Shown piece by piece: positions 1 through 50,764 of a stretch of 50,764 nucleotides of DNA. The position numbers were made by a program, and so were the translations under genes. Below the pieces are notes generated by a model that saw only the letters and a program-made list of their open reading frames with translations, was not told the origin of the DNA and made no database searches. The stretch is from Gammaproteobacteria bacterium (GTDB lineage Bacteria; Pseudomonadota; Gammaproteobacteria; SG8-11): assembly GCA_024641505.1 (NCBI GenBank), contig JAHECY010000018.1:1-50764 (forward strand), written 5' to 3'. Position 1 is the first letter of the stretch. Each line of letters starts with the position of its first letter.

Positions 1-2
1 AG

Positions 3-65
3 GGTTTTCAGGATTTTCTCGCGGGTAAACAGTACCCTTTGGAGATTTTAGTGAATCTGCTCTGA
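3..65 (+). CDS. C-terminal tail of a probable Nudix hydrolase (NudJ-like), truncated by window edge
   Basis: Frame 3 is open from the window edge to a TGA at 63-65. It encodes a 20-residue tail containing AGKQYPLEIL. The pattern 'aG-x-x-YPLE-hydrophobic' is what I recall at the C-terminus of NudJ-type Nudix hydrolases, which are often the gene just before mnmA in gammaproteobacteria. Neighbourhood and motif both support the call, but only the last 20 codons are visible and the Nudix box itself lies outside the window. Confidence 0.5.
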   Translation, partial: GFQDFLAGKQYPLEILVNLL

Positions 66-121
66 AATTATGGTCAATTTTCAGTTAAAATGCCGCCCTG
101 ACTCAATAAATACGCCAACTA

Positions 122-1255
122 ATGTATACGGTCGCCGACAACTGCTCATTTACTGATGCCTCCACCCGGTCCCAACCACGCGCCAAAGTCGTGGTGGGTC
201 TATCCGGCGGCGTCGATTCTTCGGTCGCCGCCAGCCTGCTGCGCGCGGAGTTCGACGTCAGCGCATTGTTCATGAAAAACTGGGAAGAAGACGATACCAC
301 CGGCCATTGTTCCGCTGCCGTTGACCTGAAAGATGCCCAAAGTGTCGCCCGCCACCTGTCCCTGCCTCTGGTGACGCGCAATTTTGCCGCGGAATATTGG
401 GAGCGGGTATTTGAGCACTGCCTCGACGAGTTTCGGCGCGGCCGCACACCTAATCCGGATATCCTGTGTAACCGGGAAATCAAATTCAATGTCTTTCTGG
501 AACAGGCGCTGGCATTGGGTGCGCGTTTTATCGCCACCGGTCACTATGCGCGCAAGGTGGCGGGTAAAGACGGTTGGTTACTAGGCACCGCCCGGGATGG
601 TGCCAAGGACCAGACTTACTTTCTCTATACCCTGGGACAACGGCAGCTGGAACACAGCTTGTTTCCCTTAGGCTCGCTCACCAAGGACGAGGTGCGACAC
701 ATCGCCCGCCGCGAAGGCTTGGTCACCCACGGCAAGAAGGACAGCACCGGCATTTGTTTCATTGGCGAACGCAATTTCAAGCCTTTCCTGATGCGTTATC
801 TGCCGGCACAACCGGGCGATATTCGCACCCCCGAGGGTAAAGTGATCGGCACCCACGACGGATTGATGTATCACACCCTGGGGCAGCGCAAAGGCCTGGG
901 CATCGGCGGCCTCAAGGACGCAACGGAATCGCCCTGGTATGTAGTGGCCAAGAACCTTGAGGAAAATGCCTTGATCGTTGCCCAGGGGCATGATCACCCA
1001 TTGTTGTTCAGCTCGCGATTGACCGCGGTCGACCTGCATTGGGTTGCCGGCGCTGCGCCCGCGTTGCCATTGCACTGTCACTGCAAGACCCGTTATCGCC
1101 AGCCGGATCAGGCGTGCACGATCACCCAACTCGAGGCGGACTCCGCCACGGTGGTATTCAATCGGCCGCAACGCGCGGTCACCCTGGGACAGTCCGTCGT
1201 ATTTTACAACGGTGATATCTGTCTGGGTGGCGGTATAATCGAAACCACCCACTAA
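122..1255 (+). CDS. mnmA: tRNA-specific 2-thiouridylase MnmA
   Basis: MnmA installs the 2-thio group on the wobble uridine (U34) of tRNA-Lys, -Glu and -Gln. It activates the base with ATP and takes sulfur through the Tus relay. The P-loop SGGVDSS sits at residues 28-34. The two catalytic cysteines are visible as Cys116 in [12 protein letters not shown] and Cys212 in [11 protein letters not shown], where the family expects them. The ATG at 122 has no clear Shine-Dalgarno, but no other ATG lies before the P-loop. The 377-residue length is slightly longer than E. coli MnmA because of an N-terminal extension of about 15 residues. hflD follows 22 bp later, the classic pairing, and the two are probably cotranscribed. 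Confidence 0.96.
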
Positions 1256-1277
1256 CCAGACAAGAGCAGTTACCCGC

Positions 1278-1907
1278 ATGGCCCAGACCATCAAGGACCG
1301 TACCCTCGCCCTGGCCGGCACGTTTCAGGCCGCCTATCTTGTGCATCAGATCGCCACCCAGGGCATGACGGATAACGCCGCCCTGGAATCCAGCATCAAC
1401 AGCATCTTTAAAATCGATACGGATTCCGTGGAGGATGTCTATGGCGACATCAACGGCGTGATCACCGGCTTGTCGGTGCTGAAGCGGCAGCTGAGTAATG
1501 ACCGCCATCGCTACGACATGCAGGTTACCCAATACGTGGTTGCATTGTTACATCTGGCGAAGAAGCTGACCAAAAAACCGCAAGTTCTGCAGCAAATAGC
1601 CGAAGGTATATCCGGAGCGACCGAGCAGGCGAAGTTATTCCATAACGGTCATGATAACGTTATCGCGCGTCTGGCGGACATCTACCAAAAAACAGTCAGC
1701 ACCATACCGCCAAAGATCATCGTCCAGGGGCAGCATGGACACTTGTCCAATCCGAACAACGCCAACAAAGTGCGCGCCATCCTGCTGGCGGGTATCCGTT
1801 CCGCGATATTGTGGATGCAGTGTGGGGGCGCACGCTGGCAGGTATTGTTTCAGCGCAAATCATACGTGACCGAGACAGTGCGTATTCTGGCCCTGCTGCG
1901 TCAGTAG
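1278..1907 (+). CDS. hflD: high frequency lysogenization protein HflD homologue
   Basis: The 209-residue, largely helical protein begins MAQTIKDRTLALAGTFQAA, the recognisable HflD opening, and matches the family in length. In E. coli, HflD is a peripheral inner-membrane protein that affects the lambda lysis-lysogeny choice by binding the CII activator. Its normal housekeeping role is unclear. It lies 22 bp after mnmA on the same strand, the widespread gammaproteobacterial mnmA-hflD order, so I assign it by both sequence and context. Confidence 0.9.
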   Translation: MAQTIKDRTLALAGTFQAAYLVHQIATQGMTDNAALESSINSIFKIDTDSVEDVYGDINGVITGLSVLKRQLSNDRHRYDMQVTQYVVALLHLAKKLTKKPQVLQQIAEGISGATEQAKLFHNGHDNVIARLADIYQKTVSTIPPKIIVQGQHGHLSNPNNANKVRAILLAGIRSAILWMQCGGARWQVLFQRKSYVTETVRILALLRQ

Positions 1908-1986
1908 GCACTGGCAGCCTGATGCACAGGTAACGGCGGCAAATTCACCTTGACTATATTCACCATACGCAGCGAGTAAGATGTAA

Positions 1987-2862
1987 ATGGCAACAGAAAA
2001 AATGGATAGCAAAGAACTGGGGTTGGTCCTGGGTCAACAGATACTGGGCGTCGACGATTTGCATTACGGATTGTGGGAAAGCGATATCGAACTCAACTAC
2101 CACAACGTCACCCAGGCCCAGCAACGCTACACGGAGAAACTGCTGTCCGCATTCCCTCCTCCCGAGCAGTCGGTGCGCGTGCTGGATATCGGCTGCGGCA
2201 CCGGTCACATCATGTCGCAAATGCTCGCCCGTGGTTATCTCGCGGACGGTGTGATTCCGGCGGCGGGCCTGAGCAAACTGGTGCAACAGCGCTTGCAGGC
2301 ATTTCCCGGCAATACCAGCAAGATTTTCGAATGCACGTTCGAGGAGTTTCCAGCGGATGCCTACCGCGCTTATTATGACGTCGCCTTGTTCAGTGAAAGT
2401 TTCCAATACATCCCGATGAAAGACTCCTTGCCGCTGCTGGCGCAGATCCTCAAACCCGGCGGTATCGTGGTGATTTGTGATTTTTTCAAGACCGAGCACC
2501 ACAAGGACGGACTCCCCGGTGATCGCAGTTTCGGCGGCGGCCATCGCCTGACCAACTTTTACGAGGCCCTGCACAACAGCCAGCTGCAACTGGAAATCGA
2601 CCAGGACATCACCAAGCAGGTCAGCCCGAACATCGACCTGCTCAACGATTTTCTCATGCATAAGGTGAAACCGGTCAGCGAAACCCTGGGACATTACCTG
2701 CAGAGCAATTACCCCAAGTCCTACTGGCTGGCCAGCAAGCTGTTGCGCAAAAAACTCGATCGCATGCAGTACAAATACTTTTCCGGTTACCGCAGCGCGG
2801 AAGTGTTTGAACGTTACAAGAGTTATCGTTTTATCGTGTGTCGTTTACCAAAAAACAACTGA
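1987..2862 (+). CDS. class I SAM-dependent methyltransferase, substrate unknown
   Basis: This 291-residue protein has a clear class I methyltransferase core. Motif I is VLDIGCGTGH near residues 65-74, a SESFQY segment matches motif IV, and ILKPGGIVVI matches motif VI. The usual acidic ribose-binding residue after beta-2 is not evident: the segment reads DGVIPAAGLSK instead of a G-x-D-x-S pattern, so SAM binding may differ in detail. A helical, Lys/Arg-rich C-terminal part of about 100 residues may supply substrate specificity. The start is the ATG at 1987, preceded by GAGTAAG; an ATG at 1981 is immediately followed by a stop. It is on the same strand as mnmA-hflD after an 80-bp gap. Substrate unknown. 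Confidence 0.8.
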   Translation: MATEKMDSKELGLVLGQQILGVDDLHYGLWESDIELNYHNVTQAQQRYTEKLLSAFPPPEQSVRVLDIGCGTGHIMSQMLARGYLADGVIPAAGLSKLVQQRLQAFPGNTSKIFECTFEEFPADAYRAYYDVALFSESFQYIPMKDSLPLLAQILKPGGIVVICDFFKTEHHKDGLPGDRSFGGGHRLTNFYEALHNSQLQLEIDQDITKQVSPNIDLLNDFLMHKVKPVSETLGHYLQSNYPKSYWLASKLLRKKLDRMQYKYFSGYRSAEVFERYKSYRFIVCRLPKNN

Positions 2863-2967
2863 ATCCCACGCCAGCTCGTACCTCCCGCGCATCACACCGT
2901 CACGGTATGAGCGCAGGGTGCAAGCCTGTATAAAAGCGCCGCCGCGCATTATGCAACGTCACTGATT

Positions 2968-2992
2968 GTAGGGTGCGTATGACGCACCCTAC
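2968..2992. terminator. perfect 11-bp palindrome between convergent genes (REP-like / bidirectional terminator)
   Basis: GTAGGGTGCGT and ACGCACCCTAC form an 11-bp perfect stem around a 3-base loop (ATG). It lies in the 169-bp gap between two genes converging from both sides. There is no strong T-tract on either side. It may act as a bidirectional transcription barrier or be a dispersed REP-like palindrome; one copy in the window cannot separate the two. Confidence 0.55.
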
Positions 2993-3031
2993 TCGACACC
3001 ATGCCTGGGTGTATGCACCGAGAGCACCGCA

Positions 3032-4396
3032 TCACCACAACTGCTCCAGCGCCTCGCTCAGCCGCTGCACCGGCACGATTTCCAAACCTTCGATGCGGGT
3101 CTGCTTGCCGGCGTTGGCGGCGGGCACGATGGCGCGGGAAAAACCATGCTTCGCCGCTTCTTTCAACCGGTCCGCGCCGGCTTGAATGGGACGCACCTCG
3201 CCCGCCAGCCCCACTTCGCCAAATAACACCAGCCCCGTTTGGGGCGCGCGGTTGCGCAGACTCGACAGCACCGCGCTCAACACCGCCAGGTCCGCCCCGG
3301 TTTCGGTGACGCGCATACCCCCTACCACATTCACGAACACATCCTGATCGTAGGTCGTGATCTGGGCGTGGCGATGCAGCACCGCCAGCAACATGGCCAG
3401 CCGATTTTGCTCCAACCCCAAAGTGACACGGCGCGGGTTGGCCAAATGGCTGTCATCGACCAGGGCTTGCACCTCCACCAGAAGAGGCCGGCTGCCTTCG
3501 CGCGTGACCAGTATCGTGCTCCCGGGTATCGGTTGTTGATGACGCGACAAGAATATCGCGGATGGATTGGTCACCACCCGTAGACCGCCCTCGAGCATGG
3601 CGAACACACCCAGTTCATTCACCGGGCCGAAGCGATTCTTGACCGCGCGCAACATGCGATATTGATTGCTGGCCTCGCCTTCAAAATACAGCACCGTATC
3701 CACCATGTGCTCCAGCACCCGTGGTCCGGCCAGCGCGCCTTCCTTGGTAACATGCCCGACAATAAAAATCGCGGTCCCGGATTGTTTGGCGAACCGTACC
3801 AGGAGCGCGGTGCTTTCCCGTAATTGACTGACACTGCCGGGCGCGCTGGCCAGCGCATCGGTAAATACCGTTTGAATAGAATCAATCACCAGTACTTGCG
3901 GTTGTTCCTGGCGAATGATGTCCAGAATCCGTTCCACATGGGTTTCCGTGACCAGCTTCATCGGCACCTGTTCCAGTCCCAGGCGCTGCGCCCGAATTCG
4001 GATCTGCTGCAGCGATTCCTCGCCGGTGACATAGAGCGTCGACACCTGTTGACTGACGGCCGCCAACAACTGCAATAATAAAGTAGACTTGCCAATTCCC
4101 GGATCACCGCCGATCATGGTGACTGAACCGCTGACGATGCCACCCCCCAAGACCCGATCCAACTCCGAAAGACCGGAAACAATACGGGTATCCCGGTGTA
4201 CCGTAATACTCTCAAAGGTCTGCACGGCGCTGACCTCGCCGCTGTAGCCGCGGCCCCGACCAGTACCCTTAACCTCTATTGCCCTCGTTTCCTCAAGGGT
4301 ATTCCATGCGCCACAGTCGCCGCACTGGCCCGACCATTTATTTTGCCGGGAACCGCAGGCATTACACACATAAACCATTCGGTCCGTTTTGGCCAA
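3032..4396 (-). CDS. radA: DNA repair protein RadA (Sms)
   Basis: RadA is a RecA-like ATPase that drives branch migration of recombination intermediates. All hallmark parts are visible: an N-terminal C4 zinc finger (Cys11, Cys14, Cys25, Cys28), a Walker A motif GDPGIGKST at 97-105, the KNRFG signature at 253-257, and a C-terminal Lon-like domain. The length of 454 residues is typical. The chosen start is a TTG at 4396: it gives the family-typical MAK... opening and has GGGAG about nine bases upstream. An in-frame ATG at 4378 is the alternative. The gene diverges from the ubiE-like methyltransferase gene. Confidence 0.95.
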   Translation of the reverse strand: MAKTDRMVYVCNACGSRQNKWSGQCGDCGAWNTLEETRAIEVKGTGRGRGYSGEVSAVQTFESITVHRDTRIVSGLSELDRVLGGGIVSGSVTMIGGDPGIGKSTLLLQLLAAVSQQVSTLYVTGEESLQQIRIRAQRLGLEQVPMKLVTETHVERILDIIRQEQPQVLVIDSIQTVFTDALASAPGSVSQLRESTALLVRFAKQSGTAIFIVGHVTKEGALAGPRVLEHMVDTVLYFEGEASNQYRMLRAVKNRFGPVNELGVFAMLEGGLRVVTNPSAIFLSRHQQPIPGSTILVTREGSRPLLVEVQALVDDSHLANPRRVTLGLEQNRLAMLLAVLHRHAQITTYDQDVFVNVVGGMRVTETGADLAVLSAVLSSLRNRAPQTGLVLFGEVGLAGEVRPIQAGADRLKEAAKHGFSRAIVPAANAGKQTRIEGLEIVPVQRLSEALEQLW

Positions 4397-4560
4397 GAAG
4401 CATCTCCCACCATTTATTGCTCCGCATCATACCACCGGTCAGTCAGTTTCCCGCGCCCAGGCCAAGCGCATTGTGGCTCACAACCCACCGTATGCGGCGA
4501 TCGGTCATCCTGTCACCACTGCGCGGGAATCCGCCGCTCGGACGTTGTTTATCTATGGGT

Positions 4561-4583
4561 TTCTAGCGGGGCATCTGCTAGAA
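4561..4583. promoter_or_regulatory. perfect 7-bp inverted repeat just upstream of the ubiE-like gene
   Basis: TTCTAGC, nine bases, GCTAGAA forms a perfect dyad ending nine bases before the ATG at 4593, in the radA/ubiE-like divergent spacer. TAGAAT within the right arm resembles a -10 hexamer, which would give a very short leader. It could be an operator or an RNA hairpin covering the start region. Function is inferred only. Confidence 0.35.
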
Positions 4584-4592
4584 TCTTTCGCC

Positions 4593-5363
4593 ATGAAAAA
4601 CGATACTCATATTACACCTGAAAATCACGTCAAGGCCCCACATCCCATCCTGAAAGACTATTACGAGGATGAGGGTGCGCGTAAACAATTCGTGCGCGGC
4701 ATCTTTGACCGTACCGCCCAGAATTATGATCGCGTGGAACGCATGATGGCCTTTGGTTCCGGTTCCTGGCACCGACGCCAATGCCTGTTAAAGGCCGGTT
4801 TGAAAGAAGGCATGGAAGTGCTGGACGTAGCCATGGGCACCGGCCTGGTGGCCCGGGAAGCCATCGGCATTGTCGGCGATCCCAGCAAGGTGATCGGTCT
4901 GGATCCCAGCGCCGGCATGCTGGCGGAAGCCCGAAAATTGCTCAATGTGCCGACAATTCAGGCCATGGGCGAACAACTGCCGGTGCCGGCGAATCAGTTC
5001 GATTTCCTGAGCATGGGCTATGCGCTGCGCCACCTGTCCAATCTGGAGCAGGTGTTCAGCGAATATTTCCGGGTGCTGAAGCCGGGCGGTACGGTGTGCA
5101 TACTGGAAATCACCCGCCCCAAGTATAAAATTTCGACACTGCTTCTCAAAGCGTACATGAAAGGCATCGTCCCGCTGCTTACCCGCCTGACGACCCGGCA
5201 TGGAGAAACGGTCTTGTTGTTCGAGTACTACTGGGACACGATCGAAGCCTGTGTAGCGCCGGAAAAAGTGCTGGAGGCATTGCGCAATGTTGGTTTTGCG
5301 GAAGTAACCCGACGCACCGAACTGAGCATTTTCTCGGCCTATACCGGCAAGAAACCGGGTTGA
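4593..5363 (+). CDS. UbiE/COQ5-like class I SAM-dependent methyltransferase
   Basis: This 256-residue methyltransferase has a UbiE-like layout. RGIFDRTAQNYDRV is followed by motif I VLDVAMGTGL near residues 76-85, then GYALRHLSNLEQVFSEYFRVLKPGG and a closing EVTRRTELSIFSAYTG. UbiE methylates ubiquinone and menaquinone precursors at ring carbon 5 (the C-methylation step). This protein lacks some strict UbiE signatures and stands apart from ubiB/ubiJ, so the substrate is uncertain; a quinone-like or lipid substrate is plausible. The open frame extends upstream to 4389, but that part overlaps radA. The ATG at 4593 starts at the conserved domain. Confidence 0.8.
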   Translation: MKNDTHITPENHVKAPHPILKDYYEDEGARKQFVRGIFDRTAQNYDRVERMMAFGSGSWHRRQCLLKAGLKEGMEVLDVAMGTGLVAREAIGIVGDPSKVIGLDPSAGMLAEARKLLNVPTIQAMGEQLPVPANQFDFLSMGYALRHLSNLEQVFSEYFRVLKPGGTVCILEITRPKYKISTLLLKAYMKGIVPLLTRLTTRHGETVLLFEYYWDTIEACVAPEKVLEALRNVGFAEVTRRTELSIFSAYTGKKPG

Positions 5364-5394
5364 CCTCGCTGCCGACCCGCCAGGCTGTTTAACG

Positions 5395-5703
5395 CTAGGC
5401 TATTTCGAAAAGACTGTGAAAATTCGTAAGTTTGATCAACTGCAGCAACTCCTTGCTGCAGTTGATCAACTTGATCTGCGCCTGGTCACCACCGGCTCGC
5501 TCCCGCAGCAGTAACAGCATCCCCAAAGCCGCGCTGTCCATATATTCCGTATACGCGAGATCCACGACAAATCGGAGCTGTGATGGATCAACCCGCTCGT
5601 AGGCATCGCGGAAGTCTTTATGCACGTCGTAGGTAAATCGGCCATGCACGGTGATGGTCATTTCGCCAGCTTCCTTGGAAAGCTTAGTTGTCACATTACT
5701 CAT
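5395..5703 (-). CDS. STAS-domain protein (anti-sigma factor antagonist type)
   Basis: The protein is 102 residues and consists of a single STAS domain. The phosphorylation loop is present as YMDSAALGMLLLL with Ser57 at the canonical regulatory position, and the FVVDLAYTEYMDS strand-loop is typical of SpoIIAA/RsbV-like proteins. Such proteins bind a partner kinase or anti-sigma factor and are switched by serine phosphorylation. No partner kinase or phosphatase gene is adjacent, so the partner is probably encoded elsewhere. The ATG at 5703 has a GGGG-rich ribosome site in front. It is followed downstream on the other strand by the ubiE-like gene, making the pair convergent. Confidence 0.9.
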   Translation of the reverse strand: MSNVTTKLSKEAGEMTITVHGRFTYDVHKDFRDAYERVDPSQLRFVVDLAYTEYMDSAALGMLLLLRERAGGDQAQIKLINCSKELLQLIKLTNFHSLFEIA

Positions 5704-5919
5704 TGCAGCCCCCTGGGTAAGTAGCTAATACTAGCCGAATATTCCTCATTGTCTAATCTCCGTCATCGATCCGCGTGCCAGCAAGGACCATGATGCCGCA
5801 TCCCACGTGGGCACCATCGCCGGCACACCCGCGACACCCGCATTTATCCCGTCAAATAATTGTTTATTTGCGCCGATACAATGCTTACCAACCAACGAAA
5901 AGATTCCGGGCAGAATTCC

Positions 5920-6759
5920 ATGAAAAAATTGCGCCACTTGCTACGCATCGTGACTACCATTTTTATCTTATGGGTTTGCGTCACAGCACATGCTGCCGAC
6001 ACGGATGCGCTCACTATCTATCGTGATTCCGGTATTGCCGCCCAGGTCAACAGTTTTCCCGCCACGGTCATCGCCAGCCTGCATTATGCGCAGGCCCACG
6101 AAACTGCCGCTAAGGTGATCTCCAAGGACGACTTGCGGGAAATTGGCGCCCTCGTCAACAAGTCCTTTGATGAGGAGTTATCACAGGGCGTGGCGTTAAA
6201 CTACATTCAAAAGGAATTATCCCCCGAAGACCTGAAAAATGTTGTCGCCTGGCTGCATTCACCACTCGGCAGAAAGATAAAAGAGATCGAAGAACTGAAC
6301 GGCACCGATCAAAACATGGAAGCCATGGACCAGTTTCTGAGCGAAGTAAGGGCAAATCCGCCGGCGGCAACTTTTTTGCAATCGATAAGCGCATTGGCCA
6401 AAGCCATGCATAGTGAGGAAATCACCGGTGATCTTGCCATCAGTATCATGAAAATGACCCTGAGCAGTGTGCTTGCCGCCTCCGGGTCCCTGACGCAGAG
6501 CAATTATCAAGAACGGGTAGCACCCATCCAAGACCAGAAGGATTCCTTTGTCAAAGGCAGCAGCGGGCAGATCCTTGAATTTCTCCTGTTCACCTACCGC
6601 AATTTGTCCCAGGAGGAACTGGCCAAGTACGTGGAGTTCAATCGTAGCGCCAGTGGCATCCACTACAATGACGTGGTGTACAAAATCTTATCCTCGATTC
6701 TGGATCAAGCCAGCAATCGCTACACGCAAAGTCTATATCTGTGGGGCAGCGACCGCTGA
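5920..6759 (+). CDS. exported DUF2059-like protein of unknown function
   Basis: This 279-residue protein begins MKKLRHLLRIV, followed by a hydrophobic stretch and AHAAD, a standard Sec signal peptide cleaved after Ala. The mature part is helical and contains two DUF2059-like segments: LSPEDLKNVVAWLHSPLGRK and LSQEELAKYVEFNRSASGIH. DUF2059 proteins are periplasmic and functionally uncharacterised. The ATG at 5920 is preferred over upstream in-frame codons because it directly precedes the signal peptide. The last 27 bases overlap the 3' end of the convergent alr gene. Confidence 0.7.
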   Translation: MKKLRHLLRIVTTIFILWVCVTAHAADTDALTIYRDSGIAAQVNSFPATVIASLHYAQAHETAAKVISKDDLREIGALVNKSFDEELSQGVALNYIQKELSPEDLKNVVAWLHSPLGRKIKEIEELNGTDQNMEAMDQFLSEVRANPPAATFLQSISALAKAMHSEEITGDLAISIMKMTLSSVLAASGSLTQSNYQERVAPIQDQKDSFVKGSSGQILEFLLFTYRNLSQEELAKYVEFNRSASGIHYNDVVYKILSSILDQASNRYTQSLYLWGSDR

Positions 6760-7869
6760 GTCACCACGAGGCATAACTTGTACACGCCGGGTAATCCGGC
6801 AAACCAACTCGTAAGGAATGGTACCGGCGCAGCCGGCAATAGTTTCTACCGGCAAGTGTGTACCCCAAAGCTCAACCGCATCACCGATCCGGGCGCCAGG
6901 CTGGGTACGCAAATCTACGGTCAACATATCCATGGAAATTACGCCAATCAGCGGCACCAGCGCACCATTGATCCAGACCGGCGTCAACTCGCGGGTATGG
7001 CGCGGATAGCCATCGCCATAACCGAAGGCCACGACCCCCACCATCATATCCTCAGGACAGGTCCAGGTACGGTTATAACCCACGGTATCGCCCTTGCGGC
7101 AATGCTTGATTTCGATAATTTCGGACGTCACCGTCATCACCGGTCGTAAATCGAAGTGCGCCGCGGAATACTCCGGTACCGGCGATATCCCATAGAGCAT
7201 GATCCCCGGACGCACCCATTGGTGATGAGTGTCCGGCCACAACAGAACAGCAGCGGAATTGGCCAGACTGCGGTCCATACCCGGCGGCAAGGGCGCGCAC
7301 ACCGCATCGAACGCCTGTGCCTGCGTGCGGGTGTAATCATCATCGCGGTTGCCGGCATTAGCCAAGTGACTCATCATTACCACAGGCCAGAATGCACCAC
7401 CAGGCAGCGCCCGCAGGCGCTGCAACACCGGCGCCACCTGCTCCGGCAGAAAACCCAGGCGATGCATCCCGGTTTCCACTTTCAACCATACACGCGGGTG
7501 CCAACCGGATGCGGCCGCGGTTGCCAACGCCTGTTGCAGGAAGGCGATTTGTTCGTCGCTATGCACCACCACGTCCAATTGATGCTGGATGACCGCTTGC
7601 ATTTCACTGTAGGAGAACACGCCTTCCAGCAGCAGGATTGGACTTGAAATACCCGCCTGCCGCAGCTCCAGCGCTTCATCCAGACAGGCCACCCCAAGTG
7701 CGTCCACCCCGGCGGCAGCCAGTGTCTGGCCGCACACCACGGCGCCGTGACCATAGGCGTTGGCCTTGACCACCGCCACCACCCTGGCACCCGGCGCATG
7801 ACGCCGCACTTGAGTCAGGTTGTGGAGCAGTGCCGCCAGGTCCAGTGTCACCCGGGCGGGTCGCGTCAT
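6733..7869 (-). CDS. alr: alanine racemase
   Basis: Alr interconverts L- and D-alanine with PLP, supplying D-Ala for peptidoglycan. The PLP lysine is Lys35 in VVKANAYGHG, and the opposite-face catalytic tyrosine is Tyr265 in DTVGYNRTW. The substrate-site segment VRPGIMLYGISP is also intact. The protein is 378 residues, about 20 longer than E. coli Alr through its C-terminus. The ATG overlaps the dnaB stop by four bases (ATGA), so the two are translationally coupled in the dnaB-alr order familiar from other gammaproteobacteria. Confidence 0.96.
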   Translation of the reverse strand: MTRPARVTLDLAALLHNLTQVRRHAPGARVVAVVKANAYGHGAVVCGQTLAAAGVDALGVACLDEALELRQAGISSPILLLEGVFSYSEMQAVIQHQLDVVVHSDEQIAFLQQALATAAASGWHPRVWLKVETGMHRLGFLPEQVAPVLQRLRALPGGAFWPVVMMSHLANAGNRDDDYTRTQAQAFDAVCAPLPPGMDRSLANSAAVLLWPDTHHQWVRPGIMLYGISPVPEYSAAHFDLRPVMTVTSEIIEIKHCRKGDTVGYNRTWTCPEDMMVGVVAFGYGDGYPRHTRELTPVWINGALVPLIGVISMDMLTVDLRTQPGARIGDAVELWGTHLPVETIAGCAGTIPYELVCRITRRVQVMPRGDSAVAAPQI

Positions 7870-10532
7870 TCCGGGCCCTCATAATGATAATTATCGGAAA
7901 TGAAATTCTCGAATCGGGTGTACTTGCCCAGAAAGGTCAAGCGCACGGTACCGATCGGGCCATTACGCTGCTTGCCGATGATGATTTCCGCGATCCCCTT
8001 GTCCGGACTGTCTTCGTTATACACCTCGTCGCGGTAGATAAACACGATAACGTCCGCGTCCTGCTCGATGGCTCCGGAGTTATGGCTCACTATGCCGTCA
8101 GCCAGCCAGGAAGCCGGACCAGGCACGGTAAGATCATAGACATCTTCCTCACCCGCCGGCTCGATGGCGACGATACGATCCCAGAACAAATCATTTTCGG
8201 CCAACATTCTCAAACTATCGTCCTGCAGTATTTCGGCATAACTGTTCAGCACTTGTCTTGAGGGCGCAAAACGAAAATGAGACTTGCCTCCGTAGGAGGT
8301 ACCCCGCAGCTGCGCCATCGCCCGCCGGCTGATGCCTGCCGCCTCCATGGCCACACGAACCCGCGCAAAGATTTCATGCGGCACGGTATCCGCGTTAGTA
8401 TTGGCGACTACTCCTGCTAAAACCTTAGTTAGTGTTTGCGCCTGAGCAGCGCGCGGGCCGAAAGCACCCACCTGCCGCATGAATGCCAACTGATCGACAC
8501 TGCCCGAGACATGCACCATATGTACCGGTCGATAATCACCTTGCTGTACACTGTGGATACGGGCCACAATTCCCAATCTTAACAGTAATGCGGCAACATC
8601 CCGTGCCAAGCCGTGGCTATTGGTACTGAAATGAATGGCATGACTGCCTTGGGCACCGGGTTTGCGCGTATATATCGTACCGTCAGTTGCCCACAGGTGC
8701 TGCAGCAACAAAGCGACTTGCCGGTTACCCAGGCGAAACGCGCTATCGGGAATTCTTTTTTGAAAAGAGCGTTGCCCGAAGATCCCCAAATCACGCAACC
8801 ATTTGTTGATACCAGCGGGATGCCAGCGGTTCCCATTACCGCTGAACACCAGTTGATGCCAATTCTTGTCCTTTATATCATGCCGATTGACCGTAGCGCC
8901 GAATTCATTTTCCGCCGCCTCACGCACCAAACGGCTGTTTTCCGGCGACGCCGTCGTGTAGCGAAGCGGCTGGCCGCTGATATAGCTGCCGTCGCCAATA
9001 AGTTGGCCGAGCAAGGCCACCCGTTCGTCAGACCAGGTTTCAAGCTGCGCTGGTTCGGAGATCACGCGGGCGATAGCCAGCCGGTCTCCCACCCGAAAAT
9101 TCCCTATTTGACGCCAGCCATCGATGGCATATAAACGATGTTTTGCCGTAGCCCGTATGCTGCGACCGCTGGCCAGATGCACATGGAATACCGGCTTTTT
9201 CCCCACACGCCAGATTTTATCCGTCATCGCGTTGTGCAGCTTCCCGTGTTCATCCATGGTGACCACTTCCGGTGTCGTTCCGTCCAACGTGGCAATCGGC
9301 AAGCGCCGACCGTCAGCTAATGTGACCAATGTATCCCCGGTCACGCACTCACGTAAATCCGACATCACCGGCCGCTTGTTGGGGCGCTGCTCCAGGCTGC
9401 GATTCAACTGCGACAACGCGATCACCGGAATCTTCAATTCCTTGGCCAGCGCTTTGAGATTACGTGAAATATCACTGATTTCATTCACCCGATTGTCGCC
9501 GGCACCGGGGGATTGCATCAGCTGCAAATAGTCGATGACCACCAGGCCGAGATCATGCTCCCGTTTCAACCGCCGGCAGCGTGCCCGCAGCTCATTGGGC
9601 GTCAGTGCCGGGGTGTCATCGATGAAGATGGGCGCTTCCGCCAGTAGACTGACCGCGGAGGTCAGACGCGGCCAATCTTCTTCCATCAGCTTGCCGGTGC
9701 GCACCCGGTGTTGATCGATGCGTCCCAGGGACGACATCATGCGCATGGCCAATTGTTCCCCGGGCATTTCCATGCTGAACACCGCCACCGGCGCCTTGTG
9801 CTTGATGGCAATATTCTCGGCGATATTCATCGCGAAGGTCGTTTTCCCCATCGAGGGCCGACCCGCAATAATGATCAAATCGGAGTTCTGCAATCCGGAG
9901 GTCTTCTCGTCGAAATCGGAAAAGCTGGTGGCCAGACCGGTGTAGGGACTGTCCTGTTCATAGAGCGCATCGATACGATCGACCACCGCCGTCAATAAAT
10001 CCCGAATGGATGCCGGACCGCCACCCCGGTGCACACTGTGATCGGCGATCTGGAACACTTGCTGCTCCGCATAGTCCAGCAGTTGATCGCTGGTGCGTCC
10101 CTCCGGTTGATAGGCGGCGTTGCTGATATCGGTACCGACGCGGATCAACTGCCGCAACACCGAACGCTCACGCACGCGCGTGGCATAGGCGCGCACATTG
10201 GCGGCGGTGGGCGTATTGCGGGCCAGTGCGGCGATGTATGCCATGCCGCCGACATTACCCAGCTCCTTGATACTGTCCAGATACTCGGACACGGTAATGG
10301 CGTCACAGGGATCATTGCGGTCGAAAACGTGATTCACCGCCCGAAAGATCAGGCGGTGGTCATGGCGGTAAAAGTCGTCTTCCGTGATCACATCAGCCAC
10401 CCGATCCCACGCCTCGCCATCCAGCAGCAGTGCGCCCAGTACGGCTTGCTCCGCATCAATGGAATGGGGCGGCACTTTCAAAACATCGGCGCTCACGCCC
10501 GTTGACTCGTTGGGGTAAACCAGTTCAGTCAT
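7866..10532 (-). CDS. dnaB: replicative DNA helicase DnaB, intein-containing precursor
   Basis: DnaB is the hexameric 5'-3' helicase that unwinds DNA at the replication fork. The 888-residue precursor begins at the ATG at 10532 (GAGGA about nine bases upstream), giving MTELVYPNES. The N-terminal DnaB domain is followed by the RecA-like domain with Walker A GRPSMGKTT and the DYLQLM segment. The coding sequence is split at MSDLRE | SGAIEQDAD by a 423-residue intein (8079-9347). Removing it leaves 465 residues, close to E. coli DnaB. Both extein parts are intact and in frame, so function requires protein splicing. alr follows with a 4-base overlap. Confidence 0.96.
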   Translation of the reverse strand: MTELVYPNESTGVSADVLKVPPHSIDAEQAVLGALLLDGEAWDRVADVITEDDFYRHDHRLIFRAVNHVFDRNDPCDAITVSEYLDSIKELGNVGGMAYIAALARNTPTAANVRAYATRVRERSVLRQLIRVGTDISNAAYQPEGRTSDQLLDYAEQQVFQIADHSVHRGGGPASIRDLLTAVVDRIDALYEQDSPYTGLATSFSDFDEKTSGLQNSDLIIIAGRPSMGKTTFAMNIAENIAIKHKAPVAVFSMEMPGEQLAMRMMSSLGRIDQHRVRTGKLMEEDWPRLTSAVSLLAEAPIFIDDTPALTPNELRARCRRLKREHDLGLVVIDYLQLMQSPGAGDNRVNEISDISRNLKALAKELKIPVIALSQLNRSLEQRPNKRPVMSDLRECVTGDTLVTLADGRRLPIATLDGTTPEVVTMDEHGKLHNAMTDKIWRVGKKPVFHVHLASGRSIRATAKHRLYAIDGWRQIGNFRVGDRLAIARVISEPAQLETWSDERVALLGQLIGDGSYISGQPLRYTTASPENSRLVREAAENEFGATVNRHDIKDKNWHQLVFSGNGNRWHPAGINKWLRDLGIFGQRSFQKRIPDSAFRLGNRQVALLLQHLWATDGTIYTRKPGAQGSHAIHFSTNSHGLARDVAALLLRLGIVARIHSVQQGDYRPVHMVHVSGSVDQLAFMRQVGAFGPRAAQAQTLTKVLAGVVANTNADTVPHEIFARVRVAMEAAGISRRAMAQLRGTSYGGKSHFRFAPSRQVLNSYAEILQDDSLRMLAENDLFWDRIVAIEPAGEEDVYDLTVPGPASWLADGIVSHNSGAIEQDADVIVFIYRDEVYNEDSPDKGIAEIIIGKQRNGPIGTVRLTFLGKYTRFENFISDNYHYEGPE
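8079..9347 (-). mobile_element. DnaB intein with LAGLIDADG homing endonuclease domain
   Basis: The insert of 423 residues carries every residue needed for class 1 splicing: Cys1 (CVTGDTLVTLADG), the block B T-x-x-H at 67-70 (TAKH), the block F segment DVYDLTVPGP, penultimate His422, terminal Asn423, and Ser as the first C-extein residue. Two LAGLIDADG dodecapeptides are visible, LLGQLIGDG (Asp119) and LLLQHLWATDG (Asp222), both retaining the metal-binding aspartate. A helix-turn-helix-like region near 330-350 precedes block F. It sits in the highly conserved SDLRESG-IEQDAD loop of DnaB, a known intein insertion hot spot. Endonuclease activity is inferred from the retained motifs. Confidence 0.95.
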
Positions 10533-10777
10533 GGATGGTGTTCCTCGGACGGAAGTAAGACCAGTTGCCTTCGGTGCCTGATATGCTCTCCAAGCAAATG
10601 CAATTATCCTCCAAACCTGAAAAGATGAAAACAACGGGACGTCGATAGCGGGCAACTATTTCCCCGAATCTGTTCGGCAATCATCAACAACGGAAATCGG
10701 CAGGGCCACAGACGGGCACATTCTCGGAGCATATCGACCGCGCTACGCGTCTGCAGCACGGGAAAAAAGGTAATACC

Positions 10778-10810
10778 TGCGCCGGTGCCGCGCTTGCGCG
10801 GACCGGCGCA
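10778..10810 (-). terminator. rho-independent-type terminator of the rpsF-rplI operon
   Basis: A GC-rich hairpin (arms TGCGCCGGT-CCGCGC, one bulged base, 2-base loop) lies 5 bp past the rplI stop. Reading the minus strand, a run of six T residues follows nine bases after the stem. Stem strength and position make it the likely operon end, although the T-tract is not immediately adjacent. Confidence 0.65.
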
Positions 10811-10815
10811 CGATA

Positions 10816-11262
10816 TTATTCCGCGATAACGGACAGCTTGATACTGACGTCGATGTCAGTATGCAGGTGCAATGCGATGTCGTAGTCACCAATCTGACGG
10901 ATCGCACCCGCCGGCAGACGCACTTCATGCTTTTCCAGCTTCACGCCGGCATTGGTCACCGCTTCGGCGATATCGACAGTGCCGATGGAACCGAACAGTT
11001 TGCCTTCGTCACCCGCCTTGCGCGCGATCGTGATGCTCAAGTTTTCGAAGGCCCTTGCACGATCCTGTGCGCTGCCCAAGTTCTGCGCAGCCTGCTGTTC
11101 CAGTTCAGCACGACGCTCCTCGAATTTCTTGATATTCGTTTCCGTGGCGAATACCGCCTTGCCATTGGGAATCAGAAAGTTCCGACCATAGCCGGAGCGC
11201 ACTTTAACCTTGTCACCCAGATTTCCCAGGTTCTGTACTTTTTCCAACAATATTACGTCCAT
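10816..11262 (-). CDS. rplI: 50S ribosomal protein L9
   Basis: L9 binds 23S rRNA at the base of the L1 stalk and helps reading-frame maintenance. The 148-residue sequence starts [19 protein letters not shown] and continues [16 protein letters not shown], the L9 signature, followed by the long connecting helix and the C-terminal domain. The start ATG has a GAGG site. It is the last gene of rpsF-rpsR-DUF2232-rplI and lies just before a strong hairpin. Confidence 0.97.
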
Positions 11263-11283
11263 CTTTATACCTCACAAGAGCCA

Positions 11284-12234
11284 TTAATTATCATCCAGAG
11301 GCGCCGGTGGACCGGAGCCTGAGCCCGAAGCCAGGCGGCGCCGCAAATCCAACCACGCATCCATGACCGCCGTCACGGCTAACACCATGGCGATCTGCGG
11401 GAGCGCGGCAAACATCAAAAGGTACATCCCCACCAGCCAGCCAACATGGGCTTTTCTGAGCGCCACCACAGCATGCACCAGAGCCACCCCTTGCAACACC
11501 GCCAGCACCAACAGCAACATGGCCACTTCCCGGACAACCACCGTGAATGACCCGAGTTGCAGATACGAAAGCGCCAATGTCAGCACGGTAATCGCGGCAA
11601 GGGTCTTGCCCAACCGCAGGGACCGAAACTCCTGTCCAAATCCATCGGGGTTATACAACAGCGCCTGCCACCACCGGGCAATGAACAGGCTGAACAAACT
11701 GCTTAGCACCAGCGCCGAGGCGACAATACCGGTCATGTATTGGGAAGTGATCTCGATCATCTGCTGCAACGATATGCGTTGCTCCGCGCTCAACTCGCCC
11801 TGGGCAAGAACATTGGCGAACAGGGGCTGCAGAATCTGATCCCGCCACCAGCTTACCGGCTCGGCGAGCAGCACGTGGACCACCACAACCACCGCCAATC
11901 CAATTCCCAGCGCGCCAATGAAAGTCAATTGCAGCGATACCGACCGGCGCAACACCTGCGTCAACACCAATACCGGCAGCCACACCACAACGCCATAGAC
12001 CAGCGCGAACATGGGATGGCCAAGGGACAACATCATCAGCAAGGATACCGCCACCATCGCCAGCGCCATGACAATGGCGCCGTCACGCCATCCCCGACGC
12101 AGCGCCACCAGACCCACGACCGCGCCACTGATATAGCTCAGCGGTGGCATGATCAGCGATAATGCCATGCCAACCACCGCTACCAGTACGGCCTGCATGC
12201 GCCCGCGCATGATGTATAAAGCAATTGCTCGCAT
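11284..12234 (-). CDS. DUF2232 polytopic membrane protein
   Basis: This 316-residue protein is almost entirely hydrophobic, with about eight predicted membrane helices: near residues 13-30, 33-47, 55-70, 73-100, 104-125, 170-190, 215-250 and 265-295. The length, topology and position between rpsR and rplI fit the DUF2232 (YybS-like) family. The molecular function is unknown, although the family has been linked by topology to substrate-binding membrane subunits. A Ser/Gly/Pro-rich tail (SGSGSGPPAPLDDN) ends the protein, 21 bp before rplI. There is no strong ribosome site for the first ATG. Confidence 0.75.
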   Translation of the reverse strand: MRAIALYIMRGRMQAVLVAVVGMALSLIMPPLSYISGAVVGLVALRRGWRDGAIVMALAMVAVSLLMMLSLGHPMFALVYGVVVWLPVLVLTQVLRRSVSLQLTFIGALGIGLAVVVVVHVLLAEPVSWWRDQILQPLFANVLAQGELSAEQRISLQQMIEITSQYMTGIVASALVLSSLFSLFIARWWQALLYNPDGFGQEFRSLRLGKTLAAITVLTLALSYLQLGSFTVVVREVAMLLLVLAVLQGVALVHAVVALRKAHVGWLVGMYLLMFAALPQIAMVLAVTAVMDAWLDLRRRLASGSGSGPPAPLDDN

Positions 12235-12282
12235 GATTATTTACCCGGCGGCCAGCACCGGGTAACCACCACCCCGCCCGGA

Positions 12283-12510
12283 TTATTTATGAGCGTCGCA
12301 GTACGGCAGCAAGGCGATGTACCGGGAACGCTTAATGGCAATCGCGAGTTGCCGCTGGTAACGGGCCTTGGTGCCGGTAATACGGCTGGGGACAATTTTC
12401 CCGCTTTCGGTGATGAAGTTCTTCAGCGTATTGATATCTTTGTAATCGATCTCTTTGGTGCCATCGGCGGTAAACTGGCAGAACTTTTTGCGGCGAATAA
12501 AACGTGCCAT
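12283..12510 (-). CDS. rpsR: 30S ribosomal protein S18
   Basis: S18 forms a complex with S6 on the platform of the 30S subunit. The 75-residue protein reads [17 protein letters not shown] and ends with the basic stretch [27 protein letters not shown], both diagnostic. The ribosome site GAGGAAAG is well placed. It follows rpsF by 64 bp. In E. coli priB lies between these genes, but no priB is present here. Confidence 0.98.
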
Positions 12511-12574
12511 GATAACTTTCCTCTAAATGATGTATCCGTAGCGGTATATATGGTGTGCAAGTATCGTCGTATGA

Positions 12575-13015
12575 TCAGACGATCGCAGCCTCTTCCTCGT
12601 CGACCACCTCTTCAGGCTCGACATCGGTTTCGGTATCTGCAGTCCCTTCAGAACTGCTGCGGCGGGCCTCATATTTCTCACGCGCATCACCTTCCTCTTT
12701 AGCCTTGAGGATGGGAGATTGCCCGGTGACGGCCTCTTTACGACTCAACACCAGATTCCGGATTACGGCATCATTGAACTTGAAGGCACTGGAAAGCTCG
12801 GTGAGGGACTCCTGGTCGCACTCGATATTCATCAGGATATAGTGTGCCTTGTGAATCTTGTTGATGGGATATGCCAACTGGCGCCGGCCCCAATCTTCAA
12901 GGCGGTGGATCTTGCCACCGTTGGTTTCGATCATGCCACGATAGCGTTCGATCATGGCAGGGACTTGCTCGCTCTGATCCGGATGGACCAGAAACACGAT
13001 TTCATAGTGACGCAT
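12575..13015 (-). CDS. rpsF: 30S ribosomal protein S6
   Basis: The 146-residue protein opens [19 protein letters not shown] and carries the conserved [17 protein letters not shown] core. S6 pairs with S18 in the 30S platform. The C-terminal tail after residue 105 is unusually acidic ([10 protein letters not shown]), comparable to the E. coli tail that receives added glutamates. AAGGAG precedes the ATG closely. It is the first gene of the operon and has a good sigma-70 promoter about 80 bp upstream. Confidence 0.97.
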
Positions 13016-13096
13016 ATGCGCTCCTTAAGGTTATGGGTGACCCCAATAGCTTCCCGGCGCGTTCCGGTGAAGCAAGGCTTCGGTGAAAAGAGCGGT

Positions 13097-13125
13097 ATTT
13101 TACTAAGGAAAGGCATTGCAGACAA
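13097..13125 (-). promoter_or_regulatory. sigma-70 promoter of the rpsF operon
   Basis: On the minus strand, TTGTCT (13120-13125), a 17-base spacer and TAAAAT (13097-13102) form a near-consensus promoter. The predicted transcript would have a leader of roughly 75 bases before the rpsF ATG at 13015, which leaves room for S6:S18-type autoregulation. No specific leader structure was identified. Confidence 0.65.
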
Positions 13126-13672
13126 GGGGAGCAACTCAAATTAACGCGACGGAAACCCGGAGGCATGCAGGACAGACCAGTCCACCGATCCCGCCGCTGC
13201 CGCAACCGCTTGATAACCAGGCTATAACCGCACAGACAATGCCGGTGTGTCACATCAGAATTCCGTCACCTCCCCGCCCTGAGTGGCGTCAAGTTGTTGC
13301 CACTTCGTGCCGGGAACATCGGCGCCAGCATCGTAACTGAGGATTCGATATCACGGGCTGTGCTATCACGCCGCTGTGACATAACATGAAAGTGGCACTA
13401 TTCCGGCCGACCTGTAGTACAATTTAACGTCGTATTCCAGGTATGGTCCGTATCCCGGGGGAAACAACCAGGGCGTGCCGGTAGCGGGTGCCTGGAAGTA
13501 CACCAGTATCTGGCTATACTCCTGAATACGGGTAGTTACCGTCATGCCGGCAGGAGGCAGTAATTCCATATTGGATTCACAGGACACCCTGGCGGATTAT
13601 ATCCAGTGCCCGGAAATCTGATGGACCAGTTTGATAGTACACGAACAGTAATCATCACTCTGGCTAAGCACA
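13126..13672. other. 547-bp spacer, no gene recognised
   Basis: This lies between the rpsF promoter and the ExeA-like gene. A minus-strand frame at 13366-13587 (73 codons) is open, but its product has no recognisable family, no ribosome site and no coding-like composition. No tRNA, terminator or convincing promoter was found. Confidence 0.5.
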
Positions 13673-16117
13673 ATGTACCAAGATTTTTTTGACATGACAG
13701 CGCAACCGTTCACGCAGATCCCCGATTTTTACTTTTATGCTGATAGCAGCAATGAAAAAACCTTCGGTAACCTGGCGTCAGGCATGGCTCGTGGCGAAGG
13801 ATTTATCGTTATTTCCGGCGCGCCCGGCACCGGTAAATCAAGCCTTGCCACCCTATTGGCCGGCCAGTATCAAACGGAATTGTTTCACGTCGCGCACGTG
13901 GCCGCGAAGAAATCCGGCCCCGAAGATCTGCTGCGACTGATCGCCACCAAGCTTGGGCTGAATTCGGCCGGTGACACCAATGCCGACTTGTTTCGTGATA
14001 TCGGTATCTATCTGGCGCGCATCGGCGCTCACGGCGGACGCGGCATTTTTATCATTGATGATGCCCAGAACCTGAGCCATAAATCCCTGGAAATGCTGCG
14101 CGTGCTTGCAGGCCACAAAGTGGGCAAAAAGCCGTTGGTGCAAATACTGCTGTTCGGCCGGCGTGAACTCTTGTTCACGCTCAACAAGGAAGAATTTTCA
14201 GGTTTGCGCAAGGTTATCGTGGCGCGCATCTACCTGCACCCGTTCTCGCCCGAGGAAACCCAAGCCTATATATTGCACCGCTTGCAGCACGCTGAATGGA
14301 AGGACGATCCCCATCTCACCCTGGAAGCACTGCGCCAGATTCATGCTTACACCGGTGGCATACCGGGACGCATCAATCGCATCTGCGATCATCTGCTGAA
14401 ATCCGCGTTCCGGGACCAAAATCATGTGATCGACGGCGCCTATACCGACGCTATCGTCAGCCGGCTGATGCGCAATCAAACACCAAAGCCCGCGGGCACC
14501 CCCTCTTTGCCGCTGCTGCCGCCGGTACCCCCACCCAAAAAACGCGACAACACGGATTTCGAATCGGAATTAGGACTGGTGGCAGGCAAGATCAGGGACC
14601 CGGCGCCCTACCAACGGATGATGCGGGCGGCGCTCAACCGCGTGCGACCCGACAATACACCGCCCATCCTGACGCCCTTGAACGACGATCCGGAATTGAC
14701 TGCCCTCAGTGAGGACCGGCCAGTTCGGGTAGGCAAGAGCCGGCGCCCGGTTCGCCGCGCCGACCTGTCGTGGCTTCCCACGCTGATCTCCACGCTCGAC
14801 GCGCTGAATAATAAGGTGATGCAGCAGATAATCCGGTTGGTGATACTGGCCAACGACAAGATCGTCAGTGTCTATAAACGGGGCCGGATGCGAACCTACA
14901 CCATCGTGGCACTGTCGGTCGTTGGCGCGTTGGGCGCACTGACGTTCCTGATCGGTAACCTGCTCAGCGAGGGCACCTTGGTGCCGGACACCGCTGTTGA
15001 CACAAATCACCGGAACGGGAACGCCAACCAGCCGCACAGCCCGGAAATAGACACCATGACTGCGCGCATTTACAAAAGTCTGATACAGGCAAAAAAAATG
15101 GAATTTGCCGAGGATCTGACCATAGAAGACATTGTCAGCAGTACGCATAACGGTGCGAAACCAGCGACCGCTAACAGTACGCGCACCAGCGTGATACGCC
15201 GCGAACCGGCTCCGGAAAGCCGTCCCAAGCCCGCGCCCACGCAGCCCCTGTCCAGCATCACCGGTGCGCGATCCGCACCCGCGCCCGGCGCCGTGCTTTC
15301 GGAGCCTGCGCAAACCCGCGGCGCGCCGCCGGTTTCCGGGCCTGACACGGCCGGTAGCGGTCAAATTACGGATAACGCGCCGGCGCTCAACGCCACTCCT
15401 GTCACCACTCCCGAGTCAGCATCATCGCCGCACTATCCGATCTCCGCCATGCTGCCTTTCGATTTGCTGCCGGGCGTCAATGTTTTCGATGACGACAGTA
15501 TCTGGTCCTTGGCCGAGGAACGCCCGGCACCGATCACCCGTTTCCATAAACCGGCAGGCACCACCACTTTTGCACTGAGTCGCCCGGTGGTAGCACTGGC
15601 CGAGCCGGTATCAACTTTTAATCCGGCAACAGAACCCCTTGCGGAAACAGCGGTTGCTCCCGCCATCGGCGCGGATACTGGTGCTGTTAATACGCCCGAT
15701 ACCGGTGTCGCGACTGCGACCCAAGTCGCCACCAGCCCCAATGAAGCACCGGTCGACAAACGGGAGCTGGACATTCTGGTATCCAAATTTCTGCGCTTCT
15801 ACGAAACCGGAAACCTGGACCAGTACCTGCGCTTATTCAGCGCGGATGTCCGCACGGAATCCTATCGTGGCATCAACACACTGCGGCAGGAATACGAGCG
15901 TTTCTTCGCATCCACCACCCAGCGCTCCCTGGATTTCAAGGGTGTCGGTTGGAGCTGGGAAAACACTAAGGCGATTGGCAGCGGTGACATCATTTCAACC
16001 ACCCAGGGCAGCGATGCCCAAAGCGCCATCGCCACCCAGGGCAAGATCCGCATGGTCGTTGGTCGTGGTAAAGAAGGCATCGAGATCGAAGAATTGGTGC
16101 AGGATTTTAATCCCTGA
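13673..16117 (+). CDS. ExeA/GspA-like membrane-anchored AAA ATPase with C-terminal NTF2-like domain
   Basis: This 814-residue protein opens MYQDFFDMTAQPFTQIPD, the ExeA-family start. Next come Walker A GAPGTGKSS (49-57), Walker B GIFIIDDAQ (124-132) and YTGGIPGRINRICDHLL (226-242). A Pro-rich linker leads to one membrane helix at about 409-430, then a long Pro/Ala/Thr-rich stretch and a C-terminal domain at about 698-814 that reads like an NTF2/SnoaL-type fold (FLRFYETGNLDQYLRLFSAD). ATPase in the cytoplasm and NTF2-like domain in the periplasm is the implied topology. GspA/ExeA proteins help type II secretins insert through peptidoglycan and usually end in a peptidoglycan-binding domain, which is absent here. 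It stands alone, with no secretion genes nearby. Confidence 0.82.
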   Translation: MYQDFFDMTAQPFTQIPDFYFYADSSNEKTFGNLASGMARGEGFIVISGAPGTGKSSLATLLAGQYQTELFHVAHVAAKKSGPEDLLRLIATKLGLNSAGDTNADLFRDIGIYLARIGAHGGRGIFIIDDAQNLSHKSLEMLRVLAGHKVGKKPLVQILLFGRRELLFTLNKEEFSGLRKVIVARIYLHPFSPEETQAYILHRLQHAEWKDDPHLTLEALRQIHAYTGGIPGRINRICDHLLKSAFRDQNHVIDGAYTDAIVSRLMRNQTPKPAGTPSLPLLPPVPPPKKRDNTDFESELGLVAGKIRDPAPYQRMMRAALNRVRPDNTPPILTPLNDDPELTALSEDRPVRVGKSRRPVRRADLSWLPTLISTLDALNNKVMQQIIRLVILANDKIVSVYKRGRMRTYTIVALSVVGALGALTFLIGNLLSEGTLVPDTAVDTNHRNGNANQPHSPEIDTMTARIYKSLIQAKKMEFAEDLTIEDIVSSTHNGAKPATANSTRTSVIRREPAPESRPKPAPTQPLSSITGARSAPAPGAVLSEPAQTRGAPPVSGPDTAGSGQITDNAPALNATPVTTPESASSPHYPISAMLPFDLLPGVNVFDDDSIWSLAEERPAPITRFHKPAGTTTFALSRPVVALAEPVSTFNPATEPLAETAVAPAIGADTGAVNTPDTGVATATQVATSPNEAPVDKRELDILVSKFLRFYETGNLDQYLRLFSADVRTESYRGINTLRQEYERFFASTTQRSLDFKGVGWSWENTKAIGSGDIISTTQGSDAQSAIATQGKIRMVVGRGKEGIEIEELVQDFNP

Positions 16118-16164
16118 TTACCGCTCGCGGTACCGGGGACGATTGTGGCTTACTGACCGGGGGA

Positions 16165-16926
16165 CTATTGACCGGCTTGCATCGCTATCTGTCGCGCGCG
16201 GCGTTGTCTGAGCGCTTCAAACAGACACACGCCGGTGGCTACTGACACATTCAGACTGGACACCATGCCTTGCATTGGCAAGGACACCAGATAATCGCAA
16301 TGCTCCCGGGTCAGACGCCGCAATCCCTTGCCTTCCCCACCCATCAGCAACACCGTGGGACCGGTTAAATCGATCTGATAGAGGGTTTGCTCCGCCTCCC
16401 CTGCCGTACCCACCAGCCATAACCCGAGGTCTTTCAATCGGCGTAGGGCGCGCGCCAGGTTGGTCACCCGTACCAGGGGCACGGTTTCCACCGCGCCGGA
16501 AGCGACCTTACGCACCACCGCACTCACCGGCGCGGCGTTGTCCCGGGGCACGACCACACAACTGACACCCGCCGCATCGGCGCTGCGCAGGCAGGCGCCC
16601 AGATTGTGCGGGTCCTGGATATTGTCCAACACCAGCACCAGAGGCACCGGCGTGCGCGCCAGCAGGTGTTCCAGATCACCCTCCTGGTATTCGTGTTGCG
16701 GTCGGCAAGCCGCTACCACGCCCTGGTGCTTTTCGGTGCCGGCGCGCTCGGTCACATCCTGCCGGGCAATACCGTGCGCGGGTATTCCCGCTTGTTGCGC
16801 CAGTTGCAGCACGGCTTCCATGCGCTGATCCCGGCGCTCTTTATCGAACCACACGGTCTGCACCCGGTCGCCGGCCTGCAGTGCGGCCTGCACCGCATGT
16901 ACGCCATACAGATAAACCTCGGTCAC
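16165..16926 (-). CDS. rlmB: 23S rRNA (guanosine-2'-O)-methyltransferase RlmB
   Basis: RlmB is a SPOUT-class enzyme that methylates the 2'-O of G2251 in the 23S peptidyl-transferase P-loop. The three SPOUT motifs are all present: VLDNIQDPHNLGACLRSADA, LLMGGEGKGLR and SLNVSVATGVCLFE. An N-terminal substrate-binding domain precedes them. At 253 residues it matches E. coli. Its GTG start overlaps the rnr stop (GTGA), so the pair is translationally coupled in the widespread rnr-rlmB order. Confidence 0.96.
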   Translation of the reverse strand: MTEVYLYGVHAVQAALQAGDRVQTVWFDKERRDQRMEAVLQLAQQAGIPAHGIARQDVTERAGTEKHQGVVAACRPQHEYQEGDLEHLLARTPVPLVLVLDNIQDPHNLGACLRSADAAGVSCVVVPRDNAAPVSAVVRKVASGAVETVPLVRVTNLARALRRLKDLGLWLVGTAGEAEQTLYQIDLTGPTVLLMGGEGKGLRRLTREHCDYLVSLPMQGMVSSLNVSVATGVCLFEALRQRRARQIAMQAGQ

Positions 16927-19391
16927 GGCGCTGCCTTGGCCCCGGATTTACGCCGGCGACTGCGGGCTTTTTTGGATTTTTTCTTGACGCTGCCGACCGC
17001 CTTGCCCCCGGCTTTCTTGGTGCTGTTGCCGGCGGTTTTCTTGCTGGTCTTTTTCGCGGTGGTTTTGCCGGCAGCTTGCCCGGCTTTCTTGTTCACGGCT
17101 TGGGCGTCGGAGCGCTCACTGCCGCTGCCGGCTTTACCTTTCCCACGTTTCCGGTGGCGTCCCTTGTCACGCTTGCTGCCGGCCTGTTTCTTGGCCTGAC
17201 CACCCTCCGCTGACTGTGTCGCATCCTCGGCCATCAGAAAATCGATCTTGCGATCTTCCAGATCGACGCGCGCCACCTGCACGGTGACCGGGTCCGCCAA
17301 ACGGTAGGATCGGCCGCTGCGCTCGCCCAGCAAGTGGTGTTTGACCGGGTCAAAATGATAGTAATCACTGTCCAGGGCGGTCACGTGCACCAAACCCTCG
17401 ACGAAGATGTCGTTCAACTCCACGAACAGGCCGAAACCGGTGACCGAGGTGATGATGCCCGGAAACACCTCCCCAACCTTGTCCATCATGTATTCGCATT
17501 TGAGCCAGTCCACCGCATCACGAGTCGCCTCATCGGCCCGGCGTTCGGTCATGGAACAATGTTCACCGAAGCTTTGCATGTCGCCGTGGGAATACCTGAA
17601 TGCCGACACCTTTTTACCGCGCACCAGATGGCGGATCGCCCGGTGCACCAGCAGGTCCGGATAGCGGCGGATGGGTGACGTGAAATGGGTATAGTGATCG
17701 AACGCCAGACCGAAATGACCCACGTTGTCGGGGTGGTACACCGCTTGACTCAAGCTGCGCAACATCACGGTTTGAATCAGGTGCCGGTCGGGCCGTTCCC
17801 GAACGCTGTCCAACAACTTGGCGTAATGCTTGGCTTCAGGTTTGTCACCACCGGGCAGCGACAGGCCCAACTCCGCCAGGAACGCGCGCAAATCCGTCAG
17901 TTTTTCGTGACTCGGCCCTTCGTGAATGCGGTAGACGGCGGGTACTTCCTTCTTTAACAGAAAATCCGCGGCGGCTACGTTGGCGGCGATCATGCATTCT
18001 TCGATCAGCTTGTGGGCGTCATTGCGCACCAGGGGTACGATGCGTTCGATCTTGCGATCGAGACCAAACACGATCTTGGTTTCCGTGGTATCGAAATCGA
18101 TGGCGCCGCGTTTGGTGCGGATGCCCGCCAGCGCATGATAACAGGCGTAGAGATTTTCCAGGTGCGGTAACACCGCTTCGTACTGGCGGATCGTCTCCAT
18201 GTTGCGTTCCACCAGCATGGCGGCGACCTGGTTGTAGGTGAGCCGCGCCTGGGAACGCATCACGCCTTCGAAAAACCGGTAGTCTTTTACCGTGCCGTTG
18301 GCGCCGATCACCATCTCGCATACCATGCACAGGCGATCCACCTTGGGGTTCAGGGAACACAAGCCGTTGGACAGTATTTCCGGCAGCATTGGAATGACGC
18401 GCTCGGGAAAATAAACCGAATTGCCCCGTTCCCGGGCTTCGGTATCCAGGGCCGTGCCCGGTTTGACGTAATGGGACACGTCGGCGATGGCCACCAGCAG
18501 GCGCCAGCCCTTGCCCTTGGGTTCACAAAACACCGCATCGTCGAAATCCCGAGCGTCTTCGCCGTCGATTGTCACCAGCGGTAATTTACGCAGATCTTCC
18601 CGGCCCTGAATCGCATCCTGGGGGATTTGTTGCGGATCGAGATGGGTAATTTCCTCCTGGATCGCCTCGTTCCAGGCTTGCGGCAGGTTGTGGTCGCGGA
18701 TCGCGATATCGATTTCCATACCCGGGGCCATATGGTCCCCAACCACTTCGATCACCTTGCCAATCGCCTGCCGGTAGCGAGTCGGTGGTTCCTGAATCGC
18801 CACCACCACGATCTGACCGTTACGGGCGTCCAGGGTATCCTGCGGTGGCACCACGATGTCCTGGGTAATGCGTTTATTGTCGGGCACCACAAAGGCGACC
18901 CCGGCATCCTGCATGAACCGGCCGATAACTTCCGGATGCGCGCGCTCCAGGACATCGACGATCGCGCCTTCCTTACGATTACGGCGCCGATCCAATCCCG
19001 CCACCCGGGCCACCACCCGGTCGCCGTGCATTACGGCGCGCATTTCCTTGGCGGACATAAACAGGTCGTCCCCACCCTCGTCGGGTACCAGAAAGCCAAA
19101 GCCGTCCGGGTGGCCAATGATCCGGCCTTTGATCAAATCCATCTTGGACAGGGGGGCATAGCCCTCCGTGCGATTTTTAATCAACTGTCCGTCCCGTACC
19201 ATGGCCTTGAGACGGCGGCGCAGCGCTTCCAAGTCGTCTTCGGATTCGAGGTTTAACGCTTTGACAAGGTGGGCGTAAGTGAGGGGTTCTCCCCGCTGCT
19301 CCAGCAAAGAGATGATAAATTCGCGGCTGGCAATGGGTTTTTCGTATTTCTCGGTTTCCCGCTGCCAGTGGGGGTCCTGTTCTCGACTCAT
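16923..19391 (-). CDS. rnr: ribonuclease R
   Basis: RNase R is a processive 3'-5' exoribonuclease that degrades structured RNA and helps tmRNA quality control. The 822-residue protein has a winged-helix N-terminus, two cold-shock domains (RIIGHPDGFGFLVPDEGG), and the RNB domain with its catalytic aspartate cluster DARDFDDA at about 279-286. An S1 domain follows (FPGIITSVTGFGLFVELND). The tail after about residue 725 is very rich in Lys, Ala and Gly, as in other RNase R proteins. The ATG at 19391 is preferred over an in-frame TTG at 19412, which has no ribosome site. rlmB overlaps its stop. Confidence 0.96.
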   Translation of the reverse strand: MSREQDPHWQRETEKYEKPIASREFIISLLEQRGEPLTYAHLVKALNLESEDDLEALRRRLKAMVRDGQLIKNRTEGYAPLSKMDLIKGRIIGHPDGFGFLVPDEGGDDLFMSAKEMRAVMHGDRVVARVAGLDRRRNRKEGAIVDVLERAHPEVIGRFMQDAGVAFVVPDNKRITQDIVVPPQDTLDARNGQIVVVAIQEPPTRYRQAIGKVIEVVGDHMAPGMEIDIAIRDHNLPQAWNEAIQEEITHLDPQQIPQDAIQGREDLRKLPLVTIDGEDARDFDDAVFCEPKGKGWRLLVAIADVSHYVKPGTALDTEARERGNSVYFPERVIPMLPEILSNGLCSLNPKVDRLCMVCEMVIGANGTVKDYRFFEGVMRSQARLTYNQVAAMLVERNMETIRQYEAVLPHLENLYACYHALAGIRTKRGAIDFDTTETKIVFGLDRKIERIVPLVRNDAHKLIEECMIAANVAAADFLLKKEVPAVYRIHEGPSHEKLTDLRAFLAELGLSLPGGDKPEAKHYAKLLDSVRERPDRHLIQTVMLRSLSQAVYHPDNVGHFGLAFDHYTHFTSPIRRYPDLLVHRAIRHLVRGKKVSAFRYSHGDMQSFGEHCSMTERRADEATRDAVDWLKCEYMMDKVGEVFPGIITSVTGFGLFVELNDIFVEGLVHVTALDSDYYHFDPVKHHLLGERSGRSYRLADPVTVQVARVDLEDRKIDFLMAEDATQSAEGGQAKKQAGSKRDKGRHRKRGKGKAGSGSERSDAQAVNKKAGQAAGKTTAKKTSKKTAGNSTKKAGGKAVGSVKKKSKKARSRRRKSGAKAAP

Positions 19392-19441
19392 ATTTATAGT
19401 GTAGATCTCCAAATAATTTCAGGGGGCATGATCCTCCAACA

Positions 19442-19470
19442 TTGACAGAAACACAAGGGATGGGTACAGT
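19442..19470 (+). promoter_or_regulatory. sigma-70 promoter of tRNA-Leu
   Basis: TTGACA (19442-19447), a 17-base spacer and TACAGT (19465-19470) form a near-consensus promoter that points at the tRNA 38 bases away. A 6-bp hairpin (CCGCGC-CA-GCGCGG, 19487-19500) lies in the predicted 5' leader and would be removed with it during RNase P maturation. Confidence 0.65.
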
Positions 19471-19507
19471 TGCACCCCTTACCGGCCCGCGCCAGCGCGG
19501 AACCCCT

Positions 19508-19594
19508 GCCCAGGTGGTGAAATTGGTATACACGCCAGCTTCAGGTGCTGGTGGGAGCAATCCCGTGGAGGTTCAAGTCCTCTCCTGGGCACCA
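19508..19594 (+). tRNA. tRNA-Leu, anticodon CAG
   Basis: The 87-base class II tRNA has a 7-bp acceptor stem GCCCAGG/CCTGGGC, discriminator A and an encoded CCA (19592-19594). The anticodon arm CCAGC/GCTGG has loop TTCAGGT, placing CAG at 19542-19544, which reads the leucine codon CUG. The long variable arm (GGGAGCAATCCC) and the GGTTCAAGTCC T-arm complete the fold. It stands alone, next to rnr on the other strand. Confidence 0.97.
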
Positions 19595-19608
19595 TTCCAG
19601 CAACGAAC

Positions 19609-19627
19609 CGGTCCCATCACGGGACCG
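19609..19627 (+). terminator. weak hairpin after tRNA-Leu
   Basis: CGGTCCC and GGGACCG form a 7-bp stem with a 5-base loop 15 bases after the tRNA CCA. No T-tract follows, so it may serve as a 3' processing stop rather than an intrinsic terminator. Confidence 0.35.
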
Positions 19628-20027
19628 ATCGTGATCATCACCAGGGAAAATTCGGTTTACCGTCCCGCAACCGTCGTGTAACAGTTTGATTTCGCGGGGT
19701 AACCGCTCGCTGCCATTCCGGCACACCCACCCATCGCTTGATGACAGGCATCCAGAGGTAGCGACGACATACCGCAAGATTCGGGTCGCCTGCCGCCAGT
19801 AAATCCCCCATAGTGTCCATACTCAGCAACACCCTGCATGTCAGGCAATATTGAACGCCGCTCGAACAAACTCGGTATCTTCATGGGGTAACCCCGGCAA
19901 AGGACGGTTCCGATGCTCGGGAGTTTGCCGACCGGAGAATAGCGTGGCCGGAATGGCGGCGTCGGGCGCAACTTGGCGCGGCCGATGGGGGACGAGCGAG
20001 TGACCACCGACTATTGATGAAGCAACC
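19628..20027. other. 400-bp spacer, no gene recognised
   Basis: Several overlapping minus-strand frames are open here (for example 19657-20007), but their products show no family features and lack ribosome sites. No RNA gene or clear promoter was found. It presumably contains the promoter of the AraC/MGMT gene. Confidence 0.5.
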
Positions 20028-20873
20028 ATGTCTGACTACGAACGCATCGCCGAAGCGATTACTTTTATCACCGCCCATGTCAGCCGGCAGCCGACGCTGG
20101 AGGAAGTCGCGGCCCATTTGCATATCAGCCCGTTTCATTTTCAACGCTTGTTTTGCCGCTGGGTGGGCGTGACACCCAAGCGATACTTGCAGGTTCTCAC
20201 TGTGGAACGGGCAAAACAATTGTTATCCGAATCCCAATCCCTGTTGTCAGTGTCCGACGCACTGGGGCTGAGCAGTGGTTCACGATTGTATGATCACTTT
20301 ATCCGACTGGAGGCGGTCACCCCGGGCGAGTACAAGCAACGTGGCAAGAACCTGAGCATCGAGTATGCGGTGCACCCCTCCCCGTTCGGCAATATTTTTA
20401 TTGCCACTACCACACGCGGTATCTGTAAACTCAGTTTCCTGGACTACAGCGCCATCGACGAGCAACTGGCGGTATTGCATCACCAATGGCCATTGGCGGC
20501 AATGCATGAAAACCGGAGCGCCACCCAAGCCATGATCGACGCCATGTTCAACCATGACCGCAAACCGGACCGCCCGTTAACCTTATATGTCACGGGCACC
20601 AATTTTCAGGTCAGCGTGTGGAAGGCCTTGCTCCGTATTCCGACCAGCGCGGTGGTTAGCTACTCGCAACTTGCTCAAGCCTTGGGCCGACCCCGCGCTG
20701 CCCGAGCCGTCGGTGGTGCCGTCGGCGCCAACCCGATCGCCTTTCTCATCCCTTGTCATCGGGTCATACAGCAGAGCGGCAAACTCGGGGGCTATCACTG
20801 GGGCGAACCGCGCCTGCACGCGATTCATGCCTGGGAGACCGCTCGGCATGGGGAAAAATCCGCATCCCCATAG
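20028..20873 (+). CDS. AraC-type HTH / O6-methylguanine-DNA methyltransferase fusion (Ada-like)
   Basis: The 281-residue protein joins two domains. Residues about 8-105 are an AraC-family double helix-turn-helix (ISPFHFQRLFCRWVGVTPKRYL). Residues about 110-270 are a suicide alkyltransferase with the catalytic PCHRV motif at 242-246 (Cys243) and the preceding RAVGGAVGANPIAFLIP helix-wing. It removes alkyl groups from O6-alkylguanine by transferring them to Cys243. Unlike E. coli Ada it lacks the N-terminal zinc-cysteine phosphotriester-sensing domain, so how DNA damage would switch its regulator half is unclear. It is monocistronic. Confidence 0.92.
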   Translation: MSDYERIAEAITFITAHVSRQPTLEEVAAHLHISPFHFQRLFCRWVGVTPKRYLQVLTVERAKQLLSESQSLLSVSDALGLSSGSRLYDHFIRLEAVTPGEYKQRGKNLSIEYAVHPSPFGNIFIATTTRGICKLSFLDYSAIDEQLAVLHHQWPLAAMHENRSATQAMIDAMFNHDRKPDRPLTLYVTGTNFQVSVWKALLRIPTSAVVSYSQLAQALGRPRAARAVGGAVGANPIAFLIPCHRVIQQSGKLGGYHWGEPRLHAIHAWETARHGEKSASP

Positions 20874-20908
20874 CAATGGGCAACGGAATCAGATCTTGTG
20901 TTGCAACA

Positions 20909-21568
20909 CTAGCGATTCTTAATGATGCAGGAAAAACCTGTCTCAAGCCCGAATAAGAATTTATAGTATTGCAGGGTAGCCGTGTCGCGGCTCAAATATT
21001 GCGACTCGCCTTCCCTATCGGCTGATGTGATCTCGTGGTGGACGGGCCGCCCCAGCACCTCGTCACATAATCGATGCCAATAAGCGTGCATATATGAGAG
21101 ATGCAAGCGCCACGCTTGCTCCACGGCATCGGCAGGGATCACAGGATAGGCCGTAACCAACGGTAAAACCAAAAATCTTTTGTATTCGGCAATAACCCGC
21201 TTGGTGAACAATAGGGACCAGCCGTTCTCCCGCAGCAAACGCCGCGTAAAGGTTACACTCACCGGGAATTCGTCGATTTCGAACGTTTGCAGCCTGGCGA
21301 TCACGGCGGGAAGAGTAGCGACGTTTCGCAGGCGTTTGCCGGCTATCCCGGGCCGGTGCAGATTTATAATACCGGTGGCTGGGTCGTGGAAACGAAAGAT
21401 CGCGATGACACTCAGGGCGGATGGGTGGCACTCATCAATGAAAACCTGGAAGTCTGCGCCACTGAGATCTATAGGGAATCCAATAATCCGAACGGAGTGG
21501 CAGTCGATGTTGTGGTGGCTCCCGGAACTGGCCAGTCGCAGGTATTTTTTCAAAAAATTAAAAGTCAT
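20909..21568 (-). CDS. glycine-rich-domain-like (GRPD/TIGR04222-related) protein, possibly degenerate
   Basis: The 219-residue product has a C-terminal half resembling the GRPD-like region of TIGR04222-type proteins: RLLRENGWSLLFTKRVIAEYKRFL, then AVEQAWRLHLSYMHAYWHRLC and GRPVHH. In those proteins I expect W-H-x-H-L and HH-x-P-T-x-G-G. Here the first reads WRLHL and the second HHEITSADRE, so key positions are altered. The N-terminal half is not recognised. No ribosome site precedes the ATG at 21568 and there are no cooperating neighbours. It may be a diverged paralogue or a decaying gene; function unknown. Confidence 0.5.
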   Translation of the reverse strand: MTFNFLKKYLRLASSGSHHNIDCHSVRIIGFPIDLSGADFQVFIDECHPSALSVIAIFRFHDPATGIINLHRPGIAGKRLRNVATLPAVIARLQTFEIDEFPVSVTFTRRLLRENGWSLLFTKRVIAEYKRFLVLPLVTAYPVIPADAVEQAWRLHLSYMHAYWHRLCDEVLGRPVHHEITSADREGESQYLSRDTATLQYYKFLFGLETGFSCIIKNR

Positions 21569-22101
21569 GTGGTCATGGCATATTACGAATGGCGCGAATT
21601 ATCAAAGACTGTCGCTGATGAGGTCAGACTGCATTCACAGTACTTGCCGCGCCGATCGATAGGATTGGTGCGTAACCGGCATGCGGAAATATTGCAGGTG
21701 CTAACTGTTTGTTTGCCGGCGGGCGCATGGAAAAGTCCGACCTGGGTATTTCTTCTGCTGGATTTGAGAACCGTGTCTCGTGTTGCGGACGACATTACCA
21801 CCGTCTGCGGGTGGGTCACATGCCGCCGCCCATGCCACCAGGGCAGATTGAAATGTTCCAGCTCCACTTATCCGCTTATTGCAGTGACCTCAAATTTCGC
21901 ATTTAACATATAGAGTTGGTGCCACCGCTCGTCGTGAGCCCACGGCGTCGCCGGTTACTGGCAGGTGGCCGCCAGTGATTTTTTTCGATATTTTGGCTAA
22001 CTCCGGGACCTGAACGCTTACTCCTCGCGTCTTAACACGTAAGCATGATGTAAATGCGAAACAAATGAAGCTGTTAACTCAAATCAACCCTAGGGGGAAA
22101 A
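21569..22101. other. 533-bp spacer, no gene recognised
   Basis: A plus-strand frame spanning 21287-21913 is open, but over half of it is antisense to the GRPD-like gene and the rest (Cys/Arg-rich) shows no family. The last 80 bases before 22102 are AT-richer and end in AGGGGGAAAA, the ribosome site of the DsrE gene. No RNA gene found. Confidence 0.5.
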
Positions 22102-22470
22102 ATGTCAAATACTAAAAAACTGGTTGTTGTGGTCACACGCGGATTCGATGATGAGCGCGCCTCCGTCGCCTGGAGCGTGGCCAATGGCGGCATCGCATCG
22201 GGTTACCATGTCACTATATTCCTGGTGAGTTCAGGCGCGGATTGGGCCCGCAAGCGGGCGGTGGAAGTGGCGCGCATGAACCCCCTGGACCCGCCGGTCA
22301 AGGACATGATTCACAACATCATCGAAAGCGGAGGCACCATCATGGTTTGTCCACCGTGCGCCAAGGTACGCGGCTATGAAAAAGAAGATCTCATGGATGG
22401 CGTGGAACTTGCCGGATCAGTAGCGATGCTGGCCGTTGTCAGCGAGGGAGCTGCTACGCTCACTTTTTAA
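22102..22470 (+). CDS. DsrE/DsrF-like family protein
   Basis: This small 122-residue protein has the DsrE-like alpha/beta fold pattern. An N-terminal strand (KLVVVVTRGFDDERAS) leads into a helix, then HVTIFLVSSGADW. A loop carries two cysteines, Cys83 and Cys86, in MVCPPCAKVRG, followed by MDGVELAG. DsrE-family members carry sulfur as persulfides in dissimilatory sulfur oxidation and tRNA thiolation, and the CPPC pair is suggestive of redox or persulfide chemistry. No dsr, tus or rhodanese genes are adjacent, so a sulfur role is only inferred. The strong ribosome site AGGGGG supports the start. A 14-bp hairpin follows the stop. Confidence 0.8.
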   Translation: MSNTKKLVVVVTRGFDDERASVAWSVANGGIASGYHVTIFLVSSGADWARKRAVEVARMNPLDPPVKDMIHNIIESGGTIMVCPPCAKVRGYEKEDLMDGVELAGSVAMLAVVSEGAATLTF

Positions 22471-22480
22471 CGCATAATGA

Positions 22481-22522
22481 ATGTCAGGTCTCGGAGTATC
22501 GCTATGCGCCGGGACCTGACAT
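22481..22522 (+). terminator. 14-bp hairpin downstream of the DsrE gene
   Basis: The arms ATGTCAGGTCTCGG (22481-22494) and CCGGGACCTGACAT (22509-22522) pair over 14 bp with one G-U pair and a 14-base loop, 10 bp after the DsrE stop. No T-run follows, so it is either a 3'-end stabiliser or a dispersed palindrome. Its GTCAGGT core resembles the ends of the two elements at 28.5 and 29.7 kb. Confidence 0.45.
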
Positions 22523-22723
22523 AGACATATCGCGTATTGATTCATGATGTTATTGCGCCTGCGGCTGATACCGCGGGAGGTTTATACGCTTGTGTAGCCT
22601 ATCCGGGGTCCTGTAGCGCAGCGCCTTCGGGGTGACACAGCATCCAGCCAGGCGCAACCTAGCGTCTGTCTCTGTAAAGTGGTATACAGGCTAACTGGTT
22701 CAACTTAAGCGCAGGATAGCATA

Positions 22724-23341
22724 GTGTCTGAAGCACAAGAAAAAAAGGCGTTTTTCAGCAGGAACATCCGCAAAAATATGGATTCGCTGTACTCGGTGGC
22801 TCATCGCCTGACCAGAAACAGCGCCGATGCCCAGGATCTGGTTGCGGAAACGGCGACCAGGGCGTGGACTGCCATCGACAACCTTGAGGACGAGAAGCGT
22901 TTTCGGCCGTGGATTTTTCGTATTCTTCACAACTGCTACATCAGTGACTACCGCAAGAAATCCGTCCGACCCGTTGAATTTGCCTATGATGAATTGGCGA
23001 CATCGGACAGTGACAGTGAAATTGCATCGCTGCTGGTCAAGCAGCCCGACGAGTTTCTCAACTGGTGGGCGAATCCGGAGCGCGAGGTGGTAAACAATTT
23101 GCTAGGTGAAGATCTGATCCGTGCCATCGAAAGTTTGCCTGAGTCGTTCCGGTCCGCCGTGGTACTGATCAACGTCGAAGGACTTTCCTACGACGAAACC
23201 GCCGAGGTTCTGGGTGTCTCGCCCGGAACCGTTCGCTCGCGCATGAATCGAGGCCGCACCTTGTTACAAAAAGCCCTGTGGCAACATGCCCAAGAAGCAG
23301 GCCTTATTTCCGAGAATTACCTGATGGAGTCCCACTCATGA
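22724..23341 (+). CDS. ECF-type RNA polymerase sigma factor
   Basis: The 205-residue protein has sigma-70 region 2 (SLYSVAHRLTRNSADAQDLVAETATRAW, then WIFRILHNCYISDYRK) and region 4 (SFRSAVVLINVEGLSYDETAEVLGVSPGTVRSRMNRGRTLL), with no region 3, as in ECF factors. The linker between the regions is fairly long and acidic. Translation starts at a GTG (22724) behind AGGA. The stop overlaps the next gene by four bases (ATGA); that gene encodes a zinc-binding anti-sigma factor, so the pair is a sigma/anti-sigma module. The signal and target genes are unknown; no exported or redox partner is directly adjacent apart from the DsrE protein upstream. Confidence 0.93.
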   Translation: MSEAQEKKAFFSRNIRKNMDSLYSVAHRLTRNSADAQDLVAETATRAWTAIDNLEDEKRFRPWIFRILHNCYISDYRKKSVRPVEFAYDELATSDSDSEIASLLVKQPDEFLNWWANPEREVVNNLLGEDLIRAIESLPESFRSAVVLINVEGLSYDETAEVLGVSPGTVRSRMNRGRTLLQKALWQHAQEAGLISENYLMESHS

Positions 23342-23598
23342 CCGACAAGTCCGATACACCTGAAAGCGTGGACAGTGATTGCCTGGAAGCGTTTGATCAT
23401 CTCTATGCGTATGTTAACGGTGAGCTGACGGACAAGAAATCTGTTGCCATGATCGAACACCATCTGGACCATTGTCGCAGTTGTTTTTCCCGCGCCCAGA
23501 TCGAGCGCGAGCTCAATGAGCGCCTGAAAAATTCCGGCAAGAACACAGCACCGGTGGCACTGGAGAATCGGCTGAAAAAACTGATCGAAGATTTCTAG
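23338..23598 (+). CDS. zinc-finger (zf-HC2) anti-sigma factor
   Basis: The 86-residue soluble protein contains the ZAS signature H-x3-C-x2-C as HLDHCRSC, preceded by the helix AFDHLYAYVNGELT. ZAS anti-sigma factors bind and hold ECF sigma factors and often release them when zinc-thiol chemistry changes. No membrane helix is present, so this one acts in the cytoplasm. The ATG overlaps the sigma gene's stop, giving coupled translation and balanced amounts. The larger frame starting at 23278 overlaps the sigma gene and is not the likely start. Confidence 0.88.
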   Translation: MTDKSDTPESVDSDCLEAFDHLYAYVNGELTDKKSVAMIEHHLDHCRSCFSRAQIERELNERLKNSGKNTAPVALENRLKKLIEDF

Positions 23599-23615
23599 TT
23601 CGCATCTTCACGTGC

Positions 23616-23840
23616 TTACTTGATTTCATTTTTCAGTTGACCGGCGGCAAACGGCTCTATCTTGCGGGCCTGTGCCACAGGCGTCTGTTGGGCACTGCCA
23701 CCCATGCGGGTCAAGATTTTCGTGATGAGCACCGGGGCAGTAACGAAGGCTACCGTTGTCAGTTTGCCCTGGCAATGATGCACGGGATCACCACGCTGGC
23801 TGGATAATCTGAAACGTGACCTGCTGATGGAATTGGTCAA
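23616..23840 (-). pseudogene. remnant of an IS91-family-like transposase C-terminus
   Basis: The open frame contains GKLTTVAFVTAPVLITKIL followed by a Pro/Gln/Ala-rich tail. This resembles the very C-terminal part of IS91/IS801-type transposases as I recall them (a Cys-containing lead-in, then 'VAF-x-x-D-x-x-x-I-x-x-IL'). The rest of the transposase, including its HUH and tyrosine motifs, is missing and no terminal sequences are recognisable. Assignment is by memory of the family and tentative. Confidence 0.35.
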
Positions 23841-23959
23841 CTGTGCGAATTTACCCGAGCCTCCGGGTGTGGTCGCCTGGCGCGGGAAAAAACCAGAACC
23901 GATGGATATCAGTCAATCCGGGGAGCAAATACACCAATAGTGAGTATCGCAATCGCCAC

Positions 23960-24913
23960 TTATCCCGGATGCGCCGGATCGGTCGGTACGCGGCTGGGAT
24001 TCACTTCGATCAGCACATGGGCCAGCCTCGGAATATGACTTAACAGTTGTTTGTAATACGCAGGCGCCCGCGGCCGCGACGTTACCAGAGACAATTCAAC
24101 AGCGTAGTGCTGCGACCCGACTTGCCACACATGCAAATCGACGATACCGTTTTCGGCGTCACACTCCAATGCGCGAACTATTGCGCCACCCACGGCAGCA
24201 TCCGCGGTGCCGTCGAGGAGTACATGGCCGGTATCACCAATCAATTGCCACGACCAGCGCGCGATCACCACCGCGCCCACCAGACCCATCACCGGATCCA
24301 ACCAGGTCCAACCGAGAAACTTGCCGGCGATCAGGGCGACAATGGCGAACACGGAAGTCAATGCATCCGCGAGCACGTGCAGGTAGGCAGCGCGCAAGTT
24401 ATGATCCTGATGAGCGAATCCGTGGTCGTGGTCGTGGTCGTGGTCATGGTCATGCCCCCCATGACGGTGTAACAAAATACCGCTGACCACATTGACCGCC
24501 AGGCCCACGACCGCCACAGCAATCGCCTCGTCGAACAGAATCGTGTGCGGCGACAACATGCGCATGCTGGATTCCAACGCCATCACCAACGCCACCACCG
24601 CCAGCGCGACAGCGCTGGCGAAGCCTCCCAGGACGCTGACCTTGCCGGTGCCAAAGGAGTAGCGTGGATTCTCCGCGTGCTGGCGCGCATACCGATAGGC
24701 AAACACCGCGATACCGAAGGCGGCGACATGGGTCGCCATATGCCAACCATCGGCGAGCAAGGCCATTGAACCCAGCACAATGCCGGCGACCACTTCCACC
24801 ACCATCATGACCCCGGTAAGCAGCATTACCCAGGTCGTGCTCCGTTCGGCATGGCTTCTATCCTCCACAAAATTATGAGAATGACGCCAAGTGTCAAGAT
24901 CTTGGATAAGCAT
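23960..24913 (-). CDS. cation diffusion facilitator, DmeF-like (Co/Ni-type)
   Basis: The 317-residue inner-membrane protein has six predicted helices and a cytoplasmic C-terminal domain, as in CDF proton/metal antiporters. Metal-site residues are visible in helix 2 (LADGWHMATH) and helix 5 (HVLADALTS, H-x3-D). The loop between helices 4 and 5 is very His/Asp-rich, with alternating HDHDHD near residues 153-165, followed by GFAHQDH. The start MLIQDLDTWRHSHNF and the helix-2 sequence match DmeF, which exports cobalt and nickel. The gene diverges from an RcnR/DmeR-type repressor, with both starts flanking one C-tract operator. AGAGGA precedes the ATG. Confidence 0.92.
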   Translation of the reverse strand: MLIQDLDTWRHSHNFVEDRSHAERSTTWVMLLTGVMMVVEVVAGIVLGSMALLADGWHMATHVAAFGIAVFAYRYARQHAENPRYSFGTGKVSVLGGFASAVALAVVALVMALESSMRMLSPHTILFDEAIAVAVVGLAVNVVSGILLHRHGGHDHDHDHDHDHGFAHQDHNLRAAYLHVLADALTSVFAIVALIAGKFLGWTWLDPVMGLVGAVVIARWSWQLIGDTGHVLLDGTADAAVGGAIVRALECDAENGIVDLHVWQVGSQHYAVELSLVTSRPRAPAYYKQLLSHIPRLAHVLIEVNPSRVPTDPAHPG

Positions 24914-24935
24914 AGCGGGTCCTCTTTAATGGGTC

Positions 24936-24965
24936 TTGACATACTATACCCCCCTACCCTATATT
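24936..24965 (+). promoter_or_regulatory. promoter with RcnR/CsoR-type C-tract operator
   Basis: TTGACA (24936-24941), an 18-base spacer and TATATT (24960-24965) form a promoter for the repressor gene at 24972. The spacer holds TATACCCCCCTACCCTATAT (24945-24964), very like the C/G-tract operators of FrmR, RcnR and DmeR flanked by TATA half-sites. A repressor bound here would block its own gene and probably the divergent CDF gene, whose ATG is at 24913. Confidence 0.7.
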
Positions 24966-24971
24966 AAAGCA

Positions 24972-25250
24972 ATGAGCCATACCGTCCGTGACCGAGAAAA
25001 ATTACTGCACCGCGTACGCCGCATCCGCGGCCAGGTGGAAGGCGTGGAACGCGCCCTGCTCGAGGACAAGGAACCGTTCCATATACTGCAAACGGTAGCC
25101 GCCTGCCGTGGCGCGCTCAATGGGCTGATGCTGGAAATCATCGAGGGTCACATTCGCTTGCATGTGCTTGATGAACACAGCAAACCCAGCGCGCAGCAGG
25201 ACGAGGCCGTGACTGATCTGATGGAAATCGTGCGCGCGTTCTTGCGCTAA
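24972..25250 (+). CDS. RcnR/DmeR-type (CsoR family) metal-sensing repressor
   Basis: The 92-residue all-helical protein belongs to the CsoR/RcnR family (DUF156), whose tetramers bind C-tract operators until a metal or aldehyde ligand releases them. Against E. coli RcnR it aligns without gaps: His3, His60 and His64 are kept. The near-universal Cys35 is replaced by Pro (KEPFHIL), while a cysteine appears at position 45 (AACRG) where RcnR has Ile; His37 lies nearby. Ligand choice may therefore differ from Ni/Co RcnR. It diverges from the DmeF-like exporter and leads an operon with a methyltransferase and an ABC exporter. Confidence 0.9.
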   Translation: MSHTVRDREKLLHRVRRIRGQVEGVERALLEDKEPFHILQTVAACRGALNGLMLEIIEGHIRLHVLDEHSKPSAQQDEAVTDLMEIVRAFLR

Positions 25251-25266
25251 TCACCCAGGAGGAAAC

Positions 25267-26118
25267 ATGAACCACGACCTGCCGGTAAAGCCCCATTCCA
25301 ATTTTTTTAACCGCCATTTGCTGCTGGGTGTCATTCTTATCGCCAGCGCATTGCTGCTGCTCAATTGGCCGGCTGGCTGGCCGGTGCTAGGGTCCGTGGC
25401 CATTGGCGGTGTCGCCCTGCATGCCTTGGCGGCATTGCTGGCCGGTGGCGGCATGATGGTCGCACTTCATGGGCGCCACCATGCCGGGGCCACGCCGGGT
25501 GTCCTGATCCGCTGGGCCCGCCGCTACGATTGGTTGGTCGCGTTGCTCTTCCTCGGACAGGAATCCCGTGCGCGGGAACACATGCTGGACCTCACCGGTG
25601 TTACCGCGGGCGAGCATGTGCTCGATGTGGGCTGCGGTACCGGCACCTTGGCACTGGCCGCGGCGCAGCGCGTTGGCGCCGGCGGCAGAGTTCACGGCGT
25701 GGATGCCGCTGCGGAAATGGTCACGCGCGCCACAGACAAAGCGGCGCGCCATGCCGTACCAGTCACCTTTGAAACCGCAGTCGCGCAGTCTTTGCCTTGT
25801 GCCGATGCGAGTTTTGATGTGGTGTTATGCACGCTGGTACTGCATCACCTGCCCGCGGACACCCGCGCAGGCGCACTCAGTGAAATTCAGCGCGTACTCA
25901 AGCCCGGGGGACGAATGCTGATCGTGGAAATCGGCCGTGCCCGGAACAAGCAGTTCACGATCAATCCCATAACCCTGCTGCATGGTCACAAAGCCCAGCA
26001 TATGATCGATGAAGTTGCGGCGCTGGTGCGGCATGCCGGCTTCCAGGATATGGAAATTGGCTCACTGGGTTTCAGCGTGCTCGGCTATATCCTGGCGCAT
26101 AAACCAAAGAAAGACTAG
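25267..26118 (+). CDS. membrane-anchored class I SAM-dependent methyltransferase
   Basis: The 283-residue protein starts with two hydrophobic helices (about 18-34 and 40-67) and continues as a complete class I methyltransferase. It has motif I VLDVGCGTG at 118-126, an acidic beta-2 end (GVDAAAEM), TLVLHHLPADTRAGALSEIQRVLKPGGRMLIVE and a closing hydrophobic strand. It probably works at the inner membrane, perhaps on a lipid or quinone. AGGAGGAAAC precedes the ATG, 16 bp after the RcnR-type repressor gene, so it is cotranscribed with the metal sensor. The substrate is unknown, and its link to metal stress is only contextual. Confidence 0.85.
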   Translation: MNHDLPVKPHSNFFNRHLLLGVILIASALLLLNWPAGWPVLGSVAIGGVALHALAALLAGGGMMVALHGRHHAGATPGVLIRWARRYDWLVALLFLGQESRAREHMLDLTGVTAGEHVLDVGCGTGTLALAAAQRVGAGGRVHGVDAAAEMVTRATDKAARHAVPVTFETAVAQSLPCADASFDVVLCTLVLHHLPADTRAGALSEIQRVLKPGGRMLIVEIGRARNKQFTINPITLLHGHKAQHMIDEVAALVRHAGFQDMEIGSLGFSVLGYILAHKPKKD

Positions 26119-26184
26119 ACGACCAGGCGTCTGGCACCGGTGTATAGTGGCCATACCCGATTCATCGTCGATTCAGTGACCCAC

Positions 26185-27945
26185 ATGCATCCTTTACAAC
26201 GCCTCTTCGGCTACGCCGCGCACTACCGCTCGCAAGTCACGACCGCCACCGTGTATTCAATTCTCAACAAGTTGTTTGACGTATTGCCGGAAATTTTGAT
26301 CGGCGTCGCCGTCGATGTGGTGGTCAATCAAAAGGCATCGTTTCTGGCGCGCCTGGGCGTGGCCGAACCCAAGGATCAACTGGTCGCCCTGGCACTGCTC
26401 ACGGTCATCATCTGGGTGGGGGAATCGCTGTTCGAATATCTCTATCAACTGCGCTGGCGCGATCTTGCCCAGAACCTGCAGCATGATTTACGCATGGAGG
26501 CCTATCGCCATGTACAGCGTCTGGATCTCGCTTATTTCGAGCGCAATCGCTCGGGCAATCTGCTGGCAATTCTCAATGAAGACATTAATCAGATGGAGCG
26601 TTTTCTCAATGGCGGCGCGAACGACCTGATTCAAGTGTTCTTCGGGTCGATTATGGTGGGTGCGGTATTTTTTGTGATTACTCAGCAACTCGCGTTCCTC
26701 GCCTTGATACCGGTGCCGTTGATTCTGTACGGCGCGTTTTGGTTTCAATCGCGGCTCGCGCCGCGCTACACTGCGGTACGCGTGGCGGCCGGCGCGCTGG
26801 CGACTCGGCTCAACAATAATTTATCGGGCATCACCACGGTGAAAGCCTACGCCGCCGAAGACTTCGAAGCCGATCATATCCGCGGCGCCTCGGATGCCTA
26901 CCGCGCGCGCAACACCGAAGCGATTCGCTGGTCGGCGGCAATCACGCCGGTGATTCGCATGGCCATCCTTGCCGGTTTTACCGTAACCTTGCTGTACGGT
27001 GGTTTGCTGGCGCTGAACGGCGACATCGGCGTCGGCAGTTATTCGGTATTGGTGTATCTGACCCAGCGCCTGCTGTGGCCGATGACCCGGCTGGCGGAAA
27101 TGACCGATCTCTATCAACGTTCGATGGCGTCCATCCAGCGCGTGTTGGACTTGTTGCACACGCCGGTCACCATCACCTACGAGGGTAAGCCTCTGCCCGT
27201 GGCGCAGGTACGCGGTGAACTGGAATTGGCGCAAGTGAAATTCAGCTACCCGGACGGCGGCGCCACCGCCATCGACGGCATTGATTTGCGCATTCCCGCG
27301 GGGGAGACGGTGGCGTTTGTGGGCGCCACCGGCGGCGGCAAAAGCACCTTGATCAAATTGCTGCTGCGTTTTTACGATCCTCAACAGGGTGAAATCCGTC
27401 TCGACGGCCAAGCCATTCATACCCTCGATTTGCAGGATCTGCGCCGCGCCATCGGCTATGTCGCGCAAGACACCTTTCTCGCGGACGCCACGGTGGCGGA
27501 GAACATCGCCTACGGTACGCACCAGGTGCCCCGTGCCGATATCGTACGCGCCGCCCAGGCCGCCGAAGCCCATGAATTTATCAGTGCGCTGCCGCAGGGT
27601 TATGACACGCAAGTCGGAGAACGGGGCATGAAGTTATCCGGCGGCCAGCGGCAACGTCTGGCGCTGGCGCGTGCCATTCTGAAAGATCCGCCGATCTTCA
27701 TCCTGGACGAAGCCACCTCCGCCGTGGACAACGAAACCGAAGCCGCGATCCAACGCTCGCTGGATCGTCTGGTGGTTGGCCGCACCAGCCTGATCATCGC
27801 CCATCGCCTGTCGACGGTGCGTCACGCCCACTGTATTTATGTACTGGAACGCGGCCGCATCAGCGAATCCGGCAGCCACGCGCAGTTGCTGGCGCACGGG
27901 GGCATTTACGCGGCATTGTGGCGCCTGCAAACCGGGGAACGCTGA
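26185..27945 (+). CDS. ABC exporter half-transporter (ATM1/HMT1-like type)
   Basis: The 586-residue fused permease-ATPase has six transmembrane helices (about residues 15-310) and a C-terminal nucleotide-binding domain. Walker A GATGGGKST is at 380-388, the Q-loop is YVAQDTFLADA, the signature is KLSGGQRQRLALARA, and Walker B is PIFILDEATSAVD. The helix pattern and EDFEADHIR-type linker resemble ATM1/HMT1-like exporters of glutathione- or thiol-linked metals and related lipid/peptide exporters. It functions as a homodimer. The ATG at 26185 is preferred over an in-frame ATG at 26140, as it directly precedes the conserved start; the ribosome site is weak. It ends the repressor-methyltransferase operon. 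Confidence 0.9.
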   Translation: MHPLQRLFGYAAHYRSQVTTATVYSILNKLFDVLPEILIGVAVDVVVNQKASFLARLGVAEPKDQLVALALLTVIIWVGESLFEYLYQLRWRDLAQNLQHDLRMEAYRHVQRLDLAYFERNRSGNLLAILNEDINQMERFLNGGANDLIQVFFGSIMVGAVFFVITQQLAFLALIPVPLILYGAFWFQSRLAPRYTAVRVAAGALATRLNNNLSGITTVKAYAAEDFEADHIRGASDAYRARNTEAIRWSAAITPVIRMAILAGFTVTLLYGGLLALNGDIGVGSYSVLVYLTQRLLWPMTRLAEMTDLYQRSMASIQRVLDLLHTPVTITYEGKPLPVAQVRGELELAQVKFSYPDGGATAIDGIDLRIPAGETVAFVGATGGGKSTLIKLLLRFYDPQQGEIRLDGQAIHTLDLQDLRRAIGYVAQDTFLADATVAENIAYGTHQVPRADIVRAAQAAEAHEFISALPQGYDTQVGERGMKLSGGQRQRLALARAILKDPPIFILDEATSAVDNETEAAIQRSLDRLVVGRTSLIIAHRLSTVRHAHCIYVLERGRISESGSHAQLLAHGGIYAALWRLQTGER

Positions 27946-28023
27946 CGCTCCCACCATCCCGTTCAGCCTCTCGGCCCACTTCCGCAAGGTGTCAACACCT
28001 GTGGGCATATCGCCCTGGTCTCC

Positions 28024-28491
28024 CTAATAAGGGATCCTATTCGGATTCTTAATCCATTGATCGAACACCCGCAGCGCTTCATCGGCCGGCATTTTATGCG
28101 CCTTGATCATTCTGTCTGCGGGCGGCAACTGAATTTGCCGATATAACATATCGTCGTCAAAACCGGCGTTGCGGGCATCTTCGCGGGTGCATGCGAAATA
28201 AAATTCTGGTATCCGTGCCCAATACATAGCCGCCAGACACATGGGACACGGCTCGCAGCTGCTGTAGAGCACACAGTCTTCCAACACATTGGAGCCAAGG
28301 TGCTGACACGCTTCGCGGATGGCAACGATTTCGGCGTGGGCCGTGGGATCGCGGCTTTCGACGACGCGATTCCAGCCTTCGCCAACAACTTCCCCACGGC
28401 GTACGACCACTGCGCCAAAAGGTCCATTATCGCCGTGCAGCGAGTGGGTTGCGGCGAGGGTGACAGCCCTCTTCATGTAGGTATTGTGCAT
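28024..28491 (-). CDS. nucleoside/nucleobase deaminase (guanine deaminase-like)
   Basis: The 155-residue protein is a CDA-fold zinc deaminase with H-A-E at 52-54 (TAHAEIVAIREA) and P-C-x-x-C at 81-85 (CEPCPMCLAAMYW), the zinc ligands and catalytic glutamate of the family. The C-terminal part with FDDDMLYRQI resembles bacterial GuaD-type guanine deaminases more than tRNA deaminase TadA. Guanine to xanthine is therefore the likeliest reaction. It is monocistronic; a second possible start is the ATG at 28476. Confidence 0.86.
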   Translation of the reverse strand: MHNTYMKRAVTLAATHSLHGDNGPFGAVVVRRGEVVGEGWNRVVESRDPTAHAEIVAIREACQHLGSNVLEDCVLYSSCEPCPMCLAAMYWARIPEFYFACTREDARNAGFDDDMLYRQIQLPPADRMIKAHKMPADEALRVFDQWIKNPNRIPY

Positions 28492-28509
28492 ATGGTTATG
28501 AATAGTAGC

Positions 28510-28569
28510 GGGGTCAGGTCTTTCCTTGCAACATCTATTAAAGTAATGTGTCGAAAAATAACCTGCCCC
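28510..28569. repeat. ~60-bp GGGGTCAGGT palindrome-ended element, copy 1
   Basis: It begins GGGGTCAGGTCTTTC and ends ACCTGCCCC, with near-inverted termini around a central TTGCAACAT...TTAAA segment. A sibling occurs at 29685-29746 in the same orientation. It lies between the deaminase gene and the GNAT start. Such elements often accompany REP-type repeat families; no transposase is present in the window. Confidence 0.6.
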
Positions 28570-28577
28570 CGAATTCT

Positions 28578-29126
28578 ATGATGATACAAATCAACCTGCT
28601 CGCCGATCACCCCGAATTTATCGACACCCTGGCGCCCTGGGTGTGGCAGCATTGGCGTGCGCTGCTCGACCAAGACACGCTGGAAGATCGGGTGGCCAGA
28701 TTCCGCAAACATCTGAATCGAGACACCCTGCCCATTGCCTGGGTAGCGCACGATGGCGGACAAGTGATGGGTACCGCCGCCTTGCGCGTTTGTGATCTGC
28801 CAGGACGCGAGGACCTCACACCATGGTTGAGCGGCGTGTATGTGGCGCCGCAATTTCGTCAACAGGGCATTGGTCAGGCACTGAGTCAGGCGCTAGCGCG
28901 CGAGGCGCACTCCCGGTTCGGCACGAGTCAGCTCTATTTATTCACTCTTGATCGACAGGCTTGGTATGCCGGCTTTGGCTGGGAAAGTATCGAATCCTGT
29001 CACTGGTGCGGACATGCGGGCGATATCATGGTGAAACAGTTACCAGCGCCTGCATTACAAGCCGACCCCGCTGTGCAACGACCGCAGCCTCCGCTTAAAG
29101 GTGATGGCCCCGCGCGACTGCGCTGA
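28578..29126 (+). CDS. GNAT-family N-acetyltransferase
   Basis: The 182-residue protein carries the GNAT acetyl-CoA core: LSGVYVAPQFRQQGIGQALSQAL is motif A with the Q/R-x-x-G-x-G pyrophosphate loop, and SQLYLFTLDRQAWYAGFGWE is the following strand with the typical Y-x-x-x-GF. The tail after residue about 150 is Pro-rich and poorly conserved. Substrate unknown. The ATG at 28578 (tandem ATGATG) is used; an upstream GTG would start inside the repeat element. No ribosome site is visible, and the repeat element sits directly in front. Confidence 0.85.
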   Translation: MMIQINLLADHPEFIDTLAPWVWQHWRALLDQDTLEDRVARFRKHLNRDTLPIAWVAHDGGQVMGTAALRVCDLPGREDLTPWLSGVYVAPQFRQQGIGQALSQALAREAHSRFGTSQLYLFTLDRQAWYAGFGWESIESCHWCGHAGDIMVKQLPAPALQADPAVQRPQPPLKGDGPARLR

Positions 29127-29320
29127 GGCCGACGTCGACGCCCGGTTACCTTGTCCGACTTTGGAAACACCCGACCTCAATCGCGATCACGGTACTCGAA
29201 AAATATGACTCGGTGCAGGAAGGTATGCTGCAATCCGATGTCAACAAGGATCGCAGCAGCATCGATATTCTCAACGACACGAGGCAGGGTCCGCACAGAA
29301 CGGCATTCCAGGCGCCTGAA

Positions 29321-29659
29321 TCACGCCTTTTTGACGAACTCCGACCGCAATTGCATCGGACCAATGCCCGCGACTTTACAGTCGATGTCGTGATCACCTT
29401 CGACCAGGCGAATGTTCTTGACCTTGGTGCCAACTTTGACCACGTGGGAAGATCCCTTGACCTTCAGATCCTTGATAACGGTAATGGTATCGCCATTCGC
29501 CAGCACCGTGCCGTAAGCATCGACCACACGTTTGATCTCGGAAGACTCGGCGGCCACCGCTTTGATCCATTCATTGGCGCACTCCGGGCATACGAATTTG
29601 TCGCCGTCTTCATATGTGTAGTTCGAACCACATGCCGGGCACCTGGGTAAATCGCTCAT
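29321..29659 (-). CDS. PhnA/YjdM-like zinc-ribbon protein
   Basis: The 112-residue protein opens with a four-cysteine zinc ribbon ([25 protein letters not shown] is split as C-x2-C and C-x2-C) followed by the PhnA domain ending [18 protein letters not shown]. coli YjdM (formerly PhnA) has this layout. Despite its old name, the family is not shown to cleave phosphonates generally, so I leave the function open. GAGGA precedes the ATG. It converges with the GNAT gene. Confidence 0.92.
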
Positions 29660-29684
29660 ATGTGTTCCTCAGTAGTGTGTTGCA

Positions 29685-29746
29685 GGGGTCAGTTCTTGCT
29701 CTGCAACATTTTAAAATACAATTGTGCCAACGAAAGACCTGACCCC
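29685..29746. repeat. ~60-bp GGGGTCAG palindrome-ended element, copy 2
   Basis: It begins GGGGTCAGTTCTTGC and ends AGACCTGACCCC, with the same internal TGCAACATT...TTAAAATA and TGTG segments as copy 1 about 1.1 kb away. It lies between the YjdM/PhnA gene's upstream side and the sbcB stop. The two copies flank GNAT-YjdM. Confidence 0.6.
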
Positions 29747-29760
29747 GTTGATGACGCCAG

Positions 29761-31188
29761 TCAATTTAAATCCCGCGCCCATGCCGCCAGGTCATCCAGT
29801 ATACCCTGAGCGGCGCTGTCACCGGCGCGTTCCCCGCGCAATTCGTCGATGCGCGTTTGGTACTGGGTCAACGTGATACCACCCCCTCCATCCGCGTCCT
29901 GGAGGCGATGGCGACGGAATTGTTCCCAGCGTTGCGCTTCTGCGGTGGACAGGGTCTCCGGCCAGTGCCGGGCACGGTAGCGGAACAACAGTTCCGGTAA
30001 GCGCTGATCCTGAAAGTCAAACCGGGACTGCGCCAATGCCACGGGCGACGCCGCACGTACCCGCGCCAACAGTGCGCGATCCGCATCGCCGAGGAATCCC
30101 TCATATAAGGCGCTATCCACATCGCCGCCGGCACCGAACTCGCGGCCCTGGTAGGCTTGCGCGACACGTTCTTGAAATGCTTTTTGGGTCTTCAACAGTT
30201 CCCAATGCCGCGTGCAGGCATCGGGATCGATGGCAATACGCGTCGCGGCGGCGGCATCGAGAGTATTGCGGGGCGCCAGGGCCGGACACTTGTTGATTTT
30301 CACCGATTTCACCGGCAACCGCGCTTCCCCCTCGGCCAAGGCGTCGGCACGGGTGAACAGACGCCCACGCAATGCCGCCTCATCCAACGCCAGAAACGGC
30401 GCCGGGTCCTGGCGTAAATCGTAAACCAGCACGCTGTTGGCATTGCCCGGCTCGGCCACCAGCGGCATTACCAGGGTGGTGCAACCGGTCTCCGCGGGAT
30501 ACATGCGCGAGGTGTGCAGCACCGGTTGCTGACCCGTTAGATCCAACAGCTCGGCCGCTTTGCGTTTATTGCGCAACTGGAACAGCCAATCATAAAGCCG
30601 GGGTTGGCGCTCGCGCAGCAGACGCGCCAGGGCAATGGTTGCGCGCACATCGGACAAGGCGTCATGGGCGGCCTCATGCGCAATACCATTAGCCGCGGCC
30701 ACATCTTCTAATCGAAAGCTGGGCTTGCCGTCAGCATGACGCGGCCAGATGATGCCATCCGGCCGCAGTGCATGGCACATGCGCACCAGATCGATAAGAT
30801 CCCAACGGGAGTTACCATGTTGCCATTCGCGGGCGTAAGGGTCGTAGAAATTGCGGTATAAGGTATGACGCGTTACTTCGTCGTCAAAGCGCACCGTGTT
30901 GTAACCCACGCCGCAGGTACCCGGCTGCGCCAATGCCCCATGCACGCGGGCGATAAACTCCGGTTCCGGTACGCCCCGCGCCTGCGCCACCTGGGGCGTA
31001 ATACCGGTGAGCAGACAGGCTTCGGGGTGCGGCAGAGTGTCGCGCGTCGGCTGACAGTAGACCACAAGCGGCTCACCCACTTCTTGCAGCGCCTCGTCGG
31101 TACGCAACCCGGCGAACTGGGCGGGCCGATCGCGCCGGGGATCAATGCCGAAAGTCTCGTAGTCGTGCCAGTACAGGGTGGTGGCCAT
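29761..31188 (-). CDS. sbcB: exodeoxyribonuclease I (SbcB/ExoI)
   Basis: ExoI degrades single-stranded DNA 3' to 5' and acts in mismatch repair and recombination. The 475-residue length equals E. coli ExoI. The first exonuclease motif is HDYETFG with Asp9 and Glu11; later DEDDh residues lie in VGYNTVRFDDEVT and AAHDALSDVRATIALA. The C-terminal SH3-like and helical domains follow (FPELLFRYRARHWPE region). AGAGGA precedes the ATG. Its stop lies next to repeat copy 2. Confidence 0.95.
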   Translation of the reverse strand: MATTLYWHDYETFGIDPRRDRPAQFAGLRTDEALQEVGEPLVVYCQPTRDTLPHPEACLLTGITPQVAQARGVPEPEFIARVHGALAQPGTCGVGYNTVRFDDEVTRHTLYRNFYDPYAREWQHGNSRWDLIDLVRMCHALRPDGIIWPRHADGKPSFRLEDVAAANGIAHEAAHDALSDVRATIALARLLRERQPRLYDWLFQLRNKRKAAELLDLTGQQPVLHTSRMYPAETGCTTLVMPLVAEPGNANSVLVYDLRQDPAPFLALDEAALRGRLFTRADALAEGEARLPVKSVKINKCPALAPRNTLDAAAATRIAIDPDACTRHWELLKTQKAFQERVAQAYQGREFGAGGDVDSALYEGFLGDADRALLARVRAASPVALAQSRFDFQDQRLPELLFRYRARHWPETLSTAEAQRWEQFRRHRLQDADGGGGITLTQYQTRIDELRGERAGDSAAQGILDDLAAWARDLN

Positions 31189-31757
31189 GGGTCCTCTTTT
31201 GCCGTTCCGGAATGATTGGGATTATCAGACCGCGAAACGGTTCGCAAAATTTCAAGCCATCGACGGATGAAAGCTGTTCCTGCCTCTCAGCGTAAAACAT
31301 GCGGTTGTCAGTTATTTTAACGCAAACAAATACCACGTTGGTAATGATATCTTGAGCGCCGACCGATAATTTCAGGGCATGAATCGTCGCGGTTCTTGAT
31401 CGAAACCAACTGATATATAGCGCAATTTGCCGTCATCAGGCATATTTGTACGATTATTTCACGCCGTGGCATATGCCATGCCAGCGCAATCAACCGGGCG
31501 GAATCGCCACACCCAGGTGTCGTGCACTGTCGTGGCCACTATTTGTCATCCAAGCCCCGCTTGCGGACGAGGAAAAAGTGTGTGTCCATGGCGATATCAC
31601 CATCAATCGTGACGATTCTTCCATGTCAGTGCATGGCATTGACCGTGCTGATGGCGCTTCAGGGGGCGGGAGTGATGACTGTGGTTGGAAACCGTCAAAG
31701 GTTGGTGCGCCGGGCAATAACAATTTATCGGAGCAGCGCTATTACCCGGCGCTGGTG
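31189..31757. other. 569-bp spacer, no gene recognised
   Basis: Open frames on the plus strand (31427-31612, 31446-32000) give unrecognised products; the longer one is antisense to the CHRD gene. No RNA, terminator or repeat was found. The part near 31300-31440 is noticeably AT-richer than the flanks, consistent with promoter DNA for sbcB. Confidence 0.5.
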
Positions 31758-32189
31758 TTACGGCATGATCTGGCCGCGCAACTCGCCTTTCGGATACTGG
31801 GCGGTATGCACTTGCAGATAGGCGCCCCCATGCATCAGGGCATCGACATCACCCTGGGCCATGGTAGTAAACTCGGGTATTACAAAGGTGGCATCGTCCT
31901 TCTGCTCCAACGTCACCAGCACCTTGCCGCCCTCGCCCGGCTTACCCAGGTGAATATGCGCCTTCTTGCCATCGATATTCATCAGCGTCATGGTGCCTGA
32001 GATTTCGCCACTTTCCCGATTAAGGGTAAGTTCCGCGTGGCCGCTGGCTTTAGTGCTGACCGGAGGCGTGCATTGGGCGCCATCCAAATTTACCTTGATT
32101 TGCGCCAAGTTGTCCGCATGTACCGGCGCTATCGCCATACCCCATGCCAGCATACCCGCCCAAATGTATCGCAGTTTAGAATTGATCAT
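31758..32189 (-). CDS. exported CHRD-domain protein
   Basis: The 143-residue protein has a Sec signal peptide ending APVHA-D and one CHRD domain: LDGAQCTPPVSTKASGHAEL, then AHIHLGKPGEGGKVLV and the closing VHTAQYPKGELRGQI. The His residues and the G-E-L-R-G-Q-I ending are CHRD hallmarks. CHRD domains occur in chordin and in many exported bacterial proteins of unknown function. AGAGGGA precedes the ATG. The gene diverges from another small exported protein, and the two may act together. Confidence 0.9.
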   Translation of the reverse strand: MINSKLRYIWAGMLAWGMAIAPVHADNLAQIKVNLDGAQCTPPVSTKASGHAELTLNRESGEISGTMTLMNIDGKKAHIHLGKPGEGGKVLVTLEQKDDATFVIPEFTTMAQGDVDALMHGGAYLQVHTAQYPKGELRGQIMP

Positions 32190-32376
32190 ATTTCCCTCTT
32201 TCTTCAGTTTGATTTCAACGTGTACCTGTGGAGCAAACAGATACCCCCGGTTTTTATTCCCGACCTACGAAAATATTTTTTCCTTGGGAATAACCGGCGT
32301 CAGGGCCTGTTGGCCAGTGGTGAAGCGCTCATTCACAAAAACCACTCATCGCATCAAACCAAGGAGAGAAAACAGT

Positions 32377-32907
32377 ATGAATTATTTAACCTCTTATCAG
32401 ACCCGACTACTGGCCGTCCTGGGCGTACTGTGCGTCACGTCGGCTGGCGTCGCAGCCGCGGAACAAGAAGCGGAAATCCTGCTGACGCCATTGAACGACT
32501 CCGGAATCTGGGCAAAGGCCGCGGTAAAATTAACGGGACGACAACTCACATTGCACATCGAGGCTTCCGGTCTGGAACCGAACAAACCGCACCCGCAACA
32601 CATCCACGGCTTCGATGATCCGGCGAAAAACGCCGTGTGTCCCGGCAGCGCGGCCGATACCGACGGTGATGGCGTAGTATCGGTTCAGGAAGGCGCGCCT
32701 TTTTACGGCCCGATCCTGCTGCCGCTGCCCCCTTTCAATCTGGTGGATGCCGACGGTAATTTATCCTATGAAGTCAGCTTCACCGTGGACCCGGCAAGCG
32801 TGCAGCCTTTGCACAAGCGGGCGATCGTAATGCATGGCCTGACCGTGAATGGCACCTATATCCCCAGCCTTCCCATCGCCTGCGGAGCACTTGTTATCAA
32901 CAAATGA
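32377..32907 (+). CDS. exported protein with CHRD-like features, function unknown
   Basis: The 176-residue protein has a signal peptide (LLAVLGVLCVTSAGVAAAEQ) and a mature beta-rich domain. It carries KPHPQHIHGF, the acidic calcium-loop-like DTDGDGVVS, two cysteines (AVCPG and IACGA) that could pair, and the ending RAIVMHGLTVNGTYIPSLPIACGALV. The HxH and histidine positions recall CHRD or Cu/Zn-SOD-like folds, but I cannot assign a family. The ATG at 32377 follows AAGGAGAG; the open frame extends further upstream but across the divergent promoter region. It pairs divergently with the CHRD gene. Confidence 0.72.
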   Translation: MNYLTSYQTRLLAVLGVLCVTSAGVAAAEQEAEILLTPLNDSGIWAKAAVKLTGRQLTLHIEASGLEPNKPHPQHIHGFDDPAKNAVCPGSAADTDGDGVVSVQEGAPFYGPILLPLPPFNLVDADGNLSYEVSFTVDPASVQPLHKRAIVMHGLTVNGTYIPSLPIACGALVINK

Positions 32908-32930
32908 TTAACCTCCTTCCGTAAACATCA

Positions 32931-32967
32931 CCGGACGAATATTCCCCGCGCGGGAATATCCGTCCGG
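32931..32967 (+). terminator. strong hairpin downstream of the 176-residue exported protein gene
   Basis: CCGGACG-A-ATATTCCC and GGGAATAT-C-CGTCCGG pair over 15 bp with one A/C mismatch and a 5-base loop, 24 bp after the stop. There is no T-run, so termination would be factor-assisted or the hairpin protects the mRNA 3' end. Confidence 0.55.
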
Positions 32968-33339
32968 ACCTGACCCAGACGCAACGGATCTCGCGCCAGT
33001 TGCAGGCGCACCCTAAAGCCGAAAATTTGGGAAGTGACATCAATGCTGCATCAACTAAATGGCGGGTTGATGCTGGAAACTGACCCTGGCATGAATCGGT
33101 CAATTGCCACACAGGAAACATCTTTACGAAAACACGTTCTTTAAAGCACACCTTTCTTGCCCGCCACTGCGCTCCATTAGGGGTGAAATAGAGTGATATT
33201 TGGATTTCTTATGGAGCATATAACGATAAACTTGGGCGACTCTTCACCGGCGCGCCTATAATTAGTGGCATGGACCCCGTCAACGTCGTTGTCAGTTGAC
33301 GACGAGACAAACAAGCATTGCATTCAGGAAGGAACCTGT
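32968..33339. promoter_or_regulatory. 372-bp leader/promoter region of the Omp85-type barrel gene
   Basis: No gene is supported here. A TATAAT hexamer (33257-33262) with TTGGGC 19 bases upstream (33232-33237) is a fair promoter candidate for the gene at 33340. In the resulting leader, CGTCAAC and GTTGACG (33279-33285, 33295-33301) form a small hairpin, and AGGAAGGAA lies just before the ATG. Confidence 0.4.
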
Positions 33340-34602
33340 ATGAATGACTGGAAACGGATGGCATGCGTCATCGTGTGCACGCTGGCGGCGGGTCTGGCGG
33401 CCGCTGAGGGCGACGTGTTACCGGAACGCCGCAAATCTCAATTTCAAACCGACACCGGCTATGCCGTATTTCCTTACCCTTACAGCCTCCCCGGCATCGG
33501 TTCCGGCATCGCGTTTATCGGCGCGGTCACCAATGCCTTCAATTCCTATACCGATCTTTATGGATTGGGGCTCGCGGGTGATGTCAAAGGCGCCGCCCTG
33601 GGGGTCAGCGAAGTGCATCTGGTACCGGAGCACTTGTTACTCGATATCGGTTCATCACGCATCAATAAACTGACCGCCCAAAGTTACAATGGACGGGGCA
33701 TGGACACCAATGCCAACGATTATAATATGATCGAATTAGGCAACAGTGTCGCCAATGGCGGTCAATTGACAGCCAGTATTTATCAACGCCGGCTGGAAGC
33801 TTACGTGGCTCGGTATTTATATACCGCGCGCCTGGAAAGTATTCGTGACAAGGACGGCGCAGTAATCGTGGAAACGCAGGATGGCGGCAAAATCCGGGGT
33901 GGCCAGAATGTTTTTGGCTTGCTTATGGACTTGACCGACGATCATTCAGACCCGCGTCTGGGAGCACGGTTGGATGTCAGCGGCTGGCAAACACCCAAGC
34001 ATAACGATGGCCCCGAATACCTGCTGCTCGATATCAACACCTCGGTGTATTTTCCCATGGGGAAACGCAGCACCTGGGTGATCAACTATTTGCACTCCGA
34101 CGCGCACGTCAGCAAACAGGGCGAAACTGACCGCGCGGTTCTGGAAAGCGAAACCGGTCTGTATTGCGCCTCGCTTACGGACAGCGCCGCCCGGGCCGAG
34201 TGCGATCAATACATCGACAACGCCATCGCCGCGAACCGTTACGGCACCGCCAGTTCACTGGGTGGTGAAACCCGGTTACGGGCCTATCCCCAGGGCCGTT
34301 ACAACGGTGCCCACACCCGCTTTATCGGCACCGAGTTTCGCTGGAATCTGACGGATGAACACACGCCGTTCAATTGGTATGTGATCCGGGACATTCGTAC
34401 TACGATTCAAGTGGCGTTTTTTCTGGAAGCCGCCACCATTGCCGACGAGCGTCAGGATTTATGGAACGATGTGCGTCTGGCCTATGGTGTTGGGGCACGG
34501 ATGGTAACCGCTTCCGGTGCGGTGCTGCGGGGTGAAGTCGCCGCCGGCCGGGAAGGAATTATTCCCGTGATCACCATCGGTTATCCGTGGGGCGCCTACT
34601 AA
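33340..34602 (+). CDS. outer-membrane barrel protein, BamA/TamA (Omp85) C-terminal-domain type
   Basis: The 420-residue protein has a signal peptide (ACVIVCTLAAGLAAAE) and then only alternating amphipathic strands, as in a 16-stranded barrel. The segment SLGGETRLRAYPQGRYNG matches the Omp85 loop-6 region, where family members read (V/L)RG(F/Y) before G-x-Y; here the glycine is replaced by Ala. No POTRA domains precede the barrel, unlike BamA and TamA, so it is a POTRA-less member of unknown role. The protein ends ITIGYPWGAY, an aromatic terminus suiting outer-membrane insertion. It is monocistronic and convergent with the AddA-like gene. Confidence 0.78.
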   Translation: MNDWKRMACVIVCTLAAGLAAAEGDVLPERRKSQFQTDTGYAVFPYPYSLPGIGSGIAFIGAVTNAFNSYTDLYGLGLAGDVKGAALGVSEVHLVPEHLLLDIGSSRINKLTAQSYNGRGMDTNANDYNMIELGNSVANGGQLTASIYQRRLEAYVARYLYTARLESIRDKDGAVIVETQDGGKIRGGQNVFGLLMDLTDDHSDPRLGARLDVSGWQTPKHNDGPEYLLLDINTSVYFPMGKRSTWVINYLHSDAHVSKQGETDRAVLESETGLYCASLTDSAARAECDQYIDNAIAANRYGTASSLGGETRLRAYPQGRYNGAHTRFIGTEFRWNLTDEHTPFNWYVIRDIRTTIQVAFFLEAATIADERQDLWNDVRLAYGVGARMVTASGAVLRGEVAAGREGIIPVITIGYPWGAY

Positions 34603-34672
34603 ACATGGGCACGCACCTGCGTTAATGCGCTTGCTGCAACACCCCGTCCCGTGTCGGTGACCCGCCGACCGG

Positions 34673-37600
34673 TCAGGTGTCAGAGGACCACTCGCGCCAC
34701 CCCCCGAGCAGCGGAAAATACAGACCCAACCGAATCGGCCGGGAGTCCAGGTGACGCATGATGTCTGCGTAGCGTTCCAGTTGCGGACGATAGCGTTCCT
34801 GCTCACGATCGAGAAATGCTTCGATACCGCCGCCACTGTGGGCGCCGGTTTTGTAATCAATGATCCAGCGCGTGCCATGTTCGTCAACAAAGGTGCGATC
34901 GATCACCAGATGATTCACCCAGCCCGCGCGCACGCCGCTCAGCGCCAGTTCGCAGCGGGCATCCGCGTGCCGGTTGCTTAAAATCCATTGACCGCGCTGG
35001 TCCTGCACTACCGCCTGCATGGCGGCGGTGACCTTCGCCAGAGCGACCCCAAGATGGCCTTGGGGCACGCCCAACCGCAACAGCAAAGTGCGCGCGATCC
35101 GTGGGAAACTTTGCATATCCGGAAGAGCCGGCGCGTCAACACCGGTTTTCCCCAGGTGTTGCAACAAACGGTGCACGACGGTACCGACATGGCGCGCGGT
35201 CTCGCCCGCCCAGTCGAACTCCAACAACTCACCCGGTGCCCGTTCCGCCACCGCGCCCGCCAATACCACGCCCGGCGGCGGTGGTGGTGCTGTCCAATCC
35301 GGTGCCAGAAGACTGCGCGGCTGCGCCGCCAGCGACGGCGCAATCCGGTCCTGCAACAACGCCGCGGTATCAGCATGCCTGGCAAACGCCGACTGAAAGT
35401 CCGGCGCCACCACCGGCCACAAACACGCCAGCAGGGAGCCCGCCTGGGGTGGTGCCAGCACCGCGCTGCCTTCCCGTTCCTGCACCGTGACATGTCCCAG
35501 GAGATGCAGACGTTGCCGGGCGCGGGTGGCGGCAACATACAATAAGCGGCCGTCTTCATAGCGCCCTTTCGCCTGCGCCAAACCCTGCAGATAAGTCGCC
35601 ATGGGATTCTTATCTTCACCCTGAGCGCTGATCGGCGCCAGCAGCAGATCACTCTCCCCGGACTCCCGACTGCGCTCCAGCCACTGCAACAATTTCTCTT
35701 CGTCATGACGCGGCTTGCGCCCCAAACCGGGCAGAATCACGGTATCAAACTCCAGCCCCTTGGCCTTGTGCATGGTCATCAGTTGCAAGGCGTTGTTGGC
35801 TGCCACATCGGGCAAGGCGAACAATTGCTCGACATGCTGATTAAGCTCATGGACATCCGGCAGTGCGCCGCCAGTACCGAGATTTTCCAGTAACTGCAAA
35901 TAGACTTCGCCATCTTCCAGATCGGTCGCGTCGGCCACGCATGCCGGACCCCCAAGGGCAATCCACACACCTTCGACGGCGGCGCGCAGCGAGCTGCGCG
36001 CTCGCTCCGCCAGCGCTGTGTCCAGCACCGGTAATACCCGGGCGAGACGCTGACGGCCAGCGGCGCTCAATTGCTCCACGCGTGCGGCTTCGTGCAGCAA
36101 ATCAATCAGTGTGCGCTCACTGTCGTCACCGGCCAACAGGTACAGATCAGCCAGCGTCAAACCGCAATAGGGCGCGCGCAGCAGCGCCAACCAGGCGATG
36201 CGATCGCCGGCATGGCACAGAGCTCGCGTTAACGCCAGCAAGTCCTGCACCACCGGCCGGTGCGCCAGGCGTTCGATTTCCACCGCTTGAAAGCGCAGCT
36301 TGGCCTGTTGCAGCGCTGCCACCACCTCCGTCAGATGACTGCGCCCACGCACCAGAATCGCGGTAGTACCGTGCGCATGTTCACGGCGGGCTTGCTGGAC
36401 GATAGCAACCACCTGCTGCGCCTCCGCTGTCTTATCGTTAACCAATGCCGGGTAAACAGTGACGGCCGGTGCCGGCAACAAGGCATGGCGGGCCGTGGAC
36501 GGAGCATAGGACACGGCACCGGCGGCGACATTGTCGTGAGCCGCCAGCACTTGTGGAAATTTTTCATTAATCCAATCGACGATACCCTGCTGCGAACGAA
36601 AATTCACCATCAGCCGCAGAAATTCCAATGGTACCTGACCGATGCCATGGGCGCGCGCGGCAAGGAACAGACCGACTTCGGCTTCCCGGAACCGGTAAAT
36701 TGACTGCATTGGATCGCCTACCACGAACAGGGTATGACCGTCATGTGCCTGCCAGCCGGCGGTCAAGCGTTTCAGCAGTTCATATTGATTGAAAGACGTA
36801 TCCTGAAATTCGTCCACCAGCAAGTGTCGAATGCGATAATCCAGGGCCAGCGCCAGGTCGGTTGGCGCCTGTGGTGCACCGAGCGCCTGAATGGCCGCCT
36901 GTACCAGGGCGGGGAAATCCACTTGACCGCGCGCGCCGAACACCAATTCCAGATGGGCGGCCGCCACCCGTAACGCCGTGATCAAGGCTTGCAAGGTTGC
37001 CCATTGTTCATCGGTATAGCGGTGTGGCGGCAACGCACGCATTGCCGCCAATGCCACGCGCAGCGGTTCCGCACTCTCCAATGCCTTCAACAGCGCCACC
37101 ATGCGCTGCTTCATATTATCGAAGAGCGCTTTCTCCTGCGCGTTCTTGGCATTGCCGGCAGCGGGAAAACCTTCGTTCTTGGTGATACGCTTGCGCCAGG
37201 AACCATCACCGGTCAACAGCAACGCCGCCAACCCTTCCCATTGCCGGCGTTCCGTCACTTGCGCGCCCGGCAGCATTTGCAGATCCAGGCACGCGACGAT
37301 CGGCGCCGCCTGGTCTGCCGTCTGGGATGCGGCAAAACGGGCCAGGTTCAGTAATTCCGGGACACAGGTGTCCGGTATTTGTGGCGACACCAGGGCCAGG
37401 GCGTCACTGACAAGATTGGCCATGGCGGCTTCCAGGGTCTCGCGTGCCAGCGCCGCATGGTTGGGATCGGCGATATGACGCAACCATTGATCGCGCCGCG
37501 CGAGCATGGTCGAAATCAGGTCCTGCAGTTTATCCAGGCGATTGTCCAGATGTTGCACCAAGTGCGCAATGGCATCGGACCACGCCGCCTCCGACTCCAG

Positions 37601-38089
37601 CTCCGCGATCGTGTTGCGAGCCGCGTCCAGGTACAACGGAGAGGCATCTTCGGCAATTGCGGGCACCGCGCCAAAGCGCGAGAGTATCGGCATCTGACGC
37701 GCCAACGCCGCGCACAGAGAATCGATGGTCTGAATGCGCAAGCGCGCGGGATTGGCCAGCAATTGCCAACCCCGCTCCCGATCCCGCGCCAGGGCATGTT
37801 GCGCCAGTTCCCAGGTATGTCGTTCGTGATCGGAATCCGGCGCGGCATTACTTCCGGCCTGCTCCAGCGCCGACAAGATACGCTGGCGCATTTCACTGGC
37901 CGCTTTGCGCGTGAAGGTGATCGCTACGATCTCTTCCGGCGCATCGACGCCCGCCAGCAGCCTCAGAAAACGTTGACTGAGCAAACCGGTTTTTCCGGAA
38001 CCCGCCGGCGCTTGCACAATGAACGACGTGTTGGGGTCCAGTGCCCGGGCGCGTGCCGCTTGATCCGCGATCGTTTCCGGTCCGCTCAT
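34673..38089 (-). CDS. AddA-like UvrD-type helicase-nuclease (double-strand break repair)
   Basis: The 1138-residue protein has all SF1A helicase motifs: Walker A APAGSGKT at 27-34, ITFTRKAASEMRQRI (Ia), LLVDEFQDTS (II), VVGDPMQSIYRFREAE (III), TMHKAKGLEFDTVILPG (V) and LLYVAATRARQRLHLLG (VI). The C-terminus is a PD-(D/E)xK nuclease with WIIDYKTGAH and a following RYRPQLERYAD. With its partner it should process DNA ends for RecA loading. Its ATG overlaps the partner's stop by four bases (ATGA), so the two are translationally coupled. An upstream in-frame codon at 38164 lies inside the partner gene and is not used. Confidence 0.92.
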   Translation of the reverse strand: MSGPETIADQAARARALDPNTSFIVQAPAGSGKTGLLSQRFLRLLAGVDAPEEIVAITFTRKAASEMRQRILSALEQAGSNAAPDSDHERHTWELAQHALARDRERGWQLLANPARLRIQTIDSLCAALARQMPILSRFGAVPAIAEDASPLYLDAARNTIAELESEAAWSDAIAHLVQHLDNRLDKLQDLISTMLARRDQWLRHIADPNHAALARETLEAAMANLVSDALALVSPQIPDTCVPELLNLARFAASQTADQAAPIVACLDLQMLPGAQVTERRQWEGLAALLLTGDGSWRKRITKNEGFPAAGNAKNAQEKALFDNMKQRMVALLKALESAEPLRVALAAMRALPPHRYTDEQWATLQALITALRVAAAHLELVFGARGQVDFPALVQAAIQALGAPQAPTDLALALDYRIRHLLVDEFQDTSFNQYELLKRLTAGWQAHDGHTLFVVGDPMQSIYRFREAEVGLFLAARAHGIGQVPLEFLRLMVNFRSQQGIVDWINEKFPQVLAAHDNVAAGAVSYAPSTARHALLPAPAVTVYPALVNDKTAEAQQVVAIVQQARREHAHGTTAILVRGRSHLTEVVAALQQAKLRFQAVEIERLAHRPVVQDLLALTRALCHAGDRIAWLALLRAPYCGLTLADLYLLAGDDSERTLIDLLHEAARVEQLSAAGRQRLARVLPVLDTALAERARSSLRAAVEGVWIALGGPACVADATDLEDGEVYLQLLENLGTGGALPDVHELNQHVEQLFALPDVAANNALQLMTMHKAKGLEFDTVILPGLGRKPRHDEEKLLQWLERSRESGESDLLLAPISAQGEDKNPMATYLQGLAQAKGRYEDGRLLYVAATRARQRLHLLGHVTVQEREGSAVLAPPQAGSLLACLWPVVAPDFQSAFARHADTAALLQDRIAPSLAAQPRSLLAPDWTAPPPPPGVVLAGAVAERAPGELLEFDWAGETARHVGTVVHRLLQHLGKTGVDAPALPDMQSFPRIARTLLLRLGVPQGHLGVALAKVTAAMQAVVQDQRGQWILSNRHADARCELALSGVRAGWVNHLVIDRTFVDEHGTRWIIDYKTGAHSGGGIEAFLDREQERYRPQLERYADIMRHLDSRPIRLGLYFPLLGGWREWSSDT

Positions 38090-40803
38090 GCCGATGCCTC
38101 CGGATCGTCGGCGCCGTCCAGCAGGGTCAGCTCGTTGATCCGACAAAGAGGTCCGAGCTCGCAATGAGTACAGGCATCAGGATTGCGCCTGGGATCAACC
38201 TCCGACATGCCGTGTCGATAGGCTTCCCCCAGCCGCTCCATTGTTGCTCTCCAGTCAGCCAGCACCGCCGACCATGACAACTGAGTGCGCGTTTGGGACA
38301 GTTTCTCCCAGGATTTCACTCCCGGCACCAAACCTTCGGCGGCGGTGACGCCGTTGAATGCCATGCTCCCTGCCCTGACTTGCGCGAACACCAGGCCGGC
38401 AACATGGTCACCGACCGCCATGCTGTACAAGGGCAGTTGCGGTTCATCCGGACGTTCCCCGAACCACTTGCCGGGTGACACGTCGCCGGTTTTGTAATCG
38501 ATGACGATGTTTCGACCGTCAGGCAGCGCGTCGATACGGTCAATTTTCAGGCTCACTTGCACGCCGCCGACGTTCGCCTGGTGTTGTTGCTCCTGCTCGA
38601 GTACGCGAAACGGCTCCCGTTGCCGTTCCAATGCCAGCCACGCCAGTACCTGCCGACTTAAACGCGCGGCTTCCAGAGCACGGAAGCGCCCGGTCAGGGT
38701 CTGGGGATAATGCGGCGCAATCTCGTCGATGGCGCTATCGACCGCGGCATCGACCTGCACCTGCAAAACCGTGTCCTCCACTGCACACAAGCGTTCATGG
38801 TCTTGTAAGTCACGCCATATTTTTTCCAGCACCCGGTGCACCAGGGAGCCGCGCGTCATCGCATCCAAGCCGAGTTCCGCCTGTCCCAGGGGGCGCGCGC
38901 CCAGACGCAATTCCGCGAACGCGTGAAACGGACATGCGGCTTGGAGTTTGAACACAGTGCTGCCGCCCCTGGTTTCAGCACTCGCCAACGGTGGCGCGGC
39001 ATCGTGTTGCAAGGTCGTGATGCGGGCACTGCGATATACGTCATCGCGCCAGTGCGTCGCCGGCCACAAGCTCAAGCTGTCTGATGGTTCCAGGGGAAGA
39101 TGCGAAATCAGCGGGCTGGGACGCAGCTCTTCATCGCCGCTGCGCTCCGGATAACTCACCACCACCTGTTCGGCGCTTGCCAACATACGCCGGGTCATGA
39201 TGCGGGCCACCGTCAATTCACGTTCTTCACTGGCATGGGGCAAGCCGGCGTTGCGCTGCACGGGCAAGGGGATGAAAGGGTTGGGTCGCGGCGCGGCCGG
39301 CCAGATACCGTCGTGTAAACCCATGATCCACAGGCCGTCAAACTGCAAGCCACTGGCCTCAAGTACACCCAGCACCTGCACCGGAACCGGCGCCGCGGAT
39401 TGCGGTTGAAAAGTGCGTTGCGCGGCACTGCGTCGTAACTGCGCGAGCGCGGCGGTCGCGGTCATCGGTTCGGTCACCGGTTCCAACGCGGCAAACGCAC
39501 TCAATAAATCTCGCCAGGCTTCCGCGGCCTGATATTCGTCACTGGACAACGGGCGGCCCCGGGGCCATCCGATGGCCTTGAGCAATCCCGCGAATCGTTC
39601 CGACCAATGTCCCGCACGGTCGGAGCGCGGACACTCGCGAACGGCGTGCTGCCAGCTATCGAGCAATCCCGCCAACACCGGGCACGCATGCTCGCCCTGG
39701 GCCTTGCCGGCGTGGTAGCGTAATGTTTTCACGGTGACATTGAGTTCACCCGACGCCCGCAAGCGCGCATCAAGCCGCGCGCGCGCATTGCTTTCCAGTG
39801 GCCACCCGGTAATGAAGGGTGAATGCAACAAGGTGCCCGCATCCGCCAGACTCACGGTGGGGGCGAGCAGACCCAGCAGCTTCAGCGCCGCATCGATGAC
39901 CGGATATGCACTCAAGGGTATGCCCAGGGAAAGATTATAAGGCCGTGCGCTGCATTGCGCGCCCGGCTGCAATACCTGCGGCACCAACACCCGATCGAGC
40001 GCCTGGGTAACGATATCCCGCTGTGTCGCCAACTCCGGCACCACGATGCCAAGTGCCGCCGCGGGATTCTCCGCCAGTCGCTGGCGCACCCACCGGGCCA
40101 TGATGCCGGCTTCCTGGCGCGCATCGACGCACGCCGTGCGCACTGCCCGGCTGAGCTGCGCGTCGAGTTGCAGCCAACGCACCTCACACCCCGCTGCGAC
40201 CAGCGCTTGCAGCAATACCTGTTGCTGCGGCGTCAACTCATCGAAACCAAGCAACAACAAAGCATCGGGCACTGGATACTTGCCCGCCGCCACGGCCGGC
40301 AGCAGCGCGTCGCATATGCGCGCACCGGACAACCAATCCCGAGCTGCGCACAGCGCCTCGAACCGTGACGCCCACTGCCAGAACGCCGCACTGTCGTCGT
40401 TGTAACGAAACACCGCTGCGTCCAGGGGCACGCGCCAGGATTGCAGCAATTGCCACGCTTCCTGGGCCCGACGCACGGTACCGGTAACCTGCTGCAACGG
40501 CTGGTCCACCAGGCTTGCACTTATGATGTCTTCCCAGACGCGCTGCTCCTGCTGCGCGGTGAGCAGTAACGCCGGCGCTGGCACGGTTCCGGACACCACG
40601 GCATCTTCCCAGGTTTGCTGCAGCCAGGAACTCCAGGGCAACACCGGTGGTGTCGGCCACACCACGAGTCCCTTGCCCAGTGCCGCTTGATCGAAGGCCT
40701 GGCGCACGCTGACCGCCAGACGCTTGTTGCCGGTGATTACCGGCGCGCCACTGTTCAGGGTATCGAGGAATTCCGACCGGGATATGCTCTGCTGATTGAT
40801 CAC
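38086..40803 (-). CDS. AddB-like PD-(D/E)xK nuclease (TIGR03623-type)
   Basis: The 905-residue partner has a degenerate helicase-like N-terminal part with a weak nucleotide loop (PVITGNKRLAVSVRQAF) and a C-terminal nuclease with IVIDYKTGDVSPGKW. Four cysteines suited to an AddB-type [4Fe-4S] cluster are visible: Cys624 (AACPFHAFAEL) and Cys878, Cys881, Cys887 (ACTHCELGPLC). This split layout matches the 'probable DNA repair protein' family that pairs with an AddA-like gene in proteobacteria lacking canonical RecBCD. It starts at a GTG with no obvious ribosome site. Confidence 0.88.
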   Translation of the reverse strand: MINQQSISRSEFLDTLNSGAPVITGNKRLAVSVRQAFDQAALGKGLVVWPTPPVLPWSSWLQQTWEDAVVSGTVPAPALLLTAQQEQRVWEDIISASLVDQPLQQVTGTVRRAQEAWQLLQSWRVPLDAAVFRYNDDSAAFWQWASRFEALCAARDWLSGARICDALLPAVAAGKYPVPDALLLLGFDELTPQQQVLLQALVAAGCEVRWLQLDAQLSRAVRTACVDARQEAGIMARWVRQRLAENPAAALGIVVPELATQRDIVTQALDRVLVPQVLQPGAQCSARPYNLSLGIPLSAYPVIDAALKLLGLLAPTVSLADAGTLLHSPFITGWPLESNARARLDARLRASGELNVTVKTLRYHAGKAQGEHACPVLAGLLDSWQHAVRECPRSDRAGHWSERFAGLLKAIGWPRGRPLSSDEYQAAEAWRDLLSAFAALEPVTEPMTATAALAQLRRSAAQRTFQPQSAAPVPVQVLGVLEASGLQFDGLWIMGLHDGIWPAAPRPNPFIPLPVQRNAGLPHASEERELTVARIMTRRMLASAEQVVVSYPERSGDEELRPSPLISHLPLEPSDSLSLWPATHWRDDVYRSARITTLQHDAAPPLASAETRGGSTVFKLQAACPFHAFAELRLGARPLGQAELGLDAMTRGSLVHRVLEKIWRDLQDHERLCAVEDTVLQVQVDAAVDSAIDEIAPHYPQTLTGRFRALEAARLSRQVLAWLALERQREPFRVLEQEQQHQANVGGVQVSLKIDRIDALPDGRNIVIDYKTGDVSPGKWFGERPDEPQLPLYSMAVGDHVAGLVFAQVRAGSMAFNGVTAAEGLVPGVKSWEKLSQTRTQLSWSAVLADWRATMERLGEAYRHGMSEVDPRRNPDACTHCELGPLCRINELTLLDGADDPEASA

Positions 40804-41010
40804 GTATGCGCTCTGTTCTGTGCCGCTGCCGTCGGTTGGTTAACGGCATACTACCACGAAACCGCATTTTTGTTTTAACGTGAGACCGCCGATACTACCG
40901 CGTGCGTCGAGCGCTCAAGCTGCTGATTTAACCGGCATAGAAATCCACCCGCCGCACCGACATCGCATGTCAGCGCGCTGCGGCGCGAACGACGATACCG
41001 ACTCTATCGC

Positions 41011-41472
41011 TCAAGAGAGTTGACAATATTTTGAATTGCGTACCAACTTCTTGAAGTTGTCACCCGTGACATGCACCAGGCTGGCATGGTCTCCGGCTTC
41101 AAAATAGATGTCGGAATTTTCCAGCAGCTTCTGGTCGACAACCATGTCGATATAGTAAGGCTGCCCGACGGGAGGAATAGCGCCCAATGCGCAATCGGTA
41201 AAGATATTCTCGATTTCTTCTTCATCGACCAGGCGGAAATGCGTGTCGAGCTCTCGATCCAGCTCCAGCAAATTCACGTAATGCGTGGAGGGCATCACCA
41301 CCATCAAATAGTCGAGATCGTTCTTGAGGATCACGCCTTTCACCAATTGACCACCCGGAACATGGGCAGCATGTGCGCTTTCACGGCTGCGCACGGTCGG
41401 CGCATGGGACAAAATGTCATAAACGATATTGTTGTGTTCGAGGTACTCCTGCAAGGTCAACGCGATAGCCAT
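41011..41472 (-). CDS. YbaK/ProX-type aminoacyl-tRNA deacylase
   Basis: The 153-residue protein has the YbaK fold: LTLQEYLEHNNIVYDIL, then a basic and hydrophobic core with VPGGQLVKGVILKND, and the substrate-loop segment ALGAIPPVGQPYYIDMVVD. The lysine in QLVKGVIL matches the catalytic lysine expected in this family. Members hydrolyse mischarged tRNAs (for example Cys-tRNA-Pro or Ala-tRNA-Pro). The exact specificity cannot be read here. AGGAGG lies just before the ATG at 41472; the frame extends upstream without support. It stands alone. Confidence 0.85.
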   Translation of the reverse strand: MAIALTLQEYLEHNNIVYDILSHAPTVRSRESAHAAHVPGGQLVKGVILKNDLDYLMVVMPSTHYVNLLELDRELDTHFRLVDEEEIENIFTDCALGAIPPVGQPYYIDMVVDQKLLENSDIYFEAGDHASLVHVTGDNFKKLVRNSKYCQLS

Positions 41473-41931
41473 GGTCCGACCTCCTATGTGGAATAGAATC
41501 ACCGTGTGTTCGGGTTCTCTAGCAGAATATAGCGCAGAATCGGCCAATTTTCAGAAAACTTACATAATATAACAGAACGCTCAGGTGACCTGGCTGAGCG
41601 TCGCGGTTGAGCGTCGCTGATGGCACACTTTTCTTGACACTATTTCCGACGACTAGCGCGCCCCGCCATACCGTGACGCAGCACCGAAACCTATGTTTGT
41701 CCACTCTGGATAGCGCTGTTAGACCTTACCGATAACCATTACCCGATATTAAGTCTTTAGTAGCACGCACCTCTCGCGAGTTGTGGACCAATAGCCATAT
41801 CGATTTCTTATCGATTCAATATGCAATTTCTATGGGTCAGTAGGGCAACAATAAAGTTTTGTATATTGTTGAACCAATACGTCATCTGTCCCTCTGCATT
41901 GCATAGAAACCCACTTGCGCGAGGCCCTGCC
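41473..41931. other. 459-bp spacer, no gene recognised
   Basis: AT-rich sequence between divergent genes. It contains a small inverted repeat CGCTCA...TGAGCG (about 41579-41601) and a repeated GAGCGTCGC motif beside it. Frames on both strands are short and unrecognised. It likely holds the promoters of both flanking genes. Confidence 0.4.
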
Positions 41932-42141
41932 ATGATCATTCGTACCACCACTGACCCCATTTCTTGCAATGAAGTAGTGAATCCCGAACACCATCCCTGT
42001 GTTTATGAAGGAGACGGAGACAACGGCATCGAAATATATTTTGAGAATGAAGCAAATCGACAAACCTATTTGCAATTGGATGTGAGCGGCAGCATTGTCA
42101 TCGTCGGGAATGACTCGGATGATTATGTGGCACATGGTTGA
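41932..42141 (+). CDS. small acidic conserved-looking hypothetical protein
   Basis: The 69-residue frame beginning MIIRTTTDPISCNEVVNPEHHP has strong coding character: acidic (YEGDGDNGIEIYFENEAN), amphipathic and ending VGNDSDDYVAHG. No signal peptide or membrane helix is present. I do not recognise a named family, but the composition and the ISCNEVVNPEHHPCV start look like a compact folded domain. The longer frame from 41821 is rejected because its extra N-terminus is unlike protein sequence. There is no strong ribosome site, and the neighbours give no functional clue. Confidence 0.5.
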   Translation: MIIRTTTDPISCNEVVNPEHHPCVYEGDGDNGIEIYFENEANRQTYLQLDVSGSIVIVGNDSDDYVAHG

Positions 42142-42229
42142 TACTGAAACCATGCACGCCGGGAACACGGGTGCGGGAAATCGAGACCCTGCTCGAGCGT
42201 ACACACCCGGAATTGGTTAGCCACCGCGG

Positions 42230-42700
42230 TTACGCGGATTTCTGATAAACCCCCATCAATTCCGAGTAAGCGACAATATGGCCGGTCATGGCGGACTCCA
42301 CCGCCGCCTTGGTTGGCTCATGCATGGGTTCCAAGAGCGTATCCAGCGCATAGAGTTTGAAATAATAGCGATGCTGACCCACGGGTGGGCAGGCGCCGCC
42401 ATAACCGACCCGTTGCCAATCGTTTTTACCCTCTTGTGCCGGCGTCGGCAACGAACCGGAAGTGATACCCTCGGGCAATTGGGAGATGTGTACGGGAATA
42501 TTGTAGATTATCCAATGTACCCAGGTGAATTTCGGTGCTTTGGGATCCGGCGCGTCAGGATCCTCCATGATCAACGCCAGACTGCGCGCACTTACCGGAA
42601 TACCCGACCATTCCAGAGGCGGCGCGATATTGGCCCCGTCGCACGTATAACGCACAGGAATCTGCCGCCCTTGTCCGAATTCCGCCGACCAAAGCTGCAT
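42230..42700 (-). CDS. YbhB/YbcL family PEBP-like protein
   Basis: The 156-residue protein is a phosphatidylethanolamine-binding-protein homologue: PVRYTCDGANIAPPLEWSG, DPDAPDPKAPKFTWVHWIIYNIP and YGGACPPVGQHRYYFKLYALD are its signatures, with the ligand-pocket Asp and His kept. Bacterial YbhB/YbcL proteins are small and mostly uncharacterised (one affects eukaryotic kinase signalling). GGAGG lies 11 bases before the ATG; a GTG at 42706 is a closer alternative start. No signal peptide, so it is probably cytoplasmic. Confidence 0.9.
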   Translation of the reverse strand: MQLWSAEFGQGRQIPVRYTCDGANIAPPLEWSGIPVSARSLALIMEDPDAPDPKAPKFTWVHWIIYNIPVHISQLPEGITSGSLPTPAQEGKNDWQRVGYGGACPPVGQHRYYFKLYALDTLLEPMHEPTKAAVESAMTGHIVAYSELMGVYQKSA

Positions 42701-42718
42701 TGCCACGGCTGCCTCCAT

Positions 42719-43162
42719 TATCAAGTAACAAGGTAGACGCCGTACCGGACGGTACGCGTTTATTTTGGGGACTACGGCTGTGGAATCTTTTCGAAACGAG
42801 ACTAGCGCCAGAGAAATCTCCAGGCATAGCACCTGTTCTGAAATAACAAGAGCGAAATCCTCTAACTGACGGCCGCATCAAGTAACCAGAAGTTCTCGTA
42901 CGTTAACCGACCGACACCAGATATCCCCTCGGAACATCATGACCGTTGTACCACTCGGAGGTATTCTATCTCTTGGTGGTGTGCGCGCGCATCGGTAGAA
43001 ACCCGGTTTCTGGCAAGAACGATATCTGCAAACGGTAATAGCAACGTCTTGCTACTACCAATGATGGTACTATCGCTGTGAAATTGTCGGTATCGAAGGC
43101 TCGCTTCAAGAATTGCTGACAAATAATCACCGGATATCGATGCCATAGCCTCCAGGAATCAC
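42719..43162. other. 444-bp spacer, no gene recognised
   Basis: A minus-strand 69-codon frame at 42937-43146 has no ribosome site, no family and is not extended by context. The DNA is AT-richer than the flanks, and its only dyads are 5 bp long. It lies downstream of the lipoprotein-cytochrome gene and may hold its 3' end. Confidence 0.45.
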
Positions 43163-43828
43163 TTATGGTGCAAGGGTAGCGAGATACGCTTTTAATTCAT
43201 CAATATTTTGTTGGGAAACGGCATAATACGCTCCCATCAACTGAAACTCACCACCATACACACTGAGGTCTCTATACAAAGCGTTTGCGCGCAGCGCCAG
43301 GTTACTGGCGTGAAACGCCGAGCTCGCATCGTCCATGCCCGCCGCATGGCAAACGGCGCAGTTGCCTGCGTAATAGGCCTTGCCATTGGGAATCACCATA
43401 CTGCTGACAGTCACCAAGACCTTCCCCACCGCCTTGGTACCGGCGGCATCGGCCACGGTATAAGAGAATTGATCCAAACCCTCATAGGACATCGGCGGCA
43501 TATAGCTGAAGGAACCGTCGCCGTTATACACAATGGTGCCGCCCTGGGCGCCCACGGTGTCATAGGTATCGATCACCAAAGCGCCACCGTCGGATGCGGT
43601 GTCGTTGCTCAGCACCTCGACGATACCCAAAACACCAACGGGTACGCTCAAAGTGTCATCCACCACCACGGGGGGCACGGGACCGGCGACGGGTTGCGTG
43701 TGCAACGATGGCGGCGCCCGCTCGGTGCTGCTGTCAAAACAGGCCGCGAGTCCGGAAATCAACAACACCGGCAATAGACCTGCGACCGAGTGTATTCGGA
43801 ACTTGTGAAGTTTCTCTACCTTTTTCAT
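43163..43828 (-). CDS. lipoprotein with Ig-like domain and C-terminal monoheme cytochrome c
   Basis: The 221-residue protein has a lipoprotein signal with lipobox LAAC (modified Cys30, followed by Phe). A Pro-rich spacer leads to an Ig/cadherin-like domain (LSVPVGVLGIVEVLSNDTA to YEGLDQFSYTVADAAG). One CxxCH heme site (CAVCH, 157-161) follows in a small cytochrome c-like tail with a possible Met ligand near 198. It should be tethered by its lipid anchor to a membrane facing the periplasm or outer surface. The gene is 19 bp after the multi-cytochrome gene and surely cotranscribed, so it is a probable partner of that protein. Confidence 0.82.
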   Translation of the reverse strand: MKKVEKLHKFRIHSVAGLLPVLLISGLAACFDSSTERAPPSLHTQPVAGPVPPVVVDDTLSVPVGVLGIVEVLSNDTASDGGALVIDTYDTVGAQGGTIVYNGDGSFSYMPPMSYEGLDQFSYTVADAAGTKAVGKVLVTVSSMVIPNGKAYYAGNCAVCHAAGMDDASSAFHASNLALRANALYRDLSVYGGEFQLMGAYYAVSQQNIDELKAYLATLAP

Positions 43829-43847
43829 ATGCATCACTTAAAATGAT

Positions 43848-45929
43848 TTATTGCCTAGTCAAGAACTGGCCGATCAACGCGGTATCCGACGCGGCACCCG
43901 ATGTCGTGAGATAAGCGCGCAAGTGCCGCATCTCGGAAGCTCCGTTCAATGCGCTGTTAACCTCCGAGACCGAGGCGCCGGCGACCGCTTCTTCCGGTCC
44001 GCCCCGGCCATTGACGCCATGACAGGTCTCACAGTACACGTGATAAAGACCTGCGCCATCCGTTGGTTTGACGCCGCCACCGCCGGCCGCCAAATATCCT
44101 GCGACGGCTTGCGTTTGGGGTATGTTCAGCGTTAACGACCGCATCAGCCCCACCCGTGACAGCGCGCCGTTGACAAATGAACTCGATGCACCCGTCACTA
44201 CCTTGTACTTGCCCCCACGCCCATCCCGGCCGTGACACACGGCACAGAACACCGCGTATACTTCAGCGCCCGTCACCGGTGTCGCACCACTGCCACCGGC
44301 CACGAGATATCCGGCAATCAGTTGCGTTTGGGAAGGCGTCAACACCAGCGACTTCATCCAGGGTACGCCGGTAAGCGCATCACTGATCATGGCGGCAGGA
44401 GCGCCGGTTACCGAGGTGAATTTACCGCCGCGACCACCAGCCCCATGACAAACCATACAGAATACTTCATAGAGACCGGGACCACCCGTTGGTAACGGTG
44501 GTTCACCACCGGCATCCAGGTAAGCCGAAATCTTCTGGATTTGCGTCGTCGTCACCACCAGATTCCGCATCCAGTCGACGTCGTTGAGCGCCGCGGTAAT
44601 CTGCGCCGGCGCGGCACCGGTGACCCGTTTGAACTTGCCGCCTTGACCGCCGGTGCCGTGACATATCGCGCAGAATATCGGATACAGCCCGTTACCCTCG
44701 GTTGGCATGGCACCATCACCGCCCGCGCCGAGATACGCCGCCACTTTTTGTAATTCTTCCGCATCCAAAGCGATGGACTGCATATCTGTCACATTGGTAA
44801 TCGCTTGATCGATCATCTGCAATGCGGCGCCGGTCACACCGAATACCGCGCCGCCTCTGCCGCCCGCGCCATGGCAGGCCGAACAGAACATGCCATACAA
44901 TCCGGGGCCATCCGTAGGTCGCGTCGGTGGCTCACCACCGCCGGTCGCGAGAAACTGGGCAATCAACGCTATTTCGTCTGGCGACAGTGCGATATTCTGC
45001 ATAGCGGCAATGGACTGGAGAGCGGCTTCAATTTGCTGCACGCTTACGCCGGCAATGGCTTTAGCGGAACCGCCGGCGCCGTTCGCACCATGACAGGCAA
45101 AACAGTTGCTGTTGTAGAGCGCTTGACCTTGCGCGTTATCTGGACTGTTCGAGACCGTGACGCTCGTTGCCGCGGCTCCGGTCAGTCCGTCATTATCGGT
45201 GGCGGCGACTGTAACCGTATAGGTGCCTTCCGCCGCATACGCATGCAGCGGTTGCACGCCTTGCACCAATTCGGCGCCATCACCGAAATCCCAGAGATAA
45301 CGGACGATCGTACCGTCACCATCCACGGACTGACCGGCGTCGAATTGAATATTCGCACCGGGCAATGCGCTGTAGGGGCCACCGACCGCCGCTTGCGGCG
45401 CCAATTTCTTTTGGGTGGCAGTAACCTCGACGACCAGAGTTACCGACGCGGCATTGTCTCCGGTCATCTGCCCATCGCCATTTGCGGAAAGCGCGGTCGC
45501 GTACAATGTAACGTTACCGGGCACGGCCGGCGCGGTGTAACTAAACGTCCAGCCGACACCGCCGGACGCTGCGTTAAACGGTTGACTGTGCACCAGCTCA
45601 CGATCGCGCAAATCGACACCCGCCATCGTTGCCGTCAAGCTTCCGCTGCTGACACTGACATTCAGTCCCGCCAAATTGTTCTGGCCACCGGAGATTTGCA
45701 GATTAAAGCTGTTCACCGATCCGGCCTCAACAACGACCGGGCCGGTCAGCTCCAGATTCGGCACGATACCGCCGCTGTGACACAGAACGCAGGTGCCACC
45801 GCCATTCACCGCCGGATTGCCGGAATGTTCAGTGATACCCGTGGACAATGCCCAGACTTGTGGATGGCTCAGTAAAGCCACTACCAGGATGACAACACGT
45901 TTACAGAAAATAAGAATGGGTTTTGACAT
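43848..45929 (-). CDS. multidomain c-type cytochrome: N-terminal CxxCH module, PKD domain, six tandem monoheme domains
   Basis: The 693-residue protein starts with a Sec signal (VVILVVALLSHPQVWA). First comes a CxxCH module (CVLCH 47-51) in a beta domain reminiscent of 'choice-of-anchor V', followed by a PKD domain at about 176-260 (YLWDFGDGAE). Six small cytochrome c domains follow, with CxxCH at 276, 349, 420, 491, 562 and 633. A methionine sits exactly 34 residues after each first Cys (310, 383, 454, 525, 596, 667), fitting His/Met ligation. Successive spacings are 73, 71, 71, 71, 71. Seven hemes in total. It is the first gene of a two-gene operon divergent from mtrAB. The implied role is electron transfer across or outside the envelope. 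Confidence 0.9.
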   Translation of the reverse strand: MSKPILIFCKRVVILVVALLSHPQVWALSTGITEHSGNPAVNGGGTCVLCHSGGIVPNLELTGPVVVEAGSVNSFNLQISGGQNNLAGLNVSVSSGSLTATMAGVDLRDRELVHSQPFNAASGGVGWTFSYTAPAVPGNVTLYATALSANGDGQMTGDNAASVTLVVEVTATQKKLAPQAAVGGPYSALPGANIQFDAGQSVDGDGTIVRYLWDFGDGAELVQGVQPLHAYAAEGTYTVTVAATDNDGLTGAAATSVTVSNSPDNAQGQALYNSNCFACHGANGAGGSAKAIAGVSVQQIEAALQSIAAMQNIALSPDEIALIAQFLATGGGEPPTRPTDGPGLYGMFCSACHGAGGRGGAVFGVTGAALQMIDQAITNVTDMQSIALDAEELQKVAAYLGAGGDGAMPTEGNGLYPIFCAICHGTGGQGGKFKRVTGAAPAQITAALNDVDWMRNLVVTTTQIQKISAYLDAGGEPPLPTGGPGLYEVFCMVCHGAGGRGGKFTSVTGAPAAMISDALTGVPWMKSLVLTPSQTQLIAGYLVAGGSGATPVTGAEVYAVFCAVCHGRDGRGGKYKVVTGASSSFVNGALSRVGLMRSLTLNIPQTQAVAGYLAAGGGGVKPTDGAGLYHVYCETCHGVNGRGGPEEAVAGASVSEVNSALNGASEMRHLRAYLTTSGAASDTALIGQFLTRQ
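43851..45128 (-). repeat. six tandem 71-codon cytochrome c repeats inside the multidomain cytochrome gene
   Basis: Within the gene, units of 213 bp (219 bp for the first interval) repeat six times; the first Cys codons begin at 45104, 44885, 44672, 44459, 44246 and 44033 on the minus strand. Each unit has CHG-x-x-G-x-GG after the heme motif, a VTGA-type loop, the Met ligand and an AYL-x-AGG linker. The tight spacing points to duplication of a single-domain gene. Confidence 0.9.
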
Positions 45930-46344
45930 TGGCTGACTCTGCGAACATAAGATATGTGGAACTTGTGGTTAACTGGTCCATCAGCGCTTGTAAAAAGACT
46001 AGCACCGTTCACCCGGCGAATGAACACTATTTGCCACAATAATTTTTTATCACGGTGTTAATGAAATGTTACTTATATCAACCCACACAAATATAACTGT
46101 GCGCACCCGCCCATATACATTTCATAGCTCAACCACGGAATTTACATACCTCGATTTTATGTAGCCCTCTATTTTTTTATGAGCGCATAAAGCTCCACTG
46201 TGTGTGCTTATGGATACCGACCACACCGGTGGCACGACTTCAACCGCGACAACCGATATACCGACTCTCATCTGGTATTTATCACCGTATATTCGTATTA
46301 TCATTGGAAAACGATGGATTCATGTCAGCGGGTGCTTTGACCAA
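45930..46344. promoter_or_regulatory. 415-bp divergent control region between the cytochrome operon and mtrAB
   Basis: AT-rich spacer with starts on both sides (45929 minus, 46345 plus). Small dyads include TTATG-AGCG-CATAA (46177-46190). No convincing sigma-70 promoter, FNR or Fur-type box could be called by eye; TTTTTTT tracts and ATAT-rich DNA lie near the middle. The open frame from 46204 to 46344 in front of mtrA is not supported as coding. Confidence 0.4.
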
Positions 46345-47322
46345 ATGAAAAACTGCAAATCGCCATCTTCAAGCCGAAGCCCTAAATTGAATATTCTGTG
46401 GTGCGTTACCGGCTGCCTGCTTGTGATCCTGGCACACGCAGAGACACCGCCAACCCCACCCGCCGAGACGCCGGCCAATCTATATACCCGAAAAGGCGCC
46501 GACACCTGCCTGAAATGTCATGATCAGGATTACAAATATCCGGTGCTGCAGATTTTCTACAGCAAACATGGAAACCGCAAGGACGCACGCAGCCCCATGG
46601 CCCAGTTTCAATGCGAATCCTGCCATGGTCCTGGGCGTGCCCACGCCACCGAACCTAAAGTTGGCGCGCAGCGCGCGTCGATTATCGCTTTCGGCGCGAA
46701 CTCCCGGACCAGCCCTGACCAGCAGAACGCCATGTGCCTGCAGTGTCATCGCGATCACCAACGAGCGCGCTGGACCGGCAGTCAACACGATACCGTGAAC
46801 GTGCGTTGCGTAGACTGTCATACCGTGCATGTGCGTCATGATCCGGTGTTCACGCAAGATCAGAGCGGCATCTGCTATCGTTGTCACAAGCAGCAACAGG
46901 CGGTATTCGCCCGCAACTCCGCACATCCGGTGCGTCAGGGGAAAATGCTATGTTCCCAGTGCCATGATCCGCATGGCAGCAACGCGAAAGCGCTGCTGAA
47001 AACCGCGACGAAAAACGATACCTGTTATCGTTGTCACGCGGAAAAGCGCGGCCCCTTTCTGTGGACGCATGCACCGGTCGCGGAGGATTGCGGTTTGTGC
47101 CACGAACATCATGGGTCGATGAACGCTCCATTATTGAAAAAACGCGCGCCCTGGTTATGCCAGCAGTGTCACAGCGTTACCGGTCATCCGAGCATTTCCT
47201 ATGACAGCACGGGCTTGCCGGCACAAACGCCTAGCGCCTTTTTACTGGCGAAAAGCTGTCTCAACTGCCACTTTCAGGTGCACGGTTCCAATCACCCGTC
47301 GGGTGTCAAACTGATGCGATAG
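46345..47322 (+). CDS. mtrA: decaheme c-type cytochrome, MtrA/DmsE family
   Basis: MtrA is a periplasmic decaheme cytochrome that threads through the MtrB porin to carry electrons across the outer membrane. The 325-residue protein has a signal peptide (ILWCVTGCLLVILAHAE) and ten CxxCH sites with first cysteines at 55, 90, 131, 155, 177, 203, 227, 249, 272 and 305. This is the MtrA/DmsE arrangement, and the length compares with 333 in Shewanella. Extra His residues between sites suit bis-His ligation. The ATG at 46345 begins the signal peptide. It is followed 13 bp later by mtrB. Direction of electron flow (metal reduction or Fe(II)/cathode oxidation, as in MtoA/PioA) cannot be read. Confidence 0.93.
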   Translation: MKNCKSPSSSRSPKLNILWCVTGCLLVILAHAETPPTPPAETPANLYTRKGADTCLKCHDQDYKYPVLQIFYSKHGNRKDARSPMAQFQCESCHGPGRAHATEPKVGAQRASIIAFGANSRTSPDQQNAMCLQCHRDHQRARWTGSQHDTVNVRCVDCHTVHVRHDPVFTQDQSGICYRCHKQQQAVFARNSAHPVRQGKMLCSQCHDPHGSNAKALLKTATKNDTCYRCHAEKRGPFLWTHAPVAEDCGLCHEHHGSMNAPLLKKRAPWLCQQCHSVTGHPSISYDSTGLPAQTPSAFLLAKSCLNCHFQVHGSNHPSGVKLMR

Positions 47323-47335
47323 TGAGGGCTTGATG

Positions 47336-49468
47336 ATGAGCGGCCACAAAATACCAAGTATCAAACCGGTGGGTTTCTCGGGAGCATGTTTGTTGCTGTT
47401 GCAGTACTCCCCAGGCCTCGCCGCGCAGGATATTTATCATCAGGCCGACATGCAGGCCATTACCGCCAACTGGATCTGTGAATGGTGCCCGAAAGTGGAC
47501 GAACATCCCGACATCGCCGAAGTAAGCGCTGGTGTCAGCGTGGTGAGCAATGACTCTTACGCGTACGGCAATTATTCCGGCCTGGATCAAAAAGGCGCCC
47601 ACCTGATCACCGACCTGGATTATCTGCATCGTGACCCACAAGGAAATTATGTTCAACTGGAAGGAAATGATCTGGGCCTGGACTCCCGGCATTTGGCATC
47701 ACGCGGCGGTAAACCCGGCCGGCTAGAGATGGCGCTGATCTATGATCAACTGCCCACATTAAAATCCGACACCAGCCGCACACCTTATGAAGGTGGCGCG
47801 GATCAACGGCTGCCAGGCACCTGGGTGACGTCTGCCACCACTGATGGCATGTCGGAACTTGGCACTGCCTTGCACCGGAACAACATCGACACCTTGCGCC
47901 GCGACTACCGGCTGAGCGCCGACTATGCGGCCACTTCCGATCTCTCATACAGCCTGGAGTTATGGCGCGACACTAAAACCGGTGGCAAAGCGACCGGAGT
48001 CGCGCTCGGTACTTCTTTCGCCACCGCGCGCAGCGTGATCCTGGTAGCGCCCATCGACCACGTTACCGATCAAGGCGAAGCCAGTCTGAACTATCGGAAC
48101 GCGCAATGGCAAGGTACGCTCAAATACGCGTTCTCGTCGTTTCAAAACCAAAATACCGCATTGCAATGGGACAATGCCTACAGCCAACCCGCGGCGACCG
48201 AGCGTGGGCAGGCCGCACTTGAACCGGACAACAACATGCAACAACTCGCTCTTTCCGGCAGCTATCGGATCAGCAAAACCACCCTGGCGCATGCTCTCAT
48301 TGCTTATGGACGCGCAGAACAAGACGCGACTTTTCTCCCTTATACCAGCAATACAAACCTGAATGCCAATCCTCTGCCGAGCACCTCGCTGCACGGTCGC
48401 ATCAACAGCTATGACCTGGATTTATCGGTCACCAGCGGCATTGATCAACTCAAGCTGAAAGCACAATACGGCCAACATGAACAGGCGAATGCCACTGCGC
48501 GCGCGACCTACGACTACGTCACTGCCGACACGGCGCTCAACTCCAGTGCGCGCGCCAATTTCCCCTACAGTTTCCGGCGGCGCAACCTGGCACTGGAGGC
48601 ACGTTATATGTTACCAGCGCATCACCAACTGGCGCTGACCTTTGAGCATGAAGCCAATGAGCGCACCTACCAGGAGGTAACCACTACCCGGGAAAACACC
48701 CTGACCACCGCCTATGCTAATCAGGTGTCACCAGACCTTGCGCTGCATTTCAGCCTGGGACGGCGGCAGCGCACCGGTGACGATTACCGGGCGGTGGAGG
48801 AAGTCACGCCGGCGGAAAATCCGTTACTGAAAAAATATAATCTCGCTGATCGCACCCGGAACCTGGCGAATGCCAGCGCCAGCTACACGCCACTGGCCAA
48901 TCTCCAACTCGCGTTGACCGTGGATTATGCGCAGGACGACTATAGCCATTCGGCTCTGGGCTTGCAGGACAGCTCCGAGAACAATACCGCTCTTGACCTG
49001 CACTACGCCCTGAGCCGCGCCCTGGCACTGAATACCAATTATGCGGTAACCAATATCGCGTCTCGCCAGAGCGGCAATCAGAGTAGCGCACAGCCGAATT
49101 GGCGCATGGACAATGATGAGCGTATGACGGCCGCCGGACTGGGGGTTCACTATGACATCATCGCCGATAAACTTAACTTGGCATTCGAATACGGTTACGC
49201 CGCCGCCCGAGGCGATATCACGGTATCCACGGGCACGCCATTCCCCGCGCTTACCAACGAGCGCCATACCTACAAAGTGTCGAGCGACTATCAACTGAAT
49301 CAACAGGCGACGGTACAAGTGTCCTATCAATATGAGAAATACAAAGCAAAGAACTGGGGCGACGACGGCAGCGTGGCGAATACCCTGCCCAACGTGCTGA
49401 CCCTCGGCGAAGTAAGTCCCTACTATGATGTCGGGCTCCTGGCAATCGCCGTGCGCTACGCCTTCTAG
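47336..49468 (+). CDS. mtrB: MtrB/PioB-family outer-membrane porin for decaheme cytochrome
   Basis: The 710-residue protein is the outer-membrane barrel that sheathes MtrA. After a signal peptide it has the family's N-terminal C-x-x-C (Cys48, Cys51 in WICEWCPK), which in Shewanella MtrB is needed for function. The remainder is long runs of alternating strands with aromatic girdles, ending in VRYAF with a terminal Phe recognised by the BAM machinery. GAGGG is seven bases before the ATG at 47336; TTG and ATG codons just upstream are less well placed. It is coupled 13 bp behind mtrA. Confidence 0.9.
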   Translation: MSGHKIPSIKPVGFSGACLLLLQYSPGLAAQDIYHQADMQAITANWICEWCPKVDEHPDIAEVSAGVSVVSNDSYAYGNYSGLDQKGAHLITDLDYLHRDPQGNYVQLEGNDLGLDSRHLASRGGKPGRLEMALIYDQLPTLKSDTSRTPYEGGADQRLPGTWVTSATTDGMSELGTALHRNNIDTLRRDYRLSADYAATSDLSYSLELWRDTKTGGKATGVALGTSFATARSVILVAPIDHVTDQGEASLNYRNAQWQGTLKYAFSSFQNQNTALQWDNAYSQPAATERGQAALEPDNNMQQLALSGSYRISKTTLAHALIAYGRAEQDATFLPYTSNTNLNANPLPSTSLHGRINSYDLDLSVTSGIDQLKLKAQYGQHEQANATARATYDYVTADTALNSSARANFPYSFRRRNLALEARYMLPAHHQLALTFEHEANERTYQEVTTTRENTLTTAYANQVSPDLALHFSLGRRQRTGDDYRAVEEVTPAENPLLKKYNLADRTRNLANASASYTPLANLQLALTVDYAQDDYSHSALGLQDSSENNTALDLHYALSRALALNTNYAVTNIASRQSGNQSSAQPNWRMDNDERMTAAGLGVHYDIIADKLNLAFEYGYAAARGDITVSTGTPFPALTNERHTYKVSSDYQLNQQATVQVSYQYEKYKAKNWGDDGSVANTLPNVLTLGEVSPYYDVGLLAIAVRYAF

Positions 49469-49494
49469 CAGCAGCGAGCAACCATCGCCATCGC

Positions 49495-50088
49495 CTAGTG
49501 GGGACTGGCATAAAAATGAAGCAGCTGCTCGATGCCGTCTTGGCCCGCTTCCTGTTCCAGCAACTTAAGCTTGGTAATCATCATGGGATTGACCCGGCGC
49601 GTATTATCGAGGTAAGCCGTAAGTGCCTGGCGTAAATAGGGCGTCCATTGTCCGGCCAGAATTCCGTAGTTGTTTTCCGTGATACGTCCGCCGTTCTCAT
49701 GGCATTTCTCACAATATTTAGCATGTAACAACGCACCTTTTTGCGCAAGTGCAGCATCAAACTCTTGAGTGCGCGCCACAAATTTCTGCTTGCCGTAAAA
49801 TTCAGCCAATTGCGCAATATCAGCTTCCCCGAGCGTATGGGTAAACTGCTTCATCATAGGTGAATTACGTCCCTCGTTCTTGTACGCATCCATGACATGT
49901 GCAAAATACTCAGGCGTAATACCCGCAATCGAAGGCACCCCGGAGTTGGCGCTGTTGCCATCCACACCGTGACACATAGTGCAAGGTTGTACCAACGCCT
50001 GGATGTCACTCGCGTAAGCAGGCACCATCATAACCCACAACAATTGACTGATCGTTACCGCCATCAGTCGTACGCTTGAATTAAGCAT
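49495..50088 (-). CDS. diheme cytochrome c (c4/c553-type)
   Basis: The 197-residue periplasmic protein has a signal peptide (LLWVMMVPAYA-S) and two cytochrome c domains with CxxCH at 36-40 (CTMCH) and 126-130 (CEKCH). Met residues near 78 and 168-170 are candidate sixth ligands. The sequence GVDGNSANSGVPSIAG resembles cytochrome c4 and related electron carriers. It could shuttle electrons between the inner membrane or terminal oxidase and MtrA. It converges on mtrB, with 26 bp between stops. AGGAGT precedes the ATG. Confidence 0.9.
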   Translation of the reverse strand: MLNSSVRLMAVTISQLLWVMMVPAYASDIQALVQPCTMCHGVDGNSANSGVPSIAGITPEYFAHVMDAYKNEGRNSPMMKQFTHTLGEADIAQLAEFYGKQKFVARTQEFDAALAQKGALLHAKYCEKCHENGGRITENNYGILAGQWTPYLRQALTAYLDNTRRVNPMMITKLKLLEQEAGQDGIEQLLHFYASPH

Positions 50089-50387
50089 GGATATACTCCT
50101 GAGCAGATGAATACACGTTTATTTCCGATATCAATCTCTACAACGATTGGTGATTGAATGCAACTTATTCTCCAGTGGCGTACCGCAAGCACACCATTAG
50201 CTAAACTTATGGCCGTGTTACCGCAACCGCACAACAGATATTGTCGTCGGCCACGGACGCTTTTCCACCAAAGCTGCCCAGGAACCTACGGATCAGCACT
50301 TTGACATCTGGCTCCGGCAACCTGCGAATGCAACAAAAGGCCGGCATCCGTGACTACTCCTGCAATCCATCACCAACGGACACCTGT
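50089..50387. other. 299-bp divergent spacer, no gene recognised
   Basis: It lies between the diheme cytochrome gene and the window-edge glycosidase gene. A frame starting at 50350 is out of phase with the glycosidase and not coding-like. No hairpin or box was recognised; it presumably holds both promoters. Confidence 0.45.
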
Positions 50388-50764
50388 ATGGCCGCCACTC
50401 GCGACACCGAAACCAACGCCGAACAAGTCCGCCAGAATGCACAGTATTCCGGCAGTCAGCCCTGGGATTTGTGGGGACCGTATCTCAGCGAACGCCAGTG
50501 GGGTTCGGTGCGCGAGGATTACAGCGCCCTCGGCACCCCGTGGGAATACTTCCCGCACGAGCATGCGCGCAGTCGCGCCTACCGCTGGGGCGAGGACGGT
50601 CTGGCCGGATTCAGCGATCGCCAGCAACGTCTATGCCTGGGACTGGCCTTGTGGAACGGTAAAGATCCGATTCTCAAAGAACGCTTGTTCGGCCTCGCCA
50701 ATGGCGAAGGTAATCATGGCGAGGACGTAAAGGAGCTTTATTATTACCTCGACGCCACACCCAC
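50388..50764 (+). CDS. MGH1-like glycoside hydrolase (GH63-type glucosidase), 5' part only
   Basis: The ATG at 50388 opens a frame running off the window after 125 codons. It reads [22 protein letters not shown], then [40 protein letters not shown] and [19 protein letters not shown]. These are the strongly conserved N-terminal segments of large (about 850-900 residue) bacterial MGH1-like/GH63 proteins annotated as glucosidases. The (alpha/alpha)6 catalytic domain lies beyond the edge. The likely substrate is an alpha-glucoside such as a compatible solute or glycan, but it cannot be assigned. The ribosome site is weak. Confidence 0.85.

Follow-up and report, generated by a model that had tools for sequence, protein, structure and literature searches.

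The locus and the bead-string protein

The window analysed here is a stretch of 50,764 nucleotides (contig JAHECY010000018.1), towards the end of which lies a gene for a multiheme protein with a string of monoheme domains, here called beads, next to genes for further cytochromes and an outer-membrane barrel. The genome of the window is designated G000, and the other G-numbers denote other genomes of the sampled class. The features are, by position:

43163..43837, minus strand: lipoprotein-like monoheme protein with a Big_9 domain and one CxxCH (profile match; orthologs in G002 and G304)
43848..45929, minus strand: string cytochrome gene, 693 aa (open reading frame, CxxCH positions, Pfam and NCBIfam profiles)
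43851..44072, minus strand: bead D6, terminal type, with an insertion after the Met (64% to G002 D8, 61% to G304 D5)
44073..44285, minus strand: bead D5, penultimate type (57-59% to G002 D7 and G304 D4)
44286..44498, minus strand: bead D4, variable middle (single-bead model with pLDDT 85; fold match to PgcA domain 1)
44499..44711, minus strand: bead D3, variable middle (bead identity comparison)
44712..44924, minus strand: bead D2, ortholog of D2 in G002 (63%) and G304 (61%)
44925..45143, minus strand: bead D1, ortholog of D1 in G002 (52%) and G304 (49%)
45144..45419, minus strand: PKD domain, aa 171-262 (PF18911, PKD_4, E 6e-21, match aa 177-255; collagenase PKD structures)
45420..45848, minus strand: choice-of-anchor-V module, aa 28-170, first CxxCH at aa 47 (NF041895, E 2e-39)
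46204..47322, plus strand: DmsE/MtrA-family decaheme cytochrome (TIGR03508, 293.6 bits, cut-off 192)
47330..49468, plus strand: MtrB/PioB outer-membrane barrel (TIGR03509, 402.5 bits, cut-off 240)
49495..50088, minus strand: PdsA-like periplasmic diheme cytochrome (NF049874, E 2.8e-27, under the curated cut-off with 95.8 of 330 bits)

From its N-terminus, the string protein consists of a signal peptide, the choice-of-anchor-V module with the heme site CVLCH, the PKD domain and six monoheme beads, and no C-terminal membrane anchor was seen in its 693 residues. The NF041895 match spans residues 19-164 and encloses the first CxxCH (135 bits against the NCBIfam cut-off of 42), while Pfam recovers six Cytochrome_CBB3 (PF13442) stretches and one PKD_4. 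The CxxCH motifs stand at residues 47, 276, 349, 420, 491, 562 and 633. Recounted in the open reading frame, the last six are spaced by 73, 71, 71, 71 and 71 residues and each has a Met at exactly +34 from its first Cys (6/6), just as an earlier note on this DNA had it, and the profiles of both databases agree with its description of six small His/Met domains in series with an extra N-terminal CxxCH module and a PKD domain. Its wording of near-identical beads was too strong, as the window beads are 31-55% identical to one another. The linkers between them are short and Gly/Pro-rich.

Judged by the curated profile cut-offs, which the adjacent MtrA and MtrB both exceed, the neighbours of the string gene are an MtrAB porin-cytochrome conduit. 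The string gene is divergent from mtrA-mtrB and does not form one operon with them, and a scan for promoters and terminators found sites no more numerous than in shuffled sequence. A gap of 10 bp separates the string gene from the downstream monoheme gene, which was seen only in the window genome, G002 and G304; the Cys that closes the signal peptide of the monoheme product is conserved in all three, and this Big_9 protein with one heme is likely a lipoprotein.

Bead fold, heme ligands and the likeness to PgcA

Across eight genomes, 20 aligned beads share invariant Gly, Tyr, CxxCH-Gly and Met positions, and by this comparison the repeated pattern is not due to chance and the domains are homologous. 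The single bead D4, modelled with the six aligned window beads as input, reached a pLDDT of 85, and the closest stand-alone solved domains found with Foldseek were the PgcA monoheme domains 8qj6 and 8qjg, with E-values no better than about 1e-3 to 1e-2 for this very short protein. Superposition on 8qj6 (PgcA domain 1) gave TM 0.72/0.80 and an rmsd of 1.8 A. When a bead of G181 was aligned with PgcA domain III, its Met fell on the His of VSGHKGITL, which corresponds to His491 and lies 32 residues past the proximal His, the interval between the heme ligands His459 and His491 of that domain (PMC11520253). Given this alignment, the Met at +34 is very likely the sixth heme ligand of the beads. The model of a lone bead and the ligand position of the Met support the serial small His/Met domains proposed in the earlier note. 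A two-bead AlphaFold2 model had a pLDDT of 42.

Strings of tethered monoheme beads are a known design, since each bead resembles the His/Met domains of PgcA, the GSU1761 protein of Geobacter sulfurreducens, which has paralogs with 3-14 hemes and a heme number that varies between species (PMC11520253, PMC5732950). PgcA shares with the string protein the arrangement of same-fold monoheme beads in one secreted chain and has His/Met ligation in its beads I and II, which in the string beads is read from the alignment alone, through the invariant Met on the distal-ligand position of PgcA III. The two differ in their linkers, which are of the long PT type ((PT)x or (PA)x) in PgcA and short in the string protein, and in the terminal bead, which is bis-His in PgcA and keeps the Met in the string. 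PgcA can be attached to lipid at a site that the string protein lacks; the string protein in turn carries choice-of-anchor-V and PKD modules in front and is encoded next to MtrAB. In addition, an acidic residue seven positions past the proximal His of PgcA I/II seems to be replaced mostly by Gly in the string beads. The relation seen between the two proteins in sequence went no further than the cytochrome c fold that they have in common.

Other families share parts of the design. Surface proteins of the choice-of-anchor-V or MXAN_6652 type have the N-terminal NF041895 domain with CxxCH in common with the string protein, but their family model is silent on tandem cytochrome beads and the string protein stays below the MXAN_6652 cut-off (109.7 of 200 bits). 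The MtrCAB system of Shewanella, with the MtrC and OmcA family, shares the MtrA-MtrB core and the genomic slot of an extracellular cytochrome; MtrC is a packed bis-His decaheme, whereas the string consists of His/Met monoheme beads, and the OmcA/MtrC family profile TIGR03507 does not match the string protein, in which six of the seven CxxCH have a Met at the ligand position. MtoAB and PioAB of iron oxidisers and phototrophs likewise have the MtrAB core without MtrC, and no report of a bead-string gene in them was found in PMC8805035, which proposes that outside cytochromes vary around a constant MtrAB core.

Distribution of the cassette and absence of MtrC

At E <= 1e-22, bead strings were found in 6 of 369 genomes of the class, and in five of these six (the window genome, G002, G304, G181 and G242, from four families) the string is encoded beside MtrA and MtrB, with the MtrB of G002 cut by the contig end. 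All five MtrAB-adjacent strings have the layout of choice-of-anchor-V module, PKD domain and string, with six beads in the window, eight in G002, five each in G304 and G181 and three in G242. A NapC/NirT-family tetraheme is encoded beside the PdsA-like gene in G181 and G242. By genome, string and MtrB co-occur with a Fisher p of 1e-5, uncorrected for kinship. A thin phylum-wide sample of 398 genomes, searched at E 1e-20, contained no string outside the window's own genome, and the sole match in a scan of genome contigs for named relatives was a PKD domain in Aquimarina.

The beads at the two ends of the string are conserved in position, as D1, D2, D5 and D6 of the window are counterparts of D1, D2, D7 and D8 in G002 (52-64%) and of D1, D2, D4 and D5 in G304 (49-61%), and between these ends lie two middle beads in the window, four in G002 and one in G304. 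In these three genomes the string thus seems to grow or shrink in the middle and to retain its ends, which suggests that the end beads have distinct jobs. The N-terminal heme site of the eight-bead ortholog G002:C1 (L023 2211-4709) is CGTVCH, a CxxxCH instead of a CxxCH.

Bead proteins also occur in other arrangements. G049:C5 (L024 10549-14844) is a 1432-residue protein in which a CxxCH module at the N-terminus and PKD domains come with 13 monoheme beads of alternating types, with the Met at +30 or +35 and no MtrAB nearby; as this string is not encoded near MtrB, bead strings would also work without MtrAB. The choice-of-anchor-V protein G004:C156 (L060 4576-5739) ends in an Arg-rich C-terminal tail and has two beads with His instead of the distal Met, which may be bis-His like domain III of PgcA, and paralogs in G003 (L025 2-2866) and G002 (L026 330-2324) combine many PKD domains and two or three beads with a GlyGly-CTERM-like tail. 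Inspected by eye, five of seven MtrAB-unlinked paralogs (G002:C128 and those of G003, G040, G288 and G004) have hydrophobic, Arg-rich C-terminal tails, mostly of the GlyGly-CTERM type, and such an anchor tail is absent from all five MtrAB-linked strings. The type II secretion protein GspD is present above the cut-off in all five string-MtrAB genomes.

No MtrC (TIGR03507) above the cut-off was found in G002, G304, G181 or G242, of which the G304 and G242 genomes are 99% complete, and the MtrC of the window genome is confined to a second locus apart from the string, the classical MtrC-MtrA-MtrB-PdsA-like cluster G000:C209 (L061 321-6649). A similar cluster exists in G001 (L062), where the MtrA of C213 (4185-5216) was counted with only nine CxxCH because of an ambiguous codon (X) in one heme motif, CYTXCH. 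Among the MtrB loci compared, a decaheme in the MtrC layout stands at six, a string at five and neither at most others; MtrAB without MtrC is therefore common, and the absence of MtrC alone is no proof of a substitute. In the MtrB tree, the four intact string-linked MtrB, a small set from which the cut G002 sequence was left out, group as a single clade with full support (100/99), separate from the MtrB that are linked to MtrC. The two MtrB of the window genome fall on different sides of this tree, that of C209 with the MtrC-linked ones. The MtrA tree is compatible, with weaker support (78/85).

A candidate outside terminal for MtrAB

The conserved cassette, the absence of MtrC, the single MtrB clade, the lack of anchor tails and the presence of GspD together argue that the string protein probably serves the MtrA-MtrB conduit next to it as partner outside the cell and replaces the decaheme MtrC. 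With somewhat less assurance, we lean towards porin-cytochrome conduits of a distinct and ancient class, where a His/Met string of variable length, with fixed ends and an expandable middle, would stand in for MtrC and, in part of the group, a lipoprotein monoheme would act as coupler.

We infer the following path for such a conduit. Electrons would be exchanged between inner-membrane carriers, the periplasmic PdsA-like diheme and MtrA inside MtrB, from MtrA with the lipoprotein monoheme and/or the proximal part of the string, and along successive His/Met beads to the outer ones, which might contact an external donor or acceptor such as a mineral, Fe(II), an electrode or another cytochrome. The string would be secreted, probably through type II secretion as for MtrC, which docks on heme 10 of MtrA, a heme exposed for an outside partner (PMC7198977). 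As the string has no anchor of its own, MtrAB and the lipoprotein encoded beside it might keep it on the cell surface. Contacts would be made by the conserved beads at the ends (first, second, penultimate and last), and the middle beads, free to change in number, would set the reach. Electrons would pass from one bead to the next when the flexibly linked domains collide, in the manner of PgcA, and not through a rigid heme stack. Either direction may apply: four of the genomes (G000, G002, G304 and G242) carry RuBisCO genes, so electron uptake by string-MtrAB systems is possible.

Several points count against the string as partner of MtrAB, namely its divergent gene, the restriction of the lipoprotein gene to three genomes, the 13-bead string of G049 that is not near MtrB, the four-sequence MtrB clade and the potentials, as His/Met hemes are usually higher in potential than the bis-His hemes of MtrC. 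For PgcA beads, potentials of -48 to -106 mV have been reported (PMC11520253). Moreover, MtrAB and MtoAB systems without MtrC are common, at most of the loci compared, and the conduit may therefore need no partner.

Distinctly less probable is an accessory role, in which the string would be a PgcA-like extracellular cytochrome, released or loosely bound and not docked on MtrA, that uses the MtrAB pathway and distributes electrons across minerals or from cell to cell, with contact made by MtrAB or the lipoprotein. The bead fold is nearest to PgcA, which is extracellular and active when supplied as a soluble protein (PMC5732950) and whose beads are tethered, not packed (PMC11520253); the missing anchor and the paralogs without MtrAB also fit this role. 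However, the close association with a single MtrB clade, and the lack of MtrC there, suggest more than an accessory, and the short Gly/Pro-rich linkers differ from the long PT linkers of PgcA.

The earlier note had proposed a periplasm-spanning or surface electron wire, and did not mention the conserved MtrAB cassette, which tells most about the string. Surface electron transfer fits the MtrAB context, but a relay spanning the periplasm from the inner membrane to MtrA appears improbable, even if monoheme beads often occur in the periplasm and the protein has a signal peptide: the outer-membrane conduit already comes with a PdsA-like periplasmic carrier, to which two loci add the NapC/NirT-family tetraheme, modules such as PKD and choice-of-anchor typically belong to proteins that are secreted or on the surface, and the paralogs have sorting-type C-termini. 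The term wire is doubtful, because the known analogue PgcA relies on tethered diffusion and the two-bead model was of low confidence. A heme-rich surface adhesin or a redox or O2 sensor that merely lies beside mtrAB, with electron transport not its primary role, would suit the adhesion-type PKD and Ig-like (Big_9) domains of the cassette, but it is the least probable reading given that both heme ligands are kept in all beads of the MtrAB-linked strings and that the MtrAB association is conserved across families.

In the open-licence papers searched, we found none that combines choice-of-anchor V with a cytochrome or PKD, monoheme and MtrB together, and no bead string in the slot of MtrC. The earlier view that the architecture had not been described does not hold for the design, given PgcA and its 3-14-heme paralogs (PMC11520253); what appears to be new, as judged from five loci compared between genomes, is the place of such a string beside MtrAB, in the slot of MtrC.

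If the string protein is indeed the partner of MtrAB, its outside terminal would be exchangeable, with flexible monoheme beads taking the place of a decaheme, and the Mtr and PgcA designs would be linked. Among the outside terminals of MtrAB, packed decahemes like MtrC have been studied best, and a string in their place would explain how some genomes with MtrAB and without MtrC make contact with solid substrates. In addition, the natural variants with 3, 5, 5, 6 and 8 beads would allow reach to be compared with rate.
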